Source of the DNA: Streptomycetaceae bacterium MP113-05
Lineage (GTDB): Bacteria; Actinomycetota; Actinomycetes; Streptomycetales; Streptomycetaceae
DNA: 51,493 bases
Direction of reading: 5' to 3'
NCBI GenBank assembly: GCA_000497405.1
Contig: KI547039.1
Coordinates: 336,700-388,192 of the forward strand
Position 1 is the first letter of the stretch. Every line of letters starts with the position of its first letter. This document shows positions 1-51,493 of this stretch, piece after piece. A program made the position numbers and the translations under genes. Under the pieces are notes generated by a model, which saw only the letters and a program-made list of their open reading frames with translations, was not told where the DNA came from and ran no database searches.

Positions 1-712
1 GCCGCAGTTGCCCGACACCGGCGCGGCGCCGAACCTCTCCGGCGGCGCCCAGGTCTCCGAGTTCCTGACGCTGGAGGGCGACGAGAAGCTCGTCTGCCTG
101 ACCACACTGGACGAGTCCTCCCCCGGGCTGGCGCTCGGTACCGAGCAGGGCGTCGTCAAGCGCGTCGTGCCGGACTATCCCGGGCACAAGGAGGAGCTGG
201 AGGTCATCACCCTCAAGGAGGGCGACCGCATCGTCGGCGGTGTCGAACTCCGCACCGGCGAGGAGGACCTGGTCTTCATTTCCAGCGAGGCGCAGCTGTT
301 GCGCTACCCGGCCGGACAGGTGCGCCCGCAGGGCAGAGCGGCAGGCGGCATGGCGGGAATCAAGCTGGTGGAAGGCGCCCGCGTCGTCACGTTCACGGCG
401 GTCGATCCGTCGGTCGACGCCGTGGTGTTCACCGTCGCCGGCTCGCACGACACTCTGGACGACTCGGCGGCGACCGCCAAACTGACCCCGTTCGACCAGT
501 TCCCACGGAAGGGACGGGCGACGGGAGGCGTACGCTGCCAGCGGTTTCTGAAGGGCGAGGACTTCCTGACCATGGCCTGGGCGGTGCCCGCGCCCGCCAA
601 GGCCGCGACGGCCACCGGAGCCCCCGCCGGGCTTCCGGAGCCGGACCCCCGCCGGGACGGCTCCGGCCTGCCGCTGGGTGAACGGGTCGCGGCCGTCGCG
701 GGGCCCGTGTAG
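1..712 (+). CDS. parC: Topoisomerase IV subunit A, C-terminal part (partial at window start)
   Basis: Only the last 236 codons are present; the frame is open from base 2 and the true start lies before the window. The visible protein is the C-terminal beta-pinwheel of a type IIA topoisomerase A subunit. It shows repeated blade-like strands (for example GLALGTEQGVVKRV and EGDRIVGGVEL), and has no Tyr nucleophile domain because that lies upstream. This domain wraps DNA and steers decatenation or relaxation. I call ParC rather than GyrA because the gene lies a few kilobases from parE in a streptomycete background and there is no gyrB beside it. The final 40 residues are Ala/Pro/Gly-rich and look like a disordered tail. 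It ends 30 bp before the stop of the convergent CobW-type gene. Confidence 0.85.
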   Translation, partial: PQLPDTGAAPNLSGGAQVSEFLTLEGDEKLVCLTTLDESSPGLALGTEQGVVKRVVPDYPGHKEELEVITLKEGDRIVGGVELRTGEEDLVFISSEAQLLRYPAGQVRPQGRAAGGMAGIKLVEGARVVTFTAVDPSVDAVVFTVAGSHDTLDDSAATAKLTPFDQFPRKGRATGGVRCQRFLKGEDFLTMAWAVPAPAKAATATGAPAGLPEPDPRRDGSGLPLGERVAAVAGPV

Positions 713-742
713 ACCCCAGGCCGCTGACGCGGGTGGGGCGGT

Positions 743-1837
743 TCAGAGGTGGGCGATCTCCGTCTCGTCCAAACCGTCCCACCCGCCTCCCGCAGGCTCC
801 CCCTCCGCCGCGTCGACGTAGCGCAGGACGCCCCACATCCTCCGCGGATCGGCCGTGTCTCCGTCTGCGATGCAGGCGTCGAGGCCGGCACGCAGCACCT
901 GTGGGTCCGCACCGGTCCCGATGAGAACCAGCTCGGTGCCCGCCTCCGCGCCGCGGGTGCGGTCCACGGGTGCGAAGCGCAGGAAACCGCCGACCGCGTG
1001 GACCGCATAGCGGTGCACGGGGTCGGCCGCGCCGAAGTCGACGAAACCCTTGATCCGGTAGACGCCGTCCGGACGGCCGTCGAGGAAATCCAGGAGCCGC
1101 CGCGGCTCCATGGGGGCGGTCGCGGTGAACTCGACACTCTCGTAGCCGGCGTGCAGGTGGCCGCAGGTGCCCTCGCCGCTGTGCGGTTCCGCCTCCTGGA
1201 GGACGTCGAAGGAGAGCTGCTCGACGGCCGGGCGTTCCCGTCGGGGCCGGTCGAAGAGCAGCCCGGGGTCGATGCAACCGTACTCCGCCCGCACCACGGG
1301 TCCACCGGGGCTGAGCACCCGGAGGCTCTCCTCGAGCGCCGCCAGCGCCGCGGGGCCGGCGCGGTCCGTCTTGTTGAGCACCACCAGGTCGGCGGCCCGC
1401 AGGTGGCGGTCGAGTTCCGGGTGGCGCTCCCGGGTGGCGGGGTACTCGGCGGCGTCCACGACCTCGACCAGCCCGCCGTAGACGATGTGCGGGTTGCGGC
1501 TGGCGAGGATCATCCGGATCACCGTCTCGGGTTCGGCCAGCCCACTGGCCTCGACCACGAGGACGTCCATCCGTGCCGAGGGGCGGGCGAGCACGTCCAG
1601 TACGCCGTCCAGGTCCTCGGTGTCGACCGCACAGCAGAGGCATCCGTCGCCGAGCGACACCATGGAGTCCACCTGCCCGGCGACCGTCATGGCGTCGATC
1701 TCGATGCTGCCGAAGTCGTTGACGACCGCTCCGATACGGGTGCCGCCGCTGTGCCGCAGCAGATGGTTGAGCAGGGTGGTTTTGCCGGATCCGAGGAATC
1801 CGGCGAGGACGACGACCGGAATCCGGCGGGTGACCAC
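743..1837 (-). CDS. CobW/COG0523-family GTPase (metal chaperone type)
   Basis: A 364-residue G3E GTPase of the CobW/COG0523 family. The Walker A motif GFLGSGKTTLL is at residues 13-23. The metal-binding CLCC motif is at residues 66-69, and the G4-type NKTD motif is in VVLNKTDRAG. The C-terminal third fits the CobW_C domain (GHLHAGYESVEF, FLDGRPDGVYRIKGFVDF). These proteins use GTP to deliver metals, most often zinc or cobalt. Which metal this one handles cannot be read from the sequence. I chose the GTG at 1837 because GGAGGG sits six bases upstream and the family normally begins just before the P-loop; an in-frame ATG at 1954 has no such support. It is convergent with parC and divergent from the next gene. 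I saw no Zur-type box in the 147 bp upstream. Confidence 0.85.
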   Translation of the reverse strand: MVTRRIPVVVLAGFLGSGKTTLLNHLLRHSGGTRIGAVVNDFGSIEIDAMTVAGQVDSMVSLGDGCLCCAVDTEDLDGVLDVLARPSARMDVLVVEASGLAEPETVIRMILASRNPHIVYGGLVEVVDAAEYPATRERHPELDRHLRAADLVVLNKTDRAGPAALAALEESLRVLSPGGPVVRAEYGCIDPGLLFDRPRRERPAVEQLSFDVLQEAEPHSGEGTCGHLHAGYESVEFTATAPMEPRRLLDFLDGRPDGVYRIKGFVDFGAADPVHRYAVHAVGGFLRFAPVDRTRGAEAGTELVLIGTGADPQVLRAGLDACIADGDTADPRRMWGVLRYVDAAEGEPAGGGWDGLDETEIAHL

Positions 1838-1965
1838 GGCGGCCCTCCAGCGTGTCGGGGGATCTGGCGGCCCCGATCGTAGTCCAGGGACCGGGACCTC
1901 CGGGATGGAGGCCGCTGCCGCCCGTCCTGTCTCTCCTGGTGCGCGGACCGTCATGAACAAGCCAC

Positions 1966-1984
1966 AGAAGTTAGGCTCGCCTGT
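1966..1984. promoter_or_regulatory. Candidate iron box (DmdR/IdeR type) over a -10-like hexamer
   Basis: The bases 1971-1983 read ttaggctcgcctg. Aligned to the 19-bp actinobacterial iron box TTAGGTTAGGCTCACCTAA, the window matches 13 of 19, with nearly all matches in the core. The embedded TAGGCT (1972-1977) also fits a TAnnnT -10 element, eight bases before the GTG start of the downstream gene. Repression by an iron regulator is therefore plausible. The left half-site is poor, so this remains a candidate. Confidence 0.4.
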
Positions 1985-2974
1985 GTGAGAACGTGCGCCA
2001 CAGCATCCCGAGTGCAGGACGAACCCCCGGCGGCCACGGCTGCCACCGCCCGCACCTGGCTGCTGATCGAACAGCCCGGTCCGTGGGGCGCGAAAGCGCT
2101 GGCACAGAGCCATCTCGACCCCGCACTGGGCGACGCCCTCGACCGTGCAGCGGCACCGCACGGGGTGCGCGTCGCCCTCATCCGGCGCCCCGGGCCGCAC
2201 CCCGACCTCGGTGAGCCGCACGACCGCCGCGTCTTCGTCGCCCACACGGCGCCCGGCGCCTCCTGGGTGCTGACTCGCGGGACGACGGACGGCGCCGACC
2301 CCGCCCCCGCACTGCTGGGCATGGACTTCGCCGCGCTCGCCGGCGGCCACCGTGCGGGCACGGGTACGGGGTGGCTGGACCACCGGGGAGCACCGCTCAC
2401 ACTGGTGTGCACCAACGGCAAGCGGGACCGCTGCTGCGCACTCCTGGGCCGGCCACTGGCCGCCGAACTCGCCGCGTCCGCGCACGCCGACGTCTGGGAG
2501 ACGACCCACATCGGCGGCCATCGCTTCGCCCCCACCCTGCTCGTGCTGCCGTACGGCTACGCCTACGCGCGGGCAGCTTCGCACCACGTCAAGGCCGTGG
2601 TGGAGGCGGTTCGCAACGGCCGTGTGGTGACCGAGGGCTGCCGCGGCCGGTCGACCTGGGGACGCCCCGGACAGGCCGCCGACCTGGCCGTACGGGAGGC
2701 GACCGGTGAGCAGTATGCGGACGCGCTGGACGTCGTCGCCACCGAGCCTGTGGGCGGGGGTGGGACGGACCGGTGGGCGGTCACCGTGGCACACCGTGAC
2801 GGACGGCGCTGGCGGGTGGGCGTCCTGGCGGTGGCGGACGACGCCGCATCCGCGCCACCGAGCTGTGGAGCCGACCTCGGGCTGCCGCCCCGGATGCACG
2901 TGGACACTCTCGACGAGCTCCCGGCCGCTCCCCTCCCGGAAGGCCGGGCAGCAGCGGGGCCTTCCACCCTGTGA
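1985..2974 (+). CDS. Sucrase/ferredoxin-like family protein (thioredoxin-like [2Fe-2S] ferredoxin fold)
   Basis: A 329-residue member of the sucrase/ferredoxin-like family. Recognisable segments are the N-terminal block RTWLLIEQPGPWGAKAL, the cysteine-bearing VCTNGKRDRCCALLG and the following TTHIGGHRFAPTLLVLP. These form the thioredoxin-like ferredoxin core, with cysteines available for an iron-sulfur cluster. The family has no firmly established function; a redox role is inferred. The GTG at 1985 retains a family-like N-terminus (RTCATASR) but has no Shine-Dalgarno sequence. With a TAGGCT hexamer ending eight bases upstream, it looks leaderless. It overlaps the next gene by GTGA, suggesting coupled translation. 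Confidence 0.8.
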   Translation: MRTCATASRVQDEPPAATAATARTWLLIEQPGPWGAKALAQSHLDPALGDALDRAAAPHGVRVALIRRPGPHPDLGEPHDRRVFVAHTAPGASWVLTRGTTDGADPAPALLGMDFAALAGGHRAGTGTGWLDHRGAPLTLVCTNGKRDRCCALLGRPLAAELAASAHADVWETTHIGGHRFAPTLLVLPYGYAYARAASHHVKAVVEAVRNGRVVTEGCRGRSTWGRPGQAADLAVREATGEQYADALDVVATEPVGGGGTDRWAVTVAHRDGRRWRVGVLAVADDAASAPPSCGADLGLPPRMHVDTLDELPAAPLPEGRAAAGPSTL

Positions 2975-4647
2975 CGTTCGTGCCGGACCGGCCGACCGGG
3001 CCGCGCCGCACGAGGCGCTGGGGCGTGCCGGGGCGCATCGGTCTGCCCCGCCGCGTCTTCTCCCAGGTACTGCTGATGCAGTTGGCGATCATCACCGGCG
3101 TGACCGCCCTGGTCACCGGGATGTTCCTGGCGCCACTGAGCGCCGAGTTCGACGACCGTGCCACCCAGCGGGCCCTGGCCATCGCCCGGTCGACCACGGT
3201 CCAGCCCGGTCTGCCGGAGCTGCTGCGCTCCCCCACCGGCCCGTCGGCGGACGGGCCGGTGCAGCACAGAGCAGAGAGGGTGCGGCAGGCGACCGGCGCC
3301 AGCTACGTGGTCGTGATGGACACCCGAGGCATCCGCTGGTCGCACCCGGAGCGGCGGCGCATCGGACGGCGCGTCTCCACCGACCCGGCCCGTGCGTTGG
3401 CCGGACACGAGGTGCGGCACATCGATGTGGGAACACTGGGCCGTTCGGCACGCGGAAAGGTGCCCTTGCGGGACGAGACCGGCCGGATCGTCGGCGCGGT
3501 GTCCGTCGGCATCGCCTACGACAGTGTCCGGGAAAGGCTGCTGGGCGCCGTACCGGAACTCCTCGCCCACGCCGGGGGTGCGCTCGGCGTAGGCGTGCTC
3601 GCCGCACTGCTGGTCTCGCGACGGCTGCAACGGCAGACGCACGACCTCGCCTTCTCCGACATCTCGGCGCTGCTCGCCGAGCGTGAGGCGATGCTGCACG
3701 GCATCCGCGAAGGGGTCGTCGCACTCGACGGAGAGGGGCGGATCCGGCTGGTCAACGACGAGGCACAGCGGCTGCTGGACCTCCGGCCCCAGGACTCGGG
3801 ACGTGCCCTTCAGGACGCCCTCGGCGCCGGGCGTACGGCGGAGGTGCTCACCGGCCGGGTCACCGGGTGGGACCTGCTGACCGTCCGAGGCGGCCGGGTG
3901 CTGGTCGTCAACCGGATGCCCACCGACGACGGCGGCGCCGTGGTCACGCTCCGGGACCGGACGGAGCTGGAGCAGCTCGGCCGCGAACTGGACAGCTCCC
4001 GGGGCCTGGTCGACGCCCTGCGGGCCCAGGACCACGAACACGCCAATCGGCTGCACGTCCTGATGGGGCTTCTGGAGCTGCGACTCCACGACGAGGCGGC
4101 GGAGTACCTGGCTGAGGTGGTCGGCGTGCACCGGGCCACCGCGGAGCAGATCACCGGGCAGGTCCGGGACCCGCAGCTGGCCGCACTGCTCGTGGGCAAG
4201 GCGACGGTTGCCGCGGAACGGGACGTGCTGCTTCGGGTCTCTCCCGGGACGCTGCTGCCCGACCGGCTGGTCGACTCCCGGGAGCTGGTCACGGTGGTGG
4301 GCAACGTGGTGGACAACGCGCTGGACGCGGCGGCCGGCACCCACCGGGCGGAGGTCGGCGTGGAGCTGCTGCCGGAGGGCGAAACCGGAGTGCGTCTGCG
4401 GGTGACGGACAGCGGTCCGGGCGTTCCGGCGACCCGGCGCGAACAAGTCTTCGCCGAGGGCTGGTCCACCAAGCCGCCACCCGCGCACGGCAGGCGGGGG
4501 CTGGGTCTGGCCCTGGTCAAGCGGCTGGTGGAACGGCACGGCGGCACCATCCGGGTGGGCGAAGCACGGGGCGGCGGCGCGGAGTTCACCATTGCACTGC
4601 CGGACGCGCTCGCGCCGGATCCGGAGGCGGCGGACCGCATCACCTGA
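2971..4647 (+). CDS. CitA/DcuS-type sensor histidine kinase, no response regulator alongside
   Basis: A 558-residue membrane sensor kinase. There is a transmembrane helix at about residues 32-55, an extracytoplasmic sensor domain to about 190, a second helix near 195-215, a PAS-like segment (MLHGIREGVVALDGEGRI) and then the kinase core. The phospho-acceptor region reads QDHEHANRLHVL near residue 355, the form used by the CitA/DcuS family of dicarboxylate and citrate sensors. N, G1 and G2 boxes are intact (VVDNALDAA, DSGPGVP, GLGLALVKRL). It is probably co-translated with the preceding gene through the GTGA overlap. Such kinases normally sit beside a response regulator and often a carboxylate transporter. 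Neither is present: parE follows convergently after 71 bp. The ligand is unknown. Confidence 0.85.
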   Translation: MTFVPDRPTGPRRTRRWGVPGRIGLPRRVFSQVLLMQLAIITGVTALVTGMFLAPLSAEFDDRATQRALAIARSTTVQPGLPELLRSPTGPSADGPVQHRAERVRQATGASYVVVMDTRGIRWSHPERRRIGRRVSTDPARALAGHEVRHIDVGTLGRSARGKVPLRDETGRIVGAVSVGIAYDSVRERLLGAVPELLAHAGGALGVGVLAALLVSRRLQRQTHDLAFSDISALLAEREAMLHGIREGVVALDGEGRIRLVNDEAQRLLDLRPQDSGRALQDALGAGRTAEVLTGRVTGWDLLTVRGGRVLVVNRMPTDDGGAVVTLRDRTELEQLGRELDSSRGLVDALRAQDHEHANRLHVLMGLLELRLHDEAAEYLAEVVGVHRATAEQITGQVRDPQLAALLVGKATVAAERDVLLRVSPGTLLPDRLVDSRELVTVVGNVVDNALDAAAGTHRAEVGVELLPEGETGVRLRVTDSGPGVPATRREQVFAEGWSTKPPPAHGRRGLGLALVKRLVERHGGTIRVGEARGGGAEFTIALPDALAPDPEAADRIT

Positions 4648-4665
4648 GGCTGGCACCGGCGGGAC

Positions 4666-4690
4666 GCACGGGCCACCGGTCTCCCCGTGC
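4666..4690. terminator. Hairpin between convergent histidine kinase gene and parE
   Basis: A perfect 7-bp inverted repeat, gcacggg and cccgtgc, with an 11-nt loop lies between the two convergent stop codons. It is suitably placed to terminate both transcripts. There is no U-tract, which is usual in Streptomyces. Confidence 0.5.
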
Positions 4691-4718
4691 CGCCTCCCGA
4701 GCTGCCCGACGGCAGGTG

Positions 4719-6845
4719 TCAGACGTCGATGCGGGACCGGTCCAGCGTCGCCGCCGAGGTGGTGATGAACTCCCGTCGGGGTGCGACCTCGTTGCCCATC
4801 AGCAGGCTGAACGCCTCCTCGGCCGCCTCCAGGTCGCTGATGTTGATGCGCCGCAGCGTGCGGTACCGCGGGTCCATGGTGGTCTCGGCGAGCTGGTCGG
4901 CGTCCATCTCCCCCAGGCCCTTGTAGCGCTGGATGGAGTCCTTGTAACGCACGTTCCGGCGCTCCAGGTCCAGCAGGGTCTGACGCAGCTCGTTGTCGGA
5001 GTACGTGTAGACGTACTTGTCCTGGCCCTTCTTCGGGTTGATCAGCTCGATCCGGTGCAGCGGCGGCACGGCGGAGAAGACCCGCCCCTCCTCCACCATC
5101 GGCCGCATGTAGCGCTGGAAGAGCGTCAGCAGCAGGCAGCGGATGTGCGCGCCGTCGACGTCCGCGTCGGCAAGGAAGATCACTTTGCCGTAGCGAGCCT
5201 GGTCGATGTCGAAGGTCCGGCCGGACCCGGCTCCTATCACCTGGATGATCGCGCCGCACTCGGCGTTCTTCAGCATGTCCGAGACCGAGGACTTCTGGAC
5301 GTTGAGGATCTTCCCCCGGATCGGCAGCAGGGCCTGAAACTCGGAGTTCCGCGCGAGCTTTGCGGTGCCCAGCGCGGAGTCTCCCTCGACGATGAACAAC
5401 TCCGAGCGATCGACGTCGTCGCTCCGGCAGTCGGCCAGCTTCGCCGGCAGTGAGGACGACTCCAGCGCGGTCTTCCGGCGCTGTGCCTCCTTGTGCTGAC
5501 GAGCGGCGATACGGGTGCGGGCGGCCGCCACGACCTTCTCCAGCACCGAACGGGCCTGATGCCTGGCGTCCCGACCGGTGGACGTCAGGAAGGTCTTGAG
5601 CTCCTTGGCCACCACCTGGGCGACGATCCGGGAGGCGGCCGAGGTGCCCAGCACCTCCTTGGTCTGGCCCTCGAACTGCGGCTCCGCGAGCCGGACGGTC
5701 ACCACCGCGGTGAGACCCTCCATCGCGTCGTCCTTGACGACGTCGTCCTCCGCCACCCGCAGCAGCTTGGCCGTCCGGAGCGACTCGTTGACCGTGCGGG
5801 TCAGCGACCGCTCGAAGCCGGAGACGTGGGTTCCCCCCTTGGGGGTGGCGATGATGTTGACGAAGGACTTGACCGCGGTGTCGTAGCCGGTGCCCCAGCG
5901 GAGTGCGATGTCGACGCCGAGTTCCCGCTGCACCTCGGTGGGGATCATGTGGCCGCGGTCGTCGAGAACCGGAACGGTCTCCTTGAAGCTACCCTGCCCC
6001 TGCAACCGCACCACGTCACACACCGCGCGGTCCTGCGCAAGGTACTCGCAGAACTCGCTGATGCCGCCGTCGTAGCGGAACACCTCCTCGGTGGCCTCTC
6101 CGTCGTCCAGGCCACGCTCATCCCTGACGACGAGCGTCAGGCCGGGGACCAGGAAGGCGGTCTGCCGGGCCCGGGCGTACAGCGTCTCCAGCGCGAGCCG
6201 GGCGTCCCTGAGGAAGATCTGGCGGTCGGCCCAGTAGCGCACCCTGGTGCCGGTGGCCGCCTTCGGGATCTTCTTGCCCTTCAGCAGGCCGGGGGCGGGG
6301 TCGAAGGGGGCGTCCGGACCGGATTCGGTGAAGATGCCGGGGACCCCACGGCGGAAGCTGATCCCGTGCGTGCGGCCGTTGCGGTCGACCTCGACGTCGA
6401 GCCGGGAGGACAGCGCGTTCACCACGGAGGCGCCCACGCCGTGCAGGCCGCCCGAGGCGGCGTAGGAGCCGCCGCCGAACTTGCCGCCGGCGTGCAGCTT
6501 GGTCATCACGACCTCGACGCCCGACAGCTTCGTCTTCGGCTCGACGTCGACGGGGATGCCGCGGCCGTTGTCCCGGACCTCCACCGAGCCGTCGTCGTGG
6601 AGGAGGATCTCGATGTGGTCACAGTGGCCACCGAGCGCCTCGTCGACGGAGTTGTCGATGATCTCCCACAGGCAGTGCATCAGGCCGCGACTGTCGGTGG
6701 AGCCGATGTACATGCCCGGGCGTTTACGGACGGCTTCCAGGCCCTCGAGAACGAGCAGGTGCCGCGCGGTGTAATTGGACCCGCCGTCCCGGTCCGCTCC
6801 GGACAGCAGTGCGGTGGAAGACGATACTGACGTCTCGGCGGTCAC
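4719..6845 (-). CDS. parE: DNA topoisomerase IV subunit B
   Basis: A 708-residue type IIB ATPase subunit that pairs with ParC to decatenate daughter chromosomes. The N-terminal GHKL domain contains the ATP-lid and binding motifs (EIIDNSVDEAL, DNGRGIPVD, GGLHGVGASVVNAL). The transducer domain follows. The Toprim domain then shows EGDSALGTAK and the metal-binding DADVDGAHIR, and the protein ends with the usual C-terminal IQRYKGLGEMDADQL block. The GTG at 6845 is preceded by GAGGAG at eight bases and gives the expected family length; an upstream in-frame ATG near 6940 lacks support. It is transcribed away from a small DUF7455 gene across a 433-bp divergent region. Confidence 0.93.
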   Translation of the reverse strand: MTAETSVSSSTALLSGADRDGGSNYTARHLLVLEGLEAVRKRPGMYIGSTDSRGLMHCLWEIIDNSVDEALGGHCDHIEILLHDDGSVEVRDNGRGIPVDVEPKTKLSGVEVVMTKLHAGGKFGGGSYAASGGLHGVGASVVNALSSRLDVEVDRNGRTHGISFRRGVPGIFTESGPDAPFDPAPGLLKGKKIPKAATGTRVRYWADRQIFLRDARLALETLYARARQTAFLVPGLTLVVRDERGLDDGEATEEVFRYDGGISEFCEYLAQDRAVCDVVRLQGQGSFKETVPVLDDRGHMIPTEVQRELGVDIALRWGTGYDTAVKSFVNIIATPKGGTHVSGFERSLTRTVNESLRTAKLLRVAEDDVVKDDAMEGLTAVVTVRLAEPQFEGQTKEVLGTSAASRIVAQVVAKELKTFLTSTGRDARHQARSVLEKVVAAARTRIAARQHKEAQRRKTALESSSLPAKLADCRSDDVDRSELFIVEGDSALGTAKLARNSEFQALLPIRGKILNVQKSSVSDMLKNAECGAIIQVIGAGSGRTFDIDQARYGKVIFLADADVDGAHIRCLLLTLFQRYMRPMVEEGRVFSAVPPLHRIELINPKKGQDKYVYTYSDNELRQTLLDLERRNVRYKDSIQRYKGLGEMDADQLAETTMDPRYRTLRRINISDLEAAEEAFSLLMGNEVAPRREFITTSAATLDRSRIDV

Positions 6846-7278
6846 GCGGTTCGCTCCTCGCTGAATTCTTCTGGTGTGGCGGTGGTGCCGGAACAGAGGG
6901 TACCGAGGCCCCGTTGAGCCTTTGTGCAGGGCGTCCATGCTAACGCAGCGTCGCATGTACGTTCGATAACACGTATGGGTGACGTGTACATCACGTTCCC
7001 TCACAGGCATGAACCCTTTAGGCTCCGGGCACGTCCTCAGACACGAACCGTAGATTCGGCTCGTAGCCGCAACCGACACCGACTCCCACCCTCCGACATC
7101 TCCATCACTACCCGAGCACAGCCAGCAACCGACGCACCACGGCTCATTCGCCGCCAACCGGCAGCATTCCGGCCGTTACGGAGAGAGATTCTCCTGGAAG
7201 TCCCGGAGCGGGAACGTTTTCGGGCTGGTTGGATGTTGACCCTGGTACGACAGCTCGTCGAGCTAGAGAAGAGGCGAC
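6846..7278. promoter_or_regulatory. Divergent parE / DUF7455 intergenic region
   Basis: This 433-bp region must carry promoters in both directions. The clearest element is an inverted repeat at 6969-6987, ACACGT-N7-ACGTGT, inside a locally AT-richer patch that also contains the larger imperfect repeat atgtac/gtacat. A TTGACC hexamer at 7236-7241 is the best -35 candidate for the rightward gene, but no convincing -10 follows at the right spacing. No open frame here looks like a gene. Confidence 0.4.
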
Positions 7279-7509
7279 GTGACTACTGTTCTGACACCTG
7301 CGACCCCGCTGACGGCCGCTGACCGCTGCGACCGCTGCAACGCACAGGCCTACCTGCGCGTCGTACTGCTCAGTGGCGGAGAGCTGCTGTTCTGCGCGCA
7401 CCACGGCCGCAAGTTCGAGCCGGAGCTGAAGAAGATCGCCGCGGAAATACAGGACGAGACGGAGAAGCTCACCGCTGATCCGGCGACCACAGGCGACGAC
7501 GAGCGCTGA
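7279..7509 (+). CDS. Small DUF7455-type conserved actinobacterial protein
   Basis: A 76-residue protein with two CxxC-like half-sites: CDRCNAQAYL near residue 16 and FCAHHGRKFEPEL near residue 40. The pattern Cys-x2-Cys followed by Cys-x-His-His suggests a small zinc-ribbon-like fold. I recall this family (DUF7455) as conserved in actinobacteria, commonly near hrdB and parE, with no known function. The start is a GTG preceded by GAAGAGG. The short acidic C-terminus (TTGDDER) looks disordered. It is divergent from parE and convergent with the secreted protease, and a very strong hairpin follows the stop. Confidence 0.75.
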   Translation: MTTVLTPATPLTAADRCDRCNAQAYLRVVLLSGGELLFCAHHGRKFEPELKKIAAEIQDETEKLTADPATTGDDER

Positions 7510-7594
7510 CGTCCCGTCTCGGGCGTGAAAAGCGCCGGAGAACACCGGCGTCCAGCGCGCGAGACAAGCTCGGGCCGGCTCGAGGGCCGGACAG

Positions 7595-7634
7595 GACGGG
7601 CGGCTCCCCGGCACAGGCCGGGGAGCCGCCCGTC
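7595..7634. terminator. Perfect 17-bp hairpin terminator, bidirectional
   Basis: Bases 7595-7611 and 7618-7634 are exact reverse complements of 17 bp with a 6-nt loop (cacagg). The hairpin lies between the convergent DUF7455 and protease stop codons, so it probably terminates both. Confidence 0.85.
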
Positions 7635-7652
7635 GGCATGTCCGGAGCACGT

Positions 7653-8615
7653 TCAGGGCTGCGGAGTTCCCGGCGTCCCGGTCTCGCCGGGCCCGGGGAC
7701 GGCGCGTGCCCGGACGCCCGGGGCCCGGGCACGAAGGGCTGCGAGCACCGCCGAGATCCGCGTGTAGACCCCCGGGCTGCTCCGCTCGCCGCACCCGATC
7801 CCCCAGGAGACCAGCCCCACCAGCCTGCCGGACGCCACCAGTGGCCCGCCGCTGTCCCCCTGGCAGGCGTCCCGCCCGCCGCCCGTCAGGCCCGCACACA
7901 GCATCGATGCGGCCTGAAAGGTAACCGCCGCTCCCCCCGGGTAGGCCTCGGCACAGGCCTGATCGGGCAGCAGCCACACCCGGGCCGCGTGGAGGGTATC
8001 GGCGTAGCTCCCGTCGCCGTGCACGTCCCCCCAGCCGTAGACGACGGCCTCGGCACCTGGCCGGTAGGCCTCGTCCCCCGCCTCGGCCGTTTCGATCGAC
8101 TGCGCCCCGGTGACCGGATCGGCCAGGGTCAGTACGGCGAAGTCCCCGGCATTGGTCTCGCGGTCGTGCTCCGGGTTGACCCACACCGCGGTCACCGACG
8201 TCTCCCGGCCCACGTCGCTCGTGAGGTCGTCACGGCCGGATATCACCCGCAGGTCCGTGACCTGCCTCCGGTCCACGCCCAGTACAGCGGTGCTCAGGCA
8301 GTGCGCGGCCGTGAGGACCGTACGGGGCCCCACGAGGGCTCCGCCGCAGAACTGGCCGGAGCGCTCTTCCCCGAAGCGCGTCCGACTCGCCAGCGCCACC
8401 GTCCAGGAGTGCTCCGCGACGCCCACGTGACGGCCACCCACGACCGTCCCGTCCCGGACGGAGGCGGGGTTCTTCGCATCGAGCGCCACCCCTGCCTCTC
8501 GCACCCCGGGTACGGCGTCGGCGTCGGCATCCCGGAAGTGTGCCGAGGCCGCCGGCACCGTGCAGGCCAGCAGCAGGAGCGGGCATATGAGCGGGCGCAG
8601 CAGACGATGTCGCAC
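7653..8615 (-). CDS. Secreted trypsin-like serine protease (S1 family)
   Basis: A 320-residue protein with a typical Sec signal peptide: basic start MRHRLLRPL, hydrophobic core and AASA cleavage region near residue 25. The chymotrypsin-fold catalytic triad is complete: His105 in LTAAHCL, Asp158 in AGDFAVL and Ser255 in GDSGGPL. Asp at DAC (residue 249), six before the catalytic Ser, fits trypsin-like specificity for Arg or Lys. The mature enzyme begins near VVGGRHVGV (residue 58), so residues 26-57 look like a propeptide. The Pro/Gly-rich C-terminal tail is extra. The GTG start has GGGGAGG seven bases upstream. Its substrate is unknown. Confidence 0.88.
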   Translation of the reverse strand: MRHRLLRPLICPLLLLACTVPAASAHFRDADADAVPGVREAGVALDAKNPASVRDGTVVGGRHVGVAEHSWTVALASRTRFGEERSGQFCGGALVGPRTVLTAAHCLSTAVLGVDRRQVTDLRVISGRDDLTSDVGRETSVTAVWVNPEHDRETNAGDFAVLTLADPVTGAQSIETAEAGDEAYRPGAEAVVYGWGDVHGDGSYADTLHAARVWLLPDQACAEAYPGGAAVTFQAASMLCAGLTGGGRDACQGDSGGPLVASGRLVGLVSWGIGCGERSSPGVYTRISAVLAALRARAPGVRARAVPGPGETGTPGTPQP

Positions 8616-8693
8616 GCGGCCTCCCCACGTCGGTGGCGTCCGTGACCACCCAGGGTCGACCCTTGGCGCACCGTCCGCATCCGGAGCAACAGC

Positions 8694-8734
8694 GACGGGC
8701 CGGCGCCCCCCGTTCGGGGGAACACCGGCCCGTC
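8694..8734 (-). terminator. hrdB terminator hairpin
   Basis: Perfect 10-bp outer stem (gacgggccgg at 8694-8703, ccggcccgtc at 8725-8734) enclosing a second stem ccccc-gttc-ggggg. It lies 33 bp after the hrdB stop and upstream of the protease gene. Confidence 0.75.
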
Positions 8735-8766
8735 GAATCCGTCAGGACCCCGTGTGCGGCAGCACG

Positions 8767-10362
8767 TCAGTCCAGGTAGTCGCGGAGGACCTGCGACCGG
8801 GACGGGTGCCGCAACTTGGACATCGTCTTCGACTCGATCTGGCGGATGCGCTCGCGGGTGACGCCGTAGACCTTGCCGATCTCGTCCAGTGTCTTGGGCT
8901 GGCCGTCGGTGAGACCGAACCGCATGGAGACCACACCGGCCTCGCGCTCGCTCAGGGTGTCGAGGACGGAGTGCAACTGTTCCTGCAGCAGGGTGAAACT
9001 GACCGCATCCGCGGGGACGACGGCCTCGGAATCCTCGATGAGGTCGCCGAACTCGCTGTCTCCGTCCTCGCCGAGCGGGGTGTGCAGGGAGATCGGCTCG
9101 CGGCCGTACTTCTGGACCTCGACGACCTTCTCCGGCGTCATGTCGAGTTCCTTGGCCAGCTCCTCCGGGGTGGGCTCGCGGCCCAGGTCCTGGAGCATCT
9201 GGCGCTGCACACGGGCGAGCTTGTTGATGACCTCGACCATGTGCACCGGGATACGGATGGTGCGGGCCTGGTCGGCCATGGCGCGGGTGATGGCCTGGCG
9301 GATCCACCACGTCGCATAGGTGGAGAACTTGTATCCCTTGGTGTAGTCGAACTTCTCGACCGCACGGATCAGACCGAGGTTGCCCTCCTGGATCAGGTCC
9401 AGGAAGAGCATGCCGCGGCCGGTGTAGCGCTTCGCCAGTGAGACGACCAGACGAAGGTTCGCCTCCAGCAGGTGGTTCTTGGCCCGGCGGCCGTCCTCGG
9501 CGATGATCTCCAGCTCACGCTTGAGCTTGGGAGCGATCTTCTCCTCGGACGCGAGCTTGTCTTCACCGAACAGACCGGCCTCGATGCGCTTGGCGAGCTC
9601 GACCTCCTGTTCGGCGTTGAGCAGCGGCACCTTGCCGATCTGCTTGAGGTAGTCCTTGACCGGGTCGGCGGTGGCGCCGGCCGCCGCGACCTGCTGCGCC
9701 GGAGCGTCGTCCTCGTCGTCGTCGGACAGGACGAAGCCCTCGTTCTCGGTCTTCGTCTCGACCGCCGGACCGTCCTGCGGAGTGCTCTTGGCCGGCTTCG
9801 CCGCCGGTTCCTCCACCTCGGCGTCCGGCGCCTCGAGCAGTTCGTCGACAACGGACTTCTTCGCCGCGGTCTTCTTGGCGACGGCCTTCTTCGCCGGAGC
9901 CTTCTTCGCCGCGGTCTTCTTGGCGACGGCCTTCTTCGCCACCGCCTTCTTGACCGGCGCGGATACGCCCACGTCGTCGGTGGCGGCCGTCTCGGGTGGG
10001 ACGGGGGCCCCGGCGATCTGCCCCGCGTCGGTCTTGGTTGCGCCCTTCGGAGCATCGGCCTTGGCACGGACCGACTTGGTAGCGGCCTTCTTGGCCGGCG
10101 CCTTGGCCGCCACGCTCTTACGGGTGCGCTTGGGTGACTCGGCGGCGCTCACCATCAGCGTCACACCTTCCTCGTCCAGGATCTGGTTGAGGCTTCGCAG
10201 AACGTTCTTCCACTGGGTCGGCGGAATCTGATCAGCCTCGAAGGCCCGACGGACGTCATCTCCGGCGATCTGCCCCTCGGCCTTTCCCCGCTCGATGAGT
10301 GCCGACACGGACTCGGACTCGGCGATCTCCGCGGGGAGCGTACGGGATGTGCTGGCCGACAC
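8767..10362 (-). CDS. hrdB: Principal RNA polymerase sigma factor HrdB (sigma-70 group 1)
   Basis: A 531-residue housekeeping sigma factor. Region 1.1 is at about residues 13-65 ([16 protein letters not shown]). A long Lys/Ala-rich linker spans about 85-190, followed by an acidic stretch (LSDDDEDD). Region 1.2 begins at [11 protein letters not shown]. Regions 2.1-2.4 contain [29 protein letters not shown] and [10 protein letters not shown]. Region 4.2 is [12 protein letters not shown]. The start is the GTG at 10362, preceded by GAGAGG and matching the known Streptomyces N-terminus [10 protein letters not shown]; the in-frame extension upstream has no support. Gene order hrdB-whiH is the usual Streptomyces one. 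An ECF-like promoter is proposed at 10487-10513. Confidence 0.96.
9856..9945 (-). repeat. Two 45-bp tandem repeats inside hrdB (15-residue Lys/Ala units)
   Basis: The unit starting cttcttcgccgcggtcttct occurs at 9856 and again at 9901, with only small differences near the end of the unit. It encodes two copies of a Lys-Ala-rich 15-residue repeat ([10 protein letters not shown] type) in the linker between sigma regions 1.1 and 1.2. Slippage in this linker is a likely source of length variation between species. Confidence 0.8.
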
Positions 10363-10486
10363 GAACAACCTCTCGGAACGATGGAAACGGCGGACCGCCG
10401 GCGGGAATGCACCGACGGCGCGTGGTGAGCCGGGGACGGAGGACGCGACGCGCGTCACCTGCTCCCTTCGGCTGCCACCTCTTGAG

Positions 10487-10513
10487 TCATCGCACGGCGG
10501 CGGGAAGCGTTAC
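10487..10513 (-). promoter_or_regulatory. Candidate ECF-type promoter for hrdB
   Basis: On the minus strand GTAAC (10513-10509) and CGATGA (10492-10487) are separated by 16 bp. This resembles ECF-sigma promoters, which have an AAC-containing -35 and a CG-rich -10. As I recall, hrdB transcription in Streptomyces depends on the ECF factor ShbA through a promoter of this sort. The match is by eye and the start site is not known. Confidence 0.45.
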
Positions 10514-10609
10514 GTACCCCGTACGTGGTGCGAGTCACACCGTGTTCCCGGCGCGAGCACAGTGTTCCGGCAGAAGCACGCCGAACCGGCCGGCGGCACC
10601 CGGCGGTGG

Positions 10610-10667
10610 CGCATCCACGTGCGGCAGCGCCGCCGGAAGACCGGCGGCGCTGCCGCACGTGGATGCG
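10610..10667 (-). terminator. Perfect 27-bp hairpin downstream of whiH
   Basis: Bases 10610-10636 and 10641-10667 are exact reverse complements over 27 bp, closed by a 4-nt loop (aaga). The hairpin starts 19 bp after the whiH stop and isolates whiH transcription from the hrdB promoter. It is unusually long and without mismatch. Confidence 0.85.
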
Positions 10668-10686
10668 GCGACCGGCGCCGGGCCGC

Positions 10687-11619
10687 TCAGTGTTCGCGTG
10701 GAGCGGGAACCACGTGATCGGCGCCGGGAGCCTGCTGGACCGCGGCCTCCGCCGTCTCCGGCCGCCCGCAGAAAAGCCCCTGCATGGCAGCTTCGGCAGC
10801 CGCCTCGTCCCCCGCAGCCAGCGCGTCGGCGATCTGCTGGTGCAGCGCCACCGCTGTCTCACTGGGGTGCACACAACCGGTCGACGGGCCACCCGAAACC
10901 TGGAGGGCGGAGGAGACGATGCCGGTCAGGTGTTCCAACATGCGGTTTCCGGCGGACTGGAGCAACAGCCCGTGGAACTCGGCGTCCGCGCGCGAGAACG
11001 TGAGCGAGTCGCCCTGGGCGAAGGCTTGGCCCATGATCACCACCATGTCGGCGGCCCGCTGCTGCACCTCCCCCCGGTTGCGCCCGGCGGCGAGCCGGGC
11101 TGCCAGCGGCTCGATCGAGGCGCGGAGTTCGCACAGTTCGCGACGCTGGTCCTCGCGCTGTGGTCCGAACGCCCGCCATTCGATGATGTCGGGGTCCAGC
11201 AGGTTCCAGTCACTGACCGGACGGATGCGGGTGCCGACGTTGGGGCGGGCGCTGACGAGGCCCTTCGCCTCGAGGACACGGAGCGACTCGCGGACGACGG
11301 TGCGGGAGACCTCGAACCGCTGGCCGATCTCCTCCGGGACCAGCGGGCGGTCGGCGCCCAGGTCGCCGGAGACGATCATCTGACCGAGCTGCTGGACGAG
11401 TTGACCGTGCAGGCCACGACCGCGGCTGCCGGGCGAGCGGCGGCCCATCCGGCCCAGGTCGGCCTCGGGCCCCTCCCATGCAGTGGCGTTGGTGGTACGG
11501 GCCGCGCCAGAGGTCTCGGCGTAGGCGTATCGGTCCAGTCGGTCCGGCTCACCCGGGCCGGCGAGGCCGGAGCCGGCGGGAAGGGAAGAGGTCATCGTGG
11601 TGTGCGCAAGGGTAGTCAC
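10687..11619 (-). CDS. whiH: GntR-family (FadR-type) sporulation regulator WhiH
   Basis: A 310-residue regulator. A variable N-terminal region of about 65 residues precedes a winged HTH of the GntR family (LVQQLGQMIVSGDLG, then FEVSRTVVRESLRVLEAKGLV). The C-terminal all-helical FCD effector domain contains the metal-ligand-like residues of FadR/GntR proteins (ADAEFHGLLLQSAGN, HQQIADALAAGD). In Streptomyces, WhiH is needed for regular septation of aerial hyphae and lies immediately upstream of hrdB, as here. The GTG at 11619 is preceded by AAAGGG; an internal ATG at 11595 lacks a ribosome binding site. A ligand is not evident. The gene ends at a perfect 27-bp hairpin. Confidence 0.88.
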   Translation of the reverse strand: MTTLAHTTMTSSLPAGSGLAGPGEPDRLDRYAYAETSGAARTTNATAWEGPEADLGRMGRRSPGSRGRGLHGQLVQQLGQMIVSGDLGADRPLVPEEIGQRFEVSRTVVRESLRVLEAKGLVSARPNVGTRIRPVSDWNLLDPDIIEWRAFGPQREDQRRELCELRASIEPLAARLAAGRNRGEVQQRAADMVVIMGQAFAQGDSLTFSRADAEFHGLLLQSAGNRMLEHLTGIVSSALQVSGGPSTGCVHPSETAVALHQQIADALAAGDEAAAEAAMQGLFCGRPETAEAAVQQAPGADHVVPAPREH

Positions 11620-11776
11620 GAACCCTTTGTCGGCCTGGGCGGAAGGCTCCTTGAGGGCTTTGGTGAAAAGCACACGAAAGGGTGATCGCTGACTTCCGCA
11701 CAATTGACGCCTTATCGGAAAGAAAGAGGCTTACCAGTGTCGCGTTCGAGCACGCGGACGAAGACGGGCCGGGGGA

Positions 11777-13639
11777 TCAACGTGTCCTGCCCCGCAGACC
11801 GAGAAGGAGGTAGGCGGCGAACAGAACGGTCAGGGACATCGCGAGGGCCTGGCCGACGGGCTGGGAGACCAGCCGCACCGCGACGGGCACCAGCCCGTCC
11901 GCGCCGGAGGGCCACGGCGAGAGCAGCGCAGACTCCAGCCGACCGGAGAGCCCTTCCAGTACCGGTCCGTCGCTGCCCGGGAACAGCCGCTTCGCCATCG
12001 GCACCACCAGCAGGGGCACTGCGAGTACCGCGGCCAGACCCACCGCTGTGGACCGGGCCGCCCCGGCGGCCAACAGTCCGGCCCAACCGCACCCGACGGC
12101 CGAGACGGCCGAGACGGCGACGGCCGCGAGCAGATCGCGCGGTCCGTCCGACGACCCCAGGACGTCGCCGCCGAAGAACAACAGGAGCACCGCCGCGTTC
12201 AGTCCGAGCACGGCGAGGCACAGCACCACGGAACTCAGCGCGGTGACCGAGAGTTTGGCGACCAGCAGACCGAGCCTGCGCGGCACCGACGCCCCGGCCG
12301 GGACGAGCGAGGGGTAGCGGCACTCCTGGCCGTATGCGAGTGCGCCGAGCAGGCCGGCCGCCGCAGCAGCGGGCGGCAGCGGAACCAGCGAGGCGGCGGG
12401 CCATCCGGCCAGCAGGCGCAGCAGCGCCTCATCGGTGTCAGGCTCGGGACCAGCGAGGGCGAGAGCGACACCGGCCGCCAGAGCGACCGCGAGCGTGCAG
12501 CCGAGGATGTACCAGGGGGTGCGGATGCTCAGCAGACGGCGGACCTCGTAGCGCAGCGGCGCGGCCGGTCCGGCGGGCGCGACACGGTGCAGGCGCGGAG
12601 CCTCGCTCCTCCGCGGCCCGCCGGTCCGCTGCCTCGGCGGCGCGAGAACAGCCGGCTCCGGGGCCGTAGCGGAACCAGGCCGAGACCACGGTGCACGGAG
12701 GTCGGGGAGTGACGTCCGGACGGTGCCGCCGAAACCGGCGCCCTCGTCACCGCTCTCCTCGGCGAGGCGGTGCACGAGGATGCCGTTGCGGTAGGCCGTC
12801 TCACCGACGGAGGCGCAGTCGCTGTTGTAGACGCAGAGGCGGGTGCCGGACTCTGCGACCACCTCCATCTCCTCACACCCCCTGCCGTCCGGCCCGGTGC
12901 GTGGCACACTCCGCGCCTGCTGAACCAGCAGGTCTGCAAGGCGACCCGCGTGCGGAGTGGAGACGGCCACGCGTGGGCGCAGGCGGGTGCGGGCGAAGTC
13001 GTCGGCCTCCTGGTCGGCGAGCAGCCGCCCCTCCTCCACACTGACGATCCGGTCGGCGACGCGGAGGGCCTCCTTGGGGTCGCGGAAGGTGCTGAGCACC
13101 GAACCGCCCTGCCCCGCGTATTCGCGGAGCAGGCGGTGGAGCCAGGCGGCTTCGCGAGCCGAGAGTCCCTGGGTCGGTTCGTCGAGCACCAGCGTGTGCG
13201 GATCGCCCAGCAGCGCGGCGGCCATGCCGAGGCGGCGGTCCATGCCGAGCGAGAACACGCCGACTTGCTCCCCGGCGAGCATGTCGAGCCCGACGATCGC
13301 AAGCATCTCGTCGGCCCGGTCGGCCGGAACGCCGGCTGCGGCCGCGAGCATCCGCAGGTGGTTCCGTGCAGTCCTGGCCGGATGCCCCGGCACATCGCCG
13401 AGCAGGACACCGACCTCCTGTGCGGGCTGCTCGATGCGGTGCAACGGCCGTCCGTCGAAGAGCGCCACGCCACGCCCCGCCTCGAGTTGCAGCAGGAGCC
13501 GCAGGGCGGTCGACTTGCCGGCACCGCGCGGCCCCAGAAGGGCCGTCACCCGGCCGGGCACCGCCTCGAAGGTCAGATCGTCGACAGCGGGACGCTGCTC
13601 GCGGCGGGGGACGCTGGTCAGTCCGATGGCCTGGATCAT
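11777..13639 (-). CDS. ABC transporter, ATPase fused to permease in one chain
   Basis: A 620-residue half-transporter in the order ATPase then membrane domain. The N-terminal ATPase (residues 1-225) has Walker A GPRGAGKSTAL, a degenerate signature FSLGMDRRLGMAAALLG and Walker B LVLDEPTQGL. A soluble segment of about 120 residues follows. From residue 380 on there are about six hydrophobic helices (for example TPWYILGCTLAVALAAGVA). The ATPase resembles CcmA/drug-exporter types and the membrane part an ABC-2 permease. The substrate is unknown. The ATG at 13639 has GGGAGC four bases upstream. It lies upstream of whiH on the same strand with a 157-bp gap. A fused ABC protein at this position is, as I recall, usual next to whiH in Streptomyces. 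Confidence 0.8.
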   Translation of the reverse strand: MIQAIGLTSVPRREQRPAVDDLTFEAVPGRVTALLGPRGAGKSTALRLLLQLEAGRGVALFDGRPLHRIEQPAQEVGVLLGDVPGHPARTARNHLRMLAAAAGVPADRADEMLAIVGLDMLAGEQVGVFSLGMDRRLGMAAALLGDPHTLVLDEPTQGLSAREAAWLHRLLREYAGQGGSVLSTFRDPKEALRVADRIVSVEEGRLLADQEADDFARTRLRPRVAVSTPHAGRLADLLVQQARSVPRTGPDGRGCEEMEVVAESGTRLCVYNSDCASVGETAYRNGILVHRLAEESGDEGAGFGGTVRTSLPDLRAPWSRPGSATAPEPAVLAPPRQRTGGPRRSEAPRLHRVAPAGPAAPLRYEVRRLLSIRTPWYILGCTLAVALAAGVALALAGPEPDTDEALLRLLAGWPAASLVPLPPAAAAAGLLGALAYGQECRYPSLVPAGASVPRRLGLLVAKLSVTALSSVVLCLAVLGLNAAVLLLFFGGDVLGSSDGPRDLLAAVAVSAVSAVGCGWAGLLAAGAARSTAVGLAAVLAVPLLVVPMAKRLFPGSDGPVLEGLSGRLESALLSPWPSGADGLVPVAVRLVSQPVGQALAMSLTVLFAAYLLLGLRGRTR

Positions 13640-13735
13640 CACTGCTCCCGCAGGGCACTTGAGTGGACCCAAGCAAGATAGCGATGAAATGCCCGTTTTG
13701 CCGGTATTGACGCTGTGGGGTCCCCCAGGCGTGGC

Positions 13736-14485
13736 TCAGACGTCCGGTCGCAGCATCGGCGGGTTCAGCAGCGTCGCACCGCCGGCCCGGAAGAGCTGCG
13801 CCGGACGCCCGCCCTGCCGGGATGTGGTCCCTCCCGCAGGCACGAGGAACCCGGGGGTACCGGTCACCTTGCGGTGGAAGTTCCTCGGGTCCAGCACCAC
13901 ACCCCACACCGCCTCGTACACCCGGCGCAGCTCGCCGACGGTGAACTCGGGCGGGCAGAACGCGGTGGCGAGCGAGCTGTACTCGATCTTCGACCTCGCG
14001 CGTTCCACACCGTCAGAGAGGATGCGACTGTGGTCGAACGCCAACGGCTCCGCCTCCCCTTCGCCCGGTGCGCCGTGGTGCTGGAGCAGCGAGCCGACCG
14101 GCGCCCAGCGGACACTGTCGGCGTCGCCTCCGGGGGTCGGGGACGGCAGGTCCGGCGCCAGCACCAGGTGAGCCACGCTGACCACCCGCATCCGGGGATC
14201 GCGTTCCGGGGCCCCGTAGGTCGCGAGCTGCTCCAGATGGGCTTCGGCCGTACGGTCGCCTGGGTCCTGGGCCCGCAGGCCGGTCTCCTCGGTGAGCTCG
14301 CGGGCCGCCGCCCCGGCAAGATCCTCGTCGGCCCGGACGAACCCGCCCGGCAGCGCCCAGCGCCCCTGGAACGGAGGCTCGCCCCGCCGGACCGCCAGCG
14401 CGCACAACGCATGCCTGCGCACGGTGAGCACGACCAGGTCGACTGTGACGGCGAACGGAGGGAAGGCCGACGGGTCATAGGGCAT
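13736..14485 (-). CDS. Nudix hydrolase with C-terminal NrtR-like winged-helix domain
   Basis: A 249-residue protein. The Nudix box at residues 48-70 is intact (GFVRADE, then REL, then EETGL), so hydrolase activity on an ADP-ribose-like substrate is possible. Residues 160-249 form the winged-helix domain typical of NrtR-type proteins (SSLATAFCPPEFTVGELRRVYEAVWG). NrtR regulators control NAD salvage and related genes and often have a damaged Nudix box, so the intact box here points to a catalytic or dual-function protein. A short inverted repeat just upstream of the ATG could be its operator. The neighbours do not reveal a target pathway. Confidence 0.82.
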   Translation of the reverse strand: MPYDPSAFPPFAVTVDLVVLTVRRHALCALAVRRGEPPFQGRWALPGGFVRADEDLAGAAARELTEETGLRAQDPGDRTAEAHLEQLATYGAPERDPRMRVVSVAHLVLAPDLPSPTPGGDADSVRWAPVGSLLQHHGAPGEGEAEPLAFDHSRILSDGVERARSKIEYSSLATAFCPPEFTVGELRRVYEAVWGVVLDPRNFHRKVTGTPGFLVPAGGTTSRQGGRPAQLFRAGGATLLNPPMLRPDV

Positions 14486-14495
14486 GGCATGATCA

Positions 14496-14515
14496 TAGTC
14501 GTCTCCCTGACGATA
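14496..14515. promoter_or_regulatory. Candidate autoregulatory operator of the Nudix/NrtR-like gene
   Basis: An inverted repeat with arms AGTCGTC and GACGATA separated by 5 bp lies 11 bp upstream of the ATG at 14485. The position suits autorepression by the encoded winged-helix protein. The consensus for this subgroup is not known to me, so support is limited to symmetry and position. Confidence 0.3.
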
Positions 14516-14551
14516 AAAACGGCGCTTGCCGGCCCCACCGCACTGCGCCCC

Positions 14552-15775
14552 TCACCGACGTCCCGCTCTCCGCACCGCCCGGACTCTCGCCTCCCGGCCG
14601 CTCACAATCCCCCCGGGCCGGCGCCGGCGCGACACCCGCTCCTCCCGCATGCAGCGACGCAACGGCTCCGGGTCGAGACCCTCGTTGCATGCCCGGTGCA
14701 ACAACTGCGCGAAAACGTAGTCCGGGTCGGCATCCAGCGCACGGACGAAAGCGACCCGTGCGGCGGTCTGGTCCCCCGTCGACCAGGCCACCCATCCCGC
14801 CAGCGTCAGCGGCGCCGGCGCATGCTCGGCGTACGGCCCCGGGCAGCGCCGGGAGAGTGCACGCCACAGCCTCAGCGCGGGCTCTGCGTCACGCCCCTCC
14901 ATCCACTCCGCCGCATGGTCCCGGGTGCCGCGGTCCTGCAGCCCCAGAATCAGGGTGGCGGCCTCCTCCGGAGTGATCAGTGCGTCGTCGGCCGAGTCCC
15001 GTTCCGTCACCTCCGCCCCGGGAGGGGGAACCGCCGCGCGGAAGCGGTCGATGAGCCTCCGCGCCAACACGATCGTCCGCGCCCGCACGACGGTGGCCCC
15101 TTCCGCAGCGAGCATGCGCGGCACCAGCTCCGCTGCGGCGGCATCCAGGGCGCGCTCCTGGGCCGCGGAGGACGGCTTCCCCAGCGGAGCGATCCGCGCC
15201 TCCATCTCCTTCAGGGAGCCCTGCACGCGGATACCGGCGTAGACGGCGGCCGCTGCCATCGGAGAGGCGGCCGAAGCCTCCATCGGTACGCCCTCGGGAG
15301 GACAGCATCCGGGACTGGGGCAGCAGTAGGAGAAGTACCTGCCGCCGGAAAGGCAGAGCGCCTCGTACACGGGCATATCACGCGCGCCGCAGGCCGTCCT
15401 CAGCAGCTGGGCGAGTGGCCGGAGCCGATCGGCGACCGCACGCTCCGTCCCGTTCTCCTCGGGGTCCTGACAGAGGTAGAGCACCGCGCCGTCGGGGCGC
15501 CCCCCGCGAGCGGCGGAGCCCTCATCGAGGCACTGCGCAAGGTGGGCGGCGACCGTCTGCCACTCCCCGGGGTCGGCAGGAATCTCGAGCCGGATACGAC
15601 CGCCGAACCGGCTCTCCTCACCGTGTACCGCGACCAGCACCACGGAGTCGTCGGGATGGAAGCCGAGAAGGTAGGGCAGCGCGTCGGCAAGCTGCGCGGG
15701 ACCGCGCAGGGAGACCTGCGCGACCGGGTCGGTGGGCGGACTGTCGGGTGCGGATCCCCCGCTGTGATGTGTCAT
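14552..15775 (-). CDS. DUF4192-family protein
   Basis: A 407-residue actinobacterial protein of the DUF4192 family, recognised by the N-terminal block LADALPYLLGFHPDDSVVLVAV. The middle contains a cysteine-rich loop (YFSYCCPSPGCCPPEG) that could bind a metal. The C-terminal third is a helical, TPR-like region (WVAWSTGDQTAARVAFVRALDADPDY). Function is unknown. I chose the ATG at 15775; it has only a weak CAGGG upstream, and an in-frame GTG at 15829 is the alternative. It is the last core gene before the accessory cluster, 261 bp from the phzE-like stop. Confidence 0.75.
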   Translation of the reverse strand: MTHHSGGSAPDSPPTDPVAQVSLRGPAQLADALPYLLGFHPDDSVVLVAVHGEESRFGGRIRLEIPADPGEWQTVAAHLAQCLDEGSAARGGRPDGAVLYLCQDPEENGTERAVADRLRPLAQLLRTACGARDMPVYEALCLSGGRYFSYCCPSPGCCPPEGVPMEASAASPMAAAAVYAGIRVQGSLKEMEARIAPLGKPSSAAQERALDAAAAELVPRMLAAEGATVVRARTIVLARRLIDRFRAAVPPPGAEVTERDSADDALITPEEAATLILGLQDRGTRDHAAEWMEGRDAEPALRLWRALSRRCPGPYAEHAPAPLTLAGWVAWSTGDQTAARVAFVRALDADPDYVFAQLLHRACNEGLDPEPLRRCMREERVSRRRRPGGIVSGREARVRAVRRAGRR

Positions 15776-16035
15776 GCCCTGACTGTGCCCGAGAGGCCCC
15801 GGCCTCTGCTCTGCGTCGTCCACAGGCACGGGATCTCATACGATCAAGGGATCAGGGTTGACTCCGACAAGACGGGGACCGTCTCGTCGGAGCCTTCGTC
15901 GACGAACGCCTGTGACGTAGAGGATCGGGGACCAGCCGGTACCGGGGATCGCGGTATCGGCCGCAGTCAGCGCGGGTTCATGCGGGTGGTGACCCCTGTT
16001 CGCGGCTGAGGGGAGGGCCCGGTCCAGAGGCCGGG

Positions 16036-17946
16036 TCACAGGCCGAGAACGTCCCGCACGGCAGTGGTGAGGATGCGGGGACCGTTCTGGGTGAGGACCG
16101 ACTCGGCATGGAACTGTACGGAGGCGAAGTGGGGGCCACGCAGGGCGTACACCTCACCGTCGGCCGGGTTGTGGCTCACCTCGACGAGCCCGACACCAGG
16201 CACCTCTCGTTTGTCCTCCCTGCTCCAGGCGGCGAAGGTGTTGTAAAAGCCTACGCGTTCGGGTGAACCGAACAGGTCGATCAGCTTCTGGACCCCCTGG
16301 TTGGGGGTCTCCAGCGGGAGGACCTCGAGTCCGAGAGCGAGACTGAGCGCCTGGTGGCTCAGGCACACGGCGACGAACGGCGCGTGCCGCGCCAGCAGTG
16401 TGTGCACTGCTGCGTGCAGGTGCCGCATCCTCGAGTTGCCCCTCTCCCCCGGATCGCCGGGTCCAGGACCGAGGACGACCAGGTCCCAGTCGTCCAAGGA
16501 GTACTCCTCGTCGAAGCGCCGGACCGTCACCACCAGTCCCGTGGCCTGGAGTTGATGCTTGATCATGGAAGTGAAGGTGTCCTCGGCGTCCACCACAAGA
16601 ACCCGCAGACCGGCGAGCAGGGACTCACTCTCCTTCGCCACCCGGTCAGCTTCGTCACGGAGCCAGAAGTCGGCGAGGGAGGCGTTGCGGTGCTCCAGAG
16701 CCGCTCTGACCTGAGGATGCTCGGCGAAGCTGGCGCTACGGCCGGGGTCCAAGGCTGCCACCAGGCCGTCCGTCTTGGCGCGGGTCTCGGCTGTCTCGGC
16801 GCCCGGGTCCGAGTGACGCACCAGGGTCGAGCCGACGCCGATCCCCAGACGACCCGCCTCGCTGATGGCGGCGGTGCGGATGAGGATGGCCGAATCCAAC
16901 GCCGGCTGGCCCGCCCCGTCGCGTCCGATGAGGGCGGCCACACCGCTGTAGTAGCCGCGCCCCTGCGGCTCGTACCTGTTGATCACCCGGCAGGCGCTCT
17001 CCAGGGGAGATCCGGTCACGGTCGGCGCGAACATGGTCTCGCGCAGGATGTCCGCAGCGCTCCGTGTGGTGTGCCCCTCGATGAGGTACTCGGTGTGTGC
17101 GAGACGGGCCATCTCCTTGAGATAGGGGCCGACCACACGGCCGCCCTTCTCGCAGATCCGGGCCATCATCTTCAGTTCCTCGTCAACGACCATGTAGAGC
17201 TCATCGGCCTCCTTGCGGTCGGCGAGGAAGTCCATGACGCCCGCCAGGGTGGGTCCTTGGGGCGGATAGGGATACGTACCGCTGATGGGGTTCATCACGG
17301 CCTTGCCCTTCTCCACGCTGATGTGCCGCTCGGGTGTGGCGCCGACGAAGGTGCGCTCGCCGGTGTGAATGAGGAACGTCCAATAGGCACCCGCCTCCCG
17401 TTGCAGCAGCCTGGAGAAGAAGGTCAGCGCGCTGTACGGACCGTAGTCGGTGATGTCCGCGACGAACGAGCGCTTGATGACGAAGTTCGCGCCCTCACCC
17501 GTACCGATCTCCCGGCCGACGACGACACGGACGATCTCCTGGTAGGACTCGTCGTCCACGTCGAAGTGGCCGCCGCTCAGGGTGATCGGTACCTGCGGCA
17601 TCCGGGCCAGCGCGTCGGGCAGGCTCACCTGCTGCTGCTCCGTGATGTCCAGCGCGATCAGCGGGGCGCCGTCGTCGGGGACGACGAAGCCGCGCTCGGC
17701 GATCTGCCGGTAGGGAATGACCACGAGGAGCTCGTGGTGCGCACGGCCCTCGTGCACCGACCCGTCCGGCAGCGGGAGGTCGGCGAGGATCGCGGGTTCG
17801 GTGACCTCTCCGACGACTACGTCCAGGTTACCGGCGCCCGCAGCCTCAGGACGGTACAGCAGAGCGTACGCGCCCGGCGGGTCGGCGAGGACCCGGGTCA
17901 GCAGGTCGCCTTCGTCTGCTGTGGTGGCCGATGTGGATGCGCTCAT
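16036..17946 (-). CDS. PhzE-like 2-amino-2-deoxyisochorismate synthase
   Basis: A 636-residue fusion. An N-terminal chorismate-utilising domain (about residues 1-410; [29 protein letters not shown]) is followed by a class I glutamine amidotransferase domain. The amidotransferase keeps the catalytic Cys near 528 ([13 protein letters not shown]) and the His-Glu pair near 611 (QFHAESV). The order and length match PhzE, which makes 2-amino-2-deoxyisochorismate from chorismate and glutamine without releasing pyruvate. It should feed the PhzD homologue, whose stop overlaps its start by ATGA. The start has AAGGAGA nine bases upstream. Phenazine genes phzF, phzG, phzA and phzB are absent. Anthranilate synthase activity is the main alternative, made unlikely by the phzD partner. 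Confidence 0.9.
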
Positions 17947-18566
17947 GCAAAAATCTCCTTCGCGGTGAGGACCACTGCGCACCGTTCGGCGGCGTAGTCC
18001 ATCGCCATGCGGTGGTACTGCGCGGAGAAGTCGGCGACAGCGTCGGCGACGAGGAACGGCTGAATATCGTTGGTGAACGCCTCGACGGCAGTCATGAGGA
18101 CCCCGACGTGGGCGTACACGCCACAGAGGATCAGCTGATCCCGGCCGCTCGCCCGCATGCGTTCCAGCAGTGGCGAGTTGAAGAACGCGCTGTAGCGCCA
18201 CTTGGTCAGCTCCCAGTCGCCGTCCGCGCGTGCCAGCTCGTCGATCACCTCGCGGTCGGTCGGCTCCGCACGCATCCCCGAGCCCCAGAAGTCCGCGAGC
18301 AGACCCCGCTGCTCGGCCGTCATGCTGCCGGGCTGGGCCGTATAGGCCACCGGAACGCCGAGAGTGGCACAGCGGTCGCGCACCGCCGCCGCGTTGTGCA
18401 CCAGCCAGGAGCGGACGCTCGCAGGGAAGGGCGCCAGAAAGTACCGCTGCATATCGTGAACGAGCAGCACCGCGCGGGCCGGTTCGGGCGTCCACCGGGC
18501 AGTATTGGCGGGCAGTCCGCCCGTGGTGGGCATCGGGTAGGGCTCGATAGGGGGTATTCCAGGCAT
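17943..18566 (-). CDS. PhzD-like isochorismatase (DHHA-forming)
   Basis: A 207-residue alpha/beta hydrolase of the isochorismatase family, equal in length to Pseudomonas PhzD. Asp38 in [10 protein letters not shown] and Lys122 in [10 protein letters not shown] fall at the same residue numbers as the PhzD catalytic residues, and GVYAHVG completes the active site. It should hydrolyse 2-amino-2-deoxyisochorismate to trans-2,3-dihydro-3-hydroxyanthranilate (DHHA) and pyruvate. The ATG at 18566 fits the family start [10 protein letters not shown]; the in-frame extension upstream is rejected. It is translationally coupled to the phzE-like gene. The 307 bp before it contain a hairpin, so phzDE may have its own promoter. 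Confidence 0.92.
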
Positions 18567-18873
18567 GGCTTCGCTTCCGGTTCCTGTCTCGAATGGCTCG
18601 TGGGCCTCACAGCGGCGCCCGTTCCTGGCGGAGACCACCGCGACGGCCCTTCCTGGGTTGGGCTACGGGTCGCTCAAGGTGGCAGGGGCAGTCGCCGCCG
18701 TGGCCGTAGCGCTTCGGCCGGCGACATCCGGGCACCTGAGGAACGGACGCACCGTGGGTGACCAGGGCCCCACGGGCGTCCGGCTCCGTCTGCGGCCACG
18801 GATGCGACCACGTCCCGGTGCGCCGAGTGGCCGCACAGCGCCGGACGTGCGGCACCCGGGCGGTGCGACCGGG
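18567..18873. other. Spacer between the ketoreductase gene and phzDE
   Basis: This 307-bp stretch breaks the otherwise overlapping operon. It holds a hairpin (18830-18853) just behind the ketoreductase stop and presumably a promoter for phzDE. I could not identify convincing -35 and -10 hexamers, and no frame here looks coding. Confidence 0.5.
18830..18853 (-). terminator. Hairpin after the ketoreductase gene
   Basis: A 7-bp perfect stem (gccgcac and gtgcggc) with a 10-nt loop starts 21 bp after the ketoreductase stop. It may terminate or attenuate the upstream operon before phzDE. Confidence 0.45.
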
Positions 18874-19647
18874 TCAGCCGGAGAGACCGCCGTTGATCTC
18901 GACGACCTGACCGGTGAGGTAGGCCGCCCGGGCAGAGACCAGGAACGAGACCAGGTCGGCGACCTCCTGCGGCGTACCGGTCCGGCCAAGCGGGATGTTG
19001 GCGAGGTGGCGCTCGGTGACCTCCGCGGACAGGCCGGCCGTCATGTCGGTGTCGATCAGGCCGGGGGCCACGGTATTGGCCCGGATTCCGTAACGGCCGC
19101 ACTCTTTGGCCAGTGACCGGGTGAGACCGATGATCCCTGCCTTCGAGGCCGAGTAGTTGGTCTGCGTGGCACTGCCGTGCACTCCGGCGATTGAGGACAG
19201 CGTGACGATCGCACCGCAGCGGCGCTTCATCAGCGCGAACACGGTTGCCCGGCAGACGTTATAGGTGCCGTTGAGATTCGTGTCCACCACCCCGTGCCAC
19301 TCTTCCTCGGTCATCAGGGCAAGCGGCCGGTCCCGGGTGATTCCGGCCGAGGTGATGACGGCCGACAGCGGGCCGACCTCCTTCTCGACCCCGGTGACGA
19401 ACTCCTTCACCTGCGCGAACTCGGCGACGTCGACCTGCCGATGATGGACGCGGGCACCCACCGCCTCGGCAGCCTTGGCCGCGGCCTCGGCGGCGACGGA
19501 ATCGGAGCGATAGCAGAACGCGATGTCGTAGCCGTCCTCGGCGAGCCGGACGACGACGGCGCGCCCGATGCCCCGGGATCCTCCGGTCACCAGCGCCACC
19601 GGGCGGGCGGCTCCGGCGGACTGCCGGCCCGTGTCGGTGCCGTTCAC
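18874..19647 (-). CDS. FabG-like 3-oxoacyl-ACP reductase (short-chain dehydrogenase)
   Basis: A 257-residue classical short-chain dehydrogenase. The NADP(H)-binding motif TGGSRGIG is at residues 21-28. The catalytic Ser is at 151/152 (TLSSIAG), and Tyr165 and Lys169 are in [19 protein letters not shown] fits FabG-type ketoreductases. It should reduce a beta-ketoacyl group on the ACP encoded just upstream. The GTG start overlaps the ACP stop by GTGA. This is the only reductive step visible in the cluster apart from the aryl dehydrogenase. No dehydratase or enoyl reductase is encoded here, so one beta-hydroxy group would be expected to persist unless enzymes elsewhere act. Confidence 0.88.
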
Positions 19648-19913
19648 GTCGCGGACTCGGTGCCCAGACCGGCCTTGACAAGTTCGCGTACGAGCCGGAA
19701 ATAGCCCATCTCGGTCAGCTGCGACTCGTCAATCTTCACGCCGTAGCGCTCCTCGATCCGCACGGCGATCTCCAGCGATATCAGCGAGTCGACCTCGAGG
19801 TCCTCCTTGAAGCGCGCCTCGTCGGTCACTTCCTCGACGGGCAGTTCCAGTGCCCCTGCGACGACAGCGCGCAACTCTTCGACGTCGAGCGGCCTGTCGG
19901 TGTGGTCGGCCAT
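19644..19913 (-). CDS. Acyl carrier protein
   Basis: An 89-residue free-standing carrier protein. The phosphopantetheine attachment site is Ser43 in [12 protein letters not shown], preceded by the acidic KEDLEVD typical of type II ACPs. GAGGAG lies nine bases before the ATG at 19913. It sits between the degenerate ketosynthase partner and the ketoreductase and overlaps the latter. It is the likely carrier of the extender unit or growing chain, distinct from the carrier domain fused to the AMP ligase. Confidence 0.92.
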
Positions 19914-19947
19914 GCGGTGACTCCTCATCTGGTTGGGTGGGGCAGGA

Positions 19948-20979
19948 TCAGGTAGTACGCCGGGGGCCGCTGAGGAACACCGCGGCGACGGCGTCGTCCT
20001 CGGGACCCCCGCAGGTGGCGAGTGCCGTATGGCCGGCATGCTCGTCGAAGTACGCGACGGCGGCAGCAGCCTGGAGCAGCCCGAGCGCGCCGGAGCAGAG
20101 GCCGAGCGACTCGGTCGGGTCGAGGACGGAGTCGGCCCGGACGGAAGACCGGGCGGTCGCGTCGTCCCCCACGGTCTCCTCGGCGACCTGACGGTCGACC
20201 AGCCACAGGTCGACGGCGGGCCCGGGGCCATCCTCGTCCGCCCGGGCCTGGCCGGGTCCGCCGACCCGGGCGGCGGTGACGGCCGCGATCAGGCTCTCCC
20301 TGCGCGCGCAGCCGGCCACGGTGGCACGCACCCGGGCCCCGCGTTCGGCTGCACGGGAGGCCGACTCGATCACGAGCGCGACCGCGCCGTCCAGGGCCGC
20401 TGCGCCGAGGAGCTTGGCGACGGCGTCGCCGTCGGGCTCCACGCCGATCACCACGGCCGTCTCGGCGCGCCCTGCGACGATGAGGGCCCGAGCCCAGTAG
20501 AGGGCGTCCAGTCCGCTGGTGGGGCCGTTGCACAGGGTGACGTTCGGACCGCGCAGCCCGTGGGCCATGGCGACCGATCCGGCGGTCACGTTGCTTGAGG
20601 TCTGCGGCAGCCCGAGCGGGCCGAGACCGAGCACGGTGTCCCGGGCGATGATGTCGGCAAAGGAGCAGACGCTGTCCAAGATGCCGAAGTTACTGCTGAC
20701 GACGACGGCCGTGGAGTCGCCGTGGCCGGTGTAGCCATCGTCGCCGAGCAGTCCCGCGTCCCGCAGGGCGGGCGCGGCGGCACGCAGTGCGAGCCGGGAG
20801 GCGCGGTCCTTGTGCCGCAGGTCACGCCCGAGGAGTCCGGTACGAGGATCGAAACCGCCCTCGCGGATGGTGCCCAGCAGCTCATCGGGCAGAGTGAGTC
20901 CTGGTACGGCCAGGCCCACGCCGGTGACGACGGCCTCGCGGTGGGCGGGCGCCGACGACGGGGGGTATGCGGTGGTCAT
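19948..20979 (-). CDS. Ketosynthase-like protein lacking all catalytic residues (chain-length-factor-like)
   Basis: A 343-residue thiolase-fold protein. The N-terminus (AVVTGVGLAVPG) and the central NGPTSGLDALYWA block align with beta-ketoacyl synthases. The catalytic Cys position is Pro153. The second His region reads ESLGLCSGALGLL where an active enzyme has KS..GHT.., and the first His motif (HGTGT type) is not recognisable around DLWLVDRQ. It is therefore inactive as a condensing enzyme and probably a partner subunit for the adjacent intact ketosynthase, as in KS-CLF pairs. It is about 60-80 residues shorter than usual KS or CLF proteins and does not carry the Gln replacement of classical CLFs. 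The start overlaps the upstream KS stop by ATGA. Confidence 0.8.
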   Translation of the reverse strand: MTTAYPPSSAPAHREAVVTGVGLAVPGLTLPDELLGTIREGGFDPRTGLLGRDLRHKDRASRLALRAAAPALRDAGLLGDDGYTGHGDSTAVVVSSNFGILDSVCSFADIIARDTVLGLGPLGLPQTSSNVTAGSVAMAHGLRGPNVTLCNGPTSGLDALYWARALIVAGRAETAVVIGVEPDGDAVAKLLGAAALDGAVALVIESASRAAERGARVRATVAGCARRESLIAAVTAARVGGPGQARADEDGPGPAVDLWLVDRQVAEETVGDDATARSSVRADSVLDPTESLGLCSGALGLLQAAAAVAYFDEHAGHTALATCGGPEDDAVAAVFLSGPRRTT

Positions 20980-22109
20980 CTTGCTGCCTCCAGGATTGCG
21001 GCGGCGTTGATCCCACCGAAGCCGAACGCGTCGATCTGGGCGAGCGTCAGGTCCGCGGTGGCGGCCTCGTCGCGCACCAGCCGCAGCCCGGTGGCCTCCT
21101 CGATGGGGTCGACGAGACCGAGTACAGGCGGCACCTGGCCGCGCTGCAGGGCGATCGCCGCCATGGCCAGACTCAGCAGACCGGAGCCACCGAGGGTGTG
21201 TCCGGTCATCGACTTGATGGCGGTCATCAGCGGTCCGCTCCGGGCGGGGAACATCCGGGACAGCACCGTGGCCTCGGTGGAGTCGTTCTTCGGGGTACCG
21301 CTGCCGTGCAGCATGACGAGGTCGAGGTCCTGCGGTCCGACCTGTGCCCGCCGGTGTGTCTCACGCAGCACGCGGGTGATGCCCTGCGGGTCGGGGGCCG
21401 TGGAGTGGTGAGCGTCGCAGTTCACGCCGACCGCGCGCAGCCGCGCGTGGACCCGGCTGCCGGGACCGGCAACACGAGTGAGTACCACCGCGACGGAGCC
21501 CTCGCCCATCAGCATGCCGCAGTGCGAACGGTCGAACGGGCGCAGAGCCTCGGGCACCTCGTTCTGGACCCGGTCGAGGGTACCGAATGCGCTCTCCCCG
21601 ATGGAGTCCGTCCCCGCCACCACCACGGTGTCGGCCTCGCCCAGCTCGAGCAGGTCGGTGGCCATGGCCAGCGCGTAGAGCGTGGCGGCGCAGGCGTTGG
21701 CGAAGGTGTACGTGCGGGTAGCGCCGTAGCGCTCGCGCAGGGCGGTGCCGAAGTGGAGCGCGCGGGGGTCCAGGGCTGCACCGTGACGCCACCACAGTTC
21801 GGCGCTGCGCTGCTCCTGGAGAGTGGTGCCGACCAGAACGGGAACGTCGGTGAGGTCGCCGGAGTGGCCGGCGTCGGCTAGGGCCTGGTCGATCGCCGCG
21901 ACGAGCCAGCGGGTGGCCCGCCCCGGCTCGTCGATGCCGGGACGAGCGCGGTCGGTGATCTCGTACGCCTGCCGTGCGCGGTACTTGTCATGGTCGAAGG
22001 CCTGGAGAGCGCCCAGTCCGTCGCGACCGGCGCACAGCGAGTCGAAGATCCCGGACGGGGTGTCGCCCACACAGGCAACGGCTCCCATCCCGGTGATGTC
22101 CCACGTCAT
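20976..22109 (-). CDS. Beta-ketoacyl synthase with intact active site
   Basis: A 377-residue condensing enzyme of the KAS I/II type. The catalytic set is complete: Cys140 in FANACAATLYA, His268 in MLHGSGTP, Lys299 and His304 in KSMTGHTLGGSG. It is about 40 residues shorter than typical FabF. It overlaps the ligase gene upstream and the degenerate partner downstream by ATGA at each junction, so a stoichiometric pair is likely. The expected reaction is decarboxylative condensation of malonyl-ACP onto an aryl-primed carrier. A non-carbon-carbon coupling role cannot be excluded, because KS-like enzymes can also form esters or amides. No acyltransferase is encoded nearby, so malonyl loading would rely on primary-metabolism FabD. 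Confidence 0.87.
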   Translation of the reverse strand: MTWDITGMGAVACVGDTPSGIFDSLCAGRDGLGALQAFDHDKYRARQAYEITDRARPGIDEPGRATRWLVAAIDQALADAGHSGDLTDVPVLVGTTLQEQRSAELWWRHGAALDPRALHFGTALRERYGATRTYTFANACAATLYALAMATDLLELGEADTVVVAGTDSIGESAFGTLDRVQNEVPEALRPFDRSHCGMLMGEGSVAVVLTRVAGPGSRVHARLRAVGVNCDAHHSTAPDPQGITRVLRETHRRAQVGPQDLDLVMLHGSGTPKNDSTEATVLSRMFPARSGPLMTAIKSMTGHTLGGSGLLSLAMAAIALQRGQVPPVLGLVDPIEEATGLRLVRDEAATADLTLAQIDAFGFGGINAAAILEAAR

Positions 22110-24001
22110 TTTGCCTGCTCCCGAAGTAGGTGAGCGGCCACCTTGCCGGTGGTCGTGGTGGGCAGCGCGTCGACGAATTCCATCCGCTCCGGACGTTTGT
22201 AGGACGCGAGGCCGACGCGGATACGGGACCGCACCGCGCGGCGGACGGTGTCGTGGTCGGCGTCATCCGTGACGAGGAATGCCACAGCGCACTCCAATCC
22301 GTCGGCGTCGCGGGAGGCGACCACAGCGCAGTTGCGGACCCCCTCGACTTCACGCACCACGGTCTCGATCTCGGCAGGGGCCACCTTGTATCCGCCCAGG
22401 TTGAGGACGTCGTCGACGCGGCACAGATGGGTGAGACCGCCGTCGGTGTCCCGGCGGACCAGGTCGCCGGTGTAGGCGCCCCCGTCCGCGAACGTGAGCC
22501 GATCGGCGTCGGGACGGTTGAGGTAGCCCAGCGAGACGGAGGGACCCGCGATGTGCAGGCGGCCCTCGATACCGTCGGGCACCGGTTGGCCGTCTTCGTC
22601 GCGAACGGTGGCGGTGACACCGGGAACGGGCCTTCCCATGCGTCCGGGCATCGGGCGGTCCGGCGGGGTGGCGACGACGACGTGCATGAGTTCGGTGGCG
22701 CCGAAGCAGTTCACCACGGGTGCGCCGAAGGTGTCCTGAATCCGGAGATAGAGGTCGGCCGGGCAGTTCTCGCCCGCGGTCAGGCACAGACGCAGCGCGG
22801 CCACGGCCTCGTCGCCGGGGCGCAGAACATCGGGCAGGGCCGCGTAGAGGCGCGGTACGGAGCACAGGACCGTCGGGCGGTGGCGGCGCAGGGCGGCACC
22901 GACGACGCGCACGTCGACCGCCCCGCTGATCAGGACGGCGGTTGCGCCGGCGTCGAGAGTGCACAGGACGGAGCTGCCGAAGCCGTAGCCGAAGGACATC
23001 CGGGCGGTGGACAGCACAATGTCGTCGGCACGCAGGGCGATCTGGCCACCGAAGCCGTCGAGCATGGCGGTGATTCCGGCGGCGGAGTGCTGAACGCCCT
23101 TGGGCATGCCCGTACTGCCGGAGGTGTACTGGATGAGAGCGGCCCGGTCGGCGCGGTGCACTGCGGGCACCTCGGCGAGGTCGGGACGGTGGGCAGTGGT
23201 GGGGCCGCCGCCGCGCAGGCCGGCGCGGACCTCGTCGCCGGTGAGCAGGACGCGGCCCTCGGGTATCCGGGCCGGGGCGGTGTCCAGGTGGAGGACCCCG
23301 GCGACGCAGTCGGCGGCGATGAGCTCCCGGTCGGCCTCGCCCAGCATGGGGCTGACCGGGACGGGCACACAGCCGTGCCACCAGAGTCCGAGGATCGCGG
23401 CAACGGTGGCCACCGAGTCCCCGGCGACGACTACGGCCCGCGTGCCGGAAAGCACCCCGAGTGCCTTCAGTGCTCCGGCGTACCCCCGGGCCGCCTCGTA
23501 CAGGTCGCGGTAGCTGATCTCACCGAGATCGGGATCAGCGTAAGCGATCCGGTCGCCGTGACCAGCCGTGAGGTGACGACCGACCAGCCGCCGCACCAGG
23601 TCGGTACCGCCAGGGGCCACGCCTGGACCGGTGCCGACCGGGGTCCCTGCGGCTCGCTGCGAAGGGGCGAGGTCCGCAGGGGGGAGGGCGACCGGGTGCG
23701 CGCTCGGGACGCGGTGGGCGTCCGGGAGCTCCTTCCCCGGTGGCGCCGGGACGAGCGGGCCGTCGGCGAGCAGGCCGGCGGCGTCGAGGATGCTGTCGAC
23801 GGCGGCGAACTCCTCGTCGGCGAGCATGATGCCGAAGGTCCGCTCGATACGCGCGGCGATCTCGACCTTCTCCAGGGAGTCCAGCTTCAAGTCTTGCTGG
23901 AAGGAGGCGTCGGCGGCTACCTCGGCAAGGTCGATTTCGAGAAGGGTCGCCACGATGTGGCGCAACCGCTCCACAGCATCAGCTATCCGCTCAGGCGGCA
24001 C
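22106..24001 (-). CDS. Carrier protein-adenylation domain fusion, benzoate-CoA-ligase-like
   Basis: A 631-residue protein. Residues 1-78 form a carrier domain with Ser42 in LKLDSLEKVEIA. Residues from about 110 form an ANL adenylating domain with YTSGSTGMPKG (about 290), CFGATELMHVV, GDLVRRDTDGG and the catalytic Lys near 618 (TTTTGKVAAH). The GATELMH and PGRMGRPVPG region resembles benzoate-CoA ligases, pointing to an aromatic acid substrate. It most likely adenylates 3-hydroxyanthranilate, or its dihydro precursor, and loads it on its own carrier domain. I chose the GTG at 24001, with AAGGAG seven bases upstream, over an in-frame ATG at 24091. It is the first gene of the minus-strand operon. 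Confidence 0.85.
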   Translation of the reverse strand: MPPERIADAVERLRHIVATLLEIDLAEVAADASFQQDLKLDSLEKVEIAARIERTFGIMLADEEFAAVDSILDAAGLLADGPLVPAPPGKELPDAHRVPSAHPVALPPADLAPSQRAAGTPVGTGPGVAPGGTDLVRRLVGRHLTAGHGDRIAYADPDLGEISYRDLYEAARGYAGALKALGVLSGTRAVVVAGDSVATVAAILGLWWHGCVPVPVSPMLGEADRELIAADCVAGVLHLDTAPARIPEGRVLLTGDEVRAGLRGGGPTTAHRPDLAEVPAVHRADRAALIQYTSGSTGMPKGVQHSAAGITAMLDGFGGQIALRADDIVLSTARMSFGYGFGSSVLCTLDAGATAVLISGAVDVRVVGAALRRHRPTVLCSVPRLYAALPDVLRPGDEAVAALRLCLTAGENCPADLYLRIQDTFGAPVVNCFGATELMHVVVATPPDRPMPGRMGRPVPGVTATVRDEDGQPVPDGIEGRLHIAGPSVSLGYLNRPDADRLTFADGGAYTGDLVRRDTDGGLTHLCRVDDVLNLGGYKVAPAEIETVVREVEGVRNCAVVASRDADGLECAVAFLVTDDADHDTVRRAVRSRIRVGLASYKRPERMEFVDALPTTTTGKVAAHLLREQAK

Positions 24002-24264
24002 GGGCGCGCTCCTTGTCGGGCTGTAGGACGGCCGGTTGCACGGCTCCCCGGGGAGTTCCGGAGAGCCGTCAGGACCGTAGCCGACACGCATTCGGCACGT
24101 CAGCGACTACGTCGGAGTCCGTCAAGTCCGCTTCAGAGGGAGTCCGTTCGCGCCGGGGCGGGGGTAGCTCCGGGCTCCGACGCCGCGTCGTGGCGTACCT
24201 GCGCCGACCTGACGCACTTTCCGCACTGCGCTGGCAGCGGCCGGGTGCACACCCATAACTTGCC
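24002..24264. promoter_or_regulatory. Divergent promoter region of the cluster
   Basis: The 263 bp between the two divergent ligase genes should drive both halves of the cluster. Visible elements are an inverted repeat acggctc-N16-gagccgt (24040-24069), three copies of AGTCCG (24116, 24125, 24141), and on the minus strand TTGACG (24125-24120) 17 bp from TGACGT (24102-24097) as a weak promoter candidate. A pathway regulator could bind the repeats. None is confirmed. Confidence 0.4.
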
Positions 24265-26052
24265 GTGGACGAGCTGTCCGGTGCCGCGCGCATGGCTGGC
24301 CGAGTTCTGACGTCCACCGAAAGATTTCTCCGATCGAAGCCAGGTGATCTCATCCCGCTCACGCCCAGAACGATGCTGTCCACGGAAGCGCGCCAACGTC
24401 TCGCGGAACTTCCAGGTCTCGGCGGCGGCAATGCCTGGCGGATCGCCGTCGAGACGAATACAGCTGCGGACCTGCCGGTGCTGCTCGCAGACAAGCCGCT
24501 CGTCGACCCGGACGGGGCGTTGCGGTCGGAGTTCAGCCTCCGCGAGCTCGACGCCCTGGCCGACGCGTGGTCTGCCTGGTACCTGGATCGGAGCGTGGGG
24601 CCGCGCGACCGGGTCGGCGTGTTCCTGGCGGACACGTTCGCGTACCAGGTGCACCTCACGGCGTTGGCCCGGATCGGCGCGATCGGCGTGCTGATCAACG
24701 GCCGCATGCTGCCCGAACTCGCCCTCGGGCTGCTCCGGCGCACCGGTGCCGTCGGTCTGTTCACCGACCGGGAGCGCTTCGCCCTGCTCGCCGGTCGCGA
24801 GCGCGAGCTGCCCGAGCTGCACTGGACCGCCCTGGACGAGGAGGTGGGTGTGCTGGGCGCCCGCGCCCCGCGGTCCTCGGACCTGTTCCGGCACGACGAC
24901 GACGATGCCGTCGTCATCTGCCACTCGTCCGGGACCACCGGTGCTCCCAAGCCGGTGATCTGGACCCACCGCCAGAGCGTCTCGGGCGCTTGCTACCGGC
25001 TCGTCAACCACCCGGAGCCGGAGGACGTCCGAGTGCTCGCCGGCGCACCGCAGTCGCACTCCAGCGCCATCGCTTTCACCTATTACTCGCTGCTCGCCGG
25101 GGTGCCCACAATCGGCTGGTCCGACCCGACCGGCCCAGGCATCGCCCAGGGCTGCGCCACCCACCGCCCGACCGTCGTCCTGGCCTTCAACGAGGCCCTC
25201 TCACACCTTGCGACGCACGATCCCGAACCGGCGGACTTCGAATCCGTCGAGGTGTGGGTGAACCTCGGGGACTGCGGCCACGACGCGCACATGCGCCGGC
25301 TCATGGCGCTGGGGCGCACCAGGTCCGGTGACACGTGCGTGGCCGGGTCGATCATCGACGACGGCCTGGGCTCCTCCGAGCTGGGCTGGGCCGCGCTGCG
25401 CAGGGTCCTGACCAAGGACTCCCCGGCCCGCGCCCGCCACCTGGGCACCCGCGTGCCGATCGCCGAGGTGGCGGTGCTGAACGTGGACGGCTCCGAGGCG
25501 GGTCCGGACGAGGTCGGCCTGCTCGGTGTGCGCAGCGAGTCGGTGGCTCACGGCTACTGGAACGACTCCGACACCACCTACCGGTCGATGCTCTCCGGTT
25601 ACTGGCTCTCCGGAGACCTGGTTCGTCGCTCAGCCGAGGGTGAGTATTTCCACGTGGACCGGGCCGTCGACCGGATCCGCACCGACACGGGTGACGGCTA
25701 CTCGGCTCTGATGGAAGAGGAACTCCTGCTCGGAATAGAGGAGTTGGCTGACTGCTCGGTGATAGCCGGGCAGGAGCGCGGGCGCACCGTGCCGGTGGCT
25801 CTGGTGACGCTCCGCCAGGAGGTCGCAGCCGCAGACCTGCTGCAGCGGGCGAACGCCGTCCTGGAGAGTGCCGGCCAGCCCTCGCTTGCCCTGCTGGAGA
25901 TCGCTCCCTCCCCCGAAGACGTCCCTCTCGGCCCCACCGGCAAGGTGCTCAAGCGCCAGCTGCGCGAGAAGTACTGCGCACTGGAGGACTACCAGCCGGC
26001 CGGCCCGGGGACGGTGGCCGTCGCCAACGGCACGAAGGCGGCGAACGCATGA
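24265..26052 (+). CDS. Second, atypical AMP-binding ligase
   Basis: A 595-residue ANL-family protein. The P-loop motif HSSGTTGAPKP is near residue 220, the A5-type motif DDGLGSSELG is in the middle, and the A7-A8 hinge reads GDLVRR then DRAVDRIRTDTG. The A10 lysine is in PTGKVLKRQLRE near residue 560. The A8 loop lacks the usual Gly-Gly and Val pattern, so the C-terminal domain may be tuned differently. Substrate and acceptor are unknown; a second acid in the final product or a trans-loading role are both possible. The N-terminus is uncertain: the GTG at 24265, ATG at 24292 and ATG at 24373 are in frame and none has a good ribosome binding site. Its stop overlaps the thioesterase start by ATGA. 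Confidence 0.78.
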   Translation: MDELSGAARMAGRVLTSTERFLRSKPGDLIPLTPRTMLSTEARQRLAELPGLGGGNAWRIAVETNTAADLPVLLADKPLVDPDGALRSEFSLRELDALADAWSAWYLDRSVGPRDRVGVFLADTFAYQVHLTALARIGAIGVLINGRMLPELALGLLRRTGAVGLFTDRERFALLAGRERELPELHWTALDEEVGVLGARAPRSSDLFRHDDDDAVVICHSSGTTGAPKPVIWTHRQSVSGACYRLVNHPEPEDVRVLAGAPQSHSSAIAFTYYSLLAGVPTIGWSDPTGPGIAQGCATHRPTVVLAFNEALSHLATHDPEPADFESVEVWVNLGDCGHDAHMRRLMALGRTRSGDTCVAGSIIDDGLGSSELGWAALRRVLTKDSPARARHLGTRVPIAEVAVLNVDGSEAGPDEVGLLGVRSESVAHGYWNDSDTTYRSMLSGYWLSGDLVRRSAEGEYFHVDRAVDRIRTDTGDGYSALMEEELLLGIEELADCSVIAGQERGRTVPVALVTLRQEVAAADLLQRANAVLESAGQPSLALLEIAPSPEDVPLGPTGKVLKRQLREKYCALEDYQPAGPGTVAVANGTKAANA

Positions 26053-26528
26053 CCGCCCCCTCCGCCGCGGTTCCCGGGCCGGGGGCCCCGGCGGGGATCA
26101 TGCCGACCGGCCCCTCCGAGTCGACCGTGGCCTGGATCAACGAAGCCGGAGCCGAGACCCTCGCCGGCCGGATGGGCGTGGCTTTCCTGGAGGCCACCCC
26201 CCAACGGGTCGTTGCGACCATGCCGGTGGCCGGCAACACACAGTTGCAGCGAATACTGCACGGCGGGGCTTCGGCGGCCTTCGCGGAGTCCCTGGGATCA
26301 CTGGGTGCGGCCCTTCACGCCGGTGAGGGGCGCATGGCCCTCGGGGTGGACCTCAACGCGACCCACCACCGGCCCGTACGCTCGGGCACGGTGACGGGTG
26401 TGGCAACGGCACTGCACCTCGGCGATTCCTCCGCCAGCTACGAGGTCGTCATCTCCGACGAGGCGGGCCGCCGGGTCTGCACGGCGCGAATCACCTGTGC
26501 CCTGCACGGCGGGCGTAGGCGCGATTGA
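26049..26528 (+). CDS. PaaI-type hotdog thioesterase
   Basis: A 159-residue hotdog-fold protein. LHGGASAAFAESLGSLGA and GVDLNATHHRPVRSG match PaaI/YbgC-like thioesterases of the 4HBT family, with the HGG motif and a downstream acidic residue (Glu in AES) forming the likely active site. It probably releases an aryl or acyl chain from CoA or a carrier protein, or edits mis-primed carriers. It is translationally coupled to the second AMP ligase through an ATGA overlap. The N-terminal 30 residues are Pro/Gly/Ala-rich and not part of the fold. Confidence 0.83.
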   Translation: MTAPSAAVPGPGAPAGIMPTGPSESTVAWINEAGAETLAGRMGVAFLEATPQRVVATMPVAGNTQLQRILHGGASAAFAESLGSLGAALHAGEGRMALGVDLNATHHRPVRSGTVTGVATALHLGDSSASYEVVISDEAGRRVCTARITCALHGGRRRD

Positions 26529-26669
26529 CGCAAAGGCATGCCTACGGGGCACTATGCGACCGGAGCCGATGAGACTGTTCTCACGCTCCCGGTCCTGCCA
26601 GGGAACACGGCCTCCGAACCAGCAGCCTGACACGCCATCGGGCCGCACAGACTCCCGAGGAATAGCCCC

Positions 26670-28133
26670 ATGACCACCCTCCACGACCCTCACGAGCCTC
26701 ACGAGACACTGACCGGGGCGCAGCCCGTACTGCGCACCGGACCGGTGCTCCTGGTGCTGTTATCAGCCATGTTCTTCGCCCAGTTCGACTTCTTCGTCGT
26801 GAACGTGGCCGCGCCCTCCCTGGAGAGAAGCATCCACGCCAGTCCCGCCGCGCTCGAACTCGTGGTCGGCGGTTATGCGTTCGCGTACGCGGCGGGGATG
26901 ATCACCGGCGGCCGGCTCGGTGACGGATACGGCCACCGCCGCATGTTCGTCATCGGCACACTCGCCTTCGGGCTGACCTCGCTGCTGTGCGGGATGGCGA
27001 ATGCCCCCGGGCAGCTGATCGCCGCCCGGCTCGCCCAGGGGCTCGCCGGAGCGTTCATGGTTCCACCGGTGCTCGCCGTCGTCACGGCCTATTTCCCGGA
27101 CGAGAAGAAGCCCCGCGCGATGGCCTGGTATGGCGTCGCCGCCGGTCTGGGCTCCATCGCCGGCCAGGTATTCGGCGGCGGGCTGGTGGCTTCCGACTTC
27201 GCCGGTCTCGGCTGGCGCACCATCTTCCTGATCAACGTGCCGTTCTGTCTGGTCATCGCGTTCGCCGCGATGAAGGTGCTGCCTGCCCACACCCGCCGCG
27301 AGAGGGTCGGCCTGGACCCGGTCGGCGCCGTCGGCGTCTCGCTCGCCCTGGCCCTGCTCCTGGTCCCGCTGACCACGGGTCACGCCTCCGGCTGGCCGGC
27401 CTGGACCTGGATCAGCATGGCGCTGGCGATCCCGGTGGGCGCCGTCACCCTGTGGTGGGAGCGGGCTCTCGCAGCCCGCGGCGGCAACCCGGTGCTCGTC
27501 ATGTCCCTGTTCCGCAGTGATTCCTTCCGCGGCGGCGTGATCGCCAGTGTGGCCTTCATGGTCTACTTCGGCAGCTTCATGTTCACGCTGACGCTACTGC
27601 TGCAGTCCGGGTTGGGACTTGACCCGCTGGAGGCGGGCCTGGTGTTCTCGCCCATGGGTGTGATGTTCACGGCCACCTCGATGGTGGGCGGCCGGCTCAT
27701 CGCACGGTGGGGCATGAACGCGCTGGTGGTCTCCGGCGGGGTGACCGCGCTCGGCCTGTCGATGCTGGCCCTGCGCCTGGTAGCGATCGACACCGACACC
27801 GGCCTGCCGTGGGTGGTTCTCTGCCTGTGCCTGATCGGCGGCGGCAACGGGGTGGTACTGCCCGCACTGTTCGGCGCGGCCCTCACCACGGTCCGTCCGC
27901 AGGACGCCGGCACGGCCTCAGGCATCCTCACCACCAGCCAGCAGTTCGCCAGTGCCGCCGGTGTCGCGGCCATCGGCGCCCTGTTCTTCGCCATGGCGGG
28001 CGGGAACGCCACGGGTCGCGACTGGTCGGTCGCGATGGCCTGGGCGACCGGTGTGAGCTTGCTACTCGTCCTCGTAGTGATGGCGACGACCTGGACGTTC
28101 AAGCGCTTCAGCCCGGCGCCCTCCCGCACCTGA
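26670..28133 (+). CDS. MFS drug-export protein (DHA2/EmrB-QacA type) with a TTA codon
   Basis: A 487-residue integral membrane protein with about 14 predicted helices. Signature segments are the first helix with MFFAQFDFFVVNVAAPSL, motif A GGRLGDGYGHRRMF near residue 75, and the motif C-like GLGSIAGQVFGGGL. It is the likely exporter and self-resistance protein for the cluster product. Codon 31 (26760-26762) is TTA, the rare Leu codon read by the developmentally regulated bldA tRNA, and the only in-frame TTA I found in the cluster. GAGGAA lies about eight bases before the ATG. It is 141 bp downstream of the thioesterase gene and is followed by a hairpin. Confidence 0.88.
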   Translation: MTTLHDPHEPHETLTGAQPVLRTGPVLLVLLSAMFFAQFDFFVVNVAAPSLERSIHASPAALELVVGGYAFAYAAGMITGGRLGDGYGHRRMFVIGTLAFGLTSLLCGMANAPGQLIAARLAQGLAGAFMVPPVLAVVTAYFPDEKKPRAMAWYGVAAGLGSIAGQVFGGGLVASDFAGLGWRTIFLINVPFCLVIAFAAMKVLPAHTRRERVGLDPVGAVGVSLALALLLVPLTTGHASGWPAWTWISMALAIPVGAVTLWWERALAARGGNPVLVMSLFRSDSFRGGVIASVAFMVYFGSFMFTLTLLLQSGLGLDPLEAGLVFSPMGVMFTATSMVGGRLIARWGMNALVVSGGVTALGLSMLALRLVAIDTDTGLPWVVLCLCLIGGGNGVVLPALFGAALTTVRPQDAGTASGILTTSQQFASAAGVAAIGALFFAMAGGNATGRDWSVAMAWATGVSLLLVLVVMATTWTFKRFSPAPSRT

Positions 28134-28137
28134 CCTC

Positions 28138-28163
28138 GCCGGGACGGGGCGACCCGTCCCGGC
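28138..28163 (+). terminator. Hairpin between the exporter gene and the asparagine-synthetase-like gene
   Basis: A perfect 10-bp stem (gccgggacgg and ccgtcccggc) with a 6-nt loop lies 4 bp after the MFS stop and 28 bp before the next ATG. It may end the transcript or attenuate expression of the amide ligase gene. Confidence 0.6.
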
Positions 28164-28191
28164 TCCCTCCCCACTCCGAGAGATGACACGT

Positions 28192-30033
28192 ATGTGTGGC
28201 ATAGCAGGATGGGTCTCCTTCGACCCGGACGTACCCGTCACGGCTGACGTCGCACAGGCGATGACCGCGACCATGATCTGCCGCGGGCCGGACGCCGAGG
28301 GCCTGTGGACCACCCCGTCAGTGGCTCTCGGCCACCGACGCCTGGCCGTCGTCGACCCGGCCGGCGGCAGCCAGCCGATGTTCTTCGAACGCGACGGCGA
28401 GGTGGTGGTCGGCCTCAGCTACAGCGGCGAGGTGTTCAACTACCGCGAGTTGCGCCAGGAACTGCTCGGACGTGGTCACACCTTCCGTACCGCCAGTGAC
28501 ACCGAGGTCGTCCTGCGCGCCTACCTCGAGTGGGGCGAGGGCGTCGCCGAGCACCTCAACGGCATGTACGCCTTCGCTCTGTGGGACACCCGGACCGAGG
28601 AACTGTTCCTGGTCCGTGACCGCATGGGCGTCAAGCCGCTCTACTACCAGCCACTTCCCGGCGGCTTGCTCTTCGGTTCGGAGCCCAAGGCGATCCTGGC
28701 CCATCCCCGGGTACGGCCCGCGATCGACGCCGAGGGCTTCGCCGAACTCCTCGGCTTCACCAAGACCCCCGGCCACGCCCTCTACAAGGGGATGTACGAA
28801 CTGCGCCCCGGCCACACCCTGCGGATCGGCCGCGGCGGCATCTCGGTGCGCCGCTACTGGGCGGTAGAAGCGTACGAGCACACCGACGACCTGGACACCA
28901 CGATCGCCCGGGTAAGGGAACTGCTGGAGGACATCGTTGACCGCCAGATGGTGGCCGACGTACCCGTGGGGACCCTACTCTCCGGCGGGCTGGACTCCAG
29001 CATCATCACCGCGCTGGCCGCCCGCCGCAGGACCGCCCCGGTCAAGTCCTTCGCCCTCGACTTCGCCCGGCACGCCGACGACTTCCGGGCCGATGACTGG
29101 CGCGGCACACCCGACGCCCCGTTCGCGGAACTCATGGCCCGGCACGTCGGCTCCGACCACCAGGTGGTCTCCCTCCGGTCCCAGGCGCTGCTGGACACCA
29201 CGGCCCGCGAGGCGGTCATGCGCGCCCGCGATCTGCCGTTCGACCTCGGGGACGGCGACACCTCGCTCTACCTGCTCTTCAAGGAGGCGCGCAAGCACTG
29301 CACCGTGGCCCTGTCCGGCGAGTCCGCCGACGAGGTGTTCGGCGGCTACCGGTGGTTCAACCATCCCGAAACAGTCGCAGCGGACACCTTTCCCTGGCTC
29401 GCGCCGCCGTTCGGTACGGGCATCGCCGGACCCGGCAGCGGCGCGGGTGAGTCCCTCATCAGCCGCGGCCTGCTGACAAAGATCGACCTCAAGGGATACC
29501 GCAGCCAGCGCTACCACGAGGCCCTCGCCGAAGTGCCCCACCTGCCCGGCGAGTCCACTTCCGACCGGCGGATGCGGGAGATCGGCTACCTCCATCTGAC
29601 GCGCTTCCTGCCATGGATGCTCGACCGCAAGGACCGGGCCAGCATGGCGGCCAGCCTGGAAGTCAGGGTGCCGTTCTGCGACCATCGTCTGGTGGAGTAC
29701 GTCTTCAACACCCCTTGGGCCATGAAGTCCTTCGACGGCCGGGAGAAGAGCCTACTGCGCGCTGCCACGCGTGACCTGCTACCGACGGAGATCTCCGACC
29801 GGGTCAAAGCGCCGTACCCGATCACCCGGGACCCGCTGTACCTCGAAGGGCTGCGGACCGCCCTCAAGCGCGTGACGGACGGCCCCGCCGCGCCGGTGCG
29901 CGAACTGCTGGACGAGGAGGCGCTCGCCGCTGCCACTGCCGACGACCCGCAGCCGGGCTATCGGACCGGCACCGAGCTGGTCCTCGCGCTGGACTTCTGG
30001 CTGCGCACCCATGACGTCGACCTGGAGCTCTGA
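28192..30033 (+). CDS. Asparagine synthetase (glutamine-hydrolysing) family amide ligase
   Basis: A 613-residue two-domain protein. The N-terminal Ntn glutaminase domain begins Met-Cys-Gly-Ile-Ala-Gly, so Cys2 becomes the nucleophile. For that reason I start at the ATG at 28192 and not at the in-frame ATG nine bases earlier. The C-terminal synthetase domain has the PP-loop SGGLDSS near residue 264 and SGESADEVFGGY near 380. In a biosynthetic cluster such enzymes commonly adenylate a carboxylate and make an amide with ammonia from glutamine, or couple an amine. Here it probably amidates the aryl or polyketide carboxylate. A housekeeping AsnB role is the alternative, but the cluster setting argues against it. 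Confidence 0.85.
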   Translation: MCGIAGWVSFDPDVPVTADVAQAMTATMICRGPDAEGLWTTPSVALGHRRLAVVDPAGGSQPMFFERDGEVVVGLSYSGEVFNYRELRQELLGRGHTFRTASDTEVVLRAYLEWGEGVAEHLNGMYAFALWDTRTEELFLVRDRMGVKPLYYQPLPGGLLFGSEPKAILAHPRVRPAIDAEGFAELLGFTKTPGHALYKGMYELRPGHTLRIGRGGISVRRYWAVEAYEHTDDLDTTIARVRELLEDIVDRQMVADVPVGTLLSGGLDSSIITALAARRRTAPVKSFALDFARHADDFRADDWRGTPDAPFAELMARHVGSDHQVVSLRSQALLDTTAREAVMRARDLPFDLGDGDTSLYLLFKEARKHCTVALSGESADEVFGGYRWFNHPETVAADTFPWLAPPFGTGIAGPGSGAGESLISRGLLTKIDLKGYRSQRYHEALAEVPHLPGESTSDRRMREIGYLHLTRFLPWMLDRKDRASMAASLEVRVPFCDHRLVEYVFNTPWAMKSFDGREKSLLRAATRDLLPTEISDRVKAPYPITRDPLYLEGLRTALKRVTDGPAAPVRELLDEEALAAATADDPQPGYRTGTELVLALDFWLRTHDVDLEL

Positions 30034-30058
30034 GCGTTTCGCAGGCCAGCATTCCAGC

Positions 30059-30095
30059 GACGGCGGGCCGAGGGCCTGACGGGCGGCCCGCCGTC
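30059..30095. terminator. Bidirectional terminator between the amide ligase and aryl dehydrogenase genes
   Basis: A perfect 12-bp stem (gacggcgggccg and cggcccgccgtc) with a 13-nt loop sits between the convergent stops at 30033 and 30102. Confidence 0.75.
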
Positions 30096-30101
30096 CGGGC
30101 G

Positions 30102-30881
30102 TCAGACGCCGAGCGTGGCACCGCCGTCGACCGTGAGCTCGTGCAGGGTGATGTGGCCGGCCTCGTCGGACAGCAGGAACAGGACGGCGTTCGCGACATC
30201 CCGGGGGACGGCCACCTTGCCCAGCGGAATACCCCCCTTGTACGTTTCGAGAGATCCCTCGACCGTGGCTTTCCAACTGCTCTCGTCCTCGCCCTCCCAC
30301 ATCCCGGTGAGCATCGGGGTGTCGGTTGAACCGGGCGCTACGACGTTGCAGCGGATCCCGTACCGGGCCACCTCCAGGCCCAGGCTCTTGGTGAACAGCG
30401 TGGCAGCTGCCTTGGAGGCGCAGTAGGCCGCCATCCCGGTCCGGGCCACCAGGGCCGCGTTGGAGGCCACCGTGACGATGGCCCCCCCGCCCCCGCGCGC
30501 GACCATGGCGCGGACCACGGCCCGGGACACATGGAAGACGCCGTCGGCGTTCACACCGAAGGTCGTCCGCCAGTCCTCGTCCGTGAGGTCGAAGACCGGT
30601 TTGAAGCGCATCACCCCGGCGACGTTGACCAGGTAGTCCAGCGGTCCGAGGCTGGTCTCCGCAGCGGCCACCACCGCATCCACCTCGGTGCTGTCGGCGA
30701 CATTCGCGGGAAACGGCTCGATCCGACGCCCTTCTGCAGTCAGTGCGTCGACCGTCTCGCGCAGCCGCCCGGCGTCCCGGTCGACGGCCGCCACGCGAAC
30801 CCCCCGGTCGGCCAGTACCTCGACGACGGCGCCGCCGATACCGCCTGCCGCACCGGTGACCAGAGCAACCTTGTTCTGCAT
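30102..30881 (-). CDS. EntA/DhbA-like dihydro-aryl dehydrogenase, probably DHHA to 3-hydroxyanthranilate
   Basis: A 259-residue short-chain dehydrogenase. The NAD-binding motif TGAAGGIG is at residues 9-16, the catalytic Ser140 in TVASNAA, and Tyr153-Lys157 in AYCASKAA. The segment [12 protein letters not shown] followed by GMW closely resembles EntA/DhbA enzymes, which oxidise 2,3-dihydro-2,3-dihydroxybenzoate. With PhzD and PhzE in the same cluster, the natural substrate would be DHHA, giving 3-hydroxyanthranilate. The ATG at 30881 is chosen because GGAG lies six bases upstream; another ATG at 30887 overlaps that site. The gene faces the amide ligase gene and is divergent from the regulator. 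Confidence 0.87.
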
Positions 30882-31329
30882 GAGCATCTCCAAGCTGGGT
30901 GGAATGATTCGAGTTTCGCGGGGAGCCGGACTCCGAGGTGCGGGACCTGCTGTCCTGCGGCCGCCGAGGGAAACAGCGGCCGGCCCTTCACGACGCCCCG
31001 GCTTCTGAAGGGCCACGGAGACGGGACCGTCCGTACCGGCACGGCGACGAGGCCGTCCGGACTCACAGAATCGGACAACTTCGATGAGACGGAACGGAAG
31101 GGCGAACGAGGGCCGAGATGTCCGGCGCGGCGGACAGGGGCCGACAGCTCCCGGCTTACCGCTCCGCATCGTGATCGGCGCCTACAGCACCGGGCGGCAC
31201 CAGACGTGGCCGAAAAGGCACGGACCGCGGCCCCCTTCCGACAGTTACATGCTCTTGTCATGATCCCGGCGCATCTGACAGTTCTCAGGAGGAGGACGGG
31301 AGAGCCGGGAGGAGGGGGAGATCACCGGG
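30882..31329. promoter_or_regulatory. Divergent region between the aryl dehydrogenase and PucR-type regulator genes
   Basis: This 448-bp stretch has no credible gene. It should contain promoters for both flanking genes and perhaps the regulator's own site. A purine-rich run with two GGAGG-type motifs (31290-31320) precedes the regulator ATG and supplies its ribosome binding site. I could not pick out a confident operator. Confidence 0.4.
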
Positions 31330-33249
31330 ATGGAACGCAGCATCCTCACCATCCTGGAACTGCTGGCCGAAGGTGCTCCAGCCGAACGGCTCGAGACCTT
31401 CGCTGCCCGTGCCCGCGGCAACAGCGACGTGCGGAGCCTGACGGTCGTCGAGGAGGGAGTACGGCTCGGTCGGGCCCTCCACGAACGGCACGAACTGCGG
31501 CGCCAGCGTGAGGCCGGGCTGTCCGCCCTCGTCAGCATCGCACTGGAACTCACGTCGCCCGTCGACCTGTGCTCCCTCCTCGGCGTCATCACCCGCCGGG
31601 CACGCCTGCTGCTCAGGACCGACCTGGCCTGCGTAGGACTCCCCGGCGCGGAAGGCAGCCCGTCGGTCGTCCGCGCTGCGGACGGCCACGTGTCTGCGTT
31701 CACCATCGGCCTCGCCCTGCCCACCGTCGCCGACATCGGCAACGCCGCGGTCACCGGCGCGATCCCGGTCTGGACCCCGGACTACCTGCACGACGACCGC
31801 CTCCGGCACAGTGCCGAGCTCGATTCGGCGGTCGCGGCTGAGGGAGTTCGTGCGGCGCTGGTGGCGCCGCTGGGACGCGACGGATCGACCGGCGCCCTCT
31901 ACCTCGCCGATCGCAGCCCCCGTCACTTCACACACGAGGAAATCTTCCTGACGGGACTGCTCGGCGAACTCGTCGGCACCGCAGTGGAGAAGGTCACGGC
32001 ACTGGAACGGGCGCGCACCGAGCTGTCCGCACTCGACACCCGGTACGAACAGTCGGAGGGGAAACTGCGGACCACCGCCGATCTGCGGGACCTGCACCAT
32101 CGCCTCATCGGGCGGGCCCTCGACGGGGTGGCCCCGTCCGCGTTGGCCGAGGCCGCCGCTGCCCGGACGGGCGGTGTGCTGCGGATCCTCGCCACCGACG
32201 GCTCGGTACTCGACGCCACCGGCGGCGCCTCCACCTGGGGCGACGACGAGAGTGACGGGCCTGCCGCGGCGGCCGCCCACACCGCAGGTCGCCCCGTCGC
32301 CCTGGGCGAGGGCAGGTGGGCCGCCCCGGTCAGGGCCAGGGGCACTGGCCTCGGCACGGTCCTGCTGCGACAGAACCGCCCGGTCACCGACACCGACGTA
32401 CAGGTGCTGGCCATCCTTGCCGAGGCGCTGGCCGTCCTGCTCCTCGGAGGTGGGGCCGGGCCGTCCACAGCCCCGGTCCAGCGCCGTGACGGCCACTTGG
32501 ACGACCTGCTCACCGGCTCCTCTCGGCTGGTTGAGCAGACCGGACGGTACCTCCCGGGCCCCGGACGACCGCACGTCGTCCTGGCGGCCCTGCCGAAAAC
32601 CGATCAGCTGGGCGAGGCAGTCGCCTGGGCAACACTCCACGCCCGCCGCACCGGTGGTCTGGCGGGCGAGCGAAGCAGTCTGCTGGTTCTGGTCCTGCCC
32701 GGCACCGACCCGGGCCGCGCCGCCCGCGCCGTCATGGACGAACTGGTACCGCTGCTGGACGGCGCCGTGACGATCGCCGGAGCAGGCCCGGTGACCCACC
32801 AGGCCGCCACGTCGGCAGCGTTCGAGGAGGCCCGCCAGTGCCTCGACGCGATGATCGCCCTCGGCGCCACCGGCTGTGCCGCCTCCGCCCGCGACCTCGG
32901 CTTCTTCGGGGCACTGCTGTCCGGCAGCCGCGATGTCACCACCTTCGTCCACTCGGCGATAGGCCCCGTCCTCGACTACGACCGGCAGCGGTTCACCGAG
33001 CTGACCAAGACTCTGGAGGCCTACTTCCGTTCCGGCAGCAGCCCGACCTACGCCGCCCAGGAGCTCTTCGTCCACCCGAACACCGTCTGCCGCCGGCTGG
33101 CGCGAATCGGGAGCCTGCTCGGCCCCGACTGGCAACAGCCCGACCACAGGCTGAAGATCCAGCTCGCCCTCCGTTTGCACGGGATCCGGCAGTCCCTGAT
33201 CGAGCGGCGCACCGGCGAGCGGGACGAGGGGGCCGGACGGCCCGGGTAG
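31330..33249 (+). CDS. GAF-PucR family transcriptional regulator (CdaR-like)
   Basis: A 639-residue regulator. An N-terminal helical region leads to a GAF-like sensor domain at about residues 60-225 (TDLACVGLPGAEG, APLGRDGSTGALYLADRS, FTHEEIFLTGLLGELVGTAVE). The middle is a GGDEF-like degenerate regulatory segment. The C-terminus carries the PucR-type HTH (AAQELFVHPNTVCRRL near residue 575-590). It is the only regulator in the cluster and is placed at its edge, divergent from the aryl dehydrogenase gene, so it is the best candidate for pathway control. Effector unknown. Its 3' end is overlapped by an antisense frame that belongs to a run-on transposase remnant. Confidence 0.82.
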   Translation: MERSILTILELLAEGAPAERLETFAARARGNSDVRSLTVVEEGVRLGRALHERHELRRQREAGLSALVSIALELTSPVDLCSLLGVITRRARLLLRTDLACVGLPGAEGSPSVVRAADGHVSAFTIGLALPTVADIGNAAVTGAIPVWTPDYLHDDRLRHSAELDSAVAAEGVRAALVAPLGRDGSTGALYLADRSPRHFTHEEIFLTGLLGELVGTAVEKVTALERARTELSALDTRYEQSEGKLRTTADLRDLHHRLIGRALDGVAPSALAEAAAARTGGVLRILATDGSVLDATGGASTWGDDESDGPAAAAAHTAGRPVALGEGRWAAPVRARGTGLGTVLLRQNRPVTDTDVQVLAILAEALAVLLLGGGAGPSTAPVQRRDGHLDDLLTGSSRLVEQTGRYLPGPGRPHVVLAALPKTDQLGEAVAWATLHARRTGGLAGERSSLLVLVLPGTDPGRAARAVMDELVPLLDGAVTIAGAGPVTHQAATSAAFEEARQCLDAMIALGATGCAASARDLGFFGALLSGSRDVTTFVHSAIGPVLDYDRQRFTELTKTLEAYFRSGSSPTYAAQELFVHPNTVCRRLARIGSLLGPDWQQPDHRLKIQLALRLHGIRQSLIERRTGERDEGAGRPG

Positions 33250-33261
33250 GAGCGGAGCCGA

Positions 33262-34428
33262 ACTCCTGGCGAGCACCGCCACCGTGTGGGCGGCCGAGGC
33301 GAGCGTCACATGACGGTGCCAGCCGTTGTAGGAGCGTCCGGCAAAGTCCCGGACGCCGACTCGGTCGGCGATGTCGGCGAAGTCGCGTTCCACCCGCGCG
33401 ACCGACCGGCTGAGCCGGAAGAGAGCGGCGGGAAGTTGGTGCACCAGATCGCTCAGCCACACCTCGGTCGGCCAGCGCCGACCCTTCGGCCCGGCGCCGA
33501 CGAGGACTAATTCATCGCCTTCCCGGTGGGCGGCCGTAGCGGACGCACGCTGGGGCAGGACAACCCGGACACCTGCGACCAGGGTGCGGGCATCCTGACC
33601 GACTCCCTCTGCAGCCGGATTCAGGCGGTGTGGTTGCCCGAACATGCGGAGGATCCGGTGGGCCGGCAGTGTACTGTCGCGCTGTCCCGTGCGCCCAGCG
33701 CCCACCGGTGTCAGCGGGAGGGTGCGGCGCGCCCGGAGCATCATCGGGCCACCCACCGAGCGTAAGCGGTCCAGCAGCCCGGGGACGGCGAGTTCGCGCG
33801 CGTCCAGGACCACCGGACACGCCGATCGCTGCCAGCCGGGGGCCACCTCCAGGAACGTCTCGGCCACGCAATCACTCAGCGTCCCGCCGCCGGGACCCGG
33901 GGGTGAAGGCACCCGGGAGCCGTCCGCCGCCGCCCCGGGCAGATGCAACCGCCAATTGACGGGAGCGCTCAGCCGCGGCGACACCGCCCAGACACTCACC
34001 GCCTGCTGGGCGTTGAGCACCTGACCGAGGGCAGGTACGAAACGTCTGCCCACTCCCACGCTGTGCGTACCCGCCTTCGGAATCAGCACGGGGCGCACCA
34101 CCCAGGCACACGGCGCGGCAAGTCGGTCCAGATAGCGGCAGAGTTCCTGCCGCACCGGTCTCCAGTCCCAGGTGGAACTGGAGACGAAGTGGTGCAGACC
34201 CTGCTCGGAGGCGGCACCATCGATCAGCGTCGCGATGTTGCGGATCGACTTGCGGCCCTGGGCGCGGAGCAGGCCCTGAATGTACTGAATCCCCCTGCGG
34301 CGCTGGTCGCTGCGGGGCAGCGAAGCGAACAGGGCGGATGTCAGCTCCTCGAGGACGACCTCGTGGGCTTGGCCCACGGCGTCCGGCCCGTGCGGCTCAC
34401 GAGGCACGGCCGGGGTGCTGCTGTTCAT
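33262..34428 (-). pseudogene. Degenerate IS701-like DDE transposase, 3' end lost
   Basis: Starting at the ATG at 34428, with GGAGG six bases upstream, about 390 residues align with IS701-type transposases: SLPRSDQRRRGIQYIQGLL, KAGTHSVGVGRRF, NWRLHLP, and the late FAGRSYNGWHRHVTLASAAH. The first acidic pair, normally in an IDDTGFPKKG motif, reads VRPVLIPKAG (residues 111-120). The Glu before the late WLSDLV block is also missing, so it cannot transpose. No frameshift or stop interrupts the aligned part. The frame has no stop at the expected end and runs on antisense through the regulator gene, indicating loss of the original 3' end. It is probably a dead insertion marking the cluster edge. Confidence 0.75.
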
Positions 34429-35201
34429 GGAGGTCCTCCCAGGCGTGGTCACTGACGTGTCATCCGCACTGACGTCCGAGCGGCATCTCGGAACGGTAAG
34501 CAGTCGACTCGCACAGGGCCCAGGTGCATCGGCACACGCGCTGGCGGTGTCCCACAGTGATCGGACACTCATCTCTCTGTCGCCGGCGCCGATCCGGACA
34601 CCAGCCCCGCATGTGGCATCACCATGCACAGGGGCTCCCCCACCACATCCCGCCCCTTTCTCCCCACTCCGCCCGGTTCCGCACGTCCTGCACGGTTGGA
34701 CATGCCCGGAGGTATTGGTTCCGGCCGGGGGGGGCGAGCGTGCTCCCGGGGCATCCGCTGCGGATCGTCGATGCCGCCAGCGACGGAGCTCGGACCCGAA
34801 CCGGCCGTCGCAGCAGACCGACAGCGGTCGCGTTGCGCCACTATCGCCCTGAGACGGGTGAACCCGAAGTCCCGCCCGGCGGGCGGTGCCCGGCGACCGT
34901 CCCTGCCCAGGAAGCCCCCGCTCGAAGTCCGTCTCGGACACGATCAGGGGACACGCACTCAGGGCGTGGCCTCGCGCCGGATACGCCAGAAGTCACCCGA
35001 CCTCGTACGCCATTACTGGCGAGCGGACACACTACGGTCCGGCTCGCATTTCGCCGGTTCGGTAGGCGGGGCTCCGCTGTCGACCGTCCGCCAGTGCATC
35101 GAGCAGCAGAACCGCCCGCTGTGACCTGCGCATCAGAGCAGTTCCCAGAATCACCTCACCACCGAGCTGAAACCCGATGCACTGCGATGAGTCCCGGTAG
35201 C
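34429..35201. other. Spacer with insertion-sequence debris
   Basis: The 773 bp between the transposase remnant and the RecQ-type gene have no intact gene. An IS200/IS605 TnpA fragment lies at about 34957-35124 on the plus strand. The rest (34429-34950) holds only open frames with unnatural residue composition. Confidence 0.6.
34957..35124 (+). pseudogene. IS200/IS605 TnpA C-terminal remnant with mutated catalytic Tyr
   Basis: About 55 codons end at a TGA and read like the end of a TnpA Y1 transposase: SRRIRQKSPDLVRHYWRAD, GSHFAGSVGGAPLS and RQCIEQQNRPL. In active enzymes the last motif is RQYIEQQ, and that Tyr is the nucleophile; here it is Cys (TGC). The N-terminal HUH half is missing upstream. 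This is a decayed fragment of an IS200/IS605 element. Confidence 0.7.
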
Positions 35202-37358
35202 TCAGCTTGCAGCGAGGACCAAGGGCAGCACCTGCCCGCTGCAAGCCTGGCGGAGGAGACGAGCAGCAACGGCGAGGGTCCAGCCGGAGTCGGTGTAGTC
35301 GTCCACGAGCAGTACGGGGCCTTGAGTGCGCGTCAGCGCGTCGGCCAGTTCACCGGGGACGGCGAAGGCATCGGACAACGCTCGCAGGCGCTGAGCGGAG
35401 TTACTGCGATGTGCCATCTGCGCACCGTTCGTCCGAACGTACTCCAGGGTGCCCAGGAACGGCAGATGACCGACGGCGGCGATTCCCTGGGCGAGGGACC
35501 TGACCAGTTCCGGGCGGGCCCTGGAAGGAACAGCAACAACACCCGCCGGCCGAGCGATGGCGTCCGGGGCGTCCGAGCCCCAGCCGCCGGGCGAGCGCGC
35601 CCAATCGGCCAGGACCGCCACCGCGGCCCGGAGCACATCATCCGGCACAGGCTCATCAGAAGCATTCTCAGCCAAGAGGGGCCGCAGGCGGTTGCCCCAA
35701 CCGATGTTCGACAACCTTCCCAGAGCCCGTCCGGTGGAGCACTGCTCGCCTACCGGAATACGGCCCTTGAGATCGATTCCCACAGCAGGCATACCCGTCG
35801 GCCACATGCGGCGCGGCGCGACCTCCACTCCGGGCCGGTCCAGCTCCTTCACCGCCCCCGAAACCGACGCCGCCGAGACAGAAACGGGTGCCCACGAACC
35901 AGCACAGTTGTCACAGCGACCACACGGAGCAGCCTCTTCGTCATCGAGTTGCCGACGCAGGAACTCCATTCGGCACTCGGATGTACGCACGTAGTCCCGC
36001 ATAGCCTGCTGCTCAGCTGCTCGCTGCCGGGCCACCCACGCGTACCGCTCTGCGTCATACACCCACGGCTGGCCCGTGGAGACCCAGCCCCCCTTCACGC
36101 GCCTCACCGCACCGTCCACGTCGAGCACCTTCAACATGATCTCCAGACGAGTACGCCGAAGGTCGACCAGCGACTCCAAGGCCGGCACGGACAAGGGCCT
36201 CTCCGCATCGGCCAACGCCGACAGAGTCCCGCGCACCTGCGCCTCGGCCGGGAACGCAGTATCCGCAAAGTAGCGCCAGATCGCCTCGTCCTCCTTGCCC
36301 GGCAACAGCAACACATCAGCATGAGCCACACCACGACCCGCCCGTCCCACTTGCTGATAGTACGCAATCGGCGACGACGGCGAACCAAGATGCACTACAA
36401 ATCCCAAATCAGGCTTGTCGAACCCCATGCCCAGCGCCGACGTCGCCACCAACGCCTTCACCCGGTTCTCCAACAGATCGACCTCGGCCTGCAGCCGCTC
36501 AGCATTCTCCGTACGCCCAGAGTATGAAGATACTCGAAATCCACGCTGCCGCATGTACGCGGTGGCCTCCTCGGCCGCCGCAACCGTCAGCGCGTAAATG
36601 ATGCCGGAACCAGGCAACTCATCCAGATGCTCCGCCAACCAAGCCAGTCGATGCGCCGCATCCGGCAACTCCACCACACCCAGGCGCAAACTCTCGCGAT
36701 CAAGCGGGCCGCGCAACACCAGTGCCTCCCCCGCTCCGGTACCCAACTGCTCCGCCACGTCAGCAGTAACTCGCGCATTCGCAGTAGCAGTCGTGGCCAG
36801 GACCGGCACACCAACATGCAGATCCGCAAGCATAGCCCGCAGCCGCCGGTAATCCGGACGGAAATCATGACCCCAGTCCGAAATACAATGCGCTTCGTCC
36901 ACCACAAGCAATCCGGTCGTGGCTGCCAGTTTAGGCAGCATCAGATCACGAAAATCCACCGAGTTGAGGCGCTCCGGACTCACGAGAAGGACATCGATCT
37001 CACCACTCTCCGCCTCCTCATAGATGGTGCTCCATTCCTCAGGATTGGCAGAATTGATCGTCCGAGCCCGGATGCCAGCACGTGCCGCCGAGTCAACCTG
37101 GTTCCGCATCAGGGCAAGAAGCGGCGAGACGATCACCGTGGGGCCGGAACCACGCCGACGCAGCAACGCCGTGGCCACGAAGTACACCGCCGACTTGCCC
37201 CACCCTGTCCGCTGCACCACCAACGCGCGCCGACGCTCCTCCACCAGAGACGCTACCGCCCGCCACTGATCCTCCCGCAAACGAGCTGATCCTCCGGAGT
37301 CACCGACCAGGTCGGCAAGGATGCCGTCAGCTTCAGCGCGTAGCTCGAGGTTCTCCAT
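35202..37358 (-). CDS. RecQ-family DNA helicase with C-terminal phosphoribosyltransferase-like segment
   Basis: A 718-residue protein. Helicase motifs are in order: I (QRTGWGKSAVYF), Ia (VSPLLALMRNQ), II (VVDEAHCISDWGHDF), III (ATTATAN), V (ATSALGMGFDKPDL) and VI (YYQQVGRAGRG). A four-Cys zinc site follows (SECRMEF, CGRCDNC). The last 200 residues are not RecQ-like and include GPVLLVDDYTDSGWT, which has the shape of a PRPP-binding motif. It should unwind DNA 3' to 5'; the tail's role is unknown. The ATG at 37358 has only GGGGGT upstream; a GTG at 37400 is the alternative. The 5' half looks poorer in GC and less biased in codon use than its neighbours, suggesting transfer. Confidence 0.85.
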   Translation of the reverse strand: MENLELRAEADGILADLVGDSGGSARLREDQWRAVASLVEERRRALVVQRTGWGKSAVYFVATALLRRRGSGPTVIVSPLLALMRNQVDSAARAGIRARTINSANPEEWSTIYEEAESGEIDVLLVSPERLNSVDFRDLMLPKLAATTGLLVVDEAHCISDWGHDFRPDYRRLRAMLADLHVGVPVLATTATANARVTADVAEQLGTGAGEALVLRGPLDRESLRLGVVELPDAAHRLAWLAEHLDELPGSGIIYALTVAAAEEATAYMRQRGFRVSSYSGRTENAERLQAEVDLLENRVKALVATSALGMGFDKPDLGFVVHLGSPSSPIAYYQQVGRAGRGVAHADVLLLPGKEDEAIWRYFADTAFPAEAQVRGTLSALADAERPLSVPALESLVDLRRTRLEIMLKVLDVDGAVRRVKGGWVSTGQPWVYDAERYAWVARQRAAEQQAMRDYVRTSECRMEFLRRQLDDEEAAPCGRCDNCAGSWAPVSVSAASVSGAVKELDRPGVEVAPRRMWPTGMPAVGIDLKGRIPVGEQCSTGRALGRLSNIGWGNRLRPLLAENASDEPVPDDVLRAAVAVLADWARSPGGWGSDAPDAIARPAGVVAVPSRARPELVRSLAQGIAAVGHLPFLGTLEYVRTNGAQMAHRSNSAQRLRALSDAFAVPGELADALTRTQGPVLLVDDYTDSGWTLAVAARLLRQACSGQVLPLVLAAS

Positions 37359-37753
37359 ACCCCCATGCAACCCGACGAGGAGGCACGTAGGCCACTTCAC
37401 TCAGAGTCGCACCGTCATCACTTCACGCGAGTTCGTCGGCCCCGGCGGCATCGTCCTCCTGCTTCGACGGCTCCCGGGTGCGCTCTGCGTCGCACCTCAT
37501 GACCCATAGCTACTGATTCCTGAGGCTCGTGTCGGTCAGCGTCAGGCAGGGCCCGACGCGCGTGAGGGAGGCACGTAGGCAGGTGTACCGCTGTGTGGAG
37601 GCGGCCCCGTCCCCGCCGAAGCCCGCCACGCACCGGAACGCATCGGCAGCGAGTCACAGCGCCTGACCCACCTCGTCGACGACCTGCTCACTGCCAGGAC
37701 GACCGAGATCCCGGTGGGGCCGTTTCCGGGAGGCCACTGCTCCTGCGGAACGG
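37359..37753. other. Spacer with a histidine-kinase scrap
   Basis: The 395 bp between the RecQ-type gene and rnhB contain no intact gene. A short plus-strand stretch near 37629-37716 resembles part of a sensor kinase. The remainder shows nothing I can identify. Confidence 0.5.
37629..37716 (+). pseudogene. Histidine kinase dimerisation-region fragment
   Basis: In frame from about 37629 the sequence reads HAPERIGSESQRLTHLVDDL followed by LTARTTEIPV. The ERIGSESQRLTHLVDDLL block is the typical end of the dimerisation helix of HisKA sensor kinases. No catalytic domain or start surrounds it, so it is at most a remnant. Confidence 0.45.
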
Positions 37754-38431
37754 TCAGAACAGACCGACCTGCTCGACCGGTTCCTCCCGCACCTTCTTCA
37801 GGTGCCGCCAGCGCGGCAGACCGTCCATGTACGCCCAGGACAGCCGGTGGTGAGGCGTCGGCCCGAGGTCGGCCAGCGCTGCGCGGTGCACCGGAGAGGG
37901 GTAGCCCGCGTTGTCAGCGAAGGCGAAGTCTGCGTGCCCGGCGCCGATTTCGGCCATCAGCGCATCGCGCTGCACCTTCGCCAGAACGGAGGCCGCGGCG
38001 ACAGCGACGCAGGACTGGTCACCCTTGATCACCGTGCGGACGCGCCAGGGCCGTCCGAGGTAGTCGTGCTTGCCGTCGAGTATGACGGCGTCGGGACGGA
38101 CCGGCAGGCCCTCGAGCGCGCGTACGGCCGCAGTCCTCAGGGCGGCGGTCATGCCCCACGCGTCGATCTCCTCGGGAGAGGAGTGCCCGAGGCTGTGTGC
38201 GGTGACCCAACCGCGGAGTTCGCCGACCAACTCCCGGCGGCGGCGGGGGGTGAGGAGTTTGGAGTCGGTGAGTCCATCGGGCGGACGGCGCAGGCCGGTA
38301 ACCGCTGCGCACACCGTGACCGGTCCGGCCCAGGCTCCCCGGCCGACCTCGTCCACGCCGGCGACCACCTTGGCTCCGGTGGTGGCACGGAGGGACCGCT
38401 CGACGCGGTGGGTGGGAGGTTCGTACGGCAT
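37754..38431 (-). CDS. rnhB: Ribonuclease HII
   Basis: A 225-residue type 2 RNase H, which removes ribonucleotides and RNA primers from DNA. The metal-binding motif [15 protein letters not shown] places Asp27 and Glu28 at the usual position. A second acidic residue is in [12 protein letters not shown], and the family motifs [19 protein letters not shown] and SWAYMDGL follow. I start at the ATG at 38431 ([14 protein letters not shown]); the 39-codon in-frame extension upstream has no support. It marks the return to core genes after the accessory region. Confidence 0.92.
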
Positions 38432-38608
38432 GGCGGGGGCAAGCGTATCCGCCTGCTCCGCCAGGGGTTCGACCGGCTCCGGACAGTACACGTGCGGGCC
38501 CTCGCGACGGGGACGTGGCGGCGACACGATGAGCGCCGTCGCCACCATTGTCGCGCAGGGCCCGCCCCGCCGGTGACCGGTCGGCGGAGCGGGCGAGGCA
38601 GAACGGCT

Positions 38609-40453
38609 TCAGTCGCCCCGGTAGTCGTGGTCGTAGACGCCCGCCGGGGCGCAGCCACGCCCTCCCTCGTCGGCCGGCCGCTTCGCCAGCACCTCCCTGG
38701 CCCTGGCCTCGCCGAGGCTGGTGGCGTACCAGGGTTCGCCTCCGTCCGCTTCGAGACTCTCAGCGATCCCGCCGAGAGCGCAGGAACGCAGCGGACCGGG
38801 CAGGCGGTCCAGGGCGGGTACGGCGTCGGCGGAGAGACGGCGCAGGTACCGCAGGTCGATCTTTCCCGTGCGCTCGTAGCGGGCGACGTTCTGCTCCGCG
38901 ACCAGCCCGTCCGGGGAGATCAGGCCGAACACGAGCACACCGAGCGCGGCCGACGCGGTGACCGCACGCGGCAGCCAGGTGGCGCTGCGGTGTCCGGCGA
39001 CACCGGCAGCGCAGGCCAGCATGAGGAGCACGATCACGAGTCCGAGCCACATTTCGGCCCCGGCGACCGAGATCCGCAGCCGGGTCAGTCCGTACGCGTC
39101 CACGTAGAGGTCCATCCGCCGCAGGGCGGAGAGCACCACGAGGAGCGTCAGGACACAGAGCGTCCCCAGCACCGTCCGGACCAGGGTGAGGTCGCGTCGG
39201 CGTCCCCGTGGTGCCCAGCGCAGTGCGAAGGCGATGACGACCAGGGTGAGCAGGGTCGCCCACAGGAGCTGCCAGAAGCCCTGCCGCGCGTACGCGGCGT
39301 AGGTCAGCCCGGTTTCCGCGAGCACCCTGTCATAGCCGCCGAGGAGCACGGCGAGCTGCACCGCGTTGAAGACGGCGAAGAGCGCGATGAGCACGATGAG
39401 CGGCAGCGCCCACTCGGCGCGACCGCGCGCCTTGCCCGGAGAGATCTCGATCCGGTCCCAGCGCCGGGGCGCGGCAGCGGTACGTGCAGCTGCGAGTGCC
39501 GCCACCACACCGAGGAGGAAGAACAGCGAGCGCAGCGGGCTGTCCTCGACGGACGTTTCCGGGGCGAGGCTGCTCAACAGATCTGCGAAGGCGGCGTCCG
39601 CGCCGGCGAACAGCGCACCGAACACGCCCAGGAGGCCTGCGGCGATCAGGCCGGTGCGGACGACCGGGCCCCAGCGGTGCCTGGTGCCGTGTGCCCGTTC
39701 CCTGGCGTCCTGCCAGGCCCAGGCGACGCCTGCGGGTGCGGCGGCAGGCAGACCGAAGGGCCCGAGCAGGGCGGCCGCCCAGGTACGGCCGCCCTGCAGG
39801 GCGAACGACCCGGCGGCGAGAGCTGCGAGCACGGCGAGTGTGCTGGGCCAGCCCGCGTCGCGTACCGCGGGCACCGTCAGCAGTGCCAGGCAGCCGGCGG
39901 CCCAGAGCAGCGTCCACGGTCGGGGGCGCCGTCCGGCCGTACGTGCCGCGAAGTGGGCGGCGAGCGCGGTGGGCAGTGCGACCAGCAGCAGGTTGCCGCC
40001 GAGTCCTTCGCCGAGAAGGAGTGAGGCAGCCAGCCCAGCGCCCAGCGCCGCCCATCCGGTGGCGGCGCGCATCGGTGGCGGCTGTCCCGGGCTGGACGCG
40101 GTGCCCCAGGTCGGCGGGGGCACCGGCTCGGGTCGCTGGGGGTGCCTGTGCGGCGGCGGCCCGCCGTACGGCGCGTTCCGTGGCGCGCCCTGCGCGTGAT
40201 TGCCGGGTCCACCGTGGTGCTCGCTCTTCTGCAGAGAGGGGCCGTGCGCCGGGAGACCGGTCCGCTCGTTCCGGGACTGTTCCGGCACGGCGGCACCCGG
40301 CTCCGCTCTGCCGGCCTCCTCATCACCGGCCCTCTCCTCGCCGGCGCTCCCGCCATCAGCCCGCCCGTCTCGGGCGCCCTGGTCGGCCGCCGTATCCGAT
40401 GCGGCGCTTCGGGTACGTGCCTCGGCGGACTCTTCACGCGGCTGCTCCGTCAT
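38609..40453 (-). CDS. DUF4173-type multi-pass membrane protein
   Basis: A 614-residue protein. About 120 N-terminal residues are acidic, Arg/Gly/Pro-rich and cytoplasmic-looking. From about residue 130 there are roughly 12 hydrophobic helices (for example AALGAGLAASLLLGEGLGGNLL fragments and WLGLVIVLLMLACAAGVAGH fragments). The block between helices with DLTLVRTVLGTLCVLT and YVDAYGLTRLRI fits the DUF4173 family of Gram-positive membrane proteins, with no known activity. A hydrophilic C-terminal tail of about 90 residues follows. GGAGG lies close before the ATG at 40453. Confidence 0.8.
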   Translation of the reverse strand: MTEQPREESAEARTRSAASDTAADQGARDGRADGGSAGEERAGDEEAGRAEPGAAVPEQSRNERTGLPAHGPSLQKSEHHGGPGNHAQGAPRNAPYGGPPPHRHPQRPEPVPPPTWGTASSPGQPPPMRAATGWAALGAGLAASLLLGEGLGGNLLLVALPTALAAHFAARTAGRRPRPWTLLWAAGCLALLTVPAVRDAGWPSTLAVLAALAAGSFALQGGRTWAAALLGPFGLPAAAPAGVAWAWQDARERAHGTRHRWGPVVRTGLIAAGLLGVFGALFAGADAAFADLLSSLAPETSVEDSPLRSLFFLLGVVAALAAARTAAAPRRWDRIEISPGKARGRAEWALPLIVLIALFAVFNAVQLAVLLGGYDRVLAETGLTYAAYARQGFWQLLWATLLTLVVIAFALRWAPRGRRRDLTLVRTVLGTLCVLTLLVVLSALRRMDLYVDAYGLTRLRISVAGAEMWLGLVIVLLMLACAAGVAGHRSATWLPRAVTASAALGVLVFGLISPDGLVAEQNVARYERTGKIDLRYLRRLSADAVPALDRLPGPLRSCALGGIAESLEADGGEPWYATSLGEARAREVLAKRPADEGGRGCAPAGVYDHDYRGD

Positions 40454-40724
40454 GCCTCTCCTCCCCTCGGCCACGCAAACGATCAACGAGGCCGTCAGGG
40501 CGGCAACGCTAGTCGCGTGGGGTCGGGTCGAGGCAGCGGGGCTCTGGTCCGTGACGAGCCGGTGACGCGGGCCCCGGATCAGCAGGCGACTCGTGACAGC
40601 ACGGTGACGTGCGGCGCTACAACCTTCGGGACGGCCCACGCATCCGGCGCGGCAGAGCCCGGTCTTCCCGGCCCATGGCCACGAGGCGCGGGCAGGATCT
40701 CATGGGCCTTTCGGCAGAGCTGTC

Positions 40725-41333
40725 TCACACGGTCCAGGAGGGCTCGAGGTCGATGACGTCACCGGCGAGGGCTGTCACGTCGGCGCCGAGTTGTGCACGC
40801 AGAGCGAGCCTCTCGACCCGCTCCGTCCGGTACTTTCCGTGTTCTGCTGCCGAGTTCCACATGGACAGGACCAGGAACTCGTTCGGCGGGTCGGCCTGCG
40901 CGAAGAGACCGCGGACCATGCCGGGCGAGCCGGCCATCGCCGGGTTCCACACTTTCTCCTGCATCAGGGTGAAGTGCTCGACTCGGTCCTCACGCACCCG
41001 GCTGTGCGCGACGCGCAGCAGGTCGGCGTCGGTGAACACGGGCGAGAAGCCGGTCTTCACGTCGAAGCGGTACTCGAAGAGCCGGACCCGCATGTCCTTG
41101 TACGTGCCGACCTGGGAAGCGTGCAGCCGGTCGTGGGAACGCGCCATGAAGGAGTCGTAGAAGGCCCTGCTCTCCCAGAAGCCGATGAGGTGGGCGACTC
41201 CTGGGCGGGCACGGCTCCAGCCGCCGCCCTGCCCGCGGAAGCCGGGTTCGCCGAGCAGTCCCGCCCACTTCCGCTGTCCCCGCTCGAATCCGCGACGGTC
41301 CACCACGGTGCAGCACATCCACTTGACCAGCAC
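40725..41333 (-). CDS. YdbC-like (DUF4937) protein
   Basis: A 202-residue protein of two ferredoxin-like halves resembling antibiotic-biosynthesis-monooxygenase folds. The first half contains HLIGFWESRAFYDSFMARSHD, 20 or so residues typical of DUF4937/YdbC, and the second EFLVLSMWNSAAEHGKY. These proteins are related in fold to small dimeric oxygenases and stress-response proteins, but their function is not established. The GTG start at 41333 has no obvious ribosome binding site and may be leaderless. It is on the same strand as nrdJ, separated from it by a strong terminator. Confidence 0.72.
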   Translation of the reverse strand: MLVKWMCCTVVDRRGFERGQRKWAGLLGEPGFRGQGGGWSRARPGVAHLIGFWESRAFYDSFMARSHDRLHASQVGTYKDMRVRLFEYRFDVKTGFSPVFTDADLLRVAHSRVREDRVEHFTLMQEKVWNPAMAGSPGMVRGLFAQADPPNEFLVLSMWNSAAEHGKYRTERVERLALRAQLGADVTALAGDVIDLEPSWTV

Positions 41334-41405
41334 CGCGCCATGGTACGGCCAAGTGGGTGAGCGTCCGCGGACATCCGCGTGCCACGTGGCGAGGACTACG
41401 CAAGA

Positions 41406-41441
41406 GCGTGGGAGACCGGCGCACGCACCGGTCTCCCACGC
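41406..41441 (-). terminator. nrdJ terminator
   Basis: A perfect 14-bp stem (41406-41419 and 41428-41441) with an 8-nt loop begins 12 bp after the nrdJ stop. It separates nrdJ from the YdbC-like gene. Confidence 0.85.
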
Positions 41442-41453
41442 CCCTGGAGTAAC

Positions 41454-44300
41454 TCAGCTGCAACCGCTGGTGGAGCCGCAGCCCTCGCAGAGGTAACAGC
41501 TGCCCGCGCGGCGCATCTTGGTTCCGCAGGAGAAGCACAGCGGAGCGTCGGCGTTCAGACCGAGCTGCATCTCCACCAGTTCGGTGGAGTTGTGCGCCTC
41601 CCGGGTTGCCGGGGCCGTCCGGGCCTCCGGCCCGTCCGCCGCCGCCCCGGCCGCGGACTGAGCCAGGCCCTCCGGGTCCGCCCCGTCCTCACCGGGCTCG
41701 TAGGAGCCGGTGTCGAGGTGCCGCTGACGCTCCTCGGCGGAGTGGATGCCGAGCGCCGAGCGCGTCTCGAAGGGCAGGAAGTCCAGGGCGAGCCGACGGA
41801 AGATGTAGTCGACGATCGACTGCGCCATCCGTACGTCTTGGTCGTCCGTCATGCCGGCCGGCTCGAAGCGCATGTTGGTGAACTTCGAGACGTAGGTCTC
41901 CAGCGGGACGCCGTACTGCAGGCCGACCGAGACGGCGATGGAGAAGGCGTCCATCATGCCCGCGAGGGTCGAACCCTGCTTGGACATCTTCAGGAAGACC
42001 TCGCCGAGACCGTCGTCCGGGTAGGAGTTGGCCGTCATGTAGCCCTCGGCTCCACCGACGGTGAAGGACGTGGTGATACCGGGACGGCCCTTGGGAAGAC
42101 GGTTGCGGACGGGTCGGTACTCGACGACCGTCGCGGGCTCGTTCTCGGCCTTCCCCTTCTCCTCCTTCTGCTTGGCGGAGAGCGGCTGACCGACCTTGCT
42201 GTTCTCGACGTAGACGGCGAGTGCTTTGGTGCCGAGCTTCCAGCCCTGCAGGTAGATCTCCTCGACATCCTCGGCGGTGCTGGAGGCCGGCATGTTGACG
42301 GTCTTGGAGATGGCGCCGGAAATGAAGGGCTGCGCAGCGGCCATCATCCGCACGTGCCCCATCGGCGAGATGGACCGCTCGCCCATGGCGCAGTCGAACA
42401 CCCCGTAGTGGGCCGGCCTGAGGCCGGGGGCGTCGAGGACGTTGCCGTGCTCGGCGATGTGCTCGACGATCGCCTCGACCTGCTCCGGCTGGTAGCCGAG
42501 CCGCTTGAGTGCCTTGGGCACCGTGTTGTTGACGATCTGCATGGAGCCGCCGCCGACCAGCTTCTTGAACTTGACCAGGGCCAGGTCGGGCTCCACACCG
42601 GTGGTGTCGCAGTCCATCATCAGGCCGATGGTCCCGGTCGGCGCCAGCACGGAGGCCTGGGCGTTGCGGTAGCCGTTCTTCTTGCCGAGGCGGACGACGT
42701 CCTGCCATGCCTCGGTGGCCGCGGCCCACACCGGGGTGTCCAGGTCGTCGACCCGGGTGACCGCACCGTTGGCGTCGGCGTGCTGCTTCATCACGCGAAG
42801 GTGGGCGTCCGCATTTCGGGCGTAGCCCTCGTACGGAGCGACGGCGCCGGCCAGTTCGGCGCTGCGCCGGTACGAGGTGCCGGTCATCAGCGAGGTGACG
42901 GCACCTGCGAGCGCGCGGCCGCCGTCGCTGTCGTACGCGTGGCCGGTCGCCATCAGCAGGGCGCCCAGGTTGGCGTAGCCGATGCCCAGCTGGCGGAAGG
43001 CGCGGGTCGTCTCGCCGATCTTCTCGGTCGGGAAGTCGGCGAAGCAGATCGAGATGTCCATCGCGGTGATGACCAGCTCGACGACCGAGCCGAACCGTTC
43101 CGCGTCGAAGGTCTGGCGGCCCGCGTCGTCGTCCCTGAGGAACTTCATGAGGTTGAGCGAGGCCAGGTTGCACGAGGAGTTGTCCAGGTGCATGTACTCG
43201 CTGCACGGGTTGGAGGCGGTGATGCGGCCCGACTCCGGTGAGGTGTGCCAGTGGTTGATGGTGTCGTCATACTGGATGCCCGGGTCGGCGCAGACGTGCG
43301 CGGCCTCGGCCATCTTGCGGAAGAGCGCCTTGGCATCGACGTTCTCCACGACCTCGCCGGTCATCCGGGCGCGGAGCGGGAACTGCTCGCCGCTCTCGAC
43401 GGCCTTCATGAACTCATCGGTGACGCGCACCGAGTTGTTGGCGTTCTGGTACTGGACGGAGGCGATGTCGTCCCCGCCCAGGTCCATGTCGAAGCCCGCG
43501 TCGCGCAGCGCGCGGATCTTCTCCTCCTCCTTCACCTTGGTCTCGATGAAGTCCTCGACATCCGGGTGGTCGACGTCCAGCACGACCATCTTCGCGGCGC
43601 GGCGGGTGGCGCCGCCCGACTTGATGGTGCCGGCCGAGGCGTCGGCGCCGCGCATGAAGGACACCGGGCCGGAGGCGTTGCCCCCGGAGGAGAGGAGTTC
43701 CTTCGAGGAGCGGATGCGGGAGAGGTTCAGGCCGGCACCGGAGCCGCCCTTGAAGATCATTCCCTCTTCCTTATACCAGTCGAGGATCGACTCCATCGAG
43801 TCGTCCACGGAAAGGATGAAGCAGGCGCTGACCTGCTGCGGCTGCTTGGTACCGACGTTGAACCAGACCGGGGAGTTGAAGGCGAAGACCTGGTGCAGCA
43901 CGGCATACGCGAGCTCGTGCTCGAAGATGTCCGCATCCGCGGGCGAGGCGAAGTAACCATGCTCCTCACCGGCCGCGCGATAGGTCTTCACCACGCGGTC
44001 GATGAGCTGCTTGAGGCTGGTCTCCCGCTGCGGGGTGCCGACGGCACCGCGGAAGTACTTGCTGGTGACGATGTTGACCGCGTTCACCGACCAGAAACCG
44101 GGGAACTCGACGCCACGCTGCTCGAAGTTCACCGAGCCGTCGCGCCAGTTGGTCATGACGACGTCCCGGCTCTCCCAGTCCACCTCGTCGTACGGGTGTA
44201 CGCCGGGAGTGGTGTGGATGCGCTCGATGCGCAGCCCCTTGTTCGCCTTGCCGCCCTTGGCGCGGGAGCCGCGTGCCGGGCCGCTCGTCGTCTCTGTCAT
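41454..44300 (-). CDS. nrdJ: Vitamin B12-dependent (class II) ribonucleotide reductase
   Basis: A 948-residue adenosylcobalamin-dependent reductase that makes deoxyribonucleotides. The motif NPCSEYMHLDNSSCN near residue 362 supplies a catalytic Cys and Glu. GGNASGPVSFMRGAD and the phosphate-binding PTGTIGLMMDCDTTG are present. The C-terminus carries the Cys-rich tail CFSCGTKMRRAG then CYLCEGCGSTSGCS, used for re-reduction and metal binding. It starts at the ATG at 44300 with GGGAGG six bases upstream. The gene is 119 bp downstream of nrdR, as in the nrdRJ operon of Streptomyces. Streptomycetes usually also carry an oxygen-dependent class I enzyme elsewhere. Confidence 0.95.
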   Translation of the reverse strand: MTETTSGPARGSRAKGGKANKGLRIERIHTTPGVHPYDEVDWESRDVVMTNWRDGSVNFEQRGVEFPGFWSVNAVNIVTSKYFRGAVGTPQRETSLKQLIDRVVKTYRAAGEEHGYFASPADADIFEHELAYAVLHQVFAFNSPVWFNVGTKQPQQVSACFILSVDDSMESILDWYKEEGMIFKGGSGAGLNLSRIRSSKELLSSGGNASGPVSFMRGADASAGTIKSGGATRRAAKMVVLDVDHPDVEDFIETKVKEEEKIRALRDAGFDMDLGGDDIASVQYQNANNSVRVTDEFMKAVESGEQFPLRARMTGEVVENVDAKALFRKMAEAAHVCADPGIQYDDTINHWHTSPESGRITASNPCSEYMHLDNSSCNLASLNLMKFLRDDDAGRQTFDAERFGSVVELVITAMDISICFADFPTEKIGETTRAFRQLGIGYANLGALLMATGHAYDSDGGRALAGAVTSLMTGTSYRRSAELAGAVAPYEGYARNADAHLRVMKQHADANGAVTRVDDLDTPVWAAATEAWQDVVRLGKKNGYRNAQASVLAPTGTIGLMMDCDTTGVEPDLALVKFKKLVGGGSMQIVNNTVPKALKRLGYQPEQVEAIVEHIAEHGNVLDAPGLRPAHYGVFDCAMGERSISPMGHVRMMAAAQPFISGAISKTVNMPASSTAEDVEEIYLQGWKLGTKALAVYVENSKVGQPLSAKQKEEKGKAENEPATVVEYRPVRNRLPKGRPGITTSFTVGGAEGYMTANSYPDDGLGEVFLKMSKQGSTLAGMMDAFSIAVSVGLQYGVPLETYVSKFTNMRFEPAGMTDDQDVRMAQSIVDYIFRRLALDFLPFETRSALGIHSAEERQRHLDTGSYEPGEDGADPEGLAQSAAGAAADGPEARTAPATREAHNSTELVEMQLGLNADAPLCFSCGTKMRRAGSCYLCEGCGSTSGCS

Positions 44301-44419
44301 TCCGCCTCCCTGTACGGGCATAACGCCCCGTGTGCCCCGGTTTCTTCCCGGGGCAGGATGTGTTGATCATCGACCGGACGGCTCAACGGGCCACCGGTCA
44401 GGTCTGGACGCCGTACCGC

Positions 44420-44935
44420 TCAGTCGGCGGCGGGCGCGGGCACGCCGAGGTCTTCGTGGCCCTGGCCGGGTCCGGCCCTCTCTGCGGGAGGCCTCACTTC
44501 ACGGAGTTCCACGATGGCGGCCTCGAAGTCCTCGAGCGACTCGAACGCCCGGTAGACGGACGCGAATCGCAGATAGGCGACAAGGTCCAGATCCCGGAGC
44601 GGACCCAGTATGGCGAGGCCCACGTCGTGCGTGGAAAGCTCCGCACTGCCGGTTGCCCTGACCGCCTCCTCGACACACTGGCCGAGCTGGGCGAGCGCAT
44701 CCTCGGTGACGGGCCGCCCCTGGCACGCCTTGCGCACCCCGGCGATGACCTTGTCCCTGCTGAACGGCTCAGTGACACCGCTTCGCTTGATCACCATCAG
44801 TGATGCGTTCTCCACCGTGGTGAACCGGCGGGAACAGTCGGGACACTGGCGCCGGCGCCGGATCGCGGTGCCGTCATCCGTCGTACGACTGTCCACCACA
44901 CGACTGTCCGGGTGCTTGCAGAAGGGACAGTGCAT
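44420..44935 (-). CDS. nrdR: Transcriptional repressor NrdR
   Basis: A 171-residue repressor of ribonucleotide reductase genes. Residues 1-40 are a zinc ribbon with CPFC and CPDC pairs and SRRFTTVE. Residues 49-139 form the ATP cone ([17 protein letters not shown]) that binds ATP and dATP. The ATG at 44935 gives the exact family start [14 protein letters not shown] lies ten bases upstream. The C-terminal 20 residues are a Pro/Ala/Gly-rich extension. It should control its own operon through the two NrdR boxes about 120-170 bp upstream, and probably a class I reductase operon elsewhere. Confidence 0.95.
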
Positions 44936-45057
44936 CGCTTTCCCGCCCTCCTGCGATCCCTCGACCTGTACGCCTGAACACCCCGGCCAGGAACCGAACG
45001 GGCCCCCCGGGGTATGCCACCAGCATAGTCCAACCACGCCTCTTGGGAGACACCGGG

Positions 45058-45073
45058 ACCACAACTTGTGGTG
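45058..45073 (-). promoter_or_regulatory. NrdR box 1 of nrdRJ
   Basis: The 16-mer ACCACAACTTGTGGTG is a near-perfect palindrome of the NrdR-box shape. Its centre is 31 bp from that of the second box, about three helical turns, the usual paired arrangement of NrdR sites. Confidence 0.75.
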
Positions 45074-45088
45074 GCTGCCGCCAATCTA

Positions 45089-45104
45089 ACCACTAGATCT
45101 GGTG
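45089..45104 (-). promoter_or_regulatory. NrdR box 2 of nrdRJ
   Basis: The 16-mer ACCACTAGATCTGGTG is palindromic apart from one base pair, and it shares the ACCAC and GTGG(T) ends with box 1, 15 bp away. The TAGATT hexamer on the minus strand (45088-45083) between the boxes could be the -10, so binding would block initiation. Confidence 0.75.
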
Positions 45105-45328
45105 CCGGATGCACACCCGGCACGTTGCGTGTCGTGGCGCATGACGGCGTCGAGCGTACGCTGCCCCAGCACCCCGGCCGTCGCCGGGGAGGCCCCTCCG
45201 ACTCCGGCGGGGCGCCCGGGCCGGACCCGCCCACCGGACCCGTCCCGGGTGGGGAGATCCCACAACCGGAGCACCCCGACACGACGGCCCGACCCACAGG
45301 CACCACCCCGCCGCATACACGTAGACAC

Positions 45329-45376
45329 ATGACCACGGAAGGTGAATCGCGATAATTCACTCGAACGTGTGTTTGG
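45329..45376 (+). promoter_or_regulatory. lexA promoter and LexA (SOS) box
   Basis: GATAAT (45351-45356) is a good -10, with ATGACC (45329-45334) 16 bp upstream as -35. The sequence TCGAACGTGTGTTTGG (45361-45376) just downstream matches the actinobacterial box CGAACN4GTTCG with one mismatch. It overlaps the expected transcription start, consistent with autorepression. Confidence 0.75.
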
Positions 45377-45437
45377 CGCAACCTTTCGAAACCAACTACC
45401 GTTGAGCCACAGGGAGAACCGCTCGAGAGGGGCCGCC

Positions 45438-46226
45438 ATGACGACCACAGAGACCGCGACCATCACCGCCGAAGACCGCACCACGCGCGGCACCGGCGAG
45501 GACGCGCCAGACGACCGCACAAACCCGGATGCCGCGCGGCAAACCCCCGCGGCCACCCGCTCGTTGCCCGGCAGGCCACCCGGCATCAGGGCCGACAGCT
45601 CCGGCCTCACCGACCGGCAGCGACGGGTGATCGAGGTGATCCGCGACTCCGTGCAGCGACGCGGCTACCCACCGTCGATGCGCGAGATCGGACAAGCGGT
45701 CGGCCTCTCCAGCACGTCGTCCGTGGCCCACCAGCTGATGGCTCTGGAGCGCAAGGGCTTCCTCCGCCGCGACCCGCACCGGCCCCGCGCGTACGAGGTT
45801 CGCGGCTCCGACACGCCGAGCAACCAGACCGCGGACACCACCGGCAAGCCGTCGGCCTCCTACGTGCCACTGGTCGGCCGCATCGCGGCCGGCGGACCGA
45901 TCCTCGCCGAGGAGTCCGTCGAGGACGTCTTCCCTCTTCCGCGTCAACTCGTCGGCGACGGCGAGCTGTTCCTACTGAAGGTGGTCGGCGACTCGATGAT
46001 CGAAGCGGCCATCTGCGACGGCGACTGGGTCACCGTGCGCCGCCAACCGGTCGCGGAGAACGGCGACATCGTCGCCGCGATGCTGGATGGCGAGGCCACC
46101 GTCAAGCGTTTCAAGCGCGAGGACGGCCATGTCTGGCTGCTCCCGCACAACGCCTCCTACCAGCCGATCCCCGGCGACGAGGCGACCATCCTCGGCAAGG
46201 TCGTCGCGGTCCTGCGCCGCGTCTGA
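45438..46226 (+). CDS. lexA: SOS repressor LexA
   Basis: A 262-residue repressor of DNA-damage genes. A disordered N-terminal extension of about 55 residues precedes the winged HTH ([32 protein letters not shown]). The autoproteolytic domain has the Ala151-Gly152 cleavage bond in RIAAGGPI, the nucleophile Ser186 in GDSMIEA and the general base Lys223 in ATVKRF. RecA filaments trigger self-cleavage. I start at the ATG at 45438 because GAGAGGGG lies directly upstream; the GTG at 45342 precedes the LexA box. It is convergent with the DinG-like gene. Confidence 0.95.
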
Positions 46227-46252
46227 GGCGTTCGCAGCACGACTCCCTGAAC

Positions 46253-46286
46253 GAGCCCCGGGGCCATTGCGCCGGTTCCGGGGCTC
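46253..46286. terminator. Hairpin between convergent lexA and the DinG-like gene
   Basis: A perfect 9-bp stem (gagccccgg and ccggggctc) with a 16-nt loop lies 27 bp after the lexA stop and 60 bp from the stop of the facing gene. Confidence 0.6.
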
Positions 46287-46346
46287 TGCTGCGCGAGCGA
46301 ACGGCTGCCGTGACGAGCACCGATGAACGTGCACGGCGGCGGGCGG

Positions 46347-48362
46347 TCAGCCACCCCCACGGGCCGCACGGTCGATGGCGGCCAGCGACCTGCGCACCTG
46401 GTTCCGGTCGGTGGTGTACCAGAAGTCCGGCATGGAAGCACGGAGGAAGGACCCGTACCGGGCCCTTTCCAACCGCGGATCCAGAACGGCCACCACGCCG
46501 CGGTCGCCCACGGCTCGGACCAACCGGCCGGCACCCTGCGCCATCAGCAACGCGGCATGGGTGGCCGCGACGGCCATGAAGCCGTTGCCGCCGCCCTCCT
46601 CGACCGCCTTCTGACGGGCGCTCATCAGCGGGTCGTCCGGGCGGGGGAACGGCACCCGGTCCATCACCACCAACTGGCAGTTGGCTCCCGGCACGTCCAC
46701 GCCCTGCCACAGTGACAGAGTGCCGAACAGGCAGGTCTCCGCGTCCTCTGCGAAGGTCCGGATCAGCTCGCCGAGAGTCTCCTCGCCCTGCAGCAGGATC
46801 GGCGTGTCCAGGCGCCCGCGCAGTTCTTCGGCAGCAGCCTGCGCCGCCCGCATCGAGGAGAAGAGTCCGAGCGTACGGCCGCCTGCTGCCTCCACCAGCT
46901 CGGTGAGCTCGTCGAGCATGTCACCACGGGAGCTCTCACGGCCGGGTGGCGAAAGGTGCTTGGCGACGTAGAGGATCCCCTGCCTGCGATAGTCGAACGG
47001 GGAGCCCACGTCCAGTCCGCGCCAGCGCGGCAGCTCGGCGTCCGTCACGGACTCCTCGTCGCTCTCCTGTGCCTCCTGCGCCCGCCGGGCCTGACGGTCC
47101 CCCGGGACCAGGCCGAGCGACGCGCCGACGCCGTCGAAGTCGCCGCCCAGCTTCAGCGTGGCGGAGGTGAGCACTACGGAGCGGTCCTCGAAGAGCTTCT
47201 CCCGCAGGAGTCCGGAGACCGACAGCGGCGCCACCCGCAGGGACGCACCCCACCGGTCGTGCCGCTCGCACCAGATCACGTCGTACTCCGAGCCCTGCAC
47301 GAGGCGTTCGGCCACCTCGTGCACGTTCTCGATGGCCGCGGTGGCCTGCTTGCGCACCGCGTCCTCGTCCTGCGCGGAACGGTCCCGGGTGCCGCCCAGC
47401 GCCGTGATGCACAGCCTTGCCGCGTCCCGGAGGGCGGCCAGCACGTACCCGAGGTCCTCGGGGATCTCTTCCAGACGGCCGGGAAGCGCCAGCTCCATCA
47501 GCCGCTCGAAGCCCTCGGACGCGGTCTGCAGGCGGTCGGCGGCCTTCTCGTCGACCAGCTTCGCGACGCGGCGGAACGCGCGATTCACGCCGCCGGGCGA
47601 CAGCTCGCCGGTGGCCACGCCGGTGACGCGGGAGACCAGCTCGTGCGCCTCGTCGACCACCAGCACGTCGTGGCTCGGCAGGACCGGGGCGCCCTCGATG
47701 GCGTCGATGGCCAGCAGCGCGTGGTTGGTGACCACCAGGTCGGCGAGCTTGGCCCGCTCCCGCGCGGCCTCGGCGAAGCACTCCGCACCGTACGGGCAAC
47801 GGCTCGCGCCGAGGCATTCACGCGCGGACACCGAGACCTGCCCCCAGGCCCGGTCGGAGACCCCGGGCGTGAGGTCGTCGCGGTCACCCGTCTCGGTCTC
47901 GTCCGACCAGTCGCGCAACCGGAGCAGGTCCTTGCCGAGCCTGCTGGTGGGCGCGGCGGCCTCGAAAGGGTCGAAGAGGCCCTCTTCCTCGTCCTGCGGC
48001 ACACCCTCGTGCAGGCGGTGCAGGCAGAGGTAGTTGGACCGTCCCTTGAGCATGGCGAACTCCGGGCGCCGCCGCAGCTCCGGGTGCAGCGCCTCCACGG
48101 TGCGCGGCAGGTCGCGTTCGACGAGCTGCCGTTGGAGCGCCAGAGTGGCCGTCGCGATTACCGCGCGGTCGCCCTGTGCCAGCACGGGCACGAGGTAGCC
48201 CAGGGACTTCCCGGTGCCCGTCCCGGCCTGGACCAGAAGGTGGCTGCCGTCCTCGACCGCTTCGGCCACGGCTTGCGCCATCGCGACCTGACCAGGGCGT
48301 TCGGTGCCCCCGACGGCTTCGACGGCGGTGTGCAGGAGGTCGGCGAGAACAGGCTTGCTCAT
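46347..48362 (-). CDS. DinG/XPD-like ATP-dependent DNA helicase with iron-sulfur site
   Basis: A 671-residue superfamily 2 helicase. Walker A AGTGTGKSLGYL is near residue 45 and the DEAH box in VVDEAHELV. A four-Cys iron-sulfur signature spans the first NYLCLHRL and the cluster ARECLGASRCPYGAECF. The C-terminal motifs CLFGTLSLWQGVDVPG and QGAGRLVRAVGD complete the Rad3/XPD fold. DinG-type helicases unwind forked, R-loop or G-quadruplex DNA in a 5'-3' direction during repair. Its position facing lexA fits a DNA-damage role, but I saw no LexA box in the 100 bp before its start. Confidence 0.87.
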   Translation of the reverse strand: MSKPVLADLLHTAVEAVGGTERPGQVAMAQAVAEAVEDGSHLLVQAGTGTGKSLGYLVPVLAQGDRAVIATATLALQRQLVERDLPRTVEALHPELRRRPEFAMLKGRSNYLCLHRLHEGVPQDEEEGLFDPFEAAAPTSRLGKDLLRLRDWSDETETGDRDDLTPGVSDRAWGQVSVSARECLGASRCPYGAECFAEAARERAKLADLVVTNHALLAIDAIEGAPVLPSHDVLVVDEAHELVSRVTGVATGELSPGGVNRAFRRVAKLVDEKAADRLQTASEGFERLMELALPGRLEEIPEDLGYVLAALRDAARLCITALGGTRDRSAQDEDAVRKQATAAIENVHEVAERLVQGSEYDVIWCERHDRWGASLRVAPLSVSGLLREKLFEDRSVVLTSATLKLGGDFDGVGASLGLVPGDRQARRAQEAQESDEESVTDAELPRWRGLDVGSPFDYRRQGILYVAKHLSPPGRESSRGDMLDELTELVEAAGGRTLGLFSSMRAAQAAAEELRGRLDTPILLQGEETLGELIRTFAEDAETCLFGTLSLWQGVDVPGANCQLVVMDRVPFPRPDDPLMSARQKAVEEGGGNGFMAVAATHAALLMAQGAGRLVRAVGDRGVVAVLDPRLERARYGSFLRASMPDFWYTTDRNQVRRSLAAIDRAARGGG

Positions 48363-48462
48363 AGGTCCGACAGCCTACGCGTCCCCACTGACACCCCCGG
48401 CCACCCACACCGCTCCTGACCGTGCGCCGCCGGCTCCGGGGTAACCGGTCACCGGTCCGGCC

Positions 48463-50235
48463 TCACGGGCCGTGCAGCGGGTTCGGCACCGTGCCGTGCA
48501 CTGCGGCGTGCGGGCGTTCGGCCCGGTCCCGGTAGCCGTCCGCGTGCAGACGGTTGCGGTTCAGGCACAGGCGCTCGACGCGCGGCGTGAGCAGGTCGAA
48601 CGTCTCGAAGCGCTCCTTCAGCTCGGGGAACCGGCGGTGGTACCGCCTCACCTCCTCCCGGACCAGTGTCCAGAAGCGGTGCTGCGGCACACCGAGCTGC
48701 TCCTCGCAGAGCGGCACCAGAAAGCGGAAGACGCCCACGAACAGCCCGGAATGGATGAACTGCGGAAGGAACGCGGGCTCTTCGGTGAGCAGCACCTTCC
48801 GCACGTCCGCCGGCATGGTGGCGTGCTCGGGCAACCGGAGAGCACTGACGTTGACGTCGTCGACGAAGTCCTTAACGGCCAGCCGCACCGGGACGTCCCC
48901 GTCGTCGAAGACCACGATGGCGTTCTCACCGTGCGGGGAGAACACCGTGCCGTAGCGGTAGAGGAAGTGCAGCAGCGGCGGCAGGAGCGCCTCGAACAGA
49001 TGACGCAGCCAGACTGCCGGATCGAGGCCGGAGCGTTCGACGAGTTCCGCGGTGAATGACCGCCCGGCGGGGTCGGTGTGCAGCAGCGCCGCAAGGGTGC
49101 GCGCACGTTCACCGGGGTCGAGTCGGGGGGTGAGCGGCTCCCGCCAGATGCAGCCGAGCAACTCCCGGTACTGGTACGGCACCCGGGGCAGTCCGTCGTA
49201 CACGGGATGCGGGACCGTCACGGACGCGACCTCGCCGAGAAGGATCACCCTGCATTCGTCGCGCAGGAAGGGGTCCTCGTCCCGCAGCGAGTGCACCCAG
49301 CCGGTCACGGCGGGAGCGGCCAGGGTCCGTTCGGTGGGCAGCCCGCGCCAGACGAGGGTGTTGAGGATCGAGAGCGGCAACTTGACCGTGTGCCGCTCGG
49401 GGCGCCCGACGTTGAGGAAGGTGCGGACGGACTGCTGCGGCAGCCGTACGTCGTCGTCCGTCTCCAGCGGCACGATCGCTCCGCGGGCGATCTCCGCGGC
49501 GAAGAGCGGCGCGACGGTCTCCTCCCACTGCCACGGGTGGACGGGCAGCAGCAGGTGGTCGCCGGGGTCCAGGCCTCGGCCGCGGAGAACGGCGTCGAAC
49601 CGGCCGCGGGTGGCGGCGCCCAGCTCGTCGGCATACAGACGGGACGGGTCGGCCAGCGGCCCCGAGCCGCGGTAGACGGCGAGCGACCGGTGCACGGCGA
49701 TCCAGGGCAGACGCCGCGGGGTGCGGGCTTCCGGCGACCAGTCGGCCGCGTCCGAGGCGGAGAAGCCCAGCCGTCCCTTGTTGGCGACCAGCCACGGATG
49801 GCCCGTCTGGTGGCCCTCCAGCTCCGCGTACCCGAGTTCGGCCAGTTCCGCCGCGGTCAGCGCGGTGGCGTCGAGACGGGCGTCCGCGGCGAGGGTCGCG
49901 GTGAGTTCGCGGATCAGGTGCCCGGTGGTGTCCGGGGAGAGGCCGAGCAGACCACCATGGGCACGGGCGACGAAGTCGATCGGGTCGAGGGGCGGGGTGA
50001 CGCTCTCCGGGGCGATGGTCCAGTGACCGTACGCACCCCTGCGAGCGTGGAAACGGAGCGTGAGCCGGGAATCGACGGGGAGGCTGTAGCCCCCGTCGCC
50101 CTCCTCACGCGGGCGGATGATGCGCTCGTAGGCGAACTCGGCGAGCATCTTGGTCAGCAGCCGCCGTGCGGCACGCTCCCACGTGTCCCGGTCGAGGCCG
50201 TGGGGCAGTCGCAGAGCGGATGGGTGCTGGGGCAC
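48463..50235 (-). CDS. NIS siderophore synthetase (IucA/IucC family)
   Basis: A 590-residue ATP-dependent synthetase of NRPS-independent siderophore (NIS) pathways, which condenses citrate- or succinate-type carboxylates with amines or hydroxamates. Typical blocks are EGHQTGHPWLVANKGRLGFS for substrate and ATP, KLPLSILNTLVWRGL, RLFSPHGENAIVVF-type (FSPHGENAIVVF) and AVKDFVDD, followed by the FhuF-like helical C-terminus. The GTG at 50235 has AAGGAG eight bases upstream. It is downstream of a GNAT acyltransferase gene and a second NIS gene on the same strand, so this is a dedicated siderophore operon. DesD-like macrocyclising activity is possible but not provable from sequence alone. Confidence 0.9.
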   Translation of the reverse strand: MPQHPSALRLPHGLDRDTWERAARRLLTKMLAEFAYERIIRPREEGDGGYSLPVDSRLTLRFHARRGAYGHWTIAPESVTPPLDPIDFVARAHGGLLGLSPDTTGHLIRELTATLAADARLDATALTAAELAELGYAELEGHQTGHPWLVANKGRLGFSASDAADWSPEARTPRRLPWIAVHRSLAVYRGSGPLADPSRLYADELGAATRGRFDAVLRGRGLDPGDHLLLPVHPWQWEETVAPLFAAEIARGAIVPLETDDDVRLPQQSVRTFLNVGRPERHTVKLPLSILNTLVWRGLPTERTLAAPAVTGWVHSLRDEDPFLRDECRVILLGEVASVTVPHPVYDGLPRVPYQYRELLGCIWREPLTPRLDPGERARTLAALLHTDPAGRSFTAELVERSGLDPAVWLRHLFEALLPPLLHFLYRYGTVFSPHGENAIVVFDDGDVPVRLAVKDFVDDVNVSALRLPEHATMPADVRKVLLTEEPAFLPQFIHSGLFVGVFRFLVPLCEEQLGVPQHRFWTLVREEVRRYHRRFPELKERFETFDLLTPRVERLCLNRNRLHADGYRDRAERPHAAVHGTVPNPLHGP

Positions 50236-50271
50236 CGGAGGGTCTCCTTGTCGAAAGGTGACGTCGGACGG

Positions 50272-51030
50272 TCAGCGGTCACGGATCATCAACGCGGCCC
50301 GTTTGCCGGGCAGGTCCACTTCGGCGGAGAGTCGGAACCCCGCGCCGAGGAACGCGGCCACGGAGGGGACGTTGCGCAGGTCGGGCTCCGCGAGGACGCG
50401 CCGGCAGGCGGGCCGGTGCGTCAGGATCAGGTCGGCGACTGCTCGCAGCAGTGCGGTGCCCAGGCCGCGGCCACGGTCGGCGACGCCGCCGACGAGCAGG
50501 TGGATCCCGGTGTCGTGGGGACGGGCCGGATAGTGGCGTGCCAGCGGATCCAGGTCGGCGCGGTAGATCTCCCAGTAGCTCATCGGAGTGCCGTCCAGCA
50601 CGCCCAGGCAGGGCAGGCTGCGGCCGTCCCCACCGAGTTGGTCCCGCAGGTGCGCGGCTGTGGTCTCCTCCGGCCCCGCCAGCTCCCAGAAGGCGGCCAC
50701 CGCCGGATCGTTCATCCAGGCCGTGAGGAGGGGGAGGTCCCGCTCGAGCCGGGCGGGAACCAGTTGGAACGCCCCGAACGGCGTGCCGACGGGCCCCCAG
50801 TCGGCGACACCGTCGAGCAGGTCCGCGTCGCCGAACAGGCGGGCCGCTCCGGTGCGGGCCCGGTACGGCGTCGGTTCTTCAGCCTCCGCCCACGCGTGGC
50901 GTTCGGCCAGCAGCGTGGCGAACCGGCCGGCCAGATCGACGTCCACGGTGTCGGACTCCGGGGCTGCGCTCTCGTCACGCGCGGGACCCTCATGCCGCTG
51001 CGGCGGCTGTTGCGGAGCTGGAAGTTCCAT
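50272..51030 (-). CDS. GNAT-type acyltransferase of siderophore pathway (IucB/DesC-like)
   Basis: A 252-residue acyl-CoA N-acyltransferase of the kind that acylates N-hydroxy-lysine, N-hydroxycadaverine or related amines to make hydroxamates. An N-terminal variable part of about 90 residues leads to the core, with LLTAWMNDPAVAAFWELAG, MSYWEIYRADLD and the CoA-binding GVADRGRGLGTALLRAV. These fit the RhbD/IucB/MbtK family. GAGGAA lies before the ATG at 51030. It is 36 bp upstream of the NIS gene and 50 bp downstream of the partial NIS gene. Confidence 0.85.
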   Translation of the reverse strand: MELPAPQQPPQRHEGPARDESAAPESDTVDVDLAGRFATLLAERHAWAEAEEPTPYRARTGAARLFGDADLLDGVADWGPVGTPFGAFQLVPARLERDLPLLTAWMNDPAVAAFWELAGPEETTAAHLRDQLGGDGRSLPCLGVLDGTPMSYWEIYRADLDPLARHYPARPHDTGIHLLVGGVADRGRGLGTALLRAVADLILTHRPACRRVLAEPDLRNVPSVAAFLGAGFRLSAEVDLPGKRAALMIRDR

Positions 51031-51080
51031 GCGTTCCTCACGAGTCCGGACGGTCGGGGCGGGGAGTCGGGGACGAGCGA

Positions 51081-51493
51081 TCAGAGCGCGAGCGGATTGG
51101 CGACGGTGACGTAGACGGACTGGGTGTCCACCGGCCCCACCAGTTCGTCCATGCCGTGCAGCCGGGTGAGAAGGTTGGCCTTGCAGCGCAACGTCGCCGT
51201 GCCCAGCAGCAGACCGGGCAGCGGCGACACCACGGTGCCGGACGAAGTGGCGGACCCGCTCTCGAGGAACTGGCGGAAGGCCGCGAGCAGCAGTGGTTCA
51301 CCGGCAAGGCCCTGGGAGCCGAAGGCGCCGATCAGCCCGAGCACGTTGTTGATGCCGAGGTAGTAGGCGAAGCGTTCGTTGACGACGTCGTCAGCGACGA
51401 AGGAGTCGCTGGCCACTCCGGCGCCCGGCAGCCGACGCTGGATCTCCGCACGACGGGACTCGCGGAAGTAGTAGCCCTGGTTGTCGCGGGAGG
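51081..51493 (-). CDS. Second NIS siderophore synthetase, C-terminal part (partial at window end)
   Basis: The last 136 residues of another IucA/IucC-family protein; the start lies beyond the window. RFAYYLGINNVLGLIGAFG and the closing AKLLTRL-like KANLLTRLHGMDELVGPV and SVYVTVANPLAL are typical of the C-terminal FhuF-like part of NIS synthetases. Two different NIS enzymes plus an acyltransferase imply a product with more than one amide-forming step. Hydroxylase and decarboxylase genes are expected outside the window. Confidence 0.85.
   Translation of the reverse strand, partial: SRDNQGYYFRESRRAEIQRRLPGAGVASDSFVADDVVNERFAYYLGINNVLGLIGAFGSQGLAGEPLLLAAFRQFLESGSATSSGTVVSPLPGLLLGTATLRCKANLLTRLHGMDELVGPVDTQSVYVTVANPLAL

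Follow-up and report, generated by a model that had tools for sequence, protein, structure and literature searches.

A ketosynthase with a catalytically dead partner and an aryl ligase in Streptomycetaceae: a KS2-CLF2-like branch of highly reducing type II polyketide synthases with a putative route to diazotized amino-aryl acids

Our data suggest that a ketosynthase (KS) and its catalytically dead partner from Streptomycetaceae bacterium MP113-05, both encoded in the 51,493-nucleotide stretch of DNA analyzed here (the window), belong to a branch of the highly reducing type II polyketide synthases (PKSs) resembling the second KS-chain-length factor pairs (KS2-CLF2) of cinnamoyl-type clusters. 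By analogy with the ava and cma pathways, this pair, presumably aryl-loaded, probably builds an ortho-amino-cinnamate-type acid, which would then be diazotized.

The KS-partner pair and its gene cluster

The cluster in the window comprises the following genes.

16036-17946, minus strand: PhzE-like chorismate-binding enzyme with a glutamine amidotransferase domain (PF00425, PF00117)
17943-18638, minus strand: PhzD-like isochorismatase (PF00857)
18874-19647, minus strand: FabG-like ketoreductase, adjoining the acyl carrier protein (Pfam/NCBIfam)
19644-19913, minus strand: free acyl carrier protein (ACP), proposed malonyl carrier (PF00550)
19948-20979, minus strand: catalytically dead, chain-length-factor-like partner, 343 aa (Pfam, residues in 48 loci, tree, pN/pS, predicted model)
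20976-22109, minus strand: KS of a highly reducing type II PKS, KS2-like, 377 aa (Pfam, residues in 48 loci, tree, predicted model)
22106-24091, minus strand: N-terminal carrier domain fused to a benzoate-CoA-ligase-like AMP ligase, proposed to load the starter (PF00550, PF00501, PF13193)
24265-26052, plus strand: AvaA6-like adenylating enzyme, proposed diazotase (NF058622)
26049-26528, plus strand: hotdog thioesterase, proposed to release the acid (PF03061)
26670-28133, plus strand: MFS transporter, proposed exporter (own sequence and homologues annotated as MFS transporter in L119 and L122)
28183-30033, plus strand: asparagine-synthase-like amidotransferase (PF00733, PF13537, and TIGR01536 above cut-off)
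30102-30887, minus strand: DhbA-type dehydrogenase, proposed final step to 3-hydroxyanthranilate (3-HAA) (TIGR04316 above cut-off)
31330-33249, plus strand: PucR-type regulator, possibly of the cluster (PF13556, PF01590)

The KS is a complete ketosynthase (PF00109, E 1.2e-17; PF02801, E 2.8e-25) with Cys140, His268, Lys299, and His304 all present, and its reading frame shares four bases, ATGA, with that of the partner, in which Pfam recognized the N-terminal ketosynthase domain only (PF00109, E 1.3e-14). Classical CLFs usually have Gln at the position of the catalytic Cys; in the partner this position is Pro153, within TLCNGPTSG, and the Lys/His region reads ESLGLCSG from residue 290. The intact KS, the overlap, and both replacements had been named in the original prediction, and its coordinates and residues were confirmed throughout. 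The ligase fusion matched TIGR02262 (E 3e-89; 300 bits, below the cut-off of 375). Neither a dehydratase nor an AvaA7-like deaminase was recognized in the window cluster, and no nitrite genes were recognized in the window. The scanned proteins, a part of the window's open reading frames, gave no match to the AvaH/AvaI families, the starter genes being PhzE-, PhzD-, and DhbA-like instead. Homologues of the PucR-type regulator (42-46%) are present in the phzE/phzD loci L175, L177, and L178.

The pair was compared across 48 loci (the window, seven named loci [L009-L015], and 40 stretches picked among KS matches), with gene starts assigned by script; L013 and L079 represent one strain, and each is counted. 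All 30 loci of one subclade encode, next to the KS, a ligase homologue 49-76% identical to that of the window, and the other 18 loci gave no match above 44%. Within L081-L094, 10 of 14 loci (e.g., L081:4360-12400) carry genes of three kinds ahead of the ligase/KS/CLF module, namely, methyltransferase, uracil-DNA-glycosylase-family, and nucleoside-deoxyribosyltransferase-like genes, the last of these matches lying slightly below the Pfam cut-off; these modules perhaps serve an uncharacterized nucleoside-type product. A strong ketoreductase match is present in the window and absent from L081-L083 and L085-L094.

Starter supply, nitrite supply, and the proposed pathway

Given the glutamine amidotransferase domain of the PhzE-like enzyme, its product should carry an amino group. 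Formation of 3-HAA by PhzE, PhzD, and a DhbA-type dehydrogenase is described as established for limazepine and as proposed for penzonemycin in the accessible portions of those reports. The complete phzE/phzD/dhbA set was found in the window, L009, L095, L096, and L122, and two Streptomyces plasmids, NBC_01471 (= L095) and KN37, are annotated with the 3-HAA set plus DAHP synthase and FabI. All eight of the closest loci (window, L009-L011, and L075-L078) encode the ligase, the AvaA6-like enzyme, the thioesterase, the MFS transporter, and the asparagine-synthase-like enzyme, and within the stretches examined only two (window and L009) have 3-HAA genes. The six genomes whose closest loci have no local 3-HAA genes all encode PhzD elsewhere, against 179 of 392 overall (chance 0.009, uncorrected for kinship); phzE and phzD occur together in the four of them that were examined, with dhbA alongside in two (L174 and L176). 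The PhzD gene lies about 3 to 22 kb from a nitrosuccinate lyase gene in G005, G302, G240, G060, G392, and G023. A second asparagine-synthase-like gene (51%) is located at L174:13189-15039, by the distant 3-HAA and nitrosuccinate locus of G005.

The AvaA6-like enzyme scored 344 bits against NF058622 (E 1e-102), far below the cut-off of 975, so that its reaction may differ from that of AvaA6. This score, together with a window cluster devoid of nitrite genes and the asparagine-synthase-like gene accompanying the AvaA6-like gene in all eight closest loci, gives some weight to a second reading, which we consider possible though not probable: the protein would be a plain acyl-CoA or amide ligase without N-N chemistry, and the thioesterase, the ligase, and the asparagine-synthase-like enzyme would free, activate, and amidate the acid. 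Several observations argue against it. NF058622 is the top NCBIfam match, 200 bits ahead of the next, and local nitrite genes are also missing from 72 of 134 published ava-like clusters, about half, according to the part of that study available (PMC10777205). An above-cut-off nitrosuccinate lyase is encoded in 12 of the 14 genomes with both a window-type KS and an AvaA6-like gene, compared with 103 of 392 Streptomyces genomes (binomial 6e-6, uncorrected for kinship), and in 5 of 14 ligase-subclade genomes without an AvaA6-like gene (Fisher 0.018 against the 12 of 14, likewise uncorrected). G191 and G396 carry the AvaA6-like gene without an above-cut-off lyase, and the lyase of G397 lies just 5 bits above the cut-off. 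The L013 cluster unites the same module with anthranilate synthase (TIGR01815) and nitrosuccinate lyase (NF052556), both above cut-off, and with a flavoprotein that is CreE-like by a PF13454 match and its position alone. In the window genome, an above-cut-off nitrosuccinate lyase gene on contig C6 adjoins a CreE-like flavoprotein gene, unlinked to the cluster. This gene pair (L187:8902-12686) is situated near a contig end. The stretch L013:2265-19695 holds a window-type KS and an AvaA4-like KS together with the anthranilate synthase, CreE-like, and nitrosuccinate lyase genes; its genome is that of strain TP-A0873, which the available literature text associates with antimycin, bohemamine, and butenolides.

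We retain, with more confidence than doubt, the diazotization reading, in which substrate, step order, and product are modeled on ava and cma. In those systems, as far as the accessible text describes, an aryl acid on one ACP is extended by a KS-CLF with malonyl from a second ACP, followed by reduction and diazotization of the free amino acid (PMC10777205). In the window cluster, PhzE-, PhzD-, and DhbA-like enzymes would convert chorismate to 3-HAA, which the ligase would attach to the carrier domain of the same fusion protein. The KS, presumably in a heterodimer with the dead partner that shapes it, would join this starter to malonyl from the free ACP, probably in a single round. Reduction by the ketoreductase and the action of a dehydratase recruited from fatty acid synthesis could then yield an amino-hydroxycinnamoyl chain, the thioesterase would release the acid, and the AvaA6-like enzyme would diazotize the amine, ortho to both the hydroxyl and the side chain, with nitrite from an unlinked nitrosuccinate pathway. 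Diazonium species of this kind are described in the accessible part of a review as unstable when the ortho hydroxyl is missing. Closure to an N-N heterocycle would be a further extrapolation.

A wider evolutionary scenario is offered tentatively. Aryl-primed highly reducing type II PKSs may have arisen at least twice, in the AvaA4 branch and, independently, out of the KS2-CLF2 pair found in cinnamoyl clusters. The second branch would take ortho-amino starters (3-HAA and anthranilate), and its product, diazotized to an o-diazo-oxide, might close to a cinnoline- or indazole-like N-N heterocycle; in most close relatives, starter and nitrite would come from a second, unlinked cluster, a form of pathway coupling. 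If the diazotase reading is true, it points to a family of uncharacterized clusters whose likely products are N-N bonded aromatics, and it adds a second origin to comparisons of the way in which KS-CLF pockets accommodate aryl starters.

Placement among ketosynthase families

In a profile search of the PDB, the KS matched the ishigamide KS best (6kxd_A, E 8.5e-69), with 9s5h_B second, FabF at about 1e-55, and the actinorhodin KS at 1.2e-40. Both proteins are predicted to fold confidently as single chains (pLDDT 92 for the KS and 88 for the partner). The top fold match of the KS model was again 6kxd_A (TM 0.90), and the structure search with the partner model was led by FabF chains (Z 35.2), with 6kxd_A at Z 33.9 and CLFs not singled out. 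L190 contains an open reading frame of 841 aa whose two halves both resemble ketosynthases, a natural tandem and a possible template for the heterodimer.

The 48 window-type KSs formed one clade (support 100/100) in a tree of 92 rows, apart from Iga11, the KS1s of cinnamoyl-type clusters, third KSs, the AvaA4-type KSs (6 rows, from 7 loci around above-cut-off AvaA6 homologues), FabF, and the aromatic-like pair. Their partners likewise formed one clade (100/98) apart from Iga12 and FabF in the CLF tree, for which four fused or long partners (L095, L105, L107, and L109) were trimmed to their first 330-345 residues. The KS tree contained L181 as the single aromatic-like pair and was built without benzoxazole KS, ActI, or aryl polyene (Ape) sequences. 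The 18 loci outside the ligase subclade are of the cinnamoyl type; in 15 of them a KS1-like gene lies directly upstream of the pair. The glaE-glaF-glaG order is published for KS1, KS2, and CLF2, and EpcR-EpcQ is a comparable KS-CLF pair of the epoxinnamide cluster, according to the portions of those papers available. Because the cinnamoyl-type loci match this order and EpcR-EpcQ, we name the window pair KS2-CLF2-like. Since these sister rows are the KS-CLF pairs of cinnamoyl-type clusters, the clade is a branch of the highly reducing type II PKSs, with the published Gla, Ysf, and Epc systems matched by gene order and text.

The 30 ligase-bearing loci constitute one clade in both the KS tree (100/93) and the CLF tree (100/97), and support for it drops to 93/95 in a reduced tree, where the cinnamoyl rows form the sister group (93/93). 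The aryl-linked branch is real and nested beside the known cinnamoyl KS2-CLF2 pairs. The original prediction of a separate clade of KS-CLF-like pairs acting on aryl starters holds in part. With the part of the suggested reference sets that was used (no aryl polyene or benzoxazole KSs), the clades are distinct and strongly supported, and the aryl-ligase loci stand together, with a gene context pointing to amino-aryl starters; the clade nevertheless proved to be a branch of a known lineage, sister to the cinnamoyl KS2-CLF2 pairs.

The pocket differs from that of the best-studied relative, as the position of Iga11 Asp113 is Met or Leu in all 48 window-type KSs. Asp occurs there in 19 of 55 other KS rows, all of KS1 or ishigamide type, and this residue promotes release in Iga11, as stated in the accessible part of the Iga11 work.

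The partner might alternatively be a cyclization factor, a single C2 extension being followed by closure of the ortho-amine on the beta-keto thioester to give a hydroxyquinolone. An ortho-amino aroyl-acetyl thioester is poised to cyclize. The available account of AmcF-AmcG provides a precedent for a single extension coupled to ring closure, and the AmcF model matches the window KS from end to end (E 5e-51). Nevertheless, the KS scored 174 bits, below the AmcF cut-off of 325, and the partner 24 bits, below the AmcG cut-off of 80; the AmcG profile is 157 positions long compared with the 343-residue partner; the above-cut-off AmcF-type KSs obtained from 17 chosen genomes (L188 and L189) branch separately in the reduced tree (100/100); and a ketoreductase adjoins the ACP in the window. 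We consider this alternative unlikely. A conventional aromatic, reducing-free minimal PKS would agree with the adjacency of KS, CLF-like partner, and ACP, and is nonetheless highly improbable, given that the KS profile lies nearer the ishigamide than the actinorhodin KS, that the aromatic-like L181 rows fall elsewhere in the tree, and that no cyclase or aromatase was recognized near the pair.

Conservation of the dead partner

In every one of the 48 loci the KS gene is immediately followed by the partner gene in the same orientation, and in 39 of them the two overlap by 4 bases. The KS residues are maintained almost without exception (Cys and His304 in 48/48; His268 and Lys299 in 47/48), whereas the Cys position of the partner holds A (24), P (14), V (5), T (4), or R (1) and never C or Q, which makes Pro153 one replacement among several. 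That the partner had lost every catalytic residue, as first described, is correct for the Cys, His, and Lys positions, with the nuance that 46 of 48 partners retain Cys150, three residues ahead of the lost nucleophile. Both proteins had also been called shorter than usual, which is true against FabF; within their own clade such lengths are normal, the KSs measuring 373-403 aa and 43 of 48 partners 300-372 aa (the others 283, 386, and 388 aa plus two fused partners with 415 and 776 aa). Partners are fused to ACP at L119:13119-14366 and to ACP plus thioesterase at L121:13137-15149.

Partner genes are under purifying selection that is somewhat weaker than that on the KS (pN/pS 0.25-0.48 and 0.23-0.27, respectively, in seven pairs), and the partner alignment has 31 invariant columns in 41 rows (41 of the 48 partners; the KS alignment includes 39 of 48). 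A decaying duplicate without a role, which the missing catalytic residues might bring to mind, is hardly credible against this constraint and the invariable gene order. A dead partner is ordinary for this kind of enzyme, and a CLF without Cys is the rule in highly reducing type II PKSs. Among 392 Streptomyces genomes, 73 encode a KS homologue (E <= 1e-90, cinnamoyl clusters included) and 81 a partner homologue (E <= 1e-15). An odd-looking dead ketosynthase thereby becomes a predictable part, namely, half of a stand-alone KS-CLF module coupled to aryl loading in many Streptomyces genomes.

Comparison with known systems

The 3-HAA genes had suggested a canonical benzoxazole route, which was set aside; no link of 3-HAA with a type II KS-CLF was found in the open-licence PMC literature. 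Diazaquinomycin and nybomycin were likewise rejected, the accessible literature giving no link, and the same open-licence literature yielded only synthetic chemistry for 2-aminocinnamic or anthranilate-primed products.

Penzonemycin (pzm) shares the 3-HAA genes and the nitrosuccinate pathway with the window genome and has a CreM-like enzyme; the accessible published text mentions no ketosynthase, unlike the window cluster. Like the window pair, AmcF-AmcG of cispentacin combine a short KS with a motif-less partner, as described in the available text, and the window pair falls below both cut-offs and on another branch. Ishigamide Iga11-Iga12 (6kxd) is the top match of the window KS by both structure and profile, yet belongs to a different clade, and its Asp113 is absent from window-type KSs. 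The KS2-CLF2 pairs of gla, ysf, and epc, whose cinnamoyl-type counterparts among the compared loci are sister rows in both trees, correspond to the window pair by gene order and published text. Their clusters encode acyclic polyene machinery and an isomerase, in place of which the solitary window pair has an aryl ligase.

Highly reducing type II PKSs primed with aryl acids have precedents in ava and cma, which make avenalumic and p-coumaric acid, respectively. In the accessible part of their description, they share with the window an aryl ligase, two carrier proteins, a KS-CLF, and an MFS transporter, as well as, for ava, a ketoreductase; their AvaA6-type enzyme has its counterpart in the AvaA6-like protein of the window, which scored below the cut-off (PMC10777205). 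The KSs beside above-cut-off AvaA6 homologues share only 31-35% identity with the window KS and occupy a separate tree branch, and tblastn found no CLF relative at seven such loci. The starters differ too, being 3,4-AHBA in ava and cma and probably 3-HAA in the window cluster, so that the amine, meta to the side chain in the former, would be ortho to both the chain and the hydroxyl in the latter.
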